Positions 1-64,000 of a stretch of 64,000 nt of DNA are shown piece after piece. Location of the stretch: assembly GCA_002794775.1 (NCBI GenBank), contig NBAY01000093.1, positions 1 through 64,000 on the forward strand, read 5' to 3'. This DNA is from Porodaedalea pini (lineage: Eukaryota > Basidiomycota > Agaricomycetes > Hymenochaetales > Hymenochaetaceae). Numbering within the stretch: position 1 is the first letter of the stretch; every line of letters starts with the position of its first letter. The translations under genes were made by a program, and so were the position numbers. The notes beneath the pieces were generated by a model. It searched no databases, had not been told where the DNA came from, and worked only from the letters and a program-made list of their open reading frames with translations.

Positions 1-299
1 TCTACCCCGCAAGATATGCCTCCTTTCTTCTCGGAGTACTAGTGAGCGAATTTGGCCTCACTAGTACTAACGTGCAAAACCTTTTCCACTTCGGAGACGG
101 TGCAAGTCATCTCAATTGGTTGGCATAATACCCGTTTGTACGAGTTGAGTTCACGTTCCTTCTAAATTCCGACGCGCTGCGTCGATGGATAAAATGTTAG
201 CAACTAACGTGCTTTGATAGTTCTGCATGAGTTTACCTCTGTTTAAGTCATAATACATGATTTGGCCGGCTAAAGTAATCAAGGAGAATCTGATCGCGA

Positions 300-2746
300 T
301 ACTCCTCGATTATTGCGAATGCTCTGGGGTACAAGGCCTGCGAATCGGTACTAGTAGAGGCTGATATCAGCTTAAGCTTCTCCTAACAAAGGGCAAGCGT
401 ATCGCTTGTTCATACCTGGACAGAGTATCCGTTAGCTGCATGCATACAGCAGGGAACCGGGTAGTTCCAAGAGGTGTTTCTCTGAGTCTCTGTTCGAAGA
501 GCGTATTCTCCAGAATCGCTACGATGAGGGGTTCAGCTTCAGGGTAATGTGCTATCTCTTTATATGTATCAAGCAGGAAGACAACGACTCGAGTAAGCAG
601 GTCTTCAGATAAGAACAAGACCTTCAGCCATATTTGCGACAGTACTTTAGCTCCGATGAAAAAATAGCTCCGGAGACCTGAACGAGATCGTTTTAGCATA
701 GAAGCTTTCGAACAGAATCATCACGGCTTACCGTAGGCAGTCGAGAATCAGCTCAAGTAAAGTCCTGTCAAGTTCTTTGAAGTATGCAATGCTCTGCGGG
801 AAGACGTCATGGTTTTGGAGACATAGCATAAGCCGTTTTCGGCGTTCCAAGAAGCGGTCGATCTGTGTGTGATCATTATCTGGACTGAAACGCCAAGCTG
901 AGTGAGCCGCTTTGGCCAGCCTTCCGGACAAGTCCGTCTCATTTAACAGCGTCACAGAATAGGGATGCCTGAATATCATCTCTTCGATGTACCTGCATGC
1001 TTCAATCCGAGTCAAGAGCGACCATGATCTTGGTGGGAAAGGCGTTAGTAGGCTTGAGAATCACAGCTGACTGAACCCAACTAACTCTGTGGCGTATTTT
1101 GTCAGGACAAAACAGGCGCGGCTCAGACTCAGGTCCTTTCTTTCAGCCGGCCCATATTTGCCCCAATGAGGGTCAACTAGCCGTTCTGCATAGCATATAA
1201 AGTGATCGAAAGTTGACGCTGTCGGCGCAAGTTCATCGATATACACAGAAGCAACGACCTTCAACTCTGGGTGTCTGCAGGGCACGTGAATCCTCACGAT
1301 AAACGAATGCACGGATGCATGAGAAAAACAAACGCACGAAAAGTATTGTTCAAGATCGAGGCGAAGTACAGCACCTTCGACTTCAGGTGTCCATGACATT
1401 TGAGAGGTCGAATGTCTGACTAACTTGTAGACTTCGTTGTCCTGAAGACAGAGACACGCCTCGGCGATGAGATCTTGTGCGTTATCGACAGCTAGAGGTT
1501 GATCTCTCAGCTCATATGCAATACGATGGAGAACACCCGTAGCATCGAGGCTTGTGAAAGCATCTCTGATAGAACGATACTGCCTGCTTAACTTAATCAT
1601 CACCCCCAGGGCAGACACTCGTGTCGTAGCTATCTGTTGACTTTAAACCTAGTTTAATATCATCGCCTTACTTCCTGTTAATTTATAGCTCGACTCACTT
1701 CACGAAGGCAAGCAAAATCTTGCAGCATCTCATAAGAATATCCGCTTGTTGCGGATCAAGGCCTTGTATTTCGATCGCGTTTCTCTTGTGACCATACGCT
1801 TTCCAGAAGAATAAAGATAATACAAATTCGCCAATTCTTTGAGGGTCCGGCAGCTTGGCTTCAAGCTCAAAGAAGATGACCAGATCAACGGCAATGGAAT
1901 GTAACCGTCGGGAGCTAATCAGCATGAACTCTGAGTGCATGTGAGGCAAGTCCGAAAGGATAGTACACATACCTAAGAAAAGGTTCTATCATCACACGGA
2001 GCTCAACGCCATGCAAATCTTGCGACCACGAAGGAAGCAGGAATGAGTCTCTGCATGCTGAATATATTTTATTGTCTCGAAGACAAAGCTGGGCTTTCTC
2101 TACCAGGGCCTCCATGTCACATAGCTCTGGAGAGTCACGATGACCGAATTGCTTGGCGACTAAAGGTAGGAGGCGGAGTGCGTCTTCGGCTCTGATTGCA
2201 GTGAAAGTTTCCCTGACAGGGAAATACTTCATGCTCAAATCGATAATTTCGTGCAATGCCGAGATCGTGGACTGGTATGTACTTATCAAATTATTGATGT
2301 AAGACAAGCTCGAAACGTGGGCGAGAAAGAATTGAAGACACTTACGACGTGTAGTATAACAGCGCCCTGCAACACCTTCGTAGTAGCTTTGCATCATGCG
2401 AATTCAAGTCACTGAGCGACAGTACGTGCTGCTTGAAAGGGGAAGTATCTTCTTCTTGACATTTCCAGAGGGCCATGCTCCGTATTCGCACCCCAACCTC
2501 ACGAGGATCAGCACCTTGGCGTTTGGCGCTTGCACTGCATATTCTATGCTCCAACGACCTTCCAAGCCGAGAATAGAGGTTCCCCAGGAGCCTTCCTGGT
2601 CCAGGCAGGTCCGACATGGTCATGTTAGTGGAGTCTACTGAGAAGTACGAGTAGTTCATGGATGTTGCGTCTGAATCTGTCGTCCTCGAGGCTGATCGGT
2701 TTTCATCAGCTGACGGCCATGGTCTGAGCCTCGACTTCTCCGACAT
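300..2746 (-). CDS. multi-exon modular protein gene, family not recognised
   Basis: Open stretches at 2746-2342, 2397-1915, 1970-1695, 1618-1061, 1015-728, 699-367 and a last exon near 360-300 appear to be exons of one minus-strand gene. The protein is built from repeated modules. The block ending LLRRCCRALLYYT (2.4-2.7 kb) recurs as LMRCCKILLAFVK (1.7 kb). The block ISALHEIIDLSMKYF..RVMIEPF recurs as VMIKLSRQYRSIRDAF..LRLDLEQYF. A clear intron lies near 376-417 (LSR | GTATGA..CTAG | TDSQALYP), and the same intron is present in a second copy split by a transposon. The N-terminal motif SDLPGPGR reappears at 7193-7528. No known domain or catalytic motif is visible. One exon junction near 1.96 kb does not join cleanly in frame, so the gene may be partly decayed or the splice choice wrong. 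Confidence 0.4.
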
Positions 2747-3353
2747 TATAGCCTGCTAGACAAATTGATCGTGACAGTATGGCGGGTGAATGTTGATAAA
2801 GGACACTCGATATGACAGACACTAGGATCCAGCTGAGAGTAGTGGAGGGCCGCGACGTAAGGGTAGGTTGCAGGAAAAGACATGCGTTAGAGAGAGGGGA
2901 TACGTGTCGAGATTTGAATGCACCGCAACAGGCAGCCTGTGTATAGAGCAAGTTCACACGTTGCCTTGGTACTGCAACAGGCAGTTCAAGGCAGTTCATT
3001 GCAACGATCATAATCTTGGGAGTCGGTTGCATTTGATGTATAGCTACGCAGTCACGTGCACATGTGCAGAAATAACCAATGGCAACATATAATTTATGAA
3101 AGCGTAGGGAAAGGACGGATGGCAAAACATCCTGATTCGTGACTGATAGCATGTTCAAGGAAGATTTTGATTTATGAAAAGAGGTATGAAACGGCGGTCT
3201 GAGAGAGCAATTTTCGGCGTTGCCGCCATTGACTTCAGGCCATAAATGCAGCATTTTTTTTTAATAAGGTTTGATATTCATAGTCTATTTTATCCTCGAG
3301 CCTCCTCTTGAACTAGGCTATATTGTCGTCAGGGCTGTGTTTCTGTTCTGACG

Positions 3354-3466
3354 GTGTCAGATCTAAACAAAGAATCAAATCAACCTGACTCGGTACTCCT
3401 GAATAATCCCGAACGCTATAGGATACAAGACCTGCAATTCGGTGCTAGATGGCATTACAGTCAGAG
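3354..3466 (-). pseudogene. 3' exon of a split second copy of the modular gene
   Basis: The minus strand reads STELQVLYPIAFGIIQEYR, matching STDSQALYPRAFAIIEEYR of the gene at 300-2746. It is preceded by an acceptor-like GCCATCTAG. The intron that should lead into it is broken by the transposon starting at 3467. The upstream exon is found on the far side of the transposon at 15336-15481, in the correct orientation and order. Confidence 0.7.
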
Positions 3467-3660
3467 CATCAGGAAAAACCTCCCGGCCGGAATTCGCAGA
3501 ATCACTGGAATCTGCTGGAATTTCTGGCGATTCCAGGCGATTCTGGTTCTTGGATATTCCCAAGGGGTCATTCTAGGTTCTATGCATTCTGAAGGATTCT
3601 GACCTGATTCCAATAATATTCCGCTCTTTTTCTTAGGGTATTCCAGTAGTTTCCGACTGC
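3467..3660. repeat. left terminal and subterminal repeat array of the Plavaka element
   Basis: The inverted terminal sequence is followed by about 180 bp of degenerate ATTCC, ATTCT and GGAAT words in both orientations. The same composition appears at 15168-15335 (inverted) and 15482-15790. Confidence 0.65.
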
Positions 3661-3801
3661 AAAAAAATGAAATTATATTCTAAATGCATTGCATTATAAT
3701 TACTTAGACTATTCAATCATCAGATAGGTCTGCCCAGTCCAGTGCGTTGTCTGCTGTAACACCCGACACATTAAGAGTAGCATGCCTAGCGAGCACCTGA
3801 A

Positions 3802-6692
3802 TCAGCTCAAACAAGTATATGATAGCAAAAAAAAAAATGCGTACGGTGTCTGAGCAGCAAGGAATAGCTCATGCAACAATGCGTGATACTTGCGTTGCTT
3901 GACACTCAGGTTGATAAGGCTTTGGAGATGCGTTGCGTACTCCATCTTGAATTTCGGGAGGCTCATCTCAGGAAGTTTATGTTTCGAAGTTTGAGTATAG
4001 GCCTCCAGAGCATAGTATACCTGATAGATGAGAGTCAGCGATCGTATAGAAAGAACAGTTAGCTGGCATACAAGTAACGCCGCTCCCGCAACAATTGTTG
4101 GTGGTATCTCCCTCTCATCAGGGCGGTCAGGGAAAGTGGACGCGAAGAACTCAGGGTGAAGAACAAAAATAGAGCGCTTTGCTCCTTTCAGTGGATAAAG
4201 AAGTAGATGGCGCAGCATATACTTGATGGCTTCATGCCGGAATGCCGTTGCAGTAGTACGCTGAAGGTTTTTTTATCAGTTTCATTACTTAGATCACAAG
4301 CAGATTGCCTACCTCTGTTGGGTCCGTATAGATATAGCTTTGCTGGCGCTGCAGTGCAGCTACCGCATTGCCTGCAGTCTCCTTCGGGACAGGTAACTGG
4401 TATATACTGATGGCCTCAAACGCTATGTCCTTCAAACATCCACGAGATGTGCTAATGCGTTCGGAAACCTGAAAGAGAAGAAATGTTCAATAGGAGATTA
4501 TCGCCAGTAAAGTCACTTACTAGTCTTCTGATGCCCATGTAATAAGCTCCCTTGCCTTCCATAATGCGTGTTTCGATGTCCGCTTCGTTATTCTTCCGCG
4601 CAGCATCAACTCCAAGCTTCATGATCATGGCATCCCGCTCATCACCATCTACAACAACACCGTGCAGAAGAATTGAACTGCACAGGTCATCGAAGACGTC
4701 ACTCAGCACTCTCCGGACCTTAGGCGGCTGCGGTGTTAGTTTTGGGTTTCGCGGATTAACAAGCTCAATAGAGTCGGGATGGAGAATCTGTGTTATCTGC
4801 GTGAAGGAGGTGATGGAGTCCAGCTCAGACGTAGCCACAGAAGCACGCTCGCCCTCATCGTTAGCCCCCAAATCATCAGATTCGGAGTCATTTACAGATA
4901 CTCTCTACATTTAACATGTAAGAATGCGGATGATGTCAGAATGCATAACTTACCTCCTCATCCAGTTTCCTTACTGCTCTGGTCTTCGGCTTTACATCGT
5001 TGGTTAGACTTTCAGGTTCAGAGTCAACGTACAGTGAACCATCTGTCTCAGAGTCATCGTCTACAATGGACACGGCCTACACAGTACATCGCCATCAGAA
5101 TATGCAGTCTCAAGAACTCATGCTATGCACCTCATCAGCAAGTCGTGACTGCAAGTCATGAATCCCTCTCGAGGCAGCGTCACGTAGGTCTTGATCACCT
5201 TCATCTTCTGACCCTTCCTCATCACCGTCATTCTCGTCATATTCTTCATCGCTGCCTGGGATATCTAGCGTATCATTGTCCTTGTCTTCGCAGGCATGTA
5301 CATCCTTTAGGCATATGTTTGCAGTCAGAAAAAGAAAAAGAAAGCAATCCAGGACTTACTACTTGCCGCTTGCCCTTATGGTATTCTGAAGATCGAAGAG
5401 CAGCCGGTGCAAAATTTTCCTTCCCAAGCGGCAAGCTGGCTGAAGGGGGCTTTGAAGATGTGGCAGCTGACGTTGACTGCTGTCTCCCTCCCGCAAAGCC
5501 CTTGTCGATGTTGGTGAACACGCTTGCATTGGCCTTCCCCCCAGAGGAAAGAACAGCAGAGGGAGGTAGGCTCACCGCAGGCCTCAAAGCCCGCTTCTGC
5601 TTATTTGGTATGTCCGCCACATGCATACACGCCGCTTCTCTGTTGACAGGAGGAGTAGCAATCGCTGCGAGTGCAGCATCTATAGCGACTCAGTACGGAA
5701 TCAGCGATGGAGATGAATACATTTTACAAACTTACGTTTTGTATTCTCAGTATTGAGCTGTGTGACCTCTTTCGTAGCCTTTCGTGCGGCTATGGTATAT
5801 CATACTATTAGAGATCATATATATCACTGATTTCCATACGACATACCTTTCCTTTCCATCTGCCTTTTTCCCCTTTTGATCACATATGGCTCGAATTCAA
5901 CAGGGCTATGAGTCTTGACTGGAGCAGCAGCGTCGCTGGAAGTGGAACGCAGCGCATCTTCAGAGTCACTTTCGTGAATAGTGCGGAACTTCATGGCCGC
6001 TCGGTCTAGATGTCGGGAAACTTTCACCACAGCTCATGAAAAAAAAATGCCTGTAAATACACACCGTGTACAAAGGGCTGCCTCACGCCATGCCTTTTCT
6101 TGGGGGGCAGCGCTACTTTGACGGGTTGCATCCCAACCAACTGAGGAGACGACCGGCCGCTTTGAGTTAAAGTAACGTGTACCGTCTGAGTGCAAGCAAT
6201 CAATTGCCCTTCGTATGCGACAGTTCTATTTACGACGTACTGTGTCGGCCTCACTGATGCTGTTCACTGTGATCTTTGCACGCGCTCCCTTCGGCTGTCT
6301 GGCCTTCTTCTTCACGGGCTCCCAATCTATTTGGCCGCTAGATGAGTTGTCACATAAAAGAAACAAACCGATGGGTACTCACGGGCAGACGCTTCTTTTG
6401 CAGCCTTGCACTTAGGTGGTCGGGAAGCGTCGATGTTCACAGGTATCTGCCCCACAGGAGTATCTTGAACGTTGGCCACTCCCGCAGCTTTCTTCTTGCT
6501 CGGATGGCCACGCTTGCGACGAGCAACCTCAGTCCAACACGCATCCGTAGCAGAATCGCCGTTCGAAGGTGGGTCCTGCTTAACGCGAGGGATGTCATCC
6601 AGGACTGTGTTGGATCCATCCATCGAGACCGCGTTGCGCTTCGAGCCAGCGACGGCCGCGTATGAAGCCTTTCTGACAAGATTGTTAGACAT
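3802..6692 (-). CDS. DUF6532-like protein, about ten exons
   Basis: Starts MSNNLVRKASYAAVAGSKR at 6692. Exons join with good GT..AG introns: ASA | HWEPVKKKARQPKGARAK | TVHVTLTQSGRSSPQL | DRAAMKFRTIHESDSED and so on. The N-terminal two thirds is low complexity, basic then strongly acidic near 5.0-5.3 kb (DEEYDENDGDEEGSEDE). The C-terminal part near 4.87-3.80 kb has the order SDVFDDL, YYMGIRRL, DPTERTTATAFRHEAIKYML, FFASTF, EIPPTIVAGAALL, VYYALEAY, KYHALLHEL. This layout resembles the DUF6532 domain common in Agaricomycetes, whose function is unknown. It lies inside the Plavaka composite element, so it is either cargo or a captured host gene. I see no stop inside the joined exons. The family call is from memory of the pattern only. 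Confidence 0.55.
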
Positions 6693-7192
6693 CTGTTCAC
6701 AGGAATGAATGAAGTGGAAGGGTAATGATAGTTAGACTTGGTTGAACGAGCAGGGGGCAAGCTCTGTGTAAATTCCGGACGAAAAGTTTTTGTTCGTGAC
6801 CCTGAGCGGTCTTCGAATTGCACCCAGCACAAGCTTTCCATTCTTGTCTTGTGCATAATTGACTTTCTGTTATTGCGCGCCTCTTCAAGCCGTACTTACG
6901 GGCGCTTGTTCGACCCCCAAGTGCGGCATTTTTGATTAACATTCCGTTAGAGTACTGATAGAAGGTATGCCGACCATGCGGATGAAGAGCCAGAGCGGCG
7001 CGGTTCAGTGCGATGGACTCCACAAAGATGAGGTTGTAGAGATGCAGCGCAGTGAAGTGAAAGCAAGGTCGCTTAATGATGAAGAGCGATCGCAATGATC
7101 TTTTGCATGAAGCACTGTGTAGCTCTCCAAGCCGCGTAAGTGTTTAATAAGATGCATTGTACAATGAAACCTGTAGCAGTATGTAGCGTAAG

Positions 7193-7528
7193 CTATTTTT
7201 TTTTCCTCTCCCTCCGCCGTTTCCTAAAGGCGAGAAAGCGATGTATCTGCCGCTCAATGAACCGCCCAGCAGGCTGGTAGAAGTACGTGTCAATTACGCG
7301 TCCTGGCCCTGGAAGGTCGTCGCATGTTTGATTCAGTGACATTGACGAGGTGAAAAAAGAGCATTGGATGGACGAGTCGCTCGTAATGCTTGGCACGAAC
7401 TCGGAATGTGGGCGATGCGTGCCAGAGCTGACAGCAAGTTCTTCCGTGTCGTCCAGCGCGGGGGTTGATGGGCCAGAGATGAACGGATCGGATGGCATGA
7501 TGCACGCCCTGTCGCGGCGAAACGTCAC
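7193..7528 (-). pseudogene. N-terminal fragment related to the modular gene at 0.3-2.7 kb
   Basis: Contains CDDLPGPGRVIDTYFYQPAG and then RFIERQIHRF, matching MSDLPGPGRLLGNLYSRLGR and SLEHRICSAS at 2.6 kb. Both are preceded by a serine/threonine-rich leader. It ends in a basic tail (RKRRRERKKK) and no following module is seen. It lies inside the Plavaka element, so it looks like a captured first exon or an older nested insertion. Confidence 0.5.
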
Positions 7529-7950
7529 TGGAACGATAGTCTGTAGAGTCGAGTTAGCACTTCATACGTGCGAAACGAAACAAGTTATACACCTTTAATA
7601 CAATCGAGAACCTACGCATTGCTGTTTACGCTATTGGCGATGGACGTGTAGGCGGGTGAGCCAGCTTCCTACGGATCATGCTCCAGCGTGATCGCTGCAT
7701 GTAAATGCGCGGGAATGCTGCATTTTCCTAACCGCGGTAGTTTATTCCCGGTTTAGGCTGTAATGATTGTTGGGCTCGTCCGCTCCCGCAGGCTCCGGCG
7801 AAGTTCTCAGGTTCCCTAACACCGCCGCTGCGTCCTTTGTACAGCCGATACCCTTGAGATAATGCTTCAGATCAACAAACATCGATCTTCTTCTCCTCGA
7901 AGATGAGCGACTCCAAAGAGTCTCATTTCAGCCGACAATGAAGAAGCATT

Positions 7951-8345
7951 CCAATCAACCGAGCGAAGTCGAAGTGCAATGCATAAGTCACCTTGCAAAG
8001 CAGTACTAAAATGTTTTTGAATCATTGAAACACAAAGCCGGCTGCACAGATTGGGCGTCTGTCGCAGTCGCCCGTTTCAAGCGCGGCCGGCCGTGTTGAA
8101 CTTATCTTTTGAAAGACGTTCCAAACAACCGAGTGAAGTTGAAGCGCATTAAAGTCACCTACGACCAGCAGTAAGTAAAGTATTTTGAATCATTGAAACA
8201 CAGAGCCGGCTGCACAGATTGGGCGTCTGTCGCAGTCGCCCGTTTCAAGAGCAGCCGGCCATGTTGAACTTATCTTTCGAAAGACGATCCAAACAACCGA
8301 GCGAAGTCGTAGCGCAATGCTTAAACCACCTATGACTAATAGTAA
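7951..8345. repeat. tandem repeat, about 169-bp period, 2.3 copies
   Basis: Copies start at about 7951, 8121 and 8289 with the sequence CCAA(T/A)CAACCGAG. Each full copy contains nested inverted repeats: TTGAAAC..GTTTCAA around GGGCG..CGCCC. It lies 3' of the convergent end of the hypothetical gene at 8527. No coding potential was seen from 7.6 to 8.5 kb apart from this repeat. Confidence 0.75.
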
Positions 8346-8526
8346 GTAAAGTCCCTATCCACTCCTTTCGCCTCATAATTAACCATGAATGTGACGGTGA
8401 GCGTATGCAAATAAAACAGAAATCAGATGATAAACGAATACAAAAACGTCAACTTGCAGGCTGATAAATACAGGTTGTCTAGTAAATAGTGAAATCTATA
8501 TCTATGCCATGTACGAACAAGTGCAA

Positions 8527-10848
8527 TTAAACAGTTTTAAATAACGTACTCAATGAAGCGGGAGGTTTACAATGCATGGATGGTATACGATTAAAAAAAC
8601 GGACGAAGGTTGTCGTATAGAACCGAATCAAAAGCGCAAAATCCCTAGTATGCAGTTCTGTATCCTCCTTTAGTGCCACTGGGCAGTTCGGCCACACTCT
8701 CACGACGTCATGCAGAGCTTGCACTGCGCCGCGGTCCAGCACGTCGTCCCCCCAGTACTCTTTTTGAGCCTTCGACATGTCTGGAATTACAGACGGAGGG
8801 CTATGTGACGCGCCGAGGTAAACGCGAGTGAGGAGCGCGTTACGCTGGCTGTGCTCGTCGGTGGTCATGCGGGAACGCGGTAGGATCGCCTGGTCAAGTG
8901 CGTATAGCTCGTAGCGGAATAATGTTTCCATGAGCTCCCACTGTACTTCCAGCCTAAGGATTTTGTCCGCCATGATACTAGCGACAGAAACAGACTTCCC
9001 TCGCCATGTCTGCAGTTGGGTGCGATCAAACGGCGCTAACTTTCGCTCGACGCCAAACGTGACTTTCATCTTCGCAGCCTCTGCTATACGCTGACGTTTC
9101 ACGGGAGGCAAGTCGCTCGAGCGAGGATCAGCGCCGTCATTGCCTTTCGAAGGGCCAGCTGAAGAACCTTCACCCGGCATGGCGTTGTACACTCACTCGA
9201 CAAATGGGGAGACAGTGTTGGGCGGGAGCGGCGTGCTTTTCTTGTAGTCGCTGTGTAGTATGTTCCTCCAATCACGCAGTTTGCGCCATACAGACTTGTC
9301 GAACAGTCCGCCATTAATGAGGATATCGAACAGAACGGGCCGAATGCGAATGTAATTTAGATACAAATCCGCCGATCTCTCGTTGGATTCGTGCGTCAGA
9401 AAGAAAGGCGGCGGAAGGGGATACAGAGCCGCAGGCGAAGACTCATCGCCGACTGTGCCGAGGTCCTTGAGTGCTTCGTGAACAGTGTAGCAAAAAGGAG
9501 GCAGATCGGGTGTTCCATCGATGCCGTTCAGGACGTACAGTATGCGAGCGTGGTTCACACTCGGGTCGTTGCTTATTCGACGCGTCGATCCTCCTTTCTT
9601 CCTTTTCAATGCTGCTGGCGACGGACGCACTGGAGCTGGAAGGGATGGGAGACCCGTACTCGGATTGGAGGAAGACGTCGCAGATGAATAGCTGAAGGGC
9701 TTCGGAGCGGGAGCGTAGTATTGAAAGTTGTACATCTGATCGAGAAGGTAGGACATATGATGGTTGTTCATGAGCTGACTCGCGGCCATGTCCCGCATGC
9801 GTGGCTCGATATCGAAGTTCCAGCCGAACAAAAGTAAACTGCCTTTGTACTTAACGTACTCCTTCGATAACTGAGATGTCCACAGAACGCACTCTTGAAC
9901 GTCAAAAATTTTTGTGTCGGGAGCGATCGCTTTCTCCGCAGAGATGTACCATACAGGGATGCCGAGCCGATACAAATTGTCGGCGACGGCAGCTTCTGTG
10001 GTGAAAGCGCCCCGAACCGGAAGAAGAAAGTTTTGAGCCTTCCACATTGCGTTGGGAGCGTTCATGCGTTTGACAACAACATCTAGGTAAGTATGCAACC
10101 CGCGTAGTTCGAGGATTTCTCGCTGAACATCGCGCAGAGTGAAAACTATTGTGCGGAAAGCGGCTTTTCGAAGGCGGAGACTGTCAAGCGCAGATCGGCC
10201 ATTGCTCAAACAACGATCGTAGACCTTTCGCGTCTCGGGTATGGCGACCTTACTTCCGACGGAGAACGTTTCAGCTGCAACCGTCTCGAGTAGGGTTGAA
10301 ACTTTATTAACCAGGTCTTTATCCAGGAGTCCGATTTTCTCATCCGTACGCAAATCCGTGTCGGCATCTTCGGTCAGATCATACGGGCGAGGGTTATACC
10401 ACATTAGATCCTCCCCTCCGTGGTTCCAGACGATCGGGGTTTTCCAGAACGGGATGCAAGCATGATGGAAGACGTGTTTCGAGAAGTACTGAGGCCACCG
10501 CGTATATTCATGGCCACCCCAATATCCATCGTCGCGCTTCAGAATGCCGGCCTCTGTGATAAGCGGGTATTCCGGCACCCAGTTGGCGTTCGGCGTAGAG
10601 ATGATCTGGTCCTGGTAATTCATATAGGCTAGGACCCTCGCATCAAGAGCGCGTACCGGGTCGCTCGGTCCTGGATGCCTTATCTGAGACGGTATAAAAA
10701 GAATGTATACAATATACGACTCACGTAGGTCATGGGTCTTTGAGAGACGAGTCGGGGGCACTTCCTCTCCATCCCAAGTTGTTTCGACACCCCAAGCGGC
10801 CTCAGACATTTTAAGTATTCTGTAAAAGGAAGAATCAGAGAATGTCAA
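8527..10848 (-). CDS. hypothetical protein in two parts, divergent from the Plavaka transposase
   Basis: The first part is 551 residues (10848-9193). It opens with MSEAAWGVETTWDG at the second methionine and carries a basic stretch ALKRKKGG near residue 410. The second part (9192-8527) follows in the same frame after a single TGA, with PPVKRQRIAEAAKM near its start. Two readings fit. The TGA may be a CGA-to-TGA decay, or an 81-bp intron (GTGAGTG..CTCGAG) may remove it in frame, giving one protein of roughly 740 residues. I recognise no domain. It is transcribed away from the Plavaka transposase and shares with it a 0.9-kb intergenic region containing a long inverted repeat, so it may be an accessory protein of the element. 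Confidence 0.6.
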
Positions 10849-11100
10849 AAATTGTATGACAAGATCGACGTACGGGAACGAGAAAGGGGATCAGCGACGT
10901 TATAGAGTGAGTAGGCTGACTTCGTGAAAGCTGGACGATGGGACTAAAGAACTTATCGCGCTTGTATGACCGATAATGCTTGTGTACATGTGTACTCACG
11001 AGAGATAGTATGGTACGTACTCGGCTGCAAGGCAAACGGGTAGTCGGCGTATATGAAAAGCTTCGGTGACGTATCGATGTCGATGTTTTTCGCTGGTAAG

Positions 11101-11622
11101 CACAGCAACCAAGCGGTCACTGCGCTACAGACGTCGATGGCTCGCTATGCAGCAGGCCGTTGTCGTCTGCCCTCGAGCTAGCTCTAAGCCGGCTCTCTAG
11201 GTCTTTCGGTGGTCGTAATGTGCAGCCGAGTCCGTCTTGAGGAGGGCAGTCGAGGGGTGCTTGTCAATGCGGCGACGGAGGGAGATGAGTAAGTAAGGAG
11301 ATAGGGGGAAGGGGGCTGGTGAGTGATGGTGAGAGACTTGTTAGTCTCGTTAAGTGCTTCAAGTAGCCGCTCATCTAAATTAGGAAGTAGTAGCGCGTGA
11401 CACCACGCACATGACCCTTGTCATGACCAAATCCATCCCTCTGCCTACATCCACCACCACATCCGTCACCGACATCGCGAACAGACGACTCGGCGCCCCC
11501 CCCCCCCCCGAAAGTCCCTGGAGAGCCGGCTTAGAGCTAGCTCGAGGGCATAGACAAGAGCGGCCTGCTGCATAGCGAGCCGCTGGTGTCTATAAGTTGC
11601 GGCGACCGCTCGGTTTCCGTGA
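11101..11622. repeat. long inverted repeat with C14 run between divergent genes
   Basis: The left arm at about 11101-11207 and the right arm at about 11510-11622 are imperfect inverted copies. The best core is CCTCGAGCTAGCTCTAAGCC, followed by GGCTCTC, with its reverse complement in the right arm, plus a shared CTCGCTATGCAGCAGGCC. The spacer is about 300 bp and ends in a run of 14 C at 11496-11509. It may act as a shared control region or be a relic of an older insertion. Confidence 0.7.
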
Positions 11623-11757
11623 CTGTACGACGTCCGCAGATGTCGTACTCGCACCGGTAAGTCCTAGTCTAAAGACGGGCTGATTTTTTTCCTTTCGATT
11701 TAGACTCGACCACGACCATACACCGCAGCATAGCGATTGCCGACCTTTCGTTCACAA

Positions 11758-14700
11758 ATGTCGACCATGCGCGAGCGAGTGTGCCCCGGATGCGGTCTGG
11801 AAAAGGTAGACCTTCGACAGCATCAGCGAGGGAGACCGGAGGGCTCTGCGTGCTATCGAGCGTATCTCACCTTTGTCGGTCAACTGCAAAATGGTATCGG
11901 CCCAGACGGCGACGAAGATAGAGACGATGGAGCCGACCTCGAGTCTTTTCATGGTGATTTTTTTGGGGACAATTACGACGAGGCAGATTTTGGTGTTGAT
12001 TTTGATGCGGAGGGTGAACCGCAGCAGAATGGCATGGATGTTGATCGTGAGGAAGTACCGAAGTAAGACCTCCCTAGCATCATGCAACTGACCAAGTATT
12101 AATTGCATGCCTATTATAATGTACAGTGACGTGGGTGACTTTTCTGCACAATCCGACTCGGAAGACAAGTCGGACGAGGGAGACCTCCACGAGCCCGTGT
12201 GGGAGCCTGAGCGTACCCAGCCGCAAGATCGCTCGCCCGTCGATGAATCAGAGGCAGAGGAGGAGGAGAATCGCATTCGTGAGCTTGTTGTCGAGCGCCG
12301 TGCTGCGGAGGACAGATTGTGCTATCAGCCAGTCCGCATAGATCCATACCCAGGGAATGAGGCTGGGCGGGTGTGCGGAGGCGAACTGAACAGAGGTCAA
12401 CGCCACGCTCCACACGTTCTCGATGGTGACGCCGTATTCCGACAATATGCGGAAGACGTCCAGGCCGTTTCGCAAAATGCTGGTCCTTTTGCTCCATTCG
12501 ATTCGAGACTGGATTGGGAGCTTGCGCGGTGGGCGAAGGTTCGAGGACCAGGTTCTACAGCTCTAGATGAGCTTCTCCAAATAGAAGGGGTGCGGCTTGT
12601 GTTTGATCTCGTTAACGTTATTTCTAATATATGTTTTAATTATTGTAATGCATGTATATTCTGCTCGATCATCATTATGTGCTATGTGTTACCAGGTTGC
12701 TGAACGACTAGGGTTGTCATACCGTAACTCACGCCAACTTAACGCTATTATAGATAAACAGATACCAACACGCCGACCTAAGTTCCGACGTCGGGAAATG
12801 TTTGCTGCTGGACTGACGTTTGACATGTATTGCCGCGACGTTTTGGAATGCATATCAGCATTGTTTGGCGCTCCTGAATTTGCATCGCATCTCATCACTA
12901 TTCCAGAACGTCATTATGTTGACGAGGACAGGCAGATTCGAGCGTATCACGAAATGCATACAGGACAATGGTGGTGGAACACTCAGGTATATCTTTTCTG
13001 CACCTATGCTTGTGCATGCTGTGTCTAAGATCCCTCGTAGGCAGCTATTGAACGTAGAGCGCCAGGCGGCACGGTCATCCCAGTCATTGTATCGCTTGAC
13101 AAGACACAGATCACGCTCTTCCGCATGAAGACAGCATATCCTGTATATCTCACCATCGGCAACATACCAAAAGACATCCGTAAGAAGCCCTCACGGCATG
13201 CCCAAGTCCTCCTTGCATATCTTCCGACCACACGGCTCGAACATATCAGTAACAAAGCTGCCCGCCGCCGCACACTTGCCAACCTCCTGCATGGATGCCT
13301 GCGTTTTCTTTTCCGAAAATTGGAGAAAGCAGGCTCCGAAGGCGTTCATATGGCTGGCGGGGATGGTCTGCAGCGACGTTGTCATCCTATCGTAGCTGCG
13401 CTTGCCCTCGATAACCAAGAGCAAGTCGCAGTCACAGGCACTATATCAGGAGATTGTCCGACATGTGAATGTCCTCACGATGAGCTCGGAGCTGGAATGC
13501 AGCATAATCATGGACGTCGCGACCTGGACAATGCCCTTGGAGTTCTTGCTATCCTTGACTCTCGGGACCCAACTGCGTATGCTCGAGTGTGTGCTTTAAA
13601 CCGCATGAAGCCAATTCAACATCCATTTTGGGCCGATCTACCATACTTCAACGTCTATCGTTCAATCACTGCCGACATTCTTCATCAATTATACCAAGGT
13701 GTAGTCAAACACCTCGTTTCTTGGATCACAGGAGTCCTTGGTGCAGCTGAGGTTGATGCTCGTTGCCGTCGAATTCCTCCGAACCACAGTGTCCGCGTTT
13801 TTCACAGAGGGATCACAACACTCACGAGAGTGAGTGGAAGCGAGCATAGTCAGATGTGTCGGTTTCTACTGGGTTTACTTGTCGACTTCCGCCTACCCGA
13901 CAATGAGTCCCCTGTTCGACTTGTCCGCGCTACGCGTGCGCTCCTTGATTTTATATACATCGCACAATATCCCATCCATACCAGCGAAACACTCGGTCTC
14001 CTCCGTGATGCTCTTGCTCGCTTTCACGACAACAAGGACGTCTTTATTGATTTAGGCATTCGTGATAACTTCAATTTCATCAAATGTCATTGGATGAAAC
14101 ACTATGAGGAATGCATCAAACTGCTGGGTTCAACGGACAATTACAATACACAATTCACGGAGCGGCTGCACATTGACCTTGCGAAAGATGCATATGCTGC
14201 CACAAATCATAAGGACGAGTTACCGCAGATGACGCTGTGGCTGGAATGGAAGGAGAAAGTCTTTGCGCTGGATTCCAACATCATCTGGCATACCGCTAAT
14301 AATGATCAACCTCCTTCGTGGCATTCACCTGATATTGCCTGTGATCTGAACGTCAAAATGTCAAAGCATCCAAAGCGAAAGGCAGTTCCGCTCGATGCTT
14401 TTGTCGAGCAGTATGGTGCGACTCACTTCCGCATCGCTCTCGCTCGTTATGTTGTTTCCAAGAAAGAGCCTAACCTGCGCAGGGGAACGGTGGAGCTTGC
14501 TGCAAATGATATAATCATTGTTTTTCAGTTCTTGCCAGTTTTCGAGACAGTGAAGTTCTGGAATGAAGCTGTTGAAGGCTCGACAACTGTGGATTCAATA
14601 CATGCACGGCCTGCACGGCAGGATACTCAGGGCAGAGAGGTACCCGGTTGATTTGACACTGCACTTGCTTGTATACGCGTAGGGACAGAAATTCAAGGTA

Positions 14701-15121
14701 ACAATTCTCTTCGTTACGTTCTACTTTTTTTTGTTTCTCAATCATTCTTACAGCTTTCCGTGTTGTTCAAGTTCATGTCATTTTTTCACTCACAAAAGCA
14801 GCTCTGTCTACACTTTTCAAAGACACTGAGTTGGAAACAGCTGTTCCTAAACATCTAGCTTATGTTGAATGGTTTTCAAAATTTTCCACTCAGCCTGACG
14901 TAAATTACAGGATGTATAAAGTATCTAGATCATTCACTCCCGATGGTACTCGAGAGTTTAGTATTATTCCTGTTGAAGACTTGCACCGTAGTGTGCATCT
15001 CATTCCTCGCTTTGGTCGAGTAGTTCCTCAGGAATGGACTTCTGATAATGTACTCGAGCTGTGTAATAACTTCTACCTAAACTCCTTCAAAGACCGTAGT
15101 ACACATTTTTCAGTTTATTAA
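11758..15121 (+). CDS. Plavaka transposase, one in-frame TGA
   Basis: Exons read 11758-12062, 12127-12589, 12696-12986, 13041-14697 and 14754-15121. The intron phases fit throughout. The N-terminus has a zinc-finger-like CPGCGLEKVDLRQHQRG followed by an acidic region. The core includes TVIPVIVSLDKTQITLFR, AYPVYLTIGNIPKDIRKKPS, HQLYQGVVKHLVSW and FTERLHIDLAKDAYAATNHK, all typical of the Plavaka group. The C-terminal exon gives HLAYVEWFSKFSTQPD and ends DRSTHFSVY. The only damage seen is TGA at 14649-14651, after REVPG and before FDTALACI. Family members normally have Arg here, so CGA to TGA is likely. The second intron donor (12590) is the least certain. The transposase would excise and insert the surrounding element. 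Confidence 0.85.
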
Positions 15122-15167
15122 AATATTATATACTATTCTTATGCACATATGAGACTACTGATTCCAT

Positions 15168-15335
15168 TTGATTTCAAAGGTATTCCGTATCCTGCCTGAT
15201 TCTATGAAATTCCATATTGTTATTCTCATTCTGTGCCAATTCCAACATAATTCCAGGGGATTCTATTATTATTATCCTATTCTATGCCGTTCTACTCCAT
15301 TCCAGGTTTTTCCGACCGGGAGGGTTTTCCTGATG
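15168..15335. repeat. right subterminal array and terminal inverted repeat of the Plavaka element
   Basis: An ATTCC/ATTCT-rich array starts just after the transposase stop and ends CCGACCGGGAGGGTTTTCC-TGATG, the inverted copy of the left end at 3467. Confidence 0.7.
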
Positions 15336-15481
15336 AGTTGTTCAAGAGCAGTTCGTATCAAAATAATATTACCTCGACAGCGCGTCGACTAACTTTGCGC
15401 ATATGGTAGGGTAGGGGGAACCAAATTGTTGTCCTCCTGATCTCTGCTCGAAGAGGATTTTTTCTAGGACGGACACGACGA
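15336..15481 (-). pseudogene. upstream exon of the split modular gene copy
   Basis: Reads VVVSVLEKILFEQR..YPTICAKLVDALSR and then a GTAATA donor. The gene at 0.3-2.7 kb has IVAILENTLFEQR..FPAVCMQLTDTLSR and then a donor at the same codon phase. The intron is cut by the transposon ending at 15335, and the exon's upstream side is cut at 15481 by a second copy of the transposon's left end. Confidence 0.75.
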
Positions 15482-15790
15482 CATCAGGAAAAACCTCCCC
15501 GGCGGAAAATAGCGGAATCGCCGGAATCAGCCGGTGATTCCGGCTGATTCCATACTTGGCAGATTCTATAAGGGTATTCCGTATTCTGTGGTATTCTATC
15601 ATTTTTCACCTGTATTCTAGACTTTCTCTAGTATTCTCTTAGCATTCACATCATTTATTCATGCATTCCAGTAGTTCTTCATCATTTATTCATGCATTCC
15701 AACTTTTCTTCATTGTTTATTTGTGTATTCCAGTTTTTCTTCAATATAAATTATGCTATTCCATACTCATTCCATACATGTCCATAGTTA
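15482..15790. mobile_element. left end of a second Plavaka-family element
   Basis: Begins CATCAGGAAAAACCTCCCCG at 15482 and runs into about 300 bp of ATTCC/ATTCT words. The matching right end was not found in the window, so this is a truncated or unresolved second element. The synthetase relic to its right may lie within it. Confidence 0.55.
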
Positions 15791-16019
15791 CTTGACCTAC
15801 TTAACAAACAGGTCATGGAGCACACCAGGAAGATCACCGTGAATAATAGCCACAATGCTGATCATAGATACAGCAGTCTCCAGTTCTGTGAGTGCTATTG
15901 GCGCCAGACTCGATGGGTGGGTACTGCACCTGATTGAAGGGAATGGCACGTGACTTTGCACCTGCAGATGGTGTGCGTATGTCTTATGGTTCTGAGCTAT
16001 GTAGAATAGGATAATGGTC

Positions 16020-17900
16020 AGTTCACTCACTTTAGCAAAGTGGAGGAAGGAGAGGAAACACACACTTGCATCCACTGTGCTCCTTGATGTCATCTTCGCA
16101 CACTTTCTCTTTGCACCACGGAAGGACTGCAACATATTTGCTGTCAAGTGTTGGCACGACATTGTCTCATTTGGTTACGACATGCAGGTGAGACATGTAC
16201 AGAGTGTGCAAAGCCTTCGTGCACTCAAACATCTCCTGTTGGATAGTCTCAGGAAGTCCAGGTACTGCAGTCTCCAGTTCTGCGAGTGCTACTGGCACCT
16301 TCACACCCATACCACATCGCACAGGAAGTGTTTGCTTCTTCTGGATGTCAATCGGACAGAGTTCGAGGTGAAGTGGCTCACACCAGACAAAAAGCCATTT
16401 GTAAGACCACAGGAAAACCAAGAAATAAGGAATAATTGAAATTTTGCACCTTTTGATCCCAGTCATTGAACTTGTAGCCAGGAGTGTAGCTGTCCTGTAC
16501 ATCCACCTTCGTGCAGATTCTGGCTTTCCTGAGCATCTTTGCGAGCTCCTGCTTATTAGTGCGCATGGTGATACTGCAGGGGGACAGCGATTGCTCAGAT
16601 GCGAGCGACATGTGATGGGAGAACAATACCTGGTTGTTGCCACAAATCACAACCATGATTCTGATCATGCGCGTGTTAAGGCCCCACGACTTCTACCACA
16701 CAATAATTTGCCACCATTCGGACCCGTACCCTGTGGATTGTCCAGGTCTCCGGCCACAATGTTGAACATCTCTGGCCATGAGAAGTCTTGGTCAAGGCAA
16801 TGCGACATCGCAGCCTGGATGCCACGGCTGGTTGTCAGAATGAAGCCTTCCACAGTCGTCATGTAAAGACCACCGGCAAACTTCTCCTTCTCGGACTTGA
16901 TGCCTGGGATGAAGGGTACAGTAAGCAGCTCCTCGTACATGTGACAATGTAGATTGAGAATTTCCTGTACTTCAGTGTCGGCCTCCTTCGTGAGATGTGC
17001 AGTGTGGCCTTCCTGCCATAGGAATTTGGACATATGGAGGAACAGCTGGGGGCTCTTGAACTTGCAGCACGTGACACTGATCCACTAGTTGGGCTTGAGA
17101 GGTAGATCACAACAGCTCTTGATCCATTTGGTGTAGTAGGGATACATGGCCATTTCTGTAGTTGGACAGATTACTATGGGCTCCTCAAGCTCGGAGCTCC
17201 CTCTGAAGACGCATGTCATATCAACCTTGATCAGCACCTATAATACTTGTCAGCACAAAGTGAGGGATTACAGAACAACCAACGCACGTTCGTATACCAA
17301 GCCAGAAAGTCAACCTCTTTCTTCACACCAATAGCAATCTTTATCATACCATTGGTTATCCCTTCCTCTTTCATTGCGTCTTCCTGTGTGGCAATTGCAG
17401 ATGTGCGCACCACAGCATCTTCGCCTTCCACTCACTATAACATCTGCTGCGGTATGTCATGGGAAGGCGCATTCCACCTTCCATGTTTACGATTTTCATG
17501 TTGTCTGCACCCTCACCATTGCCTTTTACAAACTTATTTTTCTTCTGGCCCCATTTGAGTTGTGTATTACAGCAGCGTCGACCTGCAACGCTGTCATCGC
17601 CAATGAGATTGAATGTTGTGCTGGAGGCTTGCTCAGCAAAGGAGGCGCCATCTCTGAAGGAGTAGCTGTTCCATGCAAAGCATATTAGGAGTTGTATTAT
17701 GCAAAAGACATGCGAAGATGTGTGCCCTTTCTCCATCATAGCTCCTTTTTGAAAATAAGCCTCGGCCTTGAGTTCCACAAAATCTAACTTGTGAAGCTTG
17801 GTCTCCCTGTTTTTGAGAGCACGCAAGTATGAAGTAATGGTGGTTCCAGGGAGGAAGACAGTAAAATCTGAGGCAAGCGCATGTATGGCGAAGAGGGAAG
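16020..17900 (-). pseudogene. prolyl-tRNA synthetase pseudogene (cytosolic, eukaryotic type)
   Basis: Pieces match ProRS in order along the minus strand: IGVKKEVDFLAWYT (17.3 kb), ELEEPIVICPTTEMAMYPYY (17.15 kb), FLWQEGHTAHLTKEADTEV and KFAGGLYMTTVEGFI (17.0-16.85 kb), SHCLDQDFS, NPQGTGPNGGKLL, ASEQSLSPCSIT, YTPGYKFNDWDQK (16.45 kb), PVALAELETAVPGLPETIQQ (16.25 kb) and the tail VVTK*DNVVPTLDSKYV. An intron is retained after FNDWDQK, so it is not a processed copy. Stops include TAG for Gln (LKPN*W) and TGA for Trp (VVTK*D). About 80 codons between the AWYT region and ELEEP are missing. A second short copy of the ELETAV segment lies at about 15.89 kb. N-terminal limits (17.4-17.9 kb) are vague. 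Confidence 0.85.
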
Positions 17901-18486
17901 TCAATGATATGAGCGATGCACCAAGAACCGTGGCAATCGGGAATGTGTTTGTGTCAAGTGCTAATGGTGAAAGTGGACGAACTTTAACAATGCGTGTGGA
18001 CAGATAAAGAGACTGTGCTCATGGGAGTCCTTGTTCAACATGAAAATTTCTTTTAGTAGGTCCGGTGATGCGTGCAATGATGACAACAGGAACTGTTGCG
18101 GCAGACTTTACAGTCTTCAGCTTGAAGACAAGCGTTCTAATAAGTTGAAAGTCAGAACTCAGATGGCATGTTGCCTGTGGCAGTGAGTGTGTCCCACCAG
18201 GCAGCTGGCGAGGCTACCACTTCGTGTGTGATGGTTGCGGTGGGTGCAATCGAGGATTTTTTCAGACATTCTGTAAGACGTCAGCGCCAGACATAGTATT
18301 AGTAGAGTGGTAGCAGATGTGAAGGCAATGTGTGGCATGTTGTGCCAAAACCAACATACATGTGATCAAGTTCCCACATCTCTTCTGTGGACAATGCGTC
18401 CAGGATTGGACTTAGCAGTTTTTGTCACCTGAAGTGCCTCCAAATACAAAATATAGCATATCTCACTCAATTCTTCACACAAACTC

Positions 18487-19006
18487 TTCAAAAAAGTTGC
18501 TAAATTTATGTTTCAATGTTTTCTAAAATTAATGTGAGCTTAGAGGACAGAATATGGAATATTGAGGCTGCAGACATGAGAATATGTGTTTTTCTAGTAA
18601 AACTCCTTCCCTGAATTTCCCTGAGCTCAATTGTGAAGCTAATGTCATGAAACTTGTTGGAGAATGGTATGTATAATTTATATTGAGTTTTAGATGGCTT
18701 ATAACAATTCAGGGAATTTTTTGAAAACTGTCTGAGTCAAGCAAATTTGAGTTTCAGCACAACAGTCAAGCAGAACAAGAGACATTCACTCTAGTTCAGC
18801 CCTCATAAAATCAACAATATAGTATACAGACCATTCTCCAGCAAGTTTCATGTCATTAGCTTCAAAATTGAGCTCAGGAAAAATCAAGGAAGGAGTTTTG
18901 CTGGGAAAACACCTATTCTCACTACTGCAGCCTTACTTAACCATCTTCTGTCCACTAAGCTCACATAAATTTAGAAGCCACTGAAACATAAATTAAGCAA
19001 CTTTTT
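18487..19006. mobile_element. hairpin (foldback/MITE-like) element
   Basis: The arms at about 18487-18690 and 18826-19006 are imperfect inverted copies. The outer word CTTCAAAAAAGTTGC is mirrored by GCAACTTTTTTGAA, and the inner words include GAGCTCAATTGTGAAG and CCATTCTCCAGCAAG. No coding capacity. Nothing was recognised between 17.9 and 18.48 kb. Confidence 0.65.
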
Positions 19007-19022
19007 TGAACTGATTCTGTTA

Positions 19023-20900
19023 CAGCCATTTTCATAAGTCCTGCGACATGTGCATTTCACATGAAATGAGCCATGTCTGAGCCAAAACATCGAAAAATAG
19101 AATAAATGTTGATTTTCTCTGTAAATTCTGCACAGTACCTGCTCATTAAGTACTCAAAAAATAGGCATGGTTCTCAGGAGCAGAAATATGTAAAATAGGG
19201 AGCAATACATTGACTGTGTAGGTGGGTGGAGATCAAACAAGTGCAGCCAGTCTGTTCTCTCATACATTTCCACTGAGATTCAAAAATTATGGCTCCCCTA
19301 CATCTACCTATAAAATTCTTTCCCATGACTGTAAATTAAGTATATGACTATACCAACAGCTCCTGCAAGTTTGAAGCCAATCCATGCAGTATTCATGGTG
19401 CAGCAGCAAGGTTTGTGTTCCACTTCGAGCTCTTTCCACCTTCCTCTTCTCACAACAGGTCTTGCAGCATGGGTGAGAAGACCGCTAAGATTATGATTCT
19501 TTTTGTGTAATTATTGGACACATAAAAGCCATCTTCCCTGCAAGTTTCCTGTCCATTCGCTTTGTGCTTCAACTGCTACACTCAAATTTCTGTGCATACT
19601 ACCAACACCTGTGAGCACGTGAGCACGTGTTAGCCAAGCCACTGCCATGCAAACACAAAAGCCAACACTCTACTTCCTCCTCCTCTCAGGTCGTTCCATG
19701 ATGGTTTCAGGCAAGGCACTCTCAGATGATGCAAGACACATCATATTCAGACTGTATCAGTCACAACTCTTCACCGTGCATGACCTGGCCAGGGTAATAG
19801 ATATCCATCGAGCAACAATCCACCAAACTGTTGCTCAACACGAGCGCATGGGGCATTTACAACAGGAGGGCACAAGGACTGGAAGACCAAGGTTGCTTGA
19901 TTATGCAGATACACAGGTGAGTGCATTTTTTGAATTGTAATGACTCACTGTGGCTAACTGAACTATAGTATCTCTTGAGCACAATAGAGCATCGCAAGGA
20001 CCAGTACTTAGATGAGGTGAGGGAGGAGCTGGAAAGGGTAACAGGCAAGAAGGTTTTGGACACTACAGTATGGAGGTCTCTGCGCCGGGCTGGGTTCACT
20101 CTGAAGACAGTGTGGTGATGCTTATGGCTTCGCATCAGCAAACTTACTCTGCTCAAGATATTGAAAAGGGCACTTGAACGCAGCGAGTCTGCTCGGCTCC
20201 AGTACACATTGAGAATGGGATCTCAATATGAGGCAGAACAGCTCGTCTTTGTCAACGAGAGCGCATGCGACCAACGTACCTTCTTGAGGAAGAAAGCATG
20301 GGCTTTGCAGGGTTATCAGGCATGTCGGAAAGTGATCTTTACATGGGGAAAAAGGTACGATGCTTACCTTTATGACTGCAGATCTGACTGCTTGCCTCTT
20401 CTAGGTATTTGATCTTGCCCGCAATCACTTCGGCTGGCATGCTTGACTGTACAATACTGGAAGGATCCTTCAATGCCACCTCCTTCTCTGCATTTATCAG
20501 GGATCTCTTGGACCACATGCAACCTTGGCCAGCCCAAAACTCTGTCGTGGTGATGGACAACTGCACAATCCACAAGTCACTGGAAATCTGCAAACTCATT
20601 GAGTCAAGGTCTGTCTATTTTGACCTGTCGTGCTGCGACGCAGGGCTCTATCTGATCTGACTCCGCACAGGGGCATGAAGCTGGAATTTCTCTCCGCATA
20701 TTCTCCGGACTTCAACCCGATCAAGCTGGCATTCTCTCTGCTGAAATCTTGACTTCGTCGGGTCAAATTCAGTGATGAGGAAACGGACACTTCAGTATTC
20801 GCGAAGCTTTACGGTGAAACCATGTCTATCAGTGCTGCGGACTGTTGTGCTTTCTATCATCATTGCAGTTATCTCTGTTAGTGTTGGGTTTCTTCATCGA
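19023..20900 (+). mobile_element. Tc1/mariner-type element, right end missing
   Basis: The left end, preceded by TA, is CAGCCATTTTCATAAGTCCT, the same terminal sequence as the MITE at 51668-52518. The first 450 bp match one arm of that MITE, then the transposase gene follows. No right terminal repeat was found after the gene. Confidence 0.7.
19698..20880 (+). pseudogene. Tc1/mariner (IS630-like, DDE_3) transposase, catalytically dead
   Basis: Begins MMVSGKALSDDARHIIF with a helix-turn-helix DLARVIDIHRATIHQTV. Introns fit at 19917-19968, near 20.35-20.40 kb and near 20.61-20.67 kb, and possibly one near 20.11-20.16 kb. DDE landmarks: VFVNESACDQRTF (20.25 kb), SVVVMDNCTIHKS (20.55 kb) and YSPDFNPIKLAFSLLKS (20.73 kb). 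The first catalytic Asp is Asn (AAC at 20254) and the final acid is Lys (AAG at 20723). TGA at 20750-20752 replaces the usual Trp of KSWLRR. All three changes are G to A. The product could not catalyse transposition. Confidence 0.85.
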
Positions 20901-21059
20901 GTGGATACAGGCTTCCTTGTCACTGTCTCAACTGGTCCAACAATGTAATATATTCTGTCTATATGATGTACGCATAACTACTGTTCCTTGATGTGAGAAA
21001 CATCCTCCTGCGCATATTGAACAGTGTGAGTGAGTAATGCAAGACTTGTCTCGACCTCT

Positions 21060-21180
21060 GCATCCTTTGCTCTTGGACCATATGCAGTCTTGCCATGCCC
21101 AAAGGCTATCGTAGTGATGGACAATGAGTTGAGTGGTGCGGAACACCACGCACTCCATCATCATGGTCACTTTCTAGCAG
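21060..21180 (+). mobile_element. fragment of a second Tc1/mariner transposase
   Basis: CTCTTGGACCATATGCAGTC, AAAGGCTATCGTAGTG and GATGGACAATGAG mirror the exon at 20507-20560 encoding LLDHMQPWPAQNSVVVMDNC, with many differences. The rest of the copy is absent. From 21.18 to 21.42 kb nothing was recognised. Confidence 0.6.
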
Positions 21181-21450
21181 TAAACTTCAATCATTGAATA
21201 AATAAAATGTACATTCTACACAACTAATCATACAAAACCCTGGTATTTCTGTATGAAAGAAGACTTAGTAGGAGGAATACAAAAGGAAATAGTAGACAAA
21301 AGGATTTGAGGCTATGCGAGAGCATGTGTCTGATTGTTCAGACCGATTTGATCCACACTTGAGTCCCTCCTCATTACCACCGCTCCAGTGACCACCTTGG
21401 ATGCCTCGAGGTCATCGTCGTGATGTCAGAGCGACTCTTCCGGAACTCTC

Positions 21451-24201
21451 TCAGTGATGTCCACGTCTACCCCCTCTTCTGGAGTAGCTGTATTCCCGTC
21501 TCTGGTAGTCTCTATCCTCTCTTCCGGAGTGGTAGTTGTGTCTCCATTTCTGGTCGCTTCTACCCTCTCTTCCACCCTCTCTTCTGTAGTTCTTGTAAGT
21601 CTGATGCCAGTCAGCGGGGGGAGGTGGCCGGGATGAGGACGAAGTGAGGAGGGACCAGGATGTGTTTCCATGAGCCGTGCCTCCCCTTCCGGCATTAAAC
21701 AAATTAGAGGGGCCTGGCTGGAGCGAGGACAAAGTGAGGGGGGATGGCGGGGACGTGTCTCCACAAGCCATGCCTCCCCTTGAATTAGAGGGGCCTTCGT
21801 CATGCGGGTAATCCAATCGATTCTTTTTTTTCTCTGGCCTCGTTGTAAGGGCATGATCGTCAGCGGGACGCTTGCGAAATGATTTTGCAGATGACGACAG
21901 ATAGGATTGCAATGCACTGGATTCCCGTTCACTGGATCGCACCGCATTGTCCACATGTGGAAGGGGGAACCCTACGCTTATAGGTCCGTCAGGGATACTG
22001 TTATGCATGTTGATTCCCTGCTGGACAGCCAAAATCGCTCTGAAATGTGGAGCACACTCCTTAAACTGCCCCTGCGAAACGCCACGCTCCTCCAATGCCT
22101 TTATTGCAGCTTTGTAAGATTCCACAGGCTCAGACATATCATGGGCACCTCCATGTAACGCAACTACGAGTGAGTCATAGGCATCTTCCCGCAATAGAAT
22201 GTCGGCAATTCCGTCCTCCAAGAGCTTGAGAGCTGCCGATAGCGCAGACAGGTCCTTGATGAAAGGCATATACGCCCTAAGATTCCTGTAATTCCTGCAT
22301 AGCGAGTGCTTCACACTGCCCACTGGCACACTGGCCTCTGCGAGAAGTACTCGGGTGTCCAGTTCTTCATACGACAAACTTGCTTCATTACAAGGATCCA
22401 CAACAAGACCGGCATATTCTCTCATTCGACTATCGGCCAATTTAAAATCATATTTTTCTGGTCCCTCCAGTTGCGGTATCGGGGAAGCGCTAAACAAGAT
22501 ATCCACATCCTCTTTTCGTTGTCTGAAGGCGAGACGAAGTACGTATGTGATTCGGTTGACAGAATCGCGCGTAAGTCTCTTTTTCAAATCAAATTGCGTG
22601 CCCAATACAGTATCGCAAGGGGTAGAGCCCACGTCGGAGAGTTGGGAAGAGTGCGTGGAGTAGTGAGCAGAGCCTCTTTTAGGCCAACTCTTTTTAGACT
22701 TTTGCTGATACTGATTGAAAATCCACATCGCTTCGTGGCCCGCGAAACTCTCGATTTTGCTCATAGTCTCGGGTTTCCCCTTTAGCTCCGTGGATATCTC
22801 GGATGCCTGCGGAAGTCCGCTCCTAATAACTTCTGCCAGAACAAGGGCGTCCGCATTATTGTATTGGGCCCGGTCGCAGAAAGGTTTGCAATCTCCATAT
22901 CCTGCCTGTTCCACCCTCACGGCAAAGGAAAGCGAAGTGTTCATCTCCCAGAAACTCGGCCGTTCATGAGCACGCATAAAAGCAGCTAACAAGTCGTGCA
23001 AGTTTTGGATTACCTTCTCTCTGTCATACTTCGGATAGAGTTGCCCGAGATCAAATGCGTGGTTTTCCGTTATATTGGCGATTGATTTGAATGCCTCGAA
23101 GGGCACGCCAGGGCCTGCCTTTGGGGTTTGAGCGCGCTGCACAAGGTCCCTCAAGACCCGTTCGTATGTTCACGGGTCATACGCTGTGTTTTCCTGAATA
23201 CGAGGGTGGTCGGTCGGGATGAAATAATGAATCCTTTTAGGCTTGCGGACATCCTCATTATTTGAAGTGTTTCCTGAGCAGTAGCAAATCTGCAGGACAC
23301 GCTCTGCAACACTGAATCCCGTAAGGAGTATAATCTTTCCTTCCTCGATTAATTTTCGAAGGCGCAACTTATCTGCCACTTCAGGCTCCTAAATCAGAAT
23401 GTGAGAATCAAGTAGAGTGATACTAGAGAAGGAGCTTTACCCCGAGAATAGCATCCATATGAAGACTAAGTACACCACGTATTTCATCTTCTACTCGACG
23501 CGCATTGATTTTGCTTTGTTCACTTTTCTCCTCCAACATATTGACCCGATCCGTGACAATAAGAAGGCTGACCTGGGCCTCCAAAGAATGTGCCTCGTCG
23601 GCTGCAGCAACATCTTGAACAGTTCAAAGCAGGGTGGCCGAGCTTGTGTGGATTTGTGACTCGAGTTGGGTTATCCTAGCCAAGAGAAAATCATAATTTT
23701 TTCTGGTGTGAAGACATTTTTTACGCCGCTTTGACTTTTCCTCAATCTGACCATGCTTAGCAACAGCTGCCTCCGCAATTACCACAACTTCGTCATAGGA
23801 CTGTGATGCCTTTGCTTGAACGAGCTGCTTCTTTAGCGCTGCACTTTCGGACGCTGAAAAATAGTGCACAGATGCATCAGGACGATCCCACAGCAATTGT
23901 ATAAATAGTACTTACGGCTACTACGACTAGATTCCTCCCCTGAACTCTCTCGAGCCACTTCCTTTCCCTTTCCTTTTGAATCATTCTCTGCAGGTCCTTC
24001 AGAAGAAACTTCATCTGACGTCACATCAGAAGGGCCCATGGAACTTACCAGGGAAGACATATGCTTACCAGATAGCACCTCTTGCAACTGCTCAGAGTCT
24101 TCCATGGTGTCTTCATGATCATGAACTTCACTGGGTGCTACACAAAATGCCTGTTTGTAAGCCACCAAAGACTTAGAACGTGGCGATCTATTCCGTACCA
24201 T
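21451..24201 (-). CDS. coiled-coil and RGG-tail protein, possibly gag-like
   Basis: Starts MVRNRSPRSKSLVAYKQAF at 24201. The first exon is acidic and serine-rich, ending near 23.92 kb. The second exon (about 23.86-23.44 kb) is a predicted coiled coil: ESAALKKQLVQAK, EKSKRRKKCLHTRKNYD, RVNMLEEKSEQSKINARRVE. The last exon (about 23.39-21.45 kb) has KRIHYFIPTDHPRIQENTAY, SFAVRVEQAGYGDCKPFCDR and ADALVLAEVIRSGLPQ, and ends in an arginine/tyrosine/glycine tail (REYSYSRRGGRRGHH) expected to bind nucleic acid. Two in-frame TGA (23624-23626 and 23170-23172) each sit where CGA would read through. The layout resembles a retroelement structural protein, but no pol is next to it, so a host or cargo protein is possible. 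Confidence 0.45.
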
Positions 24202-24749
24202 TAACCATGACTATGTCACTGGAAGGATCCATAGGATGCCGTCCAGCTTGTCCTTCCGTAGCAATGGGTACTTATAGGGGTGAGCGATGAGGCGGGAGAG
24301 CAAGACTGATGGGGATGGGAGAAGAAGGACGAGAGATAAAGATGAGACCGGTGCTTTTCATTCACGAGAGACGCGCGTCCGGTGGGGCTCGCTGACCTAA
24401 GCCGTCTCTCAAGAGATGTTTTGCGGGGGTGCGGGGGAGATCGACGAAAATCGACGAAGTCGAAAACGCCGGCCTCACTCCGCACTCACACTCTCTCAAG
24501 CCGTTCTTCATTCTGAAGCAACATGGACAACTCCTCAACAAATCGGAAGCATGTCATTCATCGGGCCGTCTGAAAAAAGGCTAAGGAGGTTGGGCCCTAT
24601 CTGCCTGCGGGATCGTCTGCCTGCGGGATCGTGCTCGATGGCACTCGTCGGCTTATTGCGATACGCCGGTACGCCGTGACTCTAGTTGGTCCTAAGGAAG
24701 GGGGACTGAAGTCGGTCGGCGGCGCTGGCTCGGTACGTCTAACATTCAT

Positions 24750-27032
24750 TTAATGTGCTTGCAAATTCTTAGTTTCCTGCGCCGCGAAGACCCCACCTGC
24801 AAAACAACCCGATCCCCCAATCTTGTCTGCCTTCAATCTAATCGCGACATCGCGTGCGTGCGTCGGGAAAACGTGCTTACTACTTCGCACCAGACTCGGA
24901 GTCGGAGTCAGGGGAGGGGTTCTCGTGCGAGGGCCGGTCTCGCAGTGGTCAATGGATTCTCTGCGACGGTCCGCCCGGTCTACAAGTCGCTCGTGGTGAA
25001 CGTCAACGTCAATACGTGCATGAGTGCATTCTATGTGCCACGAGACCACTTGAGCGATGCGATGCTCGAGTTCCTGCTCGAGTTCCTTCGTCAGTCGCAA
25101 AAGGAGCGGCGCATCTGCAGAAGTCCTTCGGGAAAGTAAGGGTGACGACGAACGATCTTGGTTACCGAAGGCGCAGCACTATCAGGGGCTTTGGGATCCA
25201 TCCGCGACTGCAAAAAATACTTCCAGAAGAGTAAGTCATTCGGAATCATTCATATAAACCTATGACTTAACTAAACTGCATCCATAGAGTTTGGGATTTC
25301 TCTGAAAGCATGCGGATGACCTGCCTGTCGTGAACACTGGGACGAAGGACAAGGACGTTTTCGTCCCAGCGGAAATTTGCAGGATCGAAGTTGGCAGTGT
25401 CTTCGCGGGTGAGCTAAACTCGTTGGGGGGAGAGCGCCTCTCTGTGCGCGGCCAATTGTAAAGACGCCCGCAGCAAGCGCCCAGACCTTGACCGTCAAAG
25501 GCCTCCGCCTGCTCGGATTTGAGTCAAACACACCGCCGATGGCAAGCTTCGGTATCAAGACCTCGCTGGATATGGCGGTTGTTTCGGCGCGCCGAACGTA
25601 ATTTTATCGGTCGGGTCAGCTGGCCGTGGTCGATAGGTCTTGGACGACTCGAGGTATCCGTTTCGCAAAGGCCGCACAGCTCACACATCTGGCCGTACTT
25701 GTCCTGCGCGATGGTGGACCGGAAGATTTCAGCAGCAACTCCGACGTCGCACTTCGTGAAGTGATTGATGCCCTCTCCTTGCCAAATGTCATTCTTGTGG
25801 CTTGCAAGTCAGCAAAGTCAGCACAAACTACGAAGTGCGTGAGCGACTTCGGATGATCCATTCCGAGATCGAGCTCTGCGTGCGGTTTCAAGAGCTCTGA
25901 ACTCGTTCCCGGGTAAGCCGAAGATGGTCCTCACGCTTGTCTCTAACAAGGACCCGCACATCTACGCTGGGGGCTGAAGAAGATGTTCGACACCGTCCTC
26001 GGATGTCAGGCTCTATGTGCCCTGATGTCAAACATACGAGAAAAGGAGGGTCAGGACCAGTACATGACTAATCTGGCGCTCAAGTTGAACGCGAAGCTAG
26101 GCGGACTGAACCACACATTGGAGTCGGGATCTCTGAAATGGCTACAGAACACGATGTCAGTGGGAATGGACGTCACGCACCCAGGCGCGGGATGCATCAG
26201 GGAAACGCCGACGATTGCCGCTGTTGCGGCGAGTTGCGACATGAGCTTTATGCAGTACCCGGCGAGTGTTTCTCTTCAGGAGTACAGGAAGGAGGTCAGT
26301 GCACACTTCGCATCGCATTCTGATCTTACCGCTGACAATGATATTGACAGACGATCACGAACGCCAAGAACATGATAATTGAACGGCTCAAGGAGTATAG
26401 GAAGCACATGAAGGCGCTACCTGAACGTATCGTCATTTTCCGTGGAGGCGTTTCGGACATCCTGGCCCGGGCCAGGATGTCATGAAGGCTGAGGTCAGCG
26501 AAATGAAGAAGGCGTTCCGTGACCTCGCGGATTACAAGCCGAAGGTTACATTCGTGATCTGCGGCAAGGGTCACCGCACCCGTTTCTATCTGACTCGGGC
26601 TCAGGATGCAGACCAGACAACGAACTCGAAGGCTGGGACCGTCGTCGACCAGGGTGTGACCGGCATGTGTGACTTCGATTTCTACCTGCAGGCGCATTCT
26701 GCGACACAGGGGATGGTGCAGGCGACGCGTTACACTGTGCTTTACACTGTGCTTTACGACGAGAACAAGTTTTCTGCGGACGTCCTCCAGCAGGGTATCA
26801 ACGATGTCAGCCACCTGTGGGCGCCTGCGTCTGAAAGTGTTAGAGCCGAGCACGCTCACATGCACGGTCTGACCAATGTGAGCGTGCTCGGCTCTATCTT
26901 CACAAGATCCTGCCTCCGATCGAAGGAAGCAAGGAGAGCAAAGTACCGCCGAAGGAGATTGTGAAGAAGGCGGAGGCACTGTGGGGAAGGGGTGTTCACG
27001 AGGAGTTGAAGGGTACAATGTACTACATGTGA
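24750..27032 (+). pseudogene. Argonaute pseudogene (RNA interference)
   Basis: Segments in order: VRPVYKSLVVNVNVNTCMSA (linker 1, about 24.97-25.03 kb), ADDLPVVNTGTKDKDVFVPA and EICRIEVG (end of PAZ, 25.3 kb), VLTLVSNKDPHIYAG (25.93 kb), QYMTNLALKLNAKLGGLNH (26.06 kb), VGMDVTHPGAG (first PIWI Asp, 26.17 kb), LPERIVIFRGGVS (26.43 kb; family has RDGVS, so the second Asp is Gly), YKPKVTFVICGKGH (26.54 kb), VTGMCDFDFYLQAHS (26.66 kb), YDENKFSADVLQQGINDVSH (26.76 kb) and the C-terminus KAEALWGRGVHEELKGTMYY-M then TGA at 27032. Frameshifts lie near 25.97 kb and at two inverted duplications (26456-26481, 26841-26896). Introns seem retained (for example near 26.30-26.35 kb). The N-terminal domain upstream of 24.75 kb is not clear. 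Confidence 0.88.
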
Positions 27033-27300
27033 ATGTGACGCTTGCGAGTCAATATGGTTTCCATGATCAAAGAGTGGACGAGTTCGTGTACAAATAGTAC
27101 GAATAGCATGGCTGATTGTGTGCCGTTGAATAGCTGCTGACAGCGAAAGCCGTAGCAGAGCGTGAAAAATATGTACTTATTTGGTCATATCTGAGTATCA
27201 CGAATTGCGGCGACGACTTGTCTCACTCCTGCTACCTCAACACATACTCGGCCTTGAAGCTTCAGACACAGCTCAAGACTTTCTCCTACTCATTCTCATC

Positions 27301-28513
27301 ATGTCCTCACACTGTGCTTTTGATCTGCCTGATGCTTTTCAGCTCAAAGCCGCAAACCTCGAGCAGCTCAAACTCTGGGCCCGTGCGATCAATGAGGAAT
27401 CGCTCCAGATCAGTGGGATCAAGGCCATCAAGAGCCTTTCTGTCAGGAAGGAGGTTCTCTGCCAGGCACTAGCCACCCATCTAAAGATAGATCTCTCGGC
27501 TTCTCTAGCCATGAGTCTGTCAGAGGATGCTGGTGAAGTGAAGCCACTCCTTGATCCCACCCAGCAGCAGATTCAGGACAGGCAGTATGATCTGATGCTC
27601 TCTGGATATGAGAAATGGGATAATCAGGAGCCATATGCATTTGGAAATGAAGGTGAGTAGCTTGAGCACCTTCTTGAAACAAAAACAAACCTCATTCTAT
27701 TTTATTTAGATGAGCCTGTCACTGCAGCAGGCAATCCTGACATGGAAGCCCTTGATGCCACTCAGCTCCTTCAGTCTGGGGGGGGGCCCTATCAGTATCT
27801 CTACATCTCCTCCTGTGCCCATCTCAACACCTAGGGCCTCATCATCCCTCCCTACTTCAGCCTCATCCTCTCAGCTGTCCTCTGCACTGAGGATAGATGT
27901 CAGTGGTCTTGACAAGGCAAAGGGGTTGATGGCAGTAATCCAGCAGGGCATCTCAGACCAGATTGACTTCTATGAAAAGCACTTTCGATCCATGGGACCT
28001 GAGCCATGGAAACGTGTCAAGATGAAGATTTTACATCGCAAGTAAGTGCTGATTTATTCTAGCTATTTTTTTAAATATATTTAATTTACTTACTTTATCT
28101 TTTCTAGAAAAGTCTATGATGCCTATGTCAATGACTTTTCCAGTGATATGGACCACTTCACCAGGTTCTTCAAGTGCAATTTAACAAAGACCACTGGTCC
28201 AGGAGGATGGAACCCTACAGAGGATGATGGGCTCTTCTCATTCAATGAAGTTGCTGATTTCATGATTCGATATTGCGACAGTGCAATCATGGAGGAAAAG
28301 ACAAAGGCATATTATCTGGAGGGAAGATGGCAAGAGGTTTGGGGGGAGAAGAATAATTTTGAGGTTTGGGAAGCTCTTTGGCAGGAGCGCATTGCACTTG
28401 AGAAGAGAGATACGAAGTACTTTGAAAATGGTGAGTTTTCTCAAGCAAAGTGGGATAAGGCATTTCCAAAGGGTCACTGGTACTGGATCGGTAAGAAAAT
28501 TGCTAGTAGATAG
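27301..28513 (+). pseudogene. SAP-like domain protein broken at a G9 run
   Basis: Starts MSSHCAFDLPDAFQLKA at 27301. Residues about 20-60 look like a SAP DNA-binding motif (NLEQLKLWARAINEE..ISGIKAIKSLSVRKEV..ALATHL). Introns fit at about 27651-27709 and 28042-28107. The frame changes at nine consecutive G (27778-27786): before it the protein reads DATQLLQSGG, after it PISISTSPPVPIS..LSSALRIDVSGLDKAKGLMA. A one-base indel or slippage would restore one protein, ending in a Trp/Lys-rich part (EGRWQEVWGEKNNFEVWEAL). It is convergent with the tyrosine-recombinase fragment at 28.6-29.0 kb and may belong to the same Crypton-like element. Confidence 0.45.
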
Positions 28514-28612
28514 AAGTGACTTGAAAGAGTTATTGTACAAGAACTATCAATTATATAAACAAGTGGTTGAATTACATATGTCAATATAGTAATCTATCCA
28601 GAAGCAAGACAA

Positions 28613-29039
28613 CTAGAGAGAGATGCGCTGATGCTTAGCAAGAGGGAGCCCTACTTTGTCATAGTCTGCTACAAAGTCATGGTTATCCTCAGGAGAAAAG
28701 AAATAGTGATACATTGTCACTGCCTCCTGCTGAGACCAGCCACCCCAAGCAGCAACCATATCAGGAGTCCAGCCTCTGTACTTCATCCAAAACTGGCATC
28801 CACCTTGACAAAAGAAATGAGTTCCAAATGCAGCCCATCTCTTATAGAGAAGAGACTAAAGATCCTTGTTGAGCATGCGACTGAGAGTTGAGGAAATCTG
28901 AAAAAGACAGTGAGTAGAATAAAAGAAAAGAGAGAAAAAGAAATACCAATTGATTTGAAGGATCAACTTTTCCTGTGTTATCAACAGCCAGGAAAAGTAA
29001 CTTCACATCAAGTTCGTTCATCAGAGAGACCGAAAAGTG
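28613..29039 (-). pseudogene. tyrosine recombinase (Crypton-like), C-terminal part
   Basis: Minus strand reads SVSLMNELDVKLLFLAVDN and TGKVDPSNQ, then an intron (GTATTT..TTTCAG), SRMLNKDL, a stop, and WAAFGTHFFCQGGCQFWMKY followed by RGWTPDMVAAWGGWSQQEAV and TMYHYFFSPEDNHDF. GTHxFRRGG...WGGW..Y is the tyrosine-recombinase box II layout; here the usual Arg pair reads CQ, so the key Arg is lost. It is cut at its upstream side exactly at the palindrome 29040-29073. Confidence 0.7.
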
Positions 29040-29073
29040 GTTAGATCGGTTCTTGAACATGAACCGATCTAAC
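29040..29073. repeat. 34-bp palindromic end, left
   Basis: Perfect 13-bp inverted arms (GTTAGATCGGTTC / GAACCGATCTAAC) around the spacer TTGAACAT. Weaker related sites lie at about 29162-29190 (GAGATCCGTT..AACGGATCTC) and about 29286-29310 (GATCTGTTC..GAATGGATC), roughly 120 bp apart. The stretch 29073-29500 holds only these repeats and A-rich tracts. Confidence 0.85.
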
Positions 29074-29644
29074 ATTTTTTTAAATTCCAACTACATGTAA
29101 CACATCTTGAATGGATCATAATAAAGTATGTGAAGTGCCCGATGTCCAAATTCGAGCAATGTGAGATCCGTTCAAACAGAAACGGATCTCCATAGAAAGA
29201 AAAGAAAAGAAAAGAAATAAAACCCCACTGCGGAGAGTGTTAAACATTCTATGCTTTGAACAGTTCTTAAGAAATCAACGATGTGTGATCTGTTCAAATG
29301 AGAATGGATCATGATAGAAACAAAAGTAAGAGAAAATAAGAGAAAAGACCTTCACTGAGAATCTTTACCGTTCTCTGCTTGAATGGTTCTATTAAATCAA
29401 TATATGCGGGATTGGAGAAATGATAACGAGAGGGTCAATGATACAAACATAGTCAAGCTAAAAAAAATGGCACCGAACCATGCGAATGTAATGCCATTCA
29501 TTTTACTTCCTATGCTTCTTGTTCTTCGCTGAGACTGGCAGGTCAAGATCCAACCTCTGCCTGTATGAAAAGCTCAGCCTTTTCTGTGTAATAGATAAGT
29601 TAAAAAGATACTTACAGTTTAATAATGTTGCGAGTGCTCTTCCG

Positions 29645-31405
29645 CTAAGAATTAGATATCGAAGCCTCTTCCACGTGGGTCTTCTTTGATGGTCTTTCAG
29701 TAGACTGCTTAGAGGTAGTAGCTCCAATTCCTGCACGCCGCTTCTTTGACTTCTTGACAGACTCAATGTTGTGTCTATCCTCATGCACCGTAAGAACTTG
29801 AATATTGTCGCTGACATACTCAGGAGGTTCCATAGCGACTGGAGAAGAAACTGAACTTGCTGCATCTCCGGAGTCGGTTGTATTGAGATTGTTGGCACCA
29901 GGCTTTTCTGTACATTCCAGAACAGAGTCTTGAGTCTGATGCTGAGATGTGCCTTGCGGCGAAGAATCAGAATAATTGTTGTCCACATCAGTCGCTTTGT
30001 TAATGCTCGAAGTCAGGACCTGCGAAGAACTTGAGCTTGGTATGACTGGCATCACAGTGCAAAGTGTTTCATCCTCTGGAATGGCTGGCATTTCTTTTTG
30101 CATGGATGACACAGGGAGAGGGATGGGAGCATTGTTGATAACATCAGAACCAGTCATGGATGATTCACCATCAGTCTCACCACTCGAGGCCATATAATTA
30201 CTCTGAGAGTAAGGCAATTCCTTCGCTGTGGATTATTGGTGATGCAGATAAACAGTAAGCAAGAAAGACAAGAGTCGTATATATTTTAATACTCACTTTC
30301 TCCGAACGCCTCCTTTGCAAATGACTTCCAGGCTTTCAATATTTTTCCTCTCTTATAGTATTTACTATTGTAGAACAAATTCCCTTCAAAATTCATATGA
30401 AGACTGTAGATCATATAAGTGATTGACATCACAGAGCAATATAAAGTCCAACGTACCTATCCACAGTGATCTCGCCACTTGGAGAGCGGAACACGTACTG
30501 TATGTGAAAAATGGCGTCTCCCACAGACCAGCTACTATTATGGCCACACAACCCAGTCATGAGACACTGCAATACATCAGGAGCCTTGTTCTAATTCCTA
30601 AACAAAATTGCATCAGTTCAAATGTTCAAAGACTAAATGAAAGCAACATACTCTTCTATGGCATCATCATCTACATTACCTTCAACTGCAATCCTAGCAT
30701 TCTCTGCAGAAGCCCGCATTTCATACTCATACTTCTCCATTTGAGATAGCGCATCATACACCTCCTTCTGAACAATGGATGACAGTCCTCGATTGTTCTT
30801 TTTCCCGTGCTCGCATGATGCTGCCAGTTCTGCAGTGTGCTCTTTGATAAGATCTTTATGTTCGTGAATGAATAACACTCTGCCAGTAATAGTACACTCC
30901 TTTTTAAAGAAGTTCGCAATCACATTGCAGTCCTTCTCAGATACAGTCTTGATGACTTTACCCAGACAGTCCTTGTGTTTCTCATTCAAAAGGTAACATA
31001 TTGCTCTCTACAAATACATTAGTATTTATGAAATGAAAGCTTGAGAAAGAAACAGTGCACCTCTCTATGGAAGTTGAGTTCGTTCTTTGGGAAATCGAAC
31101 TTTTTCACGTACTCTTCTGTGAGCGACGCCTTGAATGACAGTACAGCCGGGTTGTGTGCCTTATGATGCGGAAGATTATAGAAGAGCGAGACATTCTCGT
31201 TCAGCCATGTCTTCTGTTCTTCAGTAAACTTTACTCAGTTTCCTTTTTTCTTTCTGAACTCCGCATTCAACTCTGTGGTTGACAGTACATGTACATCAGA
31301 GGAATCTCCTGATTTGTTTGCCATGTTTGCCATGTTTGCATCCTTGGACTTCAGCACTGCATGAATAGGAAGTGTAGTCTGCTTGAGATTTGCTTTTGAG
31401 GACAT
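29645..31405 (-). CDS. unknown protein, multi-exon, cargo of the KDZ element
   Basis: Starts MSSKANLKQTTLPIHAVL at 31405. Exons read on through FTEEQKTWLNENVSLFYNLP, then LLNEKHKDCLGKVIKTVSEK, HEHKDLIKEHTAELAASCEH and LSQMEKYEYEMRASAENARI, then DVLQCLMTGLCGHNSSWSVG and DAIFHIQYVFRSPSGEITVD, then NFEGNLFYNSKYYKRGKILK, and end in a serine-rich, lysine-rich tail (VKKSKKRRAGIGATTSK). Introns fit GT..AG. One in-frame TGA at 31235-31237 (FRKKKGN*VKFTEEQ) sits where CGA would be open. No known domain was recognised. Confidence 0.45.
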
Positions 31406-31797
31406 GTTAAAATGTTGAAGACCTAGTAAGGATAGAAAAGTAGGAAGATGACGTGGTCAGCCAAAAGACACAGTATATAAGGCCGAAACTACTGCTTACT
31501 TGTGAAGCACATTGTAAAAGCATAAACCACTTAGTGGACCACAATTTTATGGCCCAAACACAAGAACAGCGCTTGCTCACCTTATCATGTTGGCATTGTT
31601 TTGTACGAGCTAATTTCCCTGGTCCAAGCACTGACGGGGCCTAAGCACATGGGCCTGGCTCATGATGAGCTTGGACATCAAGTCTACAATGATAGAATAT
31701 CTCGGGAGACACATAGTGATCATATCCATTCATTTCAACCGAAACAAGTGCTCCAGGCGCTACACAAAACGTTCCTGAGATTAATTCTACAGCTATT

Positions 31798-32841
31798 CTA
31801 CTTCCCATAGCATACCTTCTTGCCGTTCCTCTTACTCGTTTCCTTGTCCATGGACGTTGTACGAGGCCATTTTTGAGCGAGTGGACTAGACAAGTGTCCA
31901 TCATCCTTGTCTGACGAGCTGATCTCAATAACACCCAGGTCCTTCGATGGACCCGCTTCATTTGAAGTCGATCTGGAGGCCTTTGGCTGCAGCACGGTCT
32001 TCAATGAAGCCTTGACCTCACACATAAAGGTTTGCAGGCTCAGTGGAGAAGAACTCCCAGTCGCCAAAGGTGATGAAAAGAAGGGTCGTGTATTTCCCTT
32101 CACAGCCATGGCCGCCCTTTTCGGTGTCTTCGGTGTCTTCGGTGTCATGCCATCAAGCAGCTTCTTAAGTACCTCGCCTGTGGCTGGCAGACTTGTCACT
32201 GGCACCATAGATGGTGCAATTGAAGTGATCAAGGACCTGGCAGGTGTTTTGCGAATCAGAGAAGACTTTGAGATGTGGTCAGACGAGAACGTGGACTTGC
32301 ACATCTTGCCGGCCAGAGAAGACTTCAACAGTCCGCCAGCCTGGGCGGGACTCTTGTCAAAGTCAGAGTCGGAGTCAGAGTCGGACTTGCCGTCGAAGCT
32401 ACAGGATGCTAGCTCAGCCAGTTTCTGAGCGGTCTTCTTTCGATAGCTGTACGGGATAAGCTCTTTCAAGAGCTTCCTGTTTGCGCTCTGAGCTGCTTTC
32501 CCAATGATTGCAGGAGGTTCCAATTCTAAGATGTTGTGAATGCAGGCGGCCCTCGTCACATCATTCATTTGTACACCTTTGAGCGGTTTCTGACAAAAAT
32601 ACCTATTTGCCTTGTACTGTATACTTGGGTGAGCAAACGAAGTAGGATAGCAATGAAAACAGACGCACTTGCAGAAACAAAAGACCCAGATTTTGTCTTT
32701 CCACTTCTCCGAGACAGAGACAAATCTTGTGGTGTTGGTCGCAACTGAGTTTAGGGAACTCAGAGACCATCGTCGCAAACGCGCAGCTGATATCTGTTCA
32801 AGGAGGAAGATGAGATTGCAGAATTTGAGCGACTCGAGCAT
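31798..32841 (-). CDS. unknown serine/lysine-rich protein, cargo of the KDZ element
   Basis: One open frame of 347 residues. Parts near residues 95-150 (DVTRAACIHNILELEPPAII, KLLKELIPYSYRKKTAQKLA) look folded. The rest is low complexity: an SDSDSDSDFD acidic stretch from GAGTC-type repeats, TPKTPKTPKR repeats, and an EISSSDKDDG motif near the end. The N-terminal 85 residues may be non-coding, with the real start further in after an intron. No homology was recognised. Confidence 0.35.
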   Translation of the reverse strand: MLESLKFCNLIFLLEQISAARLRRWSLSSLNSVATNTTRFVSVSEKWKDKIWVFCFCKCVCFHCYPTSFAHPSIQYKANRYFCQKPLKGVQMNDVTRAACIHNILELEPPAIIGKAAQSANRKLLKELIPYSYRKKTAQKLAELASCSFDGKSDSDSDSDFDKSPAQAGGLLKSSLAGKMCKSTFSSDHISKSSLIRKTPARSLITSIAPSMVPVTSLPATGEVLKKLLDGMTPKTPKTPKRAAMAVKGNTRPFFSSPLATGSSSPLSLQTFMCEVKASLKTVLQPKASRSTSNEAGPSKDLGVIEISSSDKDDGHLSSPLAQKWPRTTSMDKETSKRNGKKVCYGK

Positions 32842-33069
32842 CTGAATTGTGAGGCGCGAGTTCTGCAGTAGGATAGATATGCATAGCTTGGATTGAGAAT
32901 ACTAAGGAAGAATCTTGAGCAACGCAGACTTTATAAGTATGCAGACCACATACTTCACGAGACAGTTATTGTTCAACAAGCAAATGCAAGGCCTCGCTAG
33001 CCTCGTCATTTTTGTTCTCAGCTCATCATTTCTGGCCATGCACCGCAATTCAATGATTAATAACTATAC

Positions 33070-33650
33070 ATTCATTGCTTAGTCCCAGCTCATGCAAATG
33101 AAGTATTCAGGTTCTATCTCGAAAAAGTTAAGCAATCCCTCTGCTGGGTTGTCCTCATAATCTGTCTCGCTCTCCATTAGTATGCCTTCCACACACAACT
33201 CCCTAAGCCCAAAGTCCATCAAAGTGACAACCATGTTATGAAGATGGCATGGTCTCATATGTCTGATCCAGTCATGTGTATCTCTTGGTATGAAGCACTA
33301 TAGCATTCCCATAAGATTACAATCAAATTGATCTTTATGAAGTATGAACTCACGTATAATTTTGCTTGACCAACCTCATAAGGGTGTTTCCGACCATAGT
33401 TCTTTCTGACGATATGGGTTCATCCATGTATGCAGCTAAAACTGTCTGCAATCTCAAACATCAAGTGCATAGGGAGCTGACATTGCACGATGTGCTCGAC
33501 AAACCATGGTATTTCGTACGTTGGCATGTATGCCTCATGCAGTTGGAATCGTAGAGTTTGGAGCACATAAGAATGTGTTAAACAGGCATATAAATAAGAA
33601 AACAGAAGGGACATACTGATTTTCCACTCAGATTTCATGAACCGGCCCAT
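33070..33650 (-). CDS. possible exons of an unknown gene
   Basis: The minus strand has LRFQLHEAYMPTYEIPWFVE, HIVQCQLPMHLMFEIADSF (33.55-33.43 kb) and WIRHMRPCHLHNMVVTLMDF, GLRELCVEGILMESETDYED, FFEIEPEYFICMSWD then stop (33.26-33.08 kb). The composition is protein-like and a splice between them is plausible. No family was recognised. The rest of 32.85-34.86 kb shows no gene I can support, apart from an inverted repeat at 34212-34339. Confidence 0.3.
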
Positions 33651-34211
33651 ATGCCCGCGTGTTTGGTCATTCGCCAGGACAAGAGCAACAAAACATTACT
33701 ATGATATTCATATCATTATCCTCATGTCGATTCATGCAAAATGGAGAGCCTTTCTATTCAGAAATTTGAAGTGGCTTGCCGGGATAAACTAATTTTTACA
33801 CAAGAGCTACACGTGCCGATGGCGAAACACAAGAATAACAAGAACAAAAAGACCTAGCTAACAGAATGGGAATTATTGGCTAGCTCATAATTCCATTAGC
33901 ATGCAGTAGGCAATTTTGATGTGTGGTATTGAGTTCACATCCTGATTGAGCCCGAACTGTTGAGCAAAGAACTGAGATCTAGGGCAAGCTGTATGACTTA
34001 CTGGACAACCCACGCCTCTATGCCATTTTGAGCAGTAAAGTGCTTGTTGGCCTTGTCTTATGAGGCCATTCCCATATCTACATTCTTGCAGCACACTTCA
34101 CTGCTTTGATGCACGTTCGGGGTGGCAGCAATGATGATGACGGCCTAAGTGTCGTGCAGCTGCTGTAAAGATGGTGGAGACAGAGCTGAAAGGGGTTACC
34201 AGTGATCTCCA

Positions 34212-34339
34212 AGTGCTTTTGTTCACGCTGATTGTGAGAATATCCTACCTTGTCAGTCTAGCTTACAAATTTAAAACACGTAACAGTAGTCTAATTTGAA
34301 AGGAAAACTGTTCCCACAATCAGTGCGAACAAAAGCGCT
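34212..34339. repeat. inverted repeat, 29-bp arms
   Basis: AGTGCTTTTGTTCACGCTGA.. at 34212-34240 is mirrored at 34311-34339 with four mismatches, most of them CpG-type transitions. The loop is about 70 bp. Confidence 0.7.
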
Positions 34340-34861
34340 CGGCAAACACCGAGGCAAGCCTTTCACCTCAGCCCCCATCACATTCATTGTGCCCACTCAC
34401 CATGCACATTATTGTCCCTCATTCTGCTCAAACCGTGGCCCACTATTGTCTTCATTGACCTGCATTTTAGGACAAGAGCCTGCACTGCCCTCAGAATAGG
34501 TGAGTCTGCACCTATTAGCTCTGTGCCCTGCATCCACTGACTTCACCCCATTCTCTACCTCACCGTACTATGCACCGTGGGCTCAGCGAGCGGTAAGCAG
34601 CTTTCACATACTAAATATCTTGTCTTTTCTGTCAGCTCATTTGCTTCACACAGGTGACTCCTTTGAGCTCAGGATCCACAAGAACTTGACTCGCACGCGG
34701 TGTAGCATTCTCAAGCGACATCGTCAAGCAGATCGTGCATCCTTATTTTCTTCTCATAATTATTTCCCTTGTTTGTGCTTCGTGCATCTCACTGGTTTGA
34801 CAGACTAGTATCTAGTAGTAAAAAGCTGTGTAGATTGAACTCATAGTTTTTACAAACAAAT

Positions 34862-37740
34862 TTGCACATAAGACAAAAAAAAAGACAACAAGAAGGTAAA
34901 TTTGCACAGAATGCACAAAGTAAAAGCAGTACATTAAAAAAATTATGTCAGATGACGGAAGATACCCTTTGCACACAAGTCATGTCCTTTCTTGACATTG
35001 AGGCTCAAGTGTTCGATGATGACAAAGATAGCTTGTTTGACAATGATGATGAAGGTACGCGACTCAGTCGTTTGTATGTTTCGATACCTGAATGTACGTT
35101 CGATCAAATTTAGATTTCATTGACGATAATGTTTGTTCGACTGCAAGTCAAGCCTCCTCATCTCACGTTCTGCAGGATTCGGGTGCTAGGGAAGATCTTG
35201 AGGGTATTGCGGAGAGGTTTAGGAAGCGTGCATGCACTGGTCCTGCCCTGTATGATATCTCCGAGGAGACCCACCCAGCTCTTCAATCTATTCAAAAGAC
35301 CTGCCGTTTCCCTCCCAATCTTGGAATTGAGGACTCCAAGCACAAATTAATGATGATACACATTGCTGTGTGTACAGTTTTCTTTATTACCTCATAACTT
35401 GACTCTTATCTCATATAAAAGCCTGGGAAAGAAGTGAAATCGGCTGCTTTTGCTCAGGATTGGCTTCCACCCGATTGCTTGGCTCTTGCTGTGTTGGTTT
35501 TTCCTGGTTGAATTTACGTCTGGGCTCCAAATGCAAAAATAGTTTGCGACTCATACGTCACGCGTGGTATCACGTTGCCTTCTTGCTGTCTTTCTTTTGT
35601 TCCATCTGCTGATGATAATTTGGTGTTTGATTGTTGGGATGGACTGCATTCTAGGAAATATGAAGTAGGGAACTGGGTCTTCATCCATCGAGGGATGTAT
35701 TGTAACGACATCACCATCATATGAGAAGCATTGGAGGGCGACGCACTGAAGCTGGCTGTTGTGCCACACATACAGACAAAGAGCAGTGCTCAGTCGAAAC
35801 GCCCAGAACGCGCTCTTGTAACACCTGAACAATTAGCTGCTGAATTTCCAAAGGAAAAAAAAAACATTTGCATTGTCTCAGACAATCACTTCAAATTTTG
35901 TAAGGCGGACTATGTCGACAACTTGTGAATCATTACAGTACCCGGTTTGCATTCTGTACGATGAGCTACTCCATCTTTGCATGATGTCTTTCTGTTCGCT
36001 CATACAGATCTTGGTGATCTGGAGAGTGTAGAATTCTACGTTCGACGTGGGGACACCGTAGTAATAGTTTCTGGACCATTTCAGTTGATGGCTGGCATGG
36101 TCACATCACTTAATGAAGAGACAGTTGTACTCGGTCGTGTCTGTCACATAGACAGTATTTTGGTTGGGATGTCAGACGAGGAGATTGAGAACGCTGGGCT
36201 TGAATTTCTGACTTCTCGTGGAAAAGTTCAGGATCTCCAGGATTCGGAGCCTGTATTGCAGGACATCACCATATCTTGGAAAGCTATTTGTCAACTCATC
36301 GATATTGGTGACAACGTCACTGTGAAAGCCGGTCCACGTTCAGGGGTGTCAGGCTTCATTGTGGCGATCGAAAAAAAAAAAAATTCATTGTTTATTAATG
36401 AACACAATGATATAGTATGCATTCTCTCTATGAGTTATGTTTTATTTACTGACAGAAAATGGCATTCAAATGCTAGCTGACAATTTGATTGAGTTGGGTC
36501 GAAACTACAGATGTGGCCAACAGTAGCGTTTTGCGCAAAGCCAGGATTCAACCTCTGGCTTACGGCACTAGCATCATGATAAAGGATGGTCAGTTCAAGG
36601 GCCACCGGGGGTTCATCTTACAGGTCAAATCCAAAGTCGTGTGAGTCCACGTGTTCGAACGCATAACGCGAACAGTACATCTTGTAATTGTATCGCAATT
36701 GTGAAACTAACTACTCCTCTTCTAAGCTTGAACTTCCCTTGCACTCAGTCGAGGAATGCTTGCATGATGACATGGTGAAGAACAAGATAAGGGACCTCTA
36801 TGCGTATGAACGAGAGGTGCACAATCCATATGTCAGCAAGCGTGTGCTCATTTGAGGTCAGGAGGGCAAAGCAAAGTTCGCCAAGGGTTTCTGCGGATAC
36901 GTTATGAGCATCGACGGGACGAACAAGACAGCACAGGTGTCATACGGCATGCAAAACACTGTCAAGACATTTGCCCTTAGAAGCCTGGTCTCAATGTACG
37001 TACTTGCATGCTTATCAAGTCAACTTACTGCTAACTCTTTTGGCGCTGAATACAGCAACAAAATTTGCTGTTTAGACTGCCTATATCCCTTGACAGATGT
37101 AGAAAGGCATGAGTACACAGAAAGGTTTAAGGACATGCGTATGGACTCCATTATGTCCCATCCCTCCACTCCACTGCATGCATCAACTTCCATCTCTGAT
37201 GATGAATGGGCTCTAACGCCTGATGAATTATTGGAACTGGCTAAATTGGAGACTTTATCTGGTAAGTGTTATGTACTTATAATCGAGACTATGCTGATGA
37301 GCTCGTAGACTTCTCTGGACCTGGAATGTGGATTCTTTTGCCCACTGTATGGGCTCTTTTTTCTAATTACAAGGTTCACTTAAAAGTGTTGTCAAAGGAT
37401 AGATCTGGAGTCCTCATTATCGCCGACCCCTTCGACAACCACACAAATTGCTCAACATCACACAATGGGTGTCGTGTCAATGTTAATGTCGACACAGGAC
37501 ACGGATTTTCATCATCGCTTTTGTCGGTTTTGGACTTATGTTCGCATATACCCACAAAAAAAGGAGAACTTGTCGCTCAGATCAGAGTCCTTGATGTACA
37601 CATCGACAGGATTCTGGAAGTAGCAGGCCTACCCTGACAGAGAGATGGAGGCCCAAAGAAGGTCACAGTCTGCATTCTGGGGAACAAGAGACACTGTTGG
37701 GAAGAGCTCGCCTCTGATGTGACAAAAGTCAAGCTAAAAT
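34862..37740 (+). pseudogene. Spt5-like protein with NGN-like and several KOW motifs
   Basis: Acidic start (DIEAQVFDDDKDSLFDNDDE), then GIAERFRKRA, an NGN-like part (SAAFAQDWLPPDC..FPG*IYVWAPNAKIVCDSY, 35.43-35.55 kb) and KOW-type loops: YEVGNWVFIHRGMY (35.67 kb), VRRGDTVVIVSGPFQLMAGM (36.03 kb), IDIGDNVTVKAGPRSGVSGF (36.30 kb), MIKDGQFKGHRGFILQVKSK (36.58 kb) and VLI*GQEGKAKFAKGFCGYV (36.85 kb). Spt5 is the RNA polymerase II elongation factor that carries this domain order. Four in-frame TGA (35509, 35722, 36853, 37635) all could derive from CGA. The gene lies inside the KDZ composite just upstream of the transposase, in the same direction, so it looks like element cargo rather than the host's essential SPT5. 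Confidence 0.7.
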
Positions 37741-38021
37741 AGTTTGTACGGTTCAGCGGATTATAGTGTGTCATGTCAGTTATTCTACTCTTGCAGACTT
37801 CTCATATGTTCTCATGACCTAGGACGACTCCAGCATTCCTCCATTCTCTGAATAGCATATCATTTCACGAACTTTGTAGATGCATAACTTATTGTCTATG
37901 TATAAACTGTTTTGTGGCCCAGCTGCATGGCCTGGTTGATAGAAAGGCATTGTCCGCTTAGATACACGAAAGGTATATATACTGACCACCCTTAGTTTTT
38001 GCTTGACAATTACTTTTGACC

Positions 38022-41000
38022 ATGGCTCGCAAGACTTCCATCCTACCAAAAGCAAATGAATACTACATGAGGAGCCACGACAGTGACAGCAGTGATACCA
38101 CCAATAGTGATGAAGATGTCGGAGGGATCAAAGTTTCCAGAGATGAATCAAGGTCAGCAGGTACGGGAAGTGTCATTGCATCAATGGAATGCGGGTGCTT
38201 ACGGCAGGCGAGTTCCTTGTCTACTTTCTTGATAACACTGTCTCACTCAGTTTGAGACAGAATAGCTCATGTGGGGGTGTGCATGTAATGCATGCAGCAA
38301 TACAAGAGCAACTCATGCCCGAAGCCACAAAGCTGGCTGGAAAACCTACTGAGTCAATAGCGGTGAGTGGCCACGAAACATCATACGTGATATTAACTCA
38401 CATTCACATTACAAGCCATGCAGAAATTCCTGCTGGGAAGAAAGCGAGGCACAAGACAGCAAAAGCGAAGAAGGGTTCATGGTAAGCATTCAATGATATA
38501 GTGAAGGTCCTCTCACTGATATACAATCAGCGGCAATCCGCAGAACACCTGCTATCGGGTTTTTCTGAATATAAGACTAGAATTCAAGACCTCATTATGG
38601 ATATCGAGTATGACTTGAATGTCGGTAGTCTATGCAAATGCGGTAGGGAAGGGAAATTATGCCTGTATTGTTGCTGTGACTGTGCACGGGTTGATGTGGT
38701 CTGTGATGCATGTTTACTAGAGCGTCATGTCCATTGCCCATTCCATTGGGCAGAGAGATGGACTGGCGAATATTTTGAGCATGTCAATCTTGTGTTCGTG
38801 GGTCTCAAGGTTCATCTGGGGCATGCAGGCCACAAATGTCCATCCGCTACATCTGGGGGCTACGATTTTACTATAGGAGATGTAAATGGGATACACAAAT
38901 GCCGGATTGTGTACTGTGCATGTGCGGGGAAGGATGACATTGTGTTACAACTCATAAGATACGGTCTATTTCCCGCCTCTGTTAAGTTACCCCAAGTAGT
39001 GTTTACATTTAACGTGCTGAGGGATTTTCACACACATACGACTGTCTTGAAGAAGTCTGCGTATGACTATATGATCGGGCTTCAAAAAAAGACTAATAAT
39101 TACATTCCTTCAAAAGTTAAGGTGCGTTTGATTAATGAACTTTAGTGTTCCTGAAAGTTAAATTAATTCCAACAAATTAGGTCCCATCCCAGCAGTTTAT
39201 ACATATTGCGCACTACTGGCGGTTTCTACTCGCTGAGCGGAGGAGTGGGCAGCTTCATAATGTTGATGATTCATCACTCAGTCAGCTGCTTGGATCATTC
39301 GCAGTTGTTTGTCTGGCATGTCCCCTTCCTGGTCTCAACACTGAACAAGATCTCAGTTTGCAGTAAGTTTTACGAGCATCTACTGCGCTCTGTTTTTACT
39401 CATGATGTTGAAAGCTATAAGAATCAAAAGAATATATCCGTCGATGTGAACTTCCACCTCATTGGATTGATCAAAAAGAATAATCTTCGCAAAAAGGCAT
39501 TGTGGGGCGGACGTGGATATGTTAGGAAACAAGAAGACCTGGACATGCATATAAATAAATATGGGGAACTCAAGGAGGAGGTACGTGAGCCACACAAATA
39601 ATCATAAGCTATTTCTGACTGGGCTCTAAGAAATCTACGTGTTCTAGATTTCAGGCAATTGATAATGTGAACATGTTGAAACATCGTGGCCAGAATGCCA
39701 GTGGCCTCGTTATGGTTTTGTGCAAGCACAGGCTTGGGGAGCCAGAGGGAGCTGTTAATTTACAGTATGGCAAAAGGTAAGTATATCTGATAGTCATGCT
39801 CATGATCGAACTCATGCTGTATTTGTAGGCACATTAACATCGACTATGCCCTAGTGGGTGCCCTGAAAGGCAAGGAAATGATCAAGCAACTCATTCTTTC
39901 TTATGACATAGGCTGCCAGTACTCTGTTAAACTCATAGAGAGGTTTGAGACATGCTTTCCCAAGTCTGTTGATATGATTCATGACATGAAAGTTCTCGTT
40001 GGCAAGTTGCATCTTTTCGGTCATATCGAGTCATGTCAATATGGGTTTTCATTTAATTATATGGATGGTGTCGGTCGTACTGACGGAGAGGAAGTTGAGC
40101 GCTGGTGGTCAGAAGCAAATCTAGTTGCTGGAAGTACTAAGCAGATGGGGCTGGGGCACCGATGCGATACCCTTGACAATATCATTGGAGCATGGAACTG
40201 GTCCAAGATTGAATCAATGGGTATGTGCTATATAAATTTTGACTATTAAGGTACAATATACTAATTTACAGTGCAGCACGAACTCTTGCTAGATGCTATA
40301 AAACTGCGCAGGAAACCTTTGATAAAGTGAAGATCAGTTTTGAATCTTCAGATTTGAGCATGTGGCATATATACAGTGAGAAAGTTATTAAGCAATGGGA
40401 GGGAACGGATACAAGCCCGTACAAGGATTCAAAAGGCGAATGGGTTAGTGTCTATCGACCTAATCCCACTTGTAAGTTCTGTTAACTTTTGCGGCTGTTG
40501 GACCCTGTGCTAGTGCTTCATGAATTCATTTTGCTGAAGCTTTGCCATTTTCTAGATCCTTCCCAAGCAAAGGTACTCGAGAGCAAGGTACTGAAACCCA
40601 GGGATGGACTCCATCTGAAAGCAAAGGGAAAACTTGCTATTTTCATAAGTACCGGTATCTTGATTCAGTTCCACCAGTCAGAATGTCTCACATCTGGTTT
40701 TCAATCATATAACTAATTCTTATGTACAGGCAAGAATTGAAATCCAAGAATGGACACCAGTCCTTAAAAGCCGCTCGCATGGCATTAGAACATGAGGTAA
40801 AGAAATGGCGCTCCCAGCAAGTGTTATTCATGCCCAGTGTATGGGAGATTGTCGATGAGCACAAGGGCAACATTGAAGATGAGACTCTGTGGCTCCCGTC
40901 TTCATTTACCAAGGACAAGCGTGCATTTCATCATCTTCAAGAACTTGCTGATATCAAATACAAACTGTGGGAAGGTGAAGCATATGATGATCTCCAAGGT

Positions 41001-41796
41001 CTAAAGGCTGCTCTTCAGGAACGTAGCTACTTAGAAAGCCAGCAAAACAAATACAGCTTTGGAAAGCAAGAAAAGATGAGGACTGCAAGAGCACAAAAGC
41101 AAGTGGATGATAAGAAGTGGAAATGGGCCAATGAATATCGAACAACACGTGCTGCACTCATTGCTCTCAGTATGGATGATGCAGACACTACACTTCATCC
41201 ATTGAAAGAGGAGGATATGTATCAGCCTTCAATCACTGAACCTCATGAACTTGGGTCGGGGAGAAAGACTGATGGTTGGGTGTGGAAAATGGGTCACAAA
41301 GAAAAGGACTCTCAGGAGTGGGTGAAAGAAGGTACATTTATTCTTCTCATAAAACACACAGGCTGATGCTCTTGTAGAGGATCATGTGCTATGGTTCCAC
41401 TCGCATGCTTCCCGAGATTGCTGGCAAGAAGAAATTGTCATTGTCAAGGAAGAGTTCAAAAGGTTGATTCGTGGCTTTGAGGCACTGTCTAGGACATGGG
41501 CTATGGTGGCTTCCAGTATGCAAAGATCTGGTTCACCTGGGCCGTCTGCATACGCATCTCATAAAAAGGCCATCTTCCATGCTATGGCTAACAATGCTCT
41601 GGATCTCTTTACTGACTGTGGCTTACTTTTTGAAGAAAAATCTTCACCTTCTAATGCAGTACTCCATAACACTGTAGTAAACACTGACCGGCCGCTGAAG
41701 CACAAGTCTTCTCCTAAGGAACCTAGTAAATGTGGTAAGTTCTCACATTACTTTTATATAGGTCGTCTAACTCGTCTGTTTATAGTGCGCATGTAG
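38022..41796 (+). CDS. KDZ transposase with CxC2-type cysteine cluster, apparently intact
   Basis: Starts MARKTSILPKANEYYMRSHD at 38022, with about ten exons. The cysteine cluster (38.62-38.95 kb) has CKCGREGKLCLYCCCDCARV, CDACLLERHVHCPFHWAERW and GIHKCRIVYCACAG. The transposase core has VDVNFHLIGL (39.44 kb), LILSYDIGCQYSVKLIERF (39.9 kb), VGKLHLFGHIESCQYGFSF and GVGRTDGEEVERWWSEANLV (40.07 kb) and DTLDNIIGAWNWSK. These are the conserved acidic motifs of the Kyakuja-Dileera-Zisupton family. A long C-terminal helical region follows (EHEVKKWRSQQVLFMPSVWE). No internal stop was seen, unlike most neighbours, so this may be the youngest element. KDZ elements in Agaricomycetes often carry extra genes; no TET/JBP gene is visible here. 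Confidence 0.85.
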
Positions 41797-42016
41797 TTGT
41801 GATATTAAAGAACCATTCTAACATGTTCCATGTGTCTGGTATCTTCGCTCTCCTTGAACCATTCAATTTTATCAGACTAGCTTTCTTTTACTCCCCTTGA
41901 TCTGTTCTATTATGTTTTTCTGTGTTTCGAACCATTCTTTCATCACTCTTTTTTTACAAAGCTCTACTTTACATTTGTAGTAATGTTGTAGTATTACTCT
42001 ACTCTCTCAATATACT

Positions 42017-42050
42017 GTTAGATCAGTTCAGAGCTCTGAACTGATCTAAC
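42017..42050. repeat. 34-bp perfect palindromic end, right
   Basis: GTTAGATCAGTTC, spacer AGAGCTCT, GAACTGATCTAAC. The spacer is itself a palindrome, so all 34 bases are self-complementary. GAACCATTC-type words at about 41.81, 41.86 and 41.94 kb form the inward subterminal repeats. Confidence 0.88.
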
Positions 42051-43765
42051 CATTTATCAGTCCTTCGTTGATCCAACTTGCTGTGGTGCCTGAGGAAAAG
42101 GAGACCTGAGGTGTTTGCCTCATGCTTATAAAGGCCAACAACACAAAGTAGAGCTCTGACAGGGCAGATGATAGGGTCCAGATCATTGGCATGGAGAACC
42201 ATTCGCTGGCAGCCCCCAGTCTGTGCATTCTTCCTGGTGTCTAGAGTGACAGTGAACTTTGAGACTAGAAAATGATGTAAGAAAGAAATGATAACCAGAT
42301 TCAAAAAAAGACGCTCATGTGAAGTCATGTCAATGTTAGTAAAGTTGAGACTCAGGGTCTCATTAAGATGCTCTAGCAAGAGCCAGGCAAAAAGATATAT
42401 ACACTAGAATTTGCTTCAGTAAAAACAAATGCAAAAAAAACTGATCAAAAACTCGAAAAACATACATATCTGATGGTCCCTGAACACCTTTGTGCATTGG
42501 ACAACTGCTCACCACTGATGCATGCTCTGTGAAGTGCACACATATCACTGTAAGTTACAGCACAGGCAGATGTAGAAACATCTCCCTGCTTTGCCATCTT
42601 GTATCAGAGGTACAGTAGGGGGTAATAACCACAAGGTACTCTGTAAGAGTGACAAGGCAGTAAGCGCAGTGTGAGCAACAGACAACCAGAGAGTGTCTAA
42701 GTGATCAGAGATCAGGATACTTCAGTATAACACTCTGGATAAGATAAATACCTAAGTGATCAGAGATCACTATACAAAAGAGGTAAGCAACTGTGGAGTG
42801 AAGAGTAGAACACTACTTACGGATACTTCAGTATAACACTCTGAAGTATCCGGCTACTGGAGCTGGGGTTTATATAGACTACAGAGAGGATGGTGTCATA
42901 TGGTGCGATGGTCATGTTACATCAGAGTGAGTCATGAATGCGCAATATTAGTACAGAGAACAATAGTGAAAATGATGACATCACATGAGTCAAGAATGAA
43001 CAAGAGTAAGTCATAATAACGCAAGATTCCAACATCTTGTTCTTGAGCCCGTGCATAAAGCAAATGATGAGAAGAGAGCGAGATGGAAGGCCCTTGCTTT
43101 AAAGAAAGAGAATCAATATATCATATAATTGAAGGCCAATGAGTATCTCACCAATTTCCACTGCTATCTACAGACCAAGAGACTCGGTCTGCACCAGGAT
43201 AAAGCAAAAGATACCAGTAGGTAATAGCAGCTCGAGTTGAAATTGCAGTTGCATACTATTCTCATGGTTAGAATATCATGCTAATTGTCCATGAGATCAT
43301 GCACTTGCCTTGTTTCCTTGAAACCCTTTCTCTTTTGGCCCACATTTATATGTGATAAAGCACACAATATCACCTGGAGTTTTTGAAGTGATGGATTTAG
43401 GATCCCAACTGTGAGCTTGGTCATGGTGAAAAGCAATATAATTTGAGATGATTCTGTGCAATTTGTATGAGGTCTAGAGTATTATCATCTAAAAAGCAAG
43501 CTACAGACCTTATATGCCCCTTCAAAGTTTTGTCTGTGATATTGTTCTTCACCATTTCTGATGCAAACTGACCCTCCGGTGAGGCATCAACTTCACAGAA
43601 TTCCTCAAGATATTCCATGACTGTTTCTGCCAGGTTATCCATTGCCCAGGCATCATCATCCTCATCCATCCTTGAAAGAATCTGCAGTATCATAGTTTTA
43701 ATTATCTGTGAGAACTGTCAGAGCTAAATTTGTCTCACCTTCTCTTCTTCAGGTGTCGAAGCCAT
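42051..43765 (-). pseudogene. tyrosine recombinase (Crypton-like), N-terminal part
   Basis: Starts MASTPEEEKVRQI at 43765. The next exon has MDEDDDAWAMDNLAETVMEY and ITDKTLKGHIRSVACFLDD (43.68-43.45 kb). A later part has SSCPMHKGVQGPSD (42.5 kb), ETLSLNFTNIDMTSHE (42.35 kb), KFTVTLDTRKNAQTGGCQRM and ICPVRALLCVVGLYKHEANT, then SGLLFLRHHSKLDQRRTDKW (42.25-42.06 kb). RKNAQTGG and CPVRAL are typical of fungal Crypton-type recombinases. The frame runs into the 34-bp palindrome and stops there. Exons between 43.4 and 42.55 kb are not resolved. Confidence 0.65.
42717..42851. repeat. direct repeats and a perfect hairpin
   Basis: GGATACTTCAGTATAACACT occurs twice (42717 and 42821). The second is followed by CTGAAGTATCC, giving an 11-bp perfect hairpin with a 9-base loop (42821-42851). 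AAGTGATCAGAGATCA also occurs twice (42.70 and 42.76 kb). Confidence 0.8.
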
Positions 43766-44093
43766 GCCCACAGTCATGACATCACCAACGAAGCCAGAAG
43801 CATCAAGTCCAGAAGCATCCTCTGAAAGAACAGATTTCATGAAACTAGCCTCAGCAGAAGAGACAGCCATGACTTGTAAAGCTGTAGAACACAGTGGTAG
43901 AGGCAAGACGACAGTGGCTGCCACATCACACAAATTCAAATTTATTGATCGACATCCAGATATATTTTCTTGATTCTCGACGGGATTCTTAACTATACAT
44001 ACTCCACTTTTCAAAGCGTTGTCTGCAAATGGTTTCTAGAATACAGTCTACTCTACAATAACACAGCACTGTGTCTCAAAGTGAAGACTACAC

Positions 44094-44426
44094 TCATGCA
44101 TCACATCGTGCTCTGCATCGTAGAACTCGCACTCGTCTGCCCACCATTGCACCTGCTGCTGCTGCACTGCAACCAAGTTGAACTTCCAGCGGAACTTGAC
44201 TGTCGACATTGCCACGTCCTCGTCTGTGCTCATATTTTGGATTGGGTTGTGCAGGTGCGGCGTGGTCTCTGCAAGCCAGGCTCTGGGTCTGGGATGTCAC
44301 ACGTGATCCATGGGAGGCTCTGTGAAATGCAACCGCGTCAGCCTGGGTTCTCTCTTTTTGAAGATATAGAACACACACCTTCATTTCATTGAGCGTGGTT
44401 TGCTTTGTACAATCCTTCTCCAACAG
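44094..44426 (-). pseudogene. protein kinase relic, C-lobe part (downstream of the retroelement)
   Basis: LLEKDCTKQTTLNEMKV matches kinase subdomain XI of the CaMKK/SNF1-activating kinase type. It continues directly the relic at 50780-51140 once the gypsy element and one CCTAT are removed, apart from a small frame change and about 20 missing residues. Confidence 0.6.
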
Positions 44427-44431
44427 CCTAT

Positions 44432-44858
44432 TGTTAGGCGGGAGTCTGGGAGATGACTCAGACTGGGCAGGCCTCGGCTGACTGTCATCTGGGACGTGCT
44501 ATACTTGAGCGGGGACTCGGGACACACTGTACTCAGGCTAGGTTGTCATGGAGGTAAGAGGATTAATACAAGATTAAGCTAATACAAGGGGAACAAGTCT
44601 CACCTAGGTCGTCGCAGAGGTAAGAGGAAAAGCAGAGCAAGGAGTTCATGTGCTTTCTCAGACCTTATATAGCGATGACCGTGGGAGAATATTACCTATC
44701 ATTACATAAAGGGAGTGGAATGGAACGAATGAAGGTCACGTGAAAGGGGTGTGGGAAATGATTAGAAAGATGATTAAATATAATGAAAAGGGATGATTAA
44801 AAGAAAAGAAATGGTAAAAGGGAAAATAAAAGAAAAGGTGAAAGTTTGAGTCCTAACA
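44432..44858 (-). repeat. 3' LTR of the first gypsy element
   Basis: 427 bp, TG..CA ends. Differs from its partner at 26 positions by my count, all CpG-type transitions. Confidence 0.95.
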
Positions 44859-44859
44859 T

Positions 44860-47800
44860 TACCCCCCCTCAAGGCTGGGCGTCCCGACCAGCCATGATCG
44901 TGGTCATCAGGTTCAGTGTTGACGAAGAGTGGACGGAGGCGTTTGCAAGGGATGTCGAGTTTACGAGGGGTGCCGGGGTGTTTTTGATAGAATTCTGCGA
45001 TCACCTCCTTTGCATTCTCGCCGAAGTCCATCTCAGGCTGCCAAGTCGGTTCGTTGTAGCCAACCTATTTGATGAGGTACTGTAGTTTTCCTTGGTGTAG
45101 GCACGAGTCTAGAACCTCCTCGATTTCGTACTCCTCCTCATTTTCGATGATATCAGGCGGCGGCAGTGGTGGTTGTTTCTGGCTTTCGAAGGACGGTTCG
45201 ACGGCGGGTTTCAGCAGGGCTTCGTTGAAAATGGGGTGTATCTTTTCCCATCATTTGGGGAGCTTGAGCTTGTAGGCGCTCGCTCCTACCTTGTCAATGA
45301 TGTCGAAGGGCCCATACCACTTGTCGGTGAGCTTTTTTGTTGGTGAGTCTGTACTGATGTTCTGTCCATCGAGGAAGACCTTGTCTCCTGTCATGTACTC
45401 CACTGATACCCCTGCTGTCCGGTCATGATAGCGCTTCATATCTTCCGCTGCCTTGACCAAATTTTCTTTTGCAATGCGATGAGTCTCCTTGATGTGTTTT
45501 GTGAATTCTTCCACTGACATGTTAGCGGATGAGGTTCGTGTCATTTCAAAGCTCAAGGGATGACGTCCGGTGTTCACATAGAAGGGGGACATCTTCGTCG
45601 CTGAGTGTTCGCAGTTGTTGTACACGAACTCTGCGAGGGGAAGCCAGTCTCTCCAGTCCAATTGCCAATGGTCAACGAAGAGTTGGAGGTACTGTTCGAG
45701 CTCTTGGTTGATGCATTCCGTTTGGCCATCCGTTTGCGGGTGGTACGCCGTTGAAGGGTTGCCTTCGATGTGCAGGAGTTTGTACAGCTCCTTCATCATC
45801 GACGCATCAAACTGCGTGCCTCTATCATGGATGATCTTTTTTGGGAGTCCGTGGAGGCGGAAGACGTGGTCGCGGTACAATTGAGCCATACCTTCTGCTG
45901 ACAATTTTGTCGTTGTCAGGATCGCATGCATCTGCTTCGAGAACCTGTCTACAAAGATGCAGATTGCATTGTGTCCTTTGGAGTCCGGGAGTTCTCCAAT
46001 TAGGTCGACCGTAATGATTTCCCAGGGACCTTCAGGGACTGCGTTTGGATGAAGTGGCCTTGACCTCAACATTCTTAAGGCTTTTGTCCATTGACAACAG
46101 TCGCATCCTCGGACGTATGCTCGGGCATCGGAGAACATCGACACCCACCAGAAATTGCGACGGACGAGCTCTACCGTCTTCGATGCCCCCGGATGACCAG
46201 CCAGTACCGAATCATGACACTCCCGCAACATGGCCTCCTTCATTGTTGACGGTACGTACACCTTGCCTTTCATCCACCATAAACCGTCAACCTCTATCAT
46301 ACCCATCGGCCTCTCCAACTCGCCCTGTGCCCTCTGTGCTTCACCCACTCGTTCTACCACCTCGTCGCGTGACGTCCGCACCACTCCACGGTTCAGCCAC
46401 TTGTCCTTGATGAACACGACACTGTCATTGTCATCCTTGCCCTGATCATAGCCCACCATACGCGATAGCAGATCGGCCTTGCCCATCGTCTTCCCAGACT
46501 TGTGTTCGAGGTGGAAGTCGAATTCTTCAAGTTCGGTCCACCAGCGAGCTTGACGATAGCTCAGCTTCTGTGCCGACCTGAAGTAGGTAAGGTTAGCATG
46601 GTCGGACCAGATTTCGATCTTGTGGCGAGCACCGAGGAGGTATTGCTGCCACTCCTTGAGCGCCAAAATGATTGCGAGCATCTCCTTGTCGTAGATCTCG
46701 TAGTTTCGTTCCGCCGGTTCGAGTGCCTCTGACCTGTAGGCGATCACCCTCCACTTTCCTTCCTGCTTCTGCAACAACACACCGCCAAGTGCAAAGTTTG
46801 ACGAGTCTGCCTCTATGCGGAAAGGGCCCTCGTCGTTGGCGATGGCTAGGACTGGAGGTGAGCAGAGATGTTGTCTCAGCTCCTCGAACGCTTCCTGCTG
46901 TTCGGTCTCCCATACCCAGTCCTTCTTGCCCATTAATGACATCAACGGTCAGACTACCTTGCTGTAGTCCTTAATAAACCGTCTCAGCCAGTTTCCCATG
47001 CCAAGGAACTGTTGCAGTTCCTTGAGGTTTTGTGGGACAGGCCAGTTCGCAATCACCTCCGTCTTTGCCGGGTCGGCCTTGATCTTGCCATTGCTGATGA
47101 TGTGGCCGAGGTATTTGACAACCTTAGCATCGAACTCGCACTTTTCCGGCTTCAGGTACAGGCCATTTTCTTTGAGGATCTGGAGGACGTGCCTCGATGT
47201 ACCGATATGCTCCTCGATGGTTTCTGAGAGGATCAAGATGTCATCAAGGTATACGATGATCAAGTTAGCATAGATCAGGTCCTTGAAGATATGGTTGACG
47301 AATGCCTGGAACATTGCTGGTGCGTTACAAAGACCAAAAAACATCACCATCAGTTCGAAGAGGCCCATGTTAGTGCAGAAAGCTGCCTTCCACTCATCGC
47401 CTTCGCGGATCCGGATGTTGTAGTACCCCCAGCAAAGGTCAAGCTTAGTGATGTACTTCGCTTTCTTGACCTTGTCGACGAGTTCGTTGATGAGAGGGAG
47501 GGGATACTTGTTCTTGATCGTACTGTCATTAAGCTTACGGTAATCCTGGATCGGGTGTAGCAATTTGTCAGCCTTCTTGATGAAGAAGAAGGGCGACACC
47601 ATGGGTGATATCGACTGTCGGATACGACCAGACTTCAAGTTCTCATTGAGGAAGTCTTTTAGTGATTGCTGCTCAGTTGGCATGAGCGGATAGATCTTGC
47701 AATCGCTAGGTTTGAAGTTGGGTTTCAAGTCGATGATGTGGTCCCAGGGTCGATGCTCTGGCAACTTCTCAAAGCCTTTTTTGCTGAAGACATCAGTGTA

Positions 47801-48510
47801 GTTGTTGAGGTATGCAGGCCAGGATGCCTTGTCCATTCACACCTCTCTCACCCTCTTCATCTCTTCCATGACCTTCTCGACTTTCCGCATGTCCTCTTCC
47901 ACAACCTTCTCGATCGCACATTCACTGGGACAGCGGGTGAAGTCGAGCATACCTGTCTTCCAGTCAACCTCAGGGTTGTGACGTCGAAGCCAGTCATACC
48001 CTAGGAAGATGTTCGACGATGCAAGCAAGGTTACAGCAAGGACAATCCGTTCCTTATGGTGACCGATCGTAAGTTCCACGTTGACATATTCTTCGATCAT
48101 CCCAGCCTCGTTGTGGGTGCCATCGGCGTTGAGCACTGTGAGGGGTCGGATGTAACGCTTTGTCTCCAGCCTATACTGTTCGATGAATTTCACATTGATG
48201 CACGATCCAGTACACCTTGAATCCACAAGGGCATGCGTGTCCACCTCTCTCACTTCACCCTCTACACTGTGTCTGACATTCAGGAGAAGGTCCAGCTGGC
48301 GTCCGCCAGTTCCTCTCATGAACAGCTGCTCGTATTCTTCATTTTTGTTCACACCGGTGGGGACTTCGTAATCAGGAAAACCATCGACGTTGTTGGCATC
48401 TATATATTTTACAGACAGTTGGTTATATTTTAGTGAATCCGGATTCGAAGTCCCTTGTTCTTCTCAGTCAGTCGCCCCGATGGCTACATCTGACCACTTG
48501 CAAAACCCTG
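44860..48510 (-). pseudogene. pol: gypsy pol: protease, RT, RNase H, integrase, chromodomain
   Basis: One frame is kept from about 48510 to 44860. Protease: ALVDSRCTGSCI; the family has Gly after DS, so the active site is altered by G to A. RT: KLDLCWGYYNIRI and IIVYLDDILILS. RNase H: IEADSSNFALGG. Integrase: ECHDSVLAGHPG..CDCCQWTK zinc site, then VDLIGELPDSKG, IIHDRGTQFDAS and STAYHPQTDGQTE, so D, D and E are all present. Chromodomain-like tail: YEIEEVLDSCLHQGKLQYLI then *VGYNEPTWQPE. Stops: TGA at 48464, 47837, 46949 and 45251 (all CGA-compatible) and TAG at 45065 (Trp TGG). A chromodomain would direct integration to modified chromatin. Confidence 0.92.
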
Positions 48511-49563
48511 TGAGTCGACGACCTCTTTGTCATCTCCTTCTTCTTCCACATAGTCCTCCACAGTCGACCTCCGAGTGTCTACGACTTCCTCGAAGGCCGA
48601 TTCCTTCATCGCGCCGAGCTCGTTGGCGAGGAGGCGACGCTCGCCTGGCGCCATCAGTTCCAGCATGCGCTGGATGATCAGTTTTCCTTGCGGGCACTTG
48701 TTCTTAAAGTGATCCAGCCCACCACAGATCCAGCACGCACATCAGCATTGTGCCTCGTTCATTGAGACATCCATTGGCTGGCCTGCACCTCCAAAGGTGA
48801 CGCCAGTTGCATCACGCTTGTCGGAGTGTGGTGGCACAAACGGTCATCGAGCGGGCGGGACCTGCTGCTGCAGAGGGTGCTGGAGGGGTAGCGTGCAGCC
48901 TCGCTGGATGGCCCGAATCTGCTGTTTGCCGCGATCGATCTCGATGGCCTTTTTCTTCCAGGCATCGTATGTCGTTGGGACTGGGGTCGACCTTAACACT
49001 CTGTGGACCACCTCAATGTTCATCGCACATTTTAGGTGATCACAGATTACACTGTCATCCTTCAGGTCTGCTGCCTTGATGATCACATCGAGCTTCTGGA
49101 AGAACTCATCGGATGAGAGGTCCTTCTGAATTTTCTCTTGGAATTCTTTCAGGGCCTTCTCCTTTCTGTTTGGATCATCGAACGAGGCATCCAGTCATTC
49201 CTGGAACCTGGTCCAGCTATCTGTGAAACTCATGACCCTGCTTGTCATGAATTCCTGGACGTAGTTTTGCGCCCACGTCGATGCGTTGCCACCCTTGAGA
49301 TAGGAGAGCACGACGTAGATCTTGCTCGACGACGAGGGGTATCTCGTCGGGTTTGCCAAGATGAAGAGAAGGACTTCACGCTTGAAATCAAGGTAATCGT
49401 CACCGCCAGTGAATTCACGTGGCCAGGCGACGTCAATGTTAGGGGGTGGAGCATTCCCAGCTTGCGCAGCAGGGACATTCGCCGCTTGCTGAGTAAAGGC
49501 CGCAGTGATTAACGCTGCGAGCTCCCGTTGTTGTTGCTGAGTGAAACCCATAGATGTTGACAT
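48484..49563 (-). pseudogene. gag: gypsy gag with CCHC zinc knuckle
   Basis: Starts MSTSMGFTQQQQRELAALI at 49563. Core WPREFTGGDDYLDFKREVLL and STWAQNYVQEF. Zinc knuckle CWICGGLDHFKNKC near 48.7 kb (CX2CX4HX4C). TGA at 49195, 48844 and 48742 all fit CGA ancestors. Gag ends with TAG at 48484-48486, just after a slippery heptamer. The 5' part, 49.84-50.34 kb, is leader without a clear gene. Confidence 0.88.
48502..48508 (-). promoter_or_regulatory. canonical -1 ribosomal frameshift heptamer G GGT TTT
   Basis: On the minus strand gag reads CAG GGT TTT GCA and stops at TAG about 16 nt past the heptamer. Slipping back one base gives GGG TTT TGC AAG, which is exactly the pol frame. Confidence 0.7.
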
Positions 49564-50347
49564 TGTCAGTGCTGGCGTGCGGGATAGGTGTTCAGGAGGT
49601 GTTGGCGGTGATGAATCTCTACGGGGTGTACGATAGCATCCTGGTTCGCCAGGAAGGATGACCGACGATGTCGAGACGGCAGGGGACGATGGTGCGCGAG
49701 GGGTTCGAGGTGCCCACTGAACTCGTTGAGCTTGTTCATTAGTTGAGTACCAAGTGTGTCTAATGTCACTCCACCAGATGTCGTGGGTGACACACTCACT
49801 GTCGGTTGTGACATACGAAGCGCGTTCTGGGTCAAACTGTGAGGATGAAGGTAGGGCCCGCTGTTGTTCCTCTGTGAGATCTATCTTGACTAGAATGGAG
49901 GGGGAACGGGGAGGGGCTGGTTGTCTGGATGAACATTATGCTGATGAAGGACAGGTTCATTGGCGAATTTGATGGTCAGACGAAAGGCGGCAACTGAGAT
50001 AACAATCAACAACGAGGTTGAGGACTGCACGCGATGTGTTACCCATGTCCAAGTCAGGTGCGATCTCCACCAAAGGCTGATGCGGAGAGCCAGGGTGGGA
50101 GAGGGTTTCCTGATCGGGGTGTCAACTCCTCTGAGGTCAAGTTGACGTCCAAACACGGTAAGGGTCAGGAGAAGTCGGATTACTTAATACACAAACATCT
50201 GAAAACGTCCGGGCAGGGTTGAGGGTTTGTCGTTCAGGGGGTTTACATGTCAAGTCCTTCGAGGGGAGCGCTCCTCTAGACCGAGTGAAGGCGAGTCGGC
50301 AACAACAACATATGCTGGGGATGAGCCTGGGTGAGGCTCTGCTTTTA

Positions 50348-50774
50348 TGTTAGGTGGGAGTCTGGGAGACGACTTGGACTGGGCAGGCCTCGGCTGACTG
50401 TTGTCTGGGATGTGCTATACTCGAGCGGGGACTCAGGACACGCTGTACTCAGGCTAGGTCATCGCAGAGGTAAGAGGATTAATACAAGATTAAGCTAATA
50501 CAAGGGGAACAAGTCTCACCTAGGTCGTTGTGGAGGTAAGAGGAAAAGCAGAGCAAGGAGTTCATGCACTTTCTCAGACCTTATATAGCGACGACCATGG
50601 GAGAATATTACCTATCATTACATAAAGGGAGTGGAATGGAACAAATGAAGGTTGCGTGAAAGGGGTGTGGGAAATGATTAGAAAGATGATTAAATATAAT
50701 GAAAAGGGACGATTAAAAGAAAAGAAATGGTAAAAGGGAAAATAAAAGAAAAGGTGAAAGTTTGAGTCCTAACA
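50348..50774 (-). repeat. 5' LTR of the first gypsy element
   Basis: 427 bp, TGTTAG..CTAACA, followed by the target duplication CCTAT. Transcription of the element starts here and runs to lower coordinates. Confidence 0.95.
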
Positions 50775-50779
50775 CCTAT

Positions 50780-51140
50780 CCCGTAGGCATGTGGTCGTAG
50801 CCCATGAACGTATCCACCACAAAGTTGTCCGTGTGGATCATCTGGTACATCACGAACTCTGTGATGCCACCCCACGGTGTGCACCCGAAGAGCAAGCAGT
50901 AGAGGGTTACGCCGAGCACCCACATGCCATCCATTGACATCAGCTCTGTCGGAAGACTGCAGACATTGGACATGTCCAAAGAGGTATTTGCCATCGATGA
51001 GGCAGACACCTCATCATCCTTCATGGTCCTCTTATCCAACTCCAGCTCGCCCATCACTCCCATGCCGAGCTTTCCTTTCTCCACGAGCCCCGGCACCTTC
51101 CCTCACACCACCTTGAAGTGGCAGAGCGCCGACTGCAGGA
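50780..51140 (-). pseudogene. protein kinase relic (CaMKK/SNF1-activating type), middle of the catalytic domain
   Basis: MWVLGVTLYCLLFGCTPW is kinase subdomain IX of this group, followed by EFVMYQMIHTDNFVVDTFMG and YDHMPTG. Upstream, ELELDKRTMKDDE and a degraded subdomain VIII are seen. The N-lobe is absent and the relic begins right after topoisomerase sequence. The gypsy element is inserted at its 3' side. Confidence 0.65.
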
Positions 51141-51185
51141 CACTGCATGTTGTGGGTGAATGGCGGGGGACCTCCTGTACAAATG

Positions 51186-52927
51186 TTTTGATCAGAATGA
51201 GATCCTTCTTGGACACAACCGTTGCAGTGTTTCTCATTTACAGCTCGCAGTGCAAGGCAATCGATAAAGTACATAGCGGTCACGCACTGCCGGTCGGCCA
51301 TAAGCTTGCTCCACAGTTCGCCGTTGTAGTCTTTTGGTGAATACGGTTGACATGTTTCTTTATTGTGTAGCATTCGTGCTTGCACTAGCAGACAGAGGAA
51401 GAAAGGAGCAAACCTTCAGCTCATAAGCTTACTCAAACTTGCTCATATCACTCTGGCCCTTGAGTGATGAGCCAGTGGCAAGGAAGACATAGTTGTGATT
51501 CCCATTGATGTTCTCCATCCAGTTTGCAAGCCATGTTACCATCTGGTCATGGATTACATTCTTCCAGTTGCCAGGCATGTTCGGCTTCAGAATGGGAACA
51601 CCTTCACCTATGTTGATGGTTATGTCTTCTGGGCAGACACAGAACTATAATCATGTTAGCATATTTACAGCCTTTTTCATAAGTCCTGCAACACGTGCAT
51701 GTCACGTGAAATGAGCCGTGTCAGAGCCAAAGTGTCGAAAAATTAGAATGAATGCCTATTTTCTCTGTGAATTCTGCACAGTACCTGCTCATTAAGTACT
51801 CAAAAAAAAAGGCACGGTTCTCAGGAGAAGAAATATGTAAAATAGGGAGCAATACATTGACTGTGTAGGTGGGTAGAGATCAAACAAGTGCAGCCAGTCT
51901 GTTCTCTCATACATTTCCACTGAGATTCAAAAATTATGGCTCCCCTATATCTACCTATAAAATTCTTTCCTGTGACTGTAAATTAAGTATATGACTATAC
52001 CAACATCTCCTACAAGTTTGAAGCCAATCTGTTCAGTATTCATGGTGCAGAAGCAAGATTTGTGTTCCACTTCAAGCTCTTTCCACCCTCCTTTTCTCAC
52101 AACAGATCTTGCAGAGTAGAACACAAATCTTGCTGCTGCACCATGAATACTGAACAGATTGGCTTCAAACTTGTAGGAGATGTTGGTATAGTCATATACT
52201 TAATTTAAAGACACAGGAAAGAATTTTATAGGTAGATATAGGGGAGCCATAATTTTTGAATCTCAGTGGAAATGGGTGAGAGAACAGACCAGCTGCACTT
52301 GTTTGATCTCCACCCACCTACACAGTCAATTTATTGCTCCCTATTTTACATATTTCTTCTCCTGAGAACCGTACCTTTTTTTTTGAGTACTTAATGAGCA
52401 GGTACTGTGCAGAATTCACAGAGAAAATAGGCATTCATTCTAATTCTTCGACACTTTGGCTCTGACACGGCTCATTTCACGTGACATGCACATGTCGCAG
52501 GACTTATGAAAAAGGCTGTAAGAAAATACAAATAGAATGCAGCAGGCGGACCTTGAGAGAACCTTTGTGAGGATGTTTGCCACAGCCGCAGAAGAGGCCT
52601 GGAGGTTCAACTCTGAAATTGCCAACCTTCTCTTTGCGACTGTTGAGGACACAGGTCGTGAAAGGTTCCTTGACTTTGTCCCTCTCGGCTTTCATGACCT
52701 TCTTCTCTGCATTACTCTTGGCCTTCTTCTGTGCTTTCTGCGCCTCGTAGAATTCAAACGTGGTCTGAAAGTCACAATGATCAAAGTCCTTGATTTTCGT
52801 GCCATCGCACTATTAAAACTCATGAGAATAAAGTCAAAAGGGCTTCCTTCGAAGCTACAATGCTATTTTGAAAGACATACCTTTGGTCGAGCATGGCACT
52901 TTTCAATGTCGCTATCCAACTCTGCGC
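51186..52927 (-). pseudogene. DNA topoisomerase I pseudogene, unprocessed, interrupted by a MITE
   Basis: Minus strand in order: IKDFDHCDFQTTFEFYEAQK (52.77 kb), MKAERDKVKEPFTTCVLNSR and KEKVGNFRVEPPGLFCGCGK (52.68-52.58 kb), HPHKGSLK and a GTCCGC donor, [MITE], TGCTAAC..TTATAG, CPEDITINIGEGVPILKPNM (51.63 kb), VTWLANWMENINGNHNYVFL and ATGSSLKGQSDMSKFE (51.54-51.43 kb), then ELWSKLMADRQCVTAMYFID and CLALRAVNEK (51.33-51.25 kb). This is the Top1 core without the catalytic Tyr region. Several Arg-to-Cys changes fit CpG decay. Its upstream part is cut by the second gypsy LTR at 52928. Introns are kept, so it is not a retrocopy. Confidence 0.85.
51668..52518. mobile_element. Tc1/mariner-derived hairpin MITE, 851 bp
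   Basis: Ends CAGCCTTTTTCATAAGTCCT and its reverse complement, flanked by TA on both sides (51666-51667, 52519-52520). Two arms of about 400 bp surround a loop of about 50 bp. The arms match the left 450 bp of the Tc1 element at 19023. Confidence 0.9.
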
Positions 52928-53757
52928 TGTAGGGGTGCAGACTCTTCCAATCCGAAGGGCGATCCGGGCTAGCGCTTGTGTTTGACCCAAGGAGGACTGC
53001 GGTGACTCGGTATACCGAGAGGGACAACCTAAGTAGAGCAAGGTTCGAGATATGAAGACTTGGCGATACGGATACCTGCGGGATTCCGGTTAGACCAAGA
53101 CTCGGGCGGGTAAAATCAGCACTTGAGGCAGCGGCCGAGGGCGTTCGGTGATTGGGTGACGGAGTTCTGAGAGTCAGCGACAGAGTCGGTGTATACTGTT
53201 TTCAGAACGAGAGTCGGGCAAGTAGTGCGTAGTAATGCATGTAGTAGATTGTGGTCTAGAGGTTGAGAGGGGACTGTCTGTCTCTGTACTGTTGCTCCTC
53301 TATCTCTCCCTCTCTATCTACAAACTACTGCGAATTTATACTAAACTGAAGCAAAGAAAGCGGTGCAGGACTCGGCCGAGTCTGTGTGAACAGATGTGAA
53401 GGTGAGTCGGCAATCGGCCTGCGCACATCACGCAGCCGATCATCGTGGAGTGATATTGTAGTGCCCAACCTGCTCTCTCGTCTCCCACCACTGCACAACT
53501 GTATCCCACGTCCTTGTCCTACTCCCCTAAGTCCTTCCACCTGTGCCCACGAGAGTTGGTCGTCCATGTGCTGATCGAGTTCGTACGACATCCGTCCGTC
53601 CAATCGTGTCCATACCAAGAATTAATAATAAAGAGTAGGCCGCCGATTACGAATGAATAAATGGTAATGTTCGGCAGCCGGTAAAGGGAGTCAAAGGAGT
53701 AGTGTAAGTGAGGGCGGAAAGACTTGGCCGGCGCGTAGGCGATAGTTAATCGCTACA
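52928..53757 (-). repeat. 3' LTR of the second gypsy element (single copy in window)
   Basis: TGTAG..CTACA ends, 830 bp. Just inside it, on the minus strand, a purine-rich stretch ending GGGAGA precedes TGTAGCG, as expected of a polypurine tract. The partner LTR is outside, so the boundary at 52928 rests on the end symmetry and on where Top1 sequence stops. Confidence 0.7.
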
Positions 53758-53862
53758 TCTCCCGGGGGGCCAGAAAAAAGGTGTTTGCGGTGTACATGAG
53801 AAGGGGTTGAATTGGACATTAAAGAATGTGTAATGGGCGAGGTTCGGTGCATTCTGTGGTAT

Positions 53863-54414
53863 TTAGTGGTGCGAAGAAGAAGATGAAGAGGTTGACGGTT
53901 CACCGATCAATGCCGAAATCGCACCCTGGAGTTTTGTGATGTGCGCTAATTGTTGCGTGACCGTGTCACAGAGGTTCTCGAGTTGGACTGACGGGGCTGG
54001 GTGGTGTATGCTCGTCTGTAGGTCCGGGTGCCACGGGATAATTGCGATCCGGATCAGGTCGTGTGTCACCACTGAATGTAGACGCTGGTTGACTGGGAGT
54101 TCCAGCCCTTGATTGACGACATACTTGGTGTGGTTATTGATCAGGGTCGGTCGGGGTCGGAACTGGACATCGATCACCATGTACAGGTGCAGGAAGAACT
54201 CATGCACCTTCATGCCAGGCTCGGCGATCGAGCGCCAGAAGCGCTGGTGAGATCCGGAGTGGCGTAGGACGTCCTCGAGAGTGGCCTGACGTGAGTGATG
54301 GCGTGCAACGGCGAGCGTGAATGATATCGACCAGTTGTGGACCCCTCGTATGTCATCCGGGCACAGGATTCGGTTGTCATAGAAAGACTCGGTGCTGGTT
54401 CGGTCTGAGCGCAT
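53863..54414 (-). CDS. accessory ORF of the second gypsy element, unknown function
   Basis: 183 residues, start MRSDRTSTESFYDNRILCPD. Contains EFFLHLYMVIDVQFRPRP, a leucine/glutamine-rich helical end (LCDTVTQQLAHITKLQG) and a serine tail. Same strand as pol, just inside the 3' LTR. No stop inside; no family recognised. Confidence 0.5.
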   Translation of the reverse strand: MRSDRTSTESFYDNRILCPDDIRGVHNWSISFTLAVARHHSRQATLEDVLRHSGSHQRFWRSIAEPGMKVHEFFLHLYMVIDVQFRPRPTLINNHTKYVVNQGLELPVNQRLHSVVTHDLIRIAIIPWHPDLQTSIHHPAPSVQLENLCDTVTQQLAHITKLQGAISALIGEPSTSSSSSSHH

Positions 54415-54705
54415 GGTCGGTGAAGGGTAGAAGTGAAGAAAGACAAAGTTGAATTATTCAAGAGGGGGATATCGTAGAGCGGATGATTCTAAATGAACGA
54501 AAAGGAGGGGGTATTTTATAGAGACTCGGAGTTATTAATTGGTGCGATGTTCGGTGTAAGAAAAAAAAAATTTGGGGTGGAGAGAAAGTAAAATAGAGAG
54601 GGTCGGTGTCTGTTGTCATACGAAACGGGGTTCTTTGTTATTAAAGGAATGGAGGGGTACTCTATTTTGCCTAATGTAACATGAGGCGTTTGAGTCAGGG
54701 GGGTT

Positions 54706-55674
54706 TCAAGAGAAATGCACCAGGTGTTCGGCTTTAGCCTCCCTGTCCATCATAGCTGATCCTTCCTGTGCGATCCTTCCATACTTGGCTGCGAACGTTG
54801 CATTGAAGTCGTTCCACGATGCGATCAAGTTCATGTGCTCACCTAGGTTGATCGGTACAATGTGGTGCTCGTTGAGTTGACCGACTAACTGTGAGAGTAG
54901 TTCGTGGGCTTTGATGGCTTGTTCCCGAGCAGTTTCGGCGAGGCGGGCCATTGAGATCGCTGTTTCCTGAAGGGCCGATTGTTGTGCTTCGCATGCTGTA
55001 CACTCCTGCTCGGCGTCTTCGAGCATTGCTGCGAAGTCGGCCTGCTCAGCTTCTGCAGAAATCAGTGATTCCCGGGCTTCGTACAGTTGGCTGAGGTATG
55101 CCAGTTGGACGTAGGACACCATTGCTGCGGCGTTGAACCGAGAGAGGGTCAGGGCTGATTCGTAGGAGGTCGCCTTCCTGCTCGTGATCCGTCTGAACAC
55201 CGTGCGGTATACTTCTTCGTACGCGAGTTGTGTGAGCCCCTCGCAGTCGGGGCTGGCTATGGCGACTGCGGTGCAGAATTGAGACCACGAACCTCCAGCG
55301 AGTGCGGGTGACTGCGAGAGTCGCTCTTGTATTTCAGGTGTGCAGAACGTATAGGCCATGTATATCAGAGTCGGGTCTGTGGGCGTGAGCTTATCGAATG
55401 CGAACAGTAGTTCCGCCATGAACTTGGCGAATGAGGTCATTGCCGGGTCGTACACGACTATCTGCAAGACCCCGGTCAGGCGAGGGTTGGCCAGTGCAAG
55501 GTCGCCGGGCATCGGGTTGGGCATGCAGCGCGCCATGCCCTTGAGGACAATCGCGTGGGGAGGGGTGATGTCGGTACTTTCCATTGTGGGCAGGGTCGGA
55601 TGTTGTTTCTTTTTCTTTTTGTCGCTTTCAGTAATGTCGTGTCTTTTTAAGGACAGTTGCGTCGCCTGAGTCAT
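54706..55674 (-). CDS. accessory ORF of the second gypsy element with coiled coil
   Basis: 322 residues, with an inner start MESTDITPPHAIVLKGMARC near 55.58 kb likely. An alpha-helical half near residues 205-275 (LISAEAEQADFAAMLEDAEQ, QQSALQETAISMARLAETAR) suggests a coiled coil. Same strand as pol. From 55.67 to 56.35 kb nothing was recognised. Confidence 0.5.
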   Translation of the reverse strand: MTQATQLSLKRHDITESDKKKKKQHPTLPTMESTDITPPHAIVLKGMARCMPNPMPGDLALANPRLTGVLQIVVYDPAMTSFAKFMAELLFAFDKLTPTDPTLIYMAYTFCTPEIQERLSQSPALAGGSWSQFCTAVAIASPDCEGLTQLAYEEVYRTVFRRITSRKATSYESALTLSRFNAAAMVSYVQLAYLSQLYEARESLISAEAEQADFAAMLEDAEQECTACEAQQSALQETAISMARLAETAREQAIKAHELLSQLVGQLNEHHIVPINLGEHMNLIASWNDFNATFAAKYGRIAQEGSAMMDREAKAEHLVHFS

Positions 55675-56353
55675 TTGTGTGTCTGTATCGGGTGGACCTC
55701 TCTGTATTGGTCATGCCATCAGTCAGCGGAGTTCGCATTCGTTGTGTGTTTCGGGCGATTCATTTGCATGCTTCGGTTGGTCCTTCGGTGGGTGATTTGT
55801 GACAGTGATGGTGTCATTTTCTCGTGGTCGGTGGCCGGTCGATCGGCAGATTTGGGTGTCTTTTTAGTCCAATGTTTTGTGTTTTATGTGTTTGGTACCG
55901 GTCCGTGTCTCTGTATTGCCGGTTGTGATCTTTTGTTTGGTGGTCCTGGTTCGGCGTAGTTATCTTCTTTGGTGTTCGTTTTCCGTTGAGTATTTGTGTG
56001 TTGCGTGCCTCGGGGTCCCCTTTTGGTAGGAGCAGGCTTACAGTTGGCTGCTGGTGTTTGGTGTGTGCCTGGGTTTGTTGTGAGTGATCGGCGGGTTCGT
56101 ACTGTATTTGGTGTGGTCTAGATCTGCATGTGATTGGCTTTTGAGGTGTGTGATCGTCAAGAACCGTTTCGGGTGCTTTGGTGATCTTGAAATGACCGGG
56201 TTCCACGTCATGCTTCTCGAGTGCGATCACGGCGCTTGTTCCGGTCCGGTAACGCGGGGGTGTGATTCCTGTTGGTAAAGATCGTCATAGTTTTCGAAAC
56301 GTGCCCCCCCTCTACTTTTTACTACCACCTCCTCCGTCTCACCTTACCCATTC

Positions 56354-58453
56354 ATGGACAACGCTACGACTCCCGATACCATCCCGTGCACCCCTGTGTC
56401 TCCCAAGGATGCGGGGGGTTCTTCGACACCGCCACAGGAGAAGTTGGGGGCTAGCAATCACGTGCCAGCGGCCCCTGGTTTTTCACAGGAAACTGACGAC
56501 GGCAACTGAGACGTGGGAGGTGCGCTCGTTGGCGCAGATCTCCCGCGTCCATTGCAGCTACCGTCATCCTCGTTGGGCGGAGAAGTGGGCGGAGAGGGAG
56601 AACCTGCCGGTGAAGTTGGTGTCTCCCCTGCCGAGTCTGTTGTGCCGAGTCTCGTCCAGCGTGATCCTTTCTTGTCACGTATGGAAGACTTCAACTCGGC
56701 TCTCGACGATCTCGAGAAGTCGAGTGAAGAGGCTCGTGAGGAGGCGATGGCGTATGTACGGGCTACTTGGGTGCGCCGCTTGTTTTTGTTTTCTTGTTTT
56801 TGCTTCTGATACCCCTTTTCTAGCGCTCCCTTTCTACTGCATGGGATGGTGTTTCCGAGCGCGCAAAAGCCACCCATGTCTCGTTTACTGTGATGGACGT
56901 CCTTTTGGACGTGTTCCGGACTGAGGCTGAGGAGGCAGTGGAGAACGCGACCGAGGAGATGCTGCCCAAGCGTCTCCAGTCCCTTATTGCTGAGGAGGAG
57001 GAGAAGGTGGCTGAGCATAAGCGCAAACGCGAGCTCATTGCTGCCGAGCGTGCGCGTGCTGCTGCTGAGGCCCAGGAGAGGGTAGAGCATCAGGCTCGTG
57101 AGGACGCTGAGCATGCCAAACAGGCTGCAGAGGAGGCGCGATTCTGGATCGAGCGTACAGATCTCCTGGTGGCCAAACAGGCTCAGGAAAAGGAGGAGCA
57201 CACGGCAAAACTGAGGGGCGTGCGTGAGTCGTTGCGTGCGCTGTATCCTACAGCGACAGACGAGGAGCTCCAGGGGCGACTCCAACGTATGGTCGGTCCT
57301 CCTCTGCCGGTTTCGTCTGTGATCCCTTCCACTCCTACTCAGTCGATTCCGCCTCTGCCCCGTCGTGGATCACGTACGCGTCAGCCTCACCCTCGTCCTG
57401 TCCTCGCGCATTCGGGAGCAGAAAGCGGGGAGGTCGTTTCTCCCGTGTCACTGCCTCAAGCTGGTTTGGATGCAAGTTCCGTGTCTCGTCGAGGTACTGG
57501 TGGGCCCGCCGCGCCCCCTCATAGGACTTCTGCCACTCCTTTCCTGGCTGCGCCGGCTGGGACTGTAAAAACCGATCCTTCGACAGTCGGCGGAAGCACC
57601 TCATCCACGAAGATACTGCGTGAGGTGACGAAGGTGAACATTCCTTTCTGTACCGATCCTGATCTTCATGGTTGACTGTTCCTATGTAGGTTGGTGGTTC
57701 GCGCACGCGTTCTGAGGCAGTGGCAGCCAACATCCCTCCTACAAAGCCTGGGACGAAGTGAAAGCCGGTTGTGGTTGAATCCAGCGGCGACGAAGGACCT
57801 TCTCGTCCTGGTCTGTCCAAGGTTCCGTGTGCTGCAGGTGCGTCCTCTGCGAGAGATGCGAAGCCTGAAGAGGCTGTTTCTGATGGCCCGGACCTGGATT
57901 TGCTTGGAGGTGGGGTACACCTAGGGCGGACTGTTCAGTTTGCCCTCGCTTGCAATACTTGCATTGTTGCGGGCGCGTCATGCGATGGTGTCCCCAAGAG
58001 TTGGCGGTGCACCCACTGTTCGTGGAATAAGGTGCGCTGTGTCTTCGAGAGGTTCCGTGGGCAGCGTGGTGGTACCCAGCTCGCTCCTCTCGCGCTTTCC
58101 ATGGCGGACCCGATCGGTATCGGCAGCGCAGTCTGGCAGTTCGGCGACGTGCCTGATTACTCAGATGCGGCTTCCGTCGACGTCCTGGTTGGGGCGTTGG
58201 CTAGGAATGTTGCCGAGTCTTGTGTGTCGATTCGCGAGCGCCAGGCCCCGTTCGTCGTCGTCTTGAGGCGTATGAGGCTCGTGTCGATGAGCTTACGTGT
58301 CGTCTCGGCGAATACGAGGAGGTTGAGGACTGGTTGCCGCCTATGCCATTCCTCGACAAGGAATCTTTCATTAACTATCGGACCGTTCAAGAGCAGGAGG
58401 AGAAGGAAGAAAAGGAAAAGAAGAAGAAGGGAAAAGGGAAGGGTAGAAAATAG
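56354..58453 (+). pseudogene. antisense accessory gene with Cys-rich motif and coiled coil, second gypsy element
   Basis: Starts MDNATTPDTIPCTPVSPKDA at 56354, opposite to pol. Exon 1 runs to about 56.77 kb, exon 2 begins RSLSTAWDGVSERAK at about 56.82 kb and contains a long coiled coil (EEEEKVAEHKRKRELIAAER, RAAAEAQERVEHQAREDAEH). An intron (about 57634-57689) leads to VGGSRTRSEAVAANIPPTK. Then comes CNTCIVAGASCDGVPKSW, RCTHCSWNKVRCVF, a possible zinc-binding cluster, and a lysine-rich tail. TGA at 56507 and 57759 both fit CGA. A frameshift lies near 58.23 kb. Function unknown. Confidence 0.55.
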
Positions 58454-58671
58454 GGTAGTTTTGGTGTTTGTTATTTATTAAGGGAATTTAGTCTATGGTT
58501 GGTACCACGTTACACTGTGCTTTACGGCGGAAGTATAAGACTCGGCTTTTCCTTCCAGGCTCGGTAAAGTACTGCTTTTCGTGGATTTCGCGGTTTTGAA
58601 GTTTGAGAGTAGGGGTTTGTTGCGTGAAAGGAAATGGAATGAGTATGAATATTAAAGAGAATAACGGGGTA

Positions 58672-61600
58672 TCATGATTCAGATTTGGTTCCAGAGTCTG
58701 TGTCGAGGATTTCTGTTGGTTGTGGCCGATCCTCGGCACCGAGCTCCTCCCCTTCGATTTTTGAATGTTTGTTGGCGAGATTGTCGAGTTCTGAATCGGT
58801 TTGCTCAACTATCTGGGTGACTGGGGTTGATATGTTGGCTCGGGGGTGGTACGGGATAACTCTAAAGGCTGCATATCGTAGTGCCGAGACTGCGCCTGTG
58901 AGTTCTGTGAGTATGTACGATCCTCCAGTTGTTCGGCGAACAACTACCATAGGTCTGAGGTATTTGGGTTTGGCTTTCCGGCTTAGTTCCGTGTCGATTC
59001 GTGAGTTTCAAACCAGAACCAGGGCTCCAGGGCCAAAGTCGTAGTCTCGGATCGTGTTTTGGTAGTGTTTTTTCGAATTGCTGGATTGATTTGAAGCGAG
59101 CGCGCATGACTGCCGAGTGTACTCGTTTCAAGTCTTCTGGTCGACGCTGGAGTGCCCTTGCTCATGCCGTGAGTAGTTCCGACTGGGATACCTTCAACGT
59201 ATATACTGGCAACATGTACGTTTGTTCGGCCAGGTCGAATGGAAGGATCGGCTGGACTCCATGGACCATGTAGTATGGCGAATATCCTGTTGCTTTCTGA
59301 ATTGTGATCCTCTCCGCCCATATGGCATGGTATGCATGTTGTGACCATCGAGCTTCGTCATTCCCAGCAAGTTTCATCAGTGTTTCTCTAAGGTCCCTGT
59401 GGCACCGCTCTACGATTCCGTTTGCTCTCGAGTTATAGGGGGAGATTCGGATATTGTGGACTCCGTATCTTGCCAACATCCTGATTACTTCGCTGTCAAA
59501 TGATGGACCATTGTCTGAAACGATCTCGTGTACATAACCCCATCGACATATGATGTCCTGGAAGATGAAGTTGGCGATCGATCTCGAGTTTCAGCGCGTA
59601 AGAGTCGGAATTCCGGGTAGCCTGTGAGCGAGTCTCTTGCCTGGACGATATACCTGAATCCTCCTGATTTGGGCATGAGCATCACGTCTATGTGTACCCT
59701 GGTGAATAGTGGCGCTGGTGTTGGGACGTTCGGCGGGATTCGTACGTGAGTGAATTGCCGAGTCTGGCACAAGTGACATGTCTTCAGGAACCAATGTATG
59801 TCGGAACTCATCATGGGCCACCAAAATCGATCGTGGATTCGTAGTTGTACTGAAAAGAATCCTTTGTGTCCCAGGTCATCGTGTGCTGACTGCATGACCG
59901 AGAATCGGCGATCTTGTGCGAGTACGAGTTGGTGTGGTCCCGAGTATCGTTTCCTCCAAAGTTGTCCATCTGCAACGAAAAATCGAGTTGCCTTTGTTAC
60001 GAAGTGTCGAAATTCGTTGTCTGACATGTCTCCTGGTTTCTTTGGGTCGCTGAGAAACTCCTTGATTTTTATCAACTCTTGATCGGCCGATTCTGCTGCA
60101 ACTGTCCGAGGAATGGTGGGAGGGTCGGTAGCGGGAGGAATGTCTTCAGTGTATGCTACGAATATGAAAGCATACTGATTGTCGATCCATTCTTCGTAGT
60201 TTTCGTCGTCTGGAGGGTCGGTGTCTGCTCGCTTTCGTCGACTGAGTCCGTCTGGGCCTGTATGCCGAGTGCCTGGTACATGGATAATCGTGAAGTGGAA
60301 CAATAAGATTCCAGCGATCCACCAGTTGATCGTTGCGTTTGGCTGGATATCTGGGTTGTTGATCATGCCTTTAATGTACTTGGCGTCGACTTCAATGTAG
60401 AAGTGGTCCAGTCCTATTAGGTAGATCCGTGCGTCGTGGAGTGCCCTCATGAGCCCGAACAGTTCTACTTTTGGCTGTGAGTAGTTCTGTTCCCTCTCGT
60501 TCCAGGTTGCAGACATAAAACGGGCTGGGAATCGTTCTCCATTTTCTCCGATCTGTAAGAGAATCGCTCCGTATCCTCGAATCGACGAATCTACGCAGAG
60601 GTGGACCGGTCTCCCGCATTTGTAGTCGATCGGCCTGATGGCTCCAGACTCGGCGACTGCCTTCTTAAGTTGGTCCATCGATCGCTGTTCGAGTTTTCCA
60701 AATGAGAAGGGGACGTCTTTTCCGGTGAGTCGGTTCAGATCATATGCCAATCGGGCGAAGTCGTTGATAAAATGCCTGAGGACTCCGGCAGTTCCGAGGA
60801 ATGATCGAACGTCGGTAATGTCTTCACAAGGAGGCCAGTCGATGACTTTTTGGACTCGTGCTTCGTCTGGGACTCGTCCTGAGTAGTTGCAGGTGTGGCC
60901 GACTATCACGGCTTCGGGTGCAGCAAGTACCAACTTCTTCCCGGACAGAGTCGCCCCAACTACTTTGAATCTTTGGAGGACTCGGTTGACGTCATTTAGG
61001 TGTTCCCATATGAATCGGCGGATTCCTGAATTTTCAGGGATGGTCTCGTACGATCCGTCCTGTAACTCGTATCGCGTGGCCGGCCCTTTTATGGGTACAT
61101 CGTCAATGTATGGGAACACCACGTCCGGGATTTCGTCCTTCAGAATGAATGTGACATCGGCGTGCATGATTTGCTGGGAGTTCGTATACCCCATGGGAAT
61201 CGATGTGAGTCGGAATGCTCCTAGTGGCATCTGGAATGTCGTTATGTCCCTACTTCGTATGGCGAGTTTTCTTTGGTCGAACGCTACGAATAAGTCCAAA
61301 GTTGTATAACAGGATCGGCCCCCGAAAGACTCGGCGATGTGTTCTGTTGGATACGGTACCGACGGATCTCGTATCGTGACTGCGTTTAGAGGTTGAAGAT
61401 CGTGGACTATTCTCAGCGACTTTCCGTCCTTCTTTACTACGCAGAACCACCTGGATCGATACGACGAGTTTGACGGTTCGTAAACACCAGACATGATTTT
61501 GTCTTTGATGATTGCGACGACCCTGTCGAATATTCCCGGTGGGATAGGAATATTCTTCAGTACCCATGGAATATGTTCGATCGTTGGGATAAGGACTGGG

Positions 61601-62187
61601 GCGAAGTAGTCGTAGTCGAGTGCGCCCTTTTCTGTTTCGTCCCACGCGAACGCCATTTCCTGCGTACGGATGACCCACCACGCGAGATCCTTTTCTTCAG
61701 GGAGTAGGAATCTGGCCGGGTCTATGTTCATTTCGTCGTATCGTTCCTGGGTGAGTCTTTTCCCAGGTGAGAATGGTGGCGGATGGGTCGGCAGTTCCGG
61801 AAGGTCCTTCAGAGGATTGGGGTGTTGTGTCCTGGTGATTCGATATTCTTCGGGGAGTGTGGTTGGAACCGGCTTTATACGATCGGCGACCTTTTTGTAC
61901 TTGTAGAATGGCTGAGTCGTTCGGCGGGTCTGATTTTTTCGAGGAAGTAGAGATTCGTTGTCGTATGGGTGATTAATGGAGAATAGTCCTGTTCCGCCGT
62001 TCGTTTGGATTTTGTTGTTTTTTGTATTTTGTTTTGATTTTACGCCTCCCTTTTCCGTGATGGTGATTTCAATAGACTGCCTGTCAAAAGAAATATGTAC
62101 TGCGTCTGACTCCGGGATATTCGTGGTATAGCATGGTTGCGTCTCTGGTTCGTCTCGTCGATATTGTACCGATTCATCGACTATCAA
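58672..62187 (-). pseudogene. pol: gypsy pol (RT, RNase H, integrase) of the second element, two frameshifts in integrase
   Basis: The main frame 62187-59485 has RT motifs (SLRIVHDLQPLNAVTIRDPS, CYTTLDLFVAFDQRKL, DVVFPYIDDVPIKG), RNase H (HLCVDSSIRGYGAILLQ) and the integrase zinc site (HDDLGHKG..CHLCQTRQ) with the first catalytic Asp in HIDVM. Near 59.58 kb the frame moves (one base lost). The next frame holds HEIVSDNGPSFDSEVIRM and NGIVERCHRDLRET, so D, D and E are all recognisable. At an A6 run near 59.07 kb the frame moves again (one base gained), giving DFGPGALVLVRNSRIDTELS and the end at 58672. It is inactive unless the breaks are reading errors. Confidence 0.9.
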
Positions 62188-63220
62188 AAATCCTCGTTCT
62201 CAGCTGGTTGCTTTTGGCGTGTTCGTTCTCGAGTTGGAATTGATACATCTTCTTCCGTTACCGGGTGGATTAGTTCTAGTACCTGGTCGTCGATGTCTAT
62301 ATCCACCAACCGAGCCTTGCAGTGTGCGAGGAACGGTCGGCCGAGTAGGATGTCGAACGGTGCCGGGTGTACGACTTGTGCTTGTACGAGTACCGAGAAT
62401 CCTCCGAGTCCTATCCTGAGTCGCGGTATTAGTCCGAGCGACTGGGTCCTAGATGCATCTGCTGTTTCGATAGTGATTCGTTCATTGTTCAGAGTTGGCG
62501 ATCCTAGATGTTTCCACACGTCCCGCGAGAGTCCGATAAACGAAGCTCCAGTGTCGAGTAGTCCTTCTACCTCGACCTTTCCGTCCAGCCATACATCGAC
62601 GACTCGAATTGGTACGGTTGCTGGCGCGACTGGTTCCTTTTCCGTTGTCTCGTCCGGCGATCCCGGCCTGGGTCCTACCGAGTACATGGCCGTGCCTTCA
62701 TCTTCAAGATTTATTGGACTTCGCTTTGCCGTCATCATATCCTTGCACTTTCGCCTGACTTCCGGCGAGGTTGCCAACAATTCTCGACCTGATATTGACA
62801 CCGTGGAATCCAAGAATCGGCGAAACACTGCGTCGACCATTGCGGGGTCGTTAGCCGGTGTGCTGTATTTGAACTGAGGCCTCTGTATGTCTACCGTTGG
62901 GTTTGGATGTCCAGGCTTTGGTTCCGTCCTTTCTCGTGGTGGTGCTACATGGACTTGCGTAGGCTCGCTCGGTGGTAGATAGTCTGGTATTGTTTCTTCG
63001 ATTGTTCTGGGCTCGACCGATTCTTTCTCCTTTCCTTGGTCTGTTTCAGTTTCCGGTACGCCCGAGTCCGTAGCTGGTTCGCGTCCCTCTCGTTCTTTCG
63101 TTGGTTTCGTCGTACGCTTAGGTGAAGGAGGGTTGACTTTTCCTATATTTGCCAGTCTCGCAGATCGTCTCTGCTGGCCGTGAGAATTTGCCGTATCGTC
63201 GAACCAACCTTCCTTCCTTC
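62184..63220 (-). CDS. gypsy aspartic protease region
   Basis: Contains VEGLLDTGASFIGLSRDVW (active-site DTG) and FDILLGRPFLAH. The frame is open upstream through RLANIGKVNPPSPKRTTKPT and overlaps the end of gag; it is -1 relative to gag. It ends NEDF then TGA, overlapping the start of the pol frame, which is again -1. The exact start is by frameshift from gag rather than a methionine. Confidence 0.8.
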
Positions 63221-64000
63221 CCCTACATATTCGTCCTGGATTTCTTCGATATGGGCTTCCTCCTTACATGGCTGGGTCGGCGTATACATACTTGGTCCTG
63301 ATATGGCGGGATAGTACGTATCGAACAAGTTTGCAGTCTGATGTGGTGGTGGATCTCGTAGCGCCGTCATATCGACAGGAAGAGTCGTACCTGGAGGGAC
63401 TTCGTTCGGGTGGTCTCGGTAGTACAAGTTCATTCGATCCAGTAGAGAGGAGCCTTGAGGTCCCGGAGGTAGTCGTGTTCCTCCTGGCATCACAACGAAT
63501 CCTTGTGCATCCAAGGCCAATAGTCGCCGGTTCAGCAACGTGTCTCTGATCGTACAGTCCCTGAATAGGTGTGCGGTGCTGTGGCACATGGCACACGTTC
63601 GGGGTCCTGTATTCCTTACCTGCATATTTCTAGCTGGAGGTGGGCCTCTCGGTGGTGCCCTGTACTCCTCTCGTGGTCGTCCGTAATCGTCGGGTCGCTG
63701 GTACTCCCGTGGTTCATTAGGGGCATACGGCCGATCTCGAGCGTATCGATCCTCGTAGTCCCGTCTTCGGTACTCCTCCTTCCTTTCGCCCCGGAGATCT
63801 CTTACTTCAGCTTGTAAGTCCGATACCATACGTGTGAGCAGGCTCAGTTCTGAGTCCTCTCGTTTGATGGGGTTTGGTGCGTATGGTCCAGATGCTGCGG
63901 CGACGTGTTGCTGAGTAAAGTATGGAGGTGCTGCGGGTATCCCGAATGTTCCATACTGCGGTACTGCGTAGCCTTGCTGCGCACCGGGGCCAGTTACTAG
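63143..64000 (-). CDS. gag: gypsy gag, C-terminal part, 5' end outside window
   Basis: The frame is open from the window edge (YFTQQHVAAASGPYAP, LVTRMVSDLQ-type region) to TAG at 63143. It has an arginine/tyrosine-rich basic stretch (EEYRRRDYEDRYARDRPYAP) and the zinc knuckle CAMCHSTAHLFRDC (CX2CX4HX4C) near 63.57 kb. No stop is seen in the part present. Confidence 0.85.
   Translation of the reverse strand, partial: LVTGPGAQQGYAVPQYGTFGIPAAPPYFTQQHVAAASGPYAPNPIKREDSELSLLTRMVSDLQAEVRDLRGERKEEYRRRDYEDRYARDRPYAPNEPREYQRPDDYGRPREEYRAPPRGPPPARNMQVRNTGPRTCAMCHSTAHLFRDCTIRDTLLNRRLLALDAQGFVVMPGGTRLPPGPQGSSLLDRMNLYYRDHPNEVPPGTTLPVDMTALRDPPPHQTANLFDTYYPAISGPSMYTPTQPCKEEAHIEEIQDEYVGEGRKVGSTIRQILTASRDDLRDWQI

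What the first reader, a model, noticed from the sequence alone, without database searches (positions are those of the whole stretch)
29040..42050. 13-kb KDZ composite with 34-bp lox-like palindromes at both ends
Both boundaries are 34 bp with the 13-8-13 layout known for lox-type recombinase sites. The arms differ between the two ends at one base (GTTAGATCGGTTC vs GTTAGATCAGTTC) and the spacers differ. Inverted subterminal GAATGGTTC words lie inside. The segment carries a KDZ transposase, an Spt5-like gene and unknown genes. Palindromic ends on a cargo-carrying KDZ element would be a new element architecture. Which enzyme acts on the sites is inference.
Basis: partly seen in the sequence, partly recalled or inferred. 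Interest (0 to 1): 0.85.

Follow-up and report, generated by a model that had tools for sequence, protein, structure and literature searches.

The report
Transposon with palindromes near its ends
A 13-kb jumping gene, in what looks like a fungal genome, carries a three-gene set and a palindromic DNA box about 42 bases inside each of its true ends; the boxes are probably docking sites for its own proteins rather than lox-like recombination sites.

Summary
The two 34-bp palindromes are real but are not the ends. Eight of eight empty target copies and other copies in the genome put the ends 43 bp (left) and 42 bp (right) further out: window 28997-42092, 13,096 bp, with a 7-bp target duplication, AGGAAAA. 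It is a multi-copy KDZ DNA transposon. Fifteen loci (hand tally) have both terminal motifs and the same three genes: CxC2-KDZ transposase, Spt5-like KOW gene and an opposite-strand unknown gene. A palindrome of two inverted GAWCNGWTC words stands out at 20 of 24 fetched ends, 35-47 nt from the end, also in a divergent subfamily. The word is enriched in the subterminal strips. This fits binding sites for the transposase or a partner protein. The lox reading fails: the right palindrome is fully symmetric, the spacers differ, the sites are internal, and no recombinase appeared among the pieces scanned. Surprise: relative to the two distinguishable termini the gene cassette is inverted between two subfamilies (7 versus 8 copies), with switch points in the subterminal strips. 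New variant of a known kind; moderate interest.

The parts
28990..28996 (.). left 7-bp target-site duplication AGGAAAA
28997..42092 (+). complete KDZ transposon, 13,096 bp, type A
   Evidence: 8 of 8 empty sites; colinear 13,099-bp copy at C45, 94.5% identical
28997..29039 (+). GTAA-type terminus (GTAACTTCACATCAAGTT...)
29040..29073 (.). left subterminal palindrome, arms 13, centre TTGAACAT
29109..29389 (.). seven GAWCNGWTC-like words (up to 1 mismatch) in the left subterminal strip
29504..33695 (-). opposite-strand unknown gene region (one or two spliced genes; main exon 31801-32841); limits approximate
   Evidence: no Pfam family
35092..37634 (+). Spt5-like gene with KOW domain; exon limits approximate
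38486..41790 (+). transposase gene: CxC2 in 38501-39145, KDZ domain 39830-40198, C-terminal exons to about 41770-41790
41810..41937 (.). four GAWCNGWTC-like words in the right subterminal strip
42017..42050 (.). right subterminal palindrome, perfect 17+17
42051..42092 (-). CAGG-type terminus (read inward CAGGCACCACAGCAAGTTGG...)
42093..42099 (.). right 7-bp target-site duplication AGGAAAA

Best explanation
Window 28997-42092 is a complete KDZ-superfamily DNA transposon inserted into a copy of a dispersed repeat. Its two distinguishable 42-43-bp termini (GTAA end, CAGG end) are imperfect inverted repeats, each followed by a palindrome of two inverted GAWCNGWTC words and then by scattered single words. 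Likely working: the transposase (through its CxC2 cysteine cluster) or an element-encoded partner binds the words as dimers; the paired site near each terminus sets the KDZ active site on the outer ~20 bp; the ends are synapsed, cut out and pasted with a 7-bp duplication. Shown: ends, duplication, multiple copies, three-gene content, palindrome conservation, word enrichment. Inferred: which protein binds, cut-and-paste, and the roles of the Spt5-like and opposite-strand genes (perhaps expression in silenced chromatin).
For: Empty sites 8 of 8. Exact 7-bp duplication in 8 of 11 copies with both flanks fetched, C93 and C10 being probably one insertion. KDZ and CxC2 domains. 15 loci with both terminal motifs and three genes (hand tally). 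Palindrome above all 60 shuffles at 20 of 24 ends, 35-47 nt from the end. GAWCNGWTC in both strips of three copies, reached by 0 of 300 Markov sequences each. Type A arms GATCGGTTC and C54/C76 arms GAACGGATC, each kept at both ends. CxC clusters were proposed to recognise DNA (passage in PMC12062965 citing Iyer 2014).
Against: No binding or transposition data. Four of 24 ends lack a clear palindrome: C45b (interrupted by an insertion), C46 (weak), C1 (degraded), C50 (none, with no second end seen). C76 shows no duplication and C45a only 6 of 7. The word also occurs at lower density inside the element. Window and C45a copies show little third-position excess and some stop differences, so these copies may be decaying.
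Confidence: 0.72

Rival explanations
1. One reading: lox-like sites at the boundaries, used by a site-specific recombinase to move or excise the segment.
For: 34-bp length and, at the left site, 13-8-13 spacing.
Against: Sites lie 42-43 bp inside the element; the right centre is symmetric and the two centres do not match; spacing between words varies from 6 to 10 among copies; no recombinase family among the pieces scanned.
Confidence: 0.03
2. The palindromes are mainly structural (cruciform or hairpin) or kept by replication-slip or conversion repair, without being read by a protein.
For: Arm length and centre vary (26 to 46 bp, the 48-bp C10 optimum set aside); C46 and C3 CAGG ends carry matching changes in both arms.
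Against: The same word recurs singly in the strips; within type A, arm changes at the CpG are often one-sided (C10, C45a, C45b, C15).
Confidence: 0.15
3. The boxes are transcription-control sites (terminator, insulator or promoter element) for the flanking element genes, not transposition sites.
For: They lie in non-coding strips beyond the 3' ends of the unknown gene and of the transposase gene.
Against: Near-fixed distance to each terminus at 20 of 24 ends, although the terminus-to-gene distance differs (518 and 455 nt).
Confidence: 0.1

Closest known systems
Kyakuja (KDZ) elements, Kojima 2025 (PMC12730594; abstract, sections 3.1.1 and 3.2, passages)
   Same: KDZ transposase, 7-bp duplication, extra genes carried in the element; the CAGG end fits the CA..TG rule at one side.
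   Different: Kyakuja is described with CA..TG at both ends and no TIRs; here the other end begins GTAA, the termini are imperfect inverted repeats, no TET/JBP gene was seen in the pieces scanned, and an Spt5-like gene is present.
Cryptococcus KDZ1-3 (PMC12810828, passages)
   Same: Large multi-kb KDZ elements (about 9-11 kb) with a CxC domain.
   Different: CxC1 rather than CxC2; TIRs of 139-241 bp; 8-bp (KDZ1) or 4-8-bp (KDZ2, KDZ3) duplications; no palindromic box mentioned in the passages seen.
Zisupton and Dileera
   Same: KDZ superfamily.
   Different: 8-bp duplications reported (PMC12730594, passages); here C54 limits the duplication to 7 bp.
Subterminal transposase-binding repeats of P, hAT and En/Spm-type elements (recalled; P, Herves and Galileo papers seen only as search listings)
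   Same: Repeated short words near the ends that bind transposase.
   Different: Here the word is also paired into a long palindrome at a near-fixed distance from each end.
loxP-type recombinase sites (recalled)
   Same: 34-bp length; 13-8-13 layout at the left site only.
   Different: Position, spacer symmetry and spacer identity all differ.

Membership tests
KDZ DNA transposon superfamily | KDZ transposase domain | tested here: met
   PF18758, E 1.7e-35, 123.1 bits against cut-off 26.6
KDZ DNA transposon superfamily | CxC cysteine cluster in the transposase gene | tested here: met
   CxC2, 102.3 bits against cut-off 27
KDZ DNA transposon superfamily | fixed-length target-site duplication and mobility | tested here: met
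   exact 7 bp in 8 of 11 copies; 8 of 8 empty sites
Kyakuja | 7-bp target-site duplication | tested here: met
   C54, C46, C3 and C15 exclude an exact 8 bp
Kyakuja | CA..TG termini without TIRs | tested here: not met
   one end CAGG, the other GTAA; imperfect inverted similarity between ends
Kyakuja | place in the transposase tree | not tested
   no named reference sequences were at hand
Zisupton / Dileera | 8-bp target-site duplication | tested here: not met
TET-carrying KDZ transposon | TET/JBP dioxygenase gene in the element | tested here: inconclusive
   no hit in the pieces scanned; not every reading frame was scanned
lox-type recombination site | asymmetric central spacer, identical in the two partners | tested here: not met
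   right centre AGAGCTCT is symmetric; left is TTGAACAT
lox-type recombination site | site is the crossover point at the element boundary | tested here: not met
   boundary is 42-43 bp outside
composite transposon | two complete flanking elements mobilising unrelated cargo | tested here: not met
   one KDZ match in this element and the same gene set at 15 loci (hand tally)

The most novel reading that the evidence does not exclude
The paired palindromic boxes are exchange points at which a KDZ element can flip its whole gene cassette relative to its two non-equivalent termini. Subfamily A (7 full copies) reads its transposase toward the CAGG end, subfamily B (8 full copies) toward the GTAA end, with the same gene order and both switch points within about 500 bp of the ends. 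End identity would be separable from the cassette, and an Spt5-like factor would be part of the core gene set.
Probability: 0.2. Interest if true: 0.7.

Novelty: new variant of a known kind. Interest (0 to 1): 0.48.

Why it matters
KDZ elements are large, little-studied DNA transposons, and none of the papers surfaced by my searches described their end-recognition sites in the text I saw. A conserved word, its paired box near each terminus, exact ends and empty sites make end recognition directly testable. The recurrent Spt5-like gene suggests that these elements carry their own transcription-elongation aid, alongside the TET/JBP genes reported for other KDZ elements (PMC12730594).

Tried and rejected
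lox-like and composite readings: rejected as above. An 8-bp duplication (Zisupton-like) was held at first, since base 8 also matches in C93/C10, C45a, C45b and C138; dropped because C54, C46, C3 and C15 fail at base 8 and because counting the first G lines the window's left end up with the homologous end of C54. An early reading that the words face the other way in the C76 subfamily was dropped after aligning the arms (GTTAGAWCGGWTC). Concerted arm change as proof of selection: weakened, because within type A it sits at the CpG and is often one-armed. Placing the A/B switch by aligning subterminal strips: in 21 pairings only the three within-subfamily pairs clearly stand out; the best cross pair (A' GTAA strip against B GTAA strip) was reached by 1 of 200 shuffles, weak and uncorrected. 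Coding homology limits the switch to the last ~500 bp. Palindromes in other KDZ families: none with perfect arms of 11 or more in 30 KDZ loci with 1.5-kb flanks, but similarity between copies ran to the limits of many of these loci, so their ends were probably not reached and this is no test. Protein search with the unknown gene's main exon: 0 hits from 4275 candidates; with the CxC2 exon: 6 hits from 32 candidates, none named. Iyer et al. 2014 is not held. No structure prediction was run. The organism was not identified; 'fungal' is my inference from the gene content.

Full report
What was claimed and what is there. The two inverted repeats are at the stated places (29040-29073 and 42017-42050). 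No perfect arm of 13 or more arose in 100 Markov sequences of 64 kb. The window does contain four other perfect inverted repeats with arms of 11 or more, so such structures are commoner in real sequence than in that model; what carries the case is recurrence at homologous positions in other copies. The right repeat is a perfect 34-bp palindrome, because its 'spacer' AGAGCTCT is self-complementary; the left has an asymmetric 8-bp centre.

Where the element ends. The window lies in an assembly of 53,267,584 bases in 201 contigs. Copies share sequence outside the palindromes and part company 42-43 bp further out. Eight loci match only the left flank; all eight run straight into the window's right flank with a single copy of the duplicated word (93-96% identity over 149 bp). 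The element is therefore 28997-42092 with AGGAAAA on both sides. Of 11 copies with both flanks fetched, 8 (C93, C10, C3, C15, C54, C46, C138, C45b) show an exact 7-bp duplication, C1 shows it with one extra base, C45a matches 6 of 7 and C76 shows none. C93 and C10 sit at the same position of the same repeat with flanks 97-98% identical and are best counted as one insertion duplicated later.

What it carries. The transposase gene (38486-41790) has CxC2 and KDZ domains. A second gene (about 35092-37634) has a KOW domain over the curated cut-off; its six weak solved-structure matches (E 0.025-0.095) are five chains named SPT5 and one named 'Protein that forms a complex with Spt4p', so 'Spt5-like' is supported but not strong. 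An opposite-strand region (about 29504-33695) matches no Pfam family over cut-off. Between the window and the ~81% identical C3 copy, third codon positions change most in the main exons (for example CxC2 33/23/67, KDZ 14/13/36, KOW 32/18/43, unknown main exon 44/53/82 for positions 1/2/3), which speaks for past protein-level constraint, though overlapping antisense frames were flagged too and stops differ in places; between the window and C45a the excess is slight or absent.

How widespread. The same three genes occur between both terminal motifs at 15 loci, by hand tally: C93, C10, C45 (two), C3 (two), C15, C138, C54, C76, C38, C21, C1, C24, C46. C129 and C31 have the genes and one motif. Of 20 CAGG-motif matches 16 are in these loci (control: 4 matches); of 19 GTAA-motif matches 16 are (control: 0). 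Several span more than 13 kb (up to about 50 kb for the second C45 copy, which also has a second KDZ match inside), presumably through nested insertions that I did not read. Further gene clusters on C2, C23, C67 and C46 lack these motifs, and C25 has no KDZ match. So the Spt5-like and unknown genes are regular parts of the family rather than one-off cargo.

The palindromes. With up to 3 mismatches the genome has 10 matches to the window pattern, all at type A ends (hand tally). Reading 24 fetched ends inward, the best inverted repeat beat all 60 shuffles at 11 of 11 CAGG ends and 9 of 13 GTAA ends, starting 35-47 nt from the end; the 35 is C10, where the optimum ran outward past the usual 42-nt start. 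The four others are C45b (split by an insertion of about 1.4 kb; its inner part is the 1-mismatch match), C46 (weak), C1 (degraded) and C50 (none). The core is two inverted copies of GAWCNGWTC. With up to one mismatch that word, itself a near dyad, occurs at 7 places in the left and 4 in the right strip of the window, and strip counts were reached by 0 of 300 Markov sequences for each strip of three copies; inside the element it is about tenfold rarer. In type A the arm core reads GATCGGTTC, in C54/C76 GAACGGATC, at both ends.

How it probably works. Outer terminus of about 18-20 bp, a paired site at a near-fixed distance and scattered sites beyond: this is the layout of a protein-binding transposon end. 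The CxC cluster was proposed as a DNA- or chromatin-recognition module by Iyer et al. 2014, which I know here only through a passage in PMC12062965. Binding, synapsis and cut-and-paste are inferred.

An unexpected point. Relative to its two distinguishable termini the gene cassette is inverted between subfamilies: in A (7 full copies) the unknown gene is next to GTAA and the transposase reads toward CAGG; in B (8 full copies) the reverse (hand tally). The unknown gene's 3' end (window 29504-29578) is homologous in both; a shared word there lies 518 nt from the GTAA terminus in the window and 455 nt from the CAGG terminus in C54. The transposase gene is homologous to window 41613 by DNA and about 41770 by protein. 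Both switch points therefore lie in the subterminal strips; whether at the palindromes could not be decided. C1, C46 and C24 (type B) have Spt5-like exons 73-80% identical to the window's but unknown-gene exons only 36-49% identical, which points to exchange of modules.

Known or new. Published relatives seen: Cryptococcus KDZ1-3 of about 9-11 kb with CxC1, TIRs of 139-241 bp and 8-bp or 4-8-bp duplications (PMC12810828, passages); Kyakuja with 7-bp duplications, CA..TG and no TIRs (PMC12730594). Searches listed no paper that by title or abstract ties KDZ to Spt5 or to subterminal palindromes. Supplementary files, including the KDZ TIR motifs of Marasmius oreades (PMC8290104, passages), and the Iyer paper could not be read, so absence from print is not established. 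I file this as a KDZ transposon, Kyakuja-like in duplication length but not in termini, with an end layout and gene set new to me.

Noticed in passing
window 42602-43033: About 430-bp insertion in the right flank, missing from the C10 copy and from at least six of the eight other host-repeat copies, with the direct repeat CATCTTGT at its edges and an inverted repeat at 42820-42852 inside.
   Followed up: partly
window 45251-48352 (- strand): Ty3/gypsy-type retrotransposon pol pieces: protease, reverse transcriptase, RNase H, integrase.
   Followed up: no
window 35-68, 15523-15551, 26456-26481: Further perfect inverted repeats with arms of 12-13 outside the element, more than the Markov expectation of 0.17 per window.
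   Followed up: no
G000 C1:2297185, C1:2568359, C7:321865, C107:35203, C3:919676: KOW/Spt5-like exons 39-44% identical to the element's, with no unknown-gene or KDZ match listed nearby: possible host or domesticated relatives.
   Followed up: no
L050 (C50:283801-283851): A GTAA-type terminus (as GCAA) of about 43 bp followed by no palindrome: fragment or a relative without the box.
   Followed up: partly
L059/L060 (C3 copy): Two nested insertions of about 0.8 kb relative to the window element.
   Followed up: no
window 29150-29393: Left subterminal strip contains a roughly 122-bp unit in two diverged tandem copies (71% identical), each with an inverted pair of the word.
   Followed up: partly
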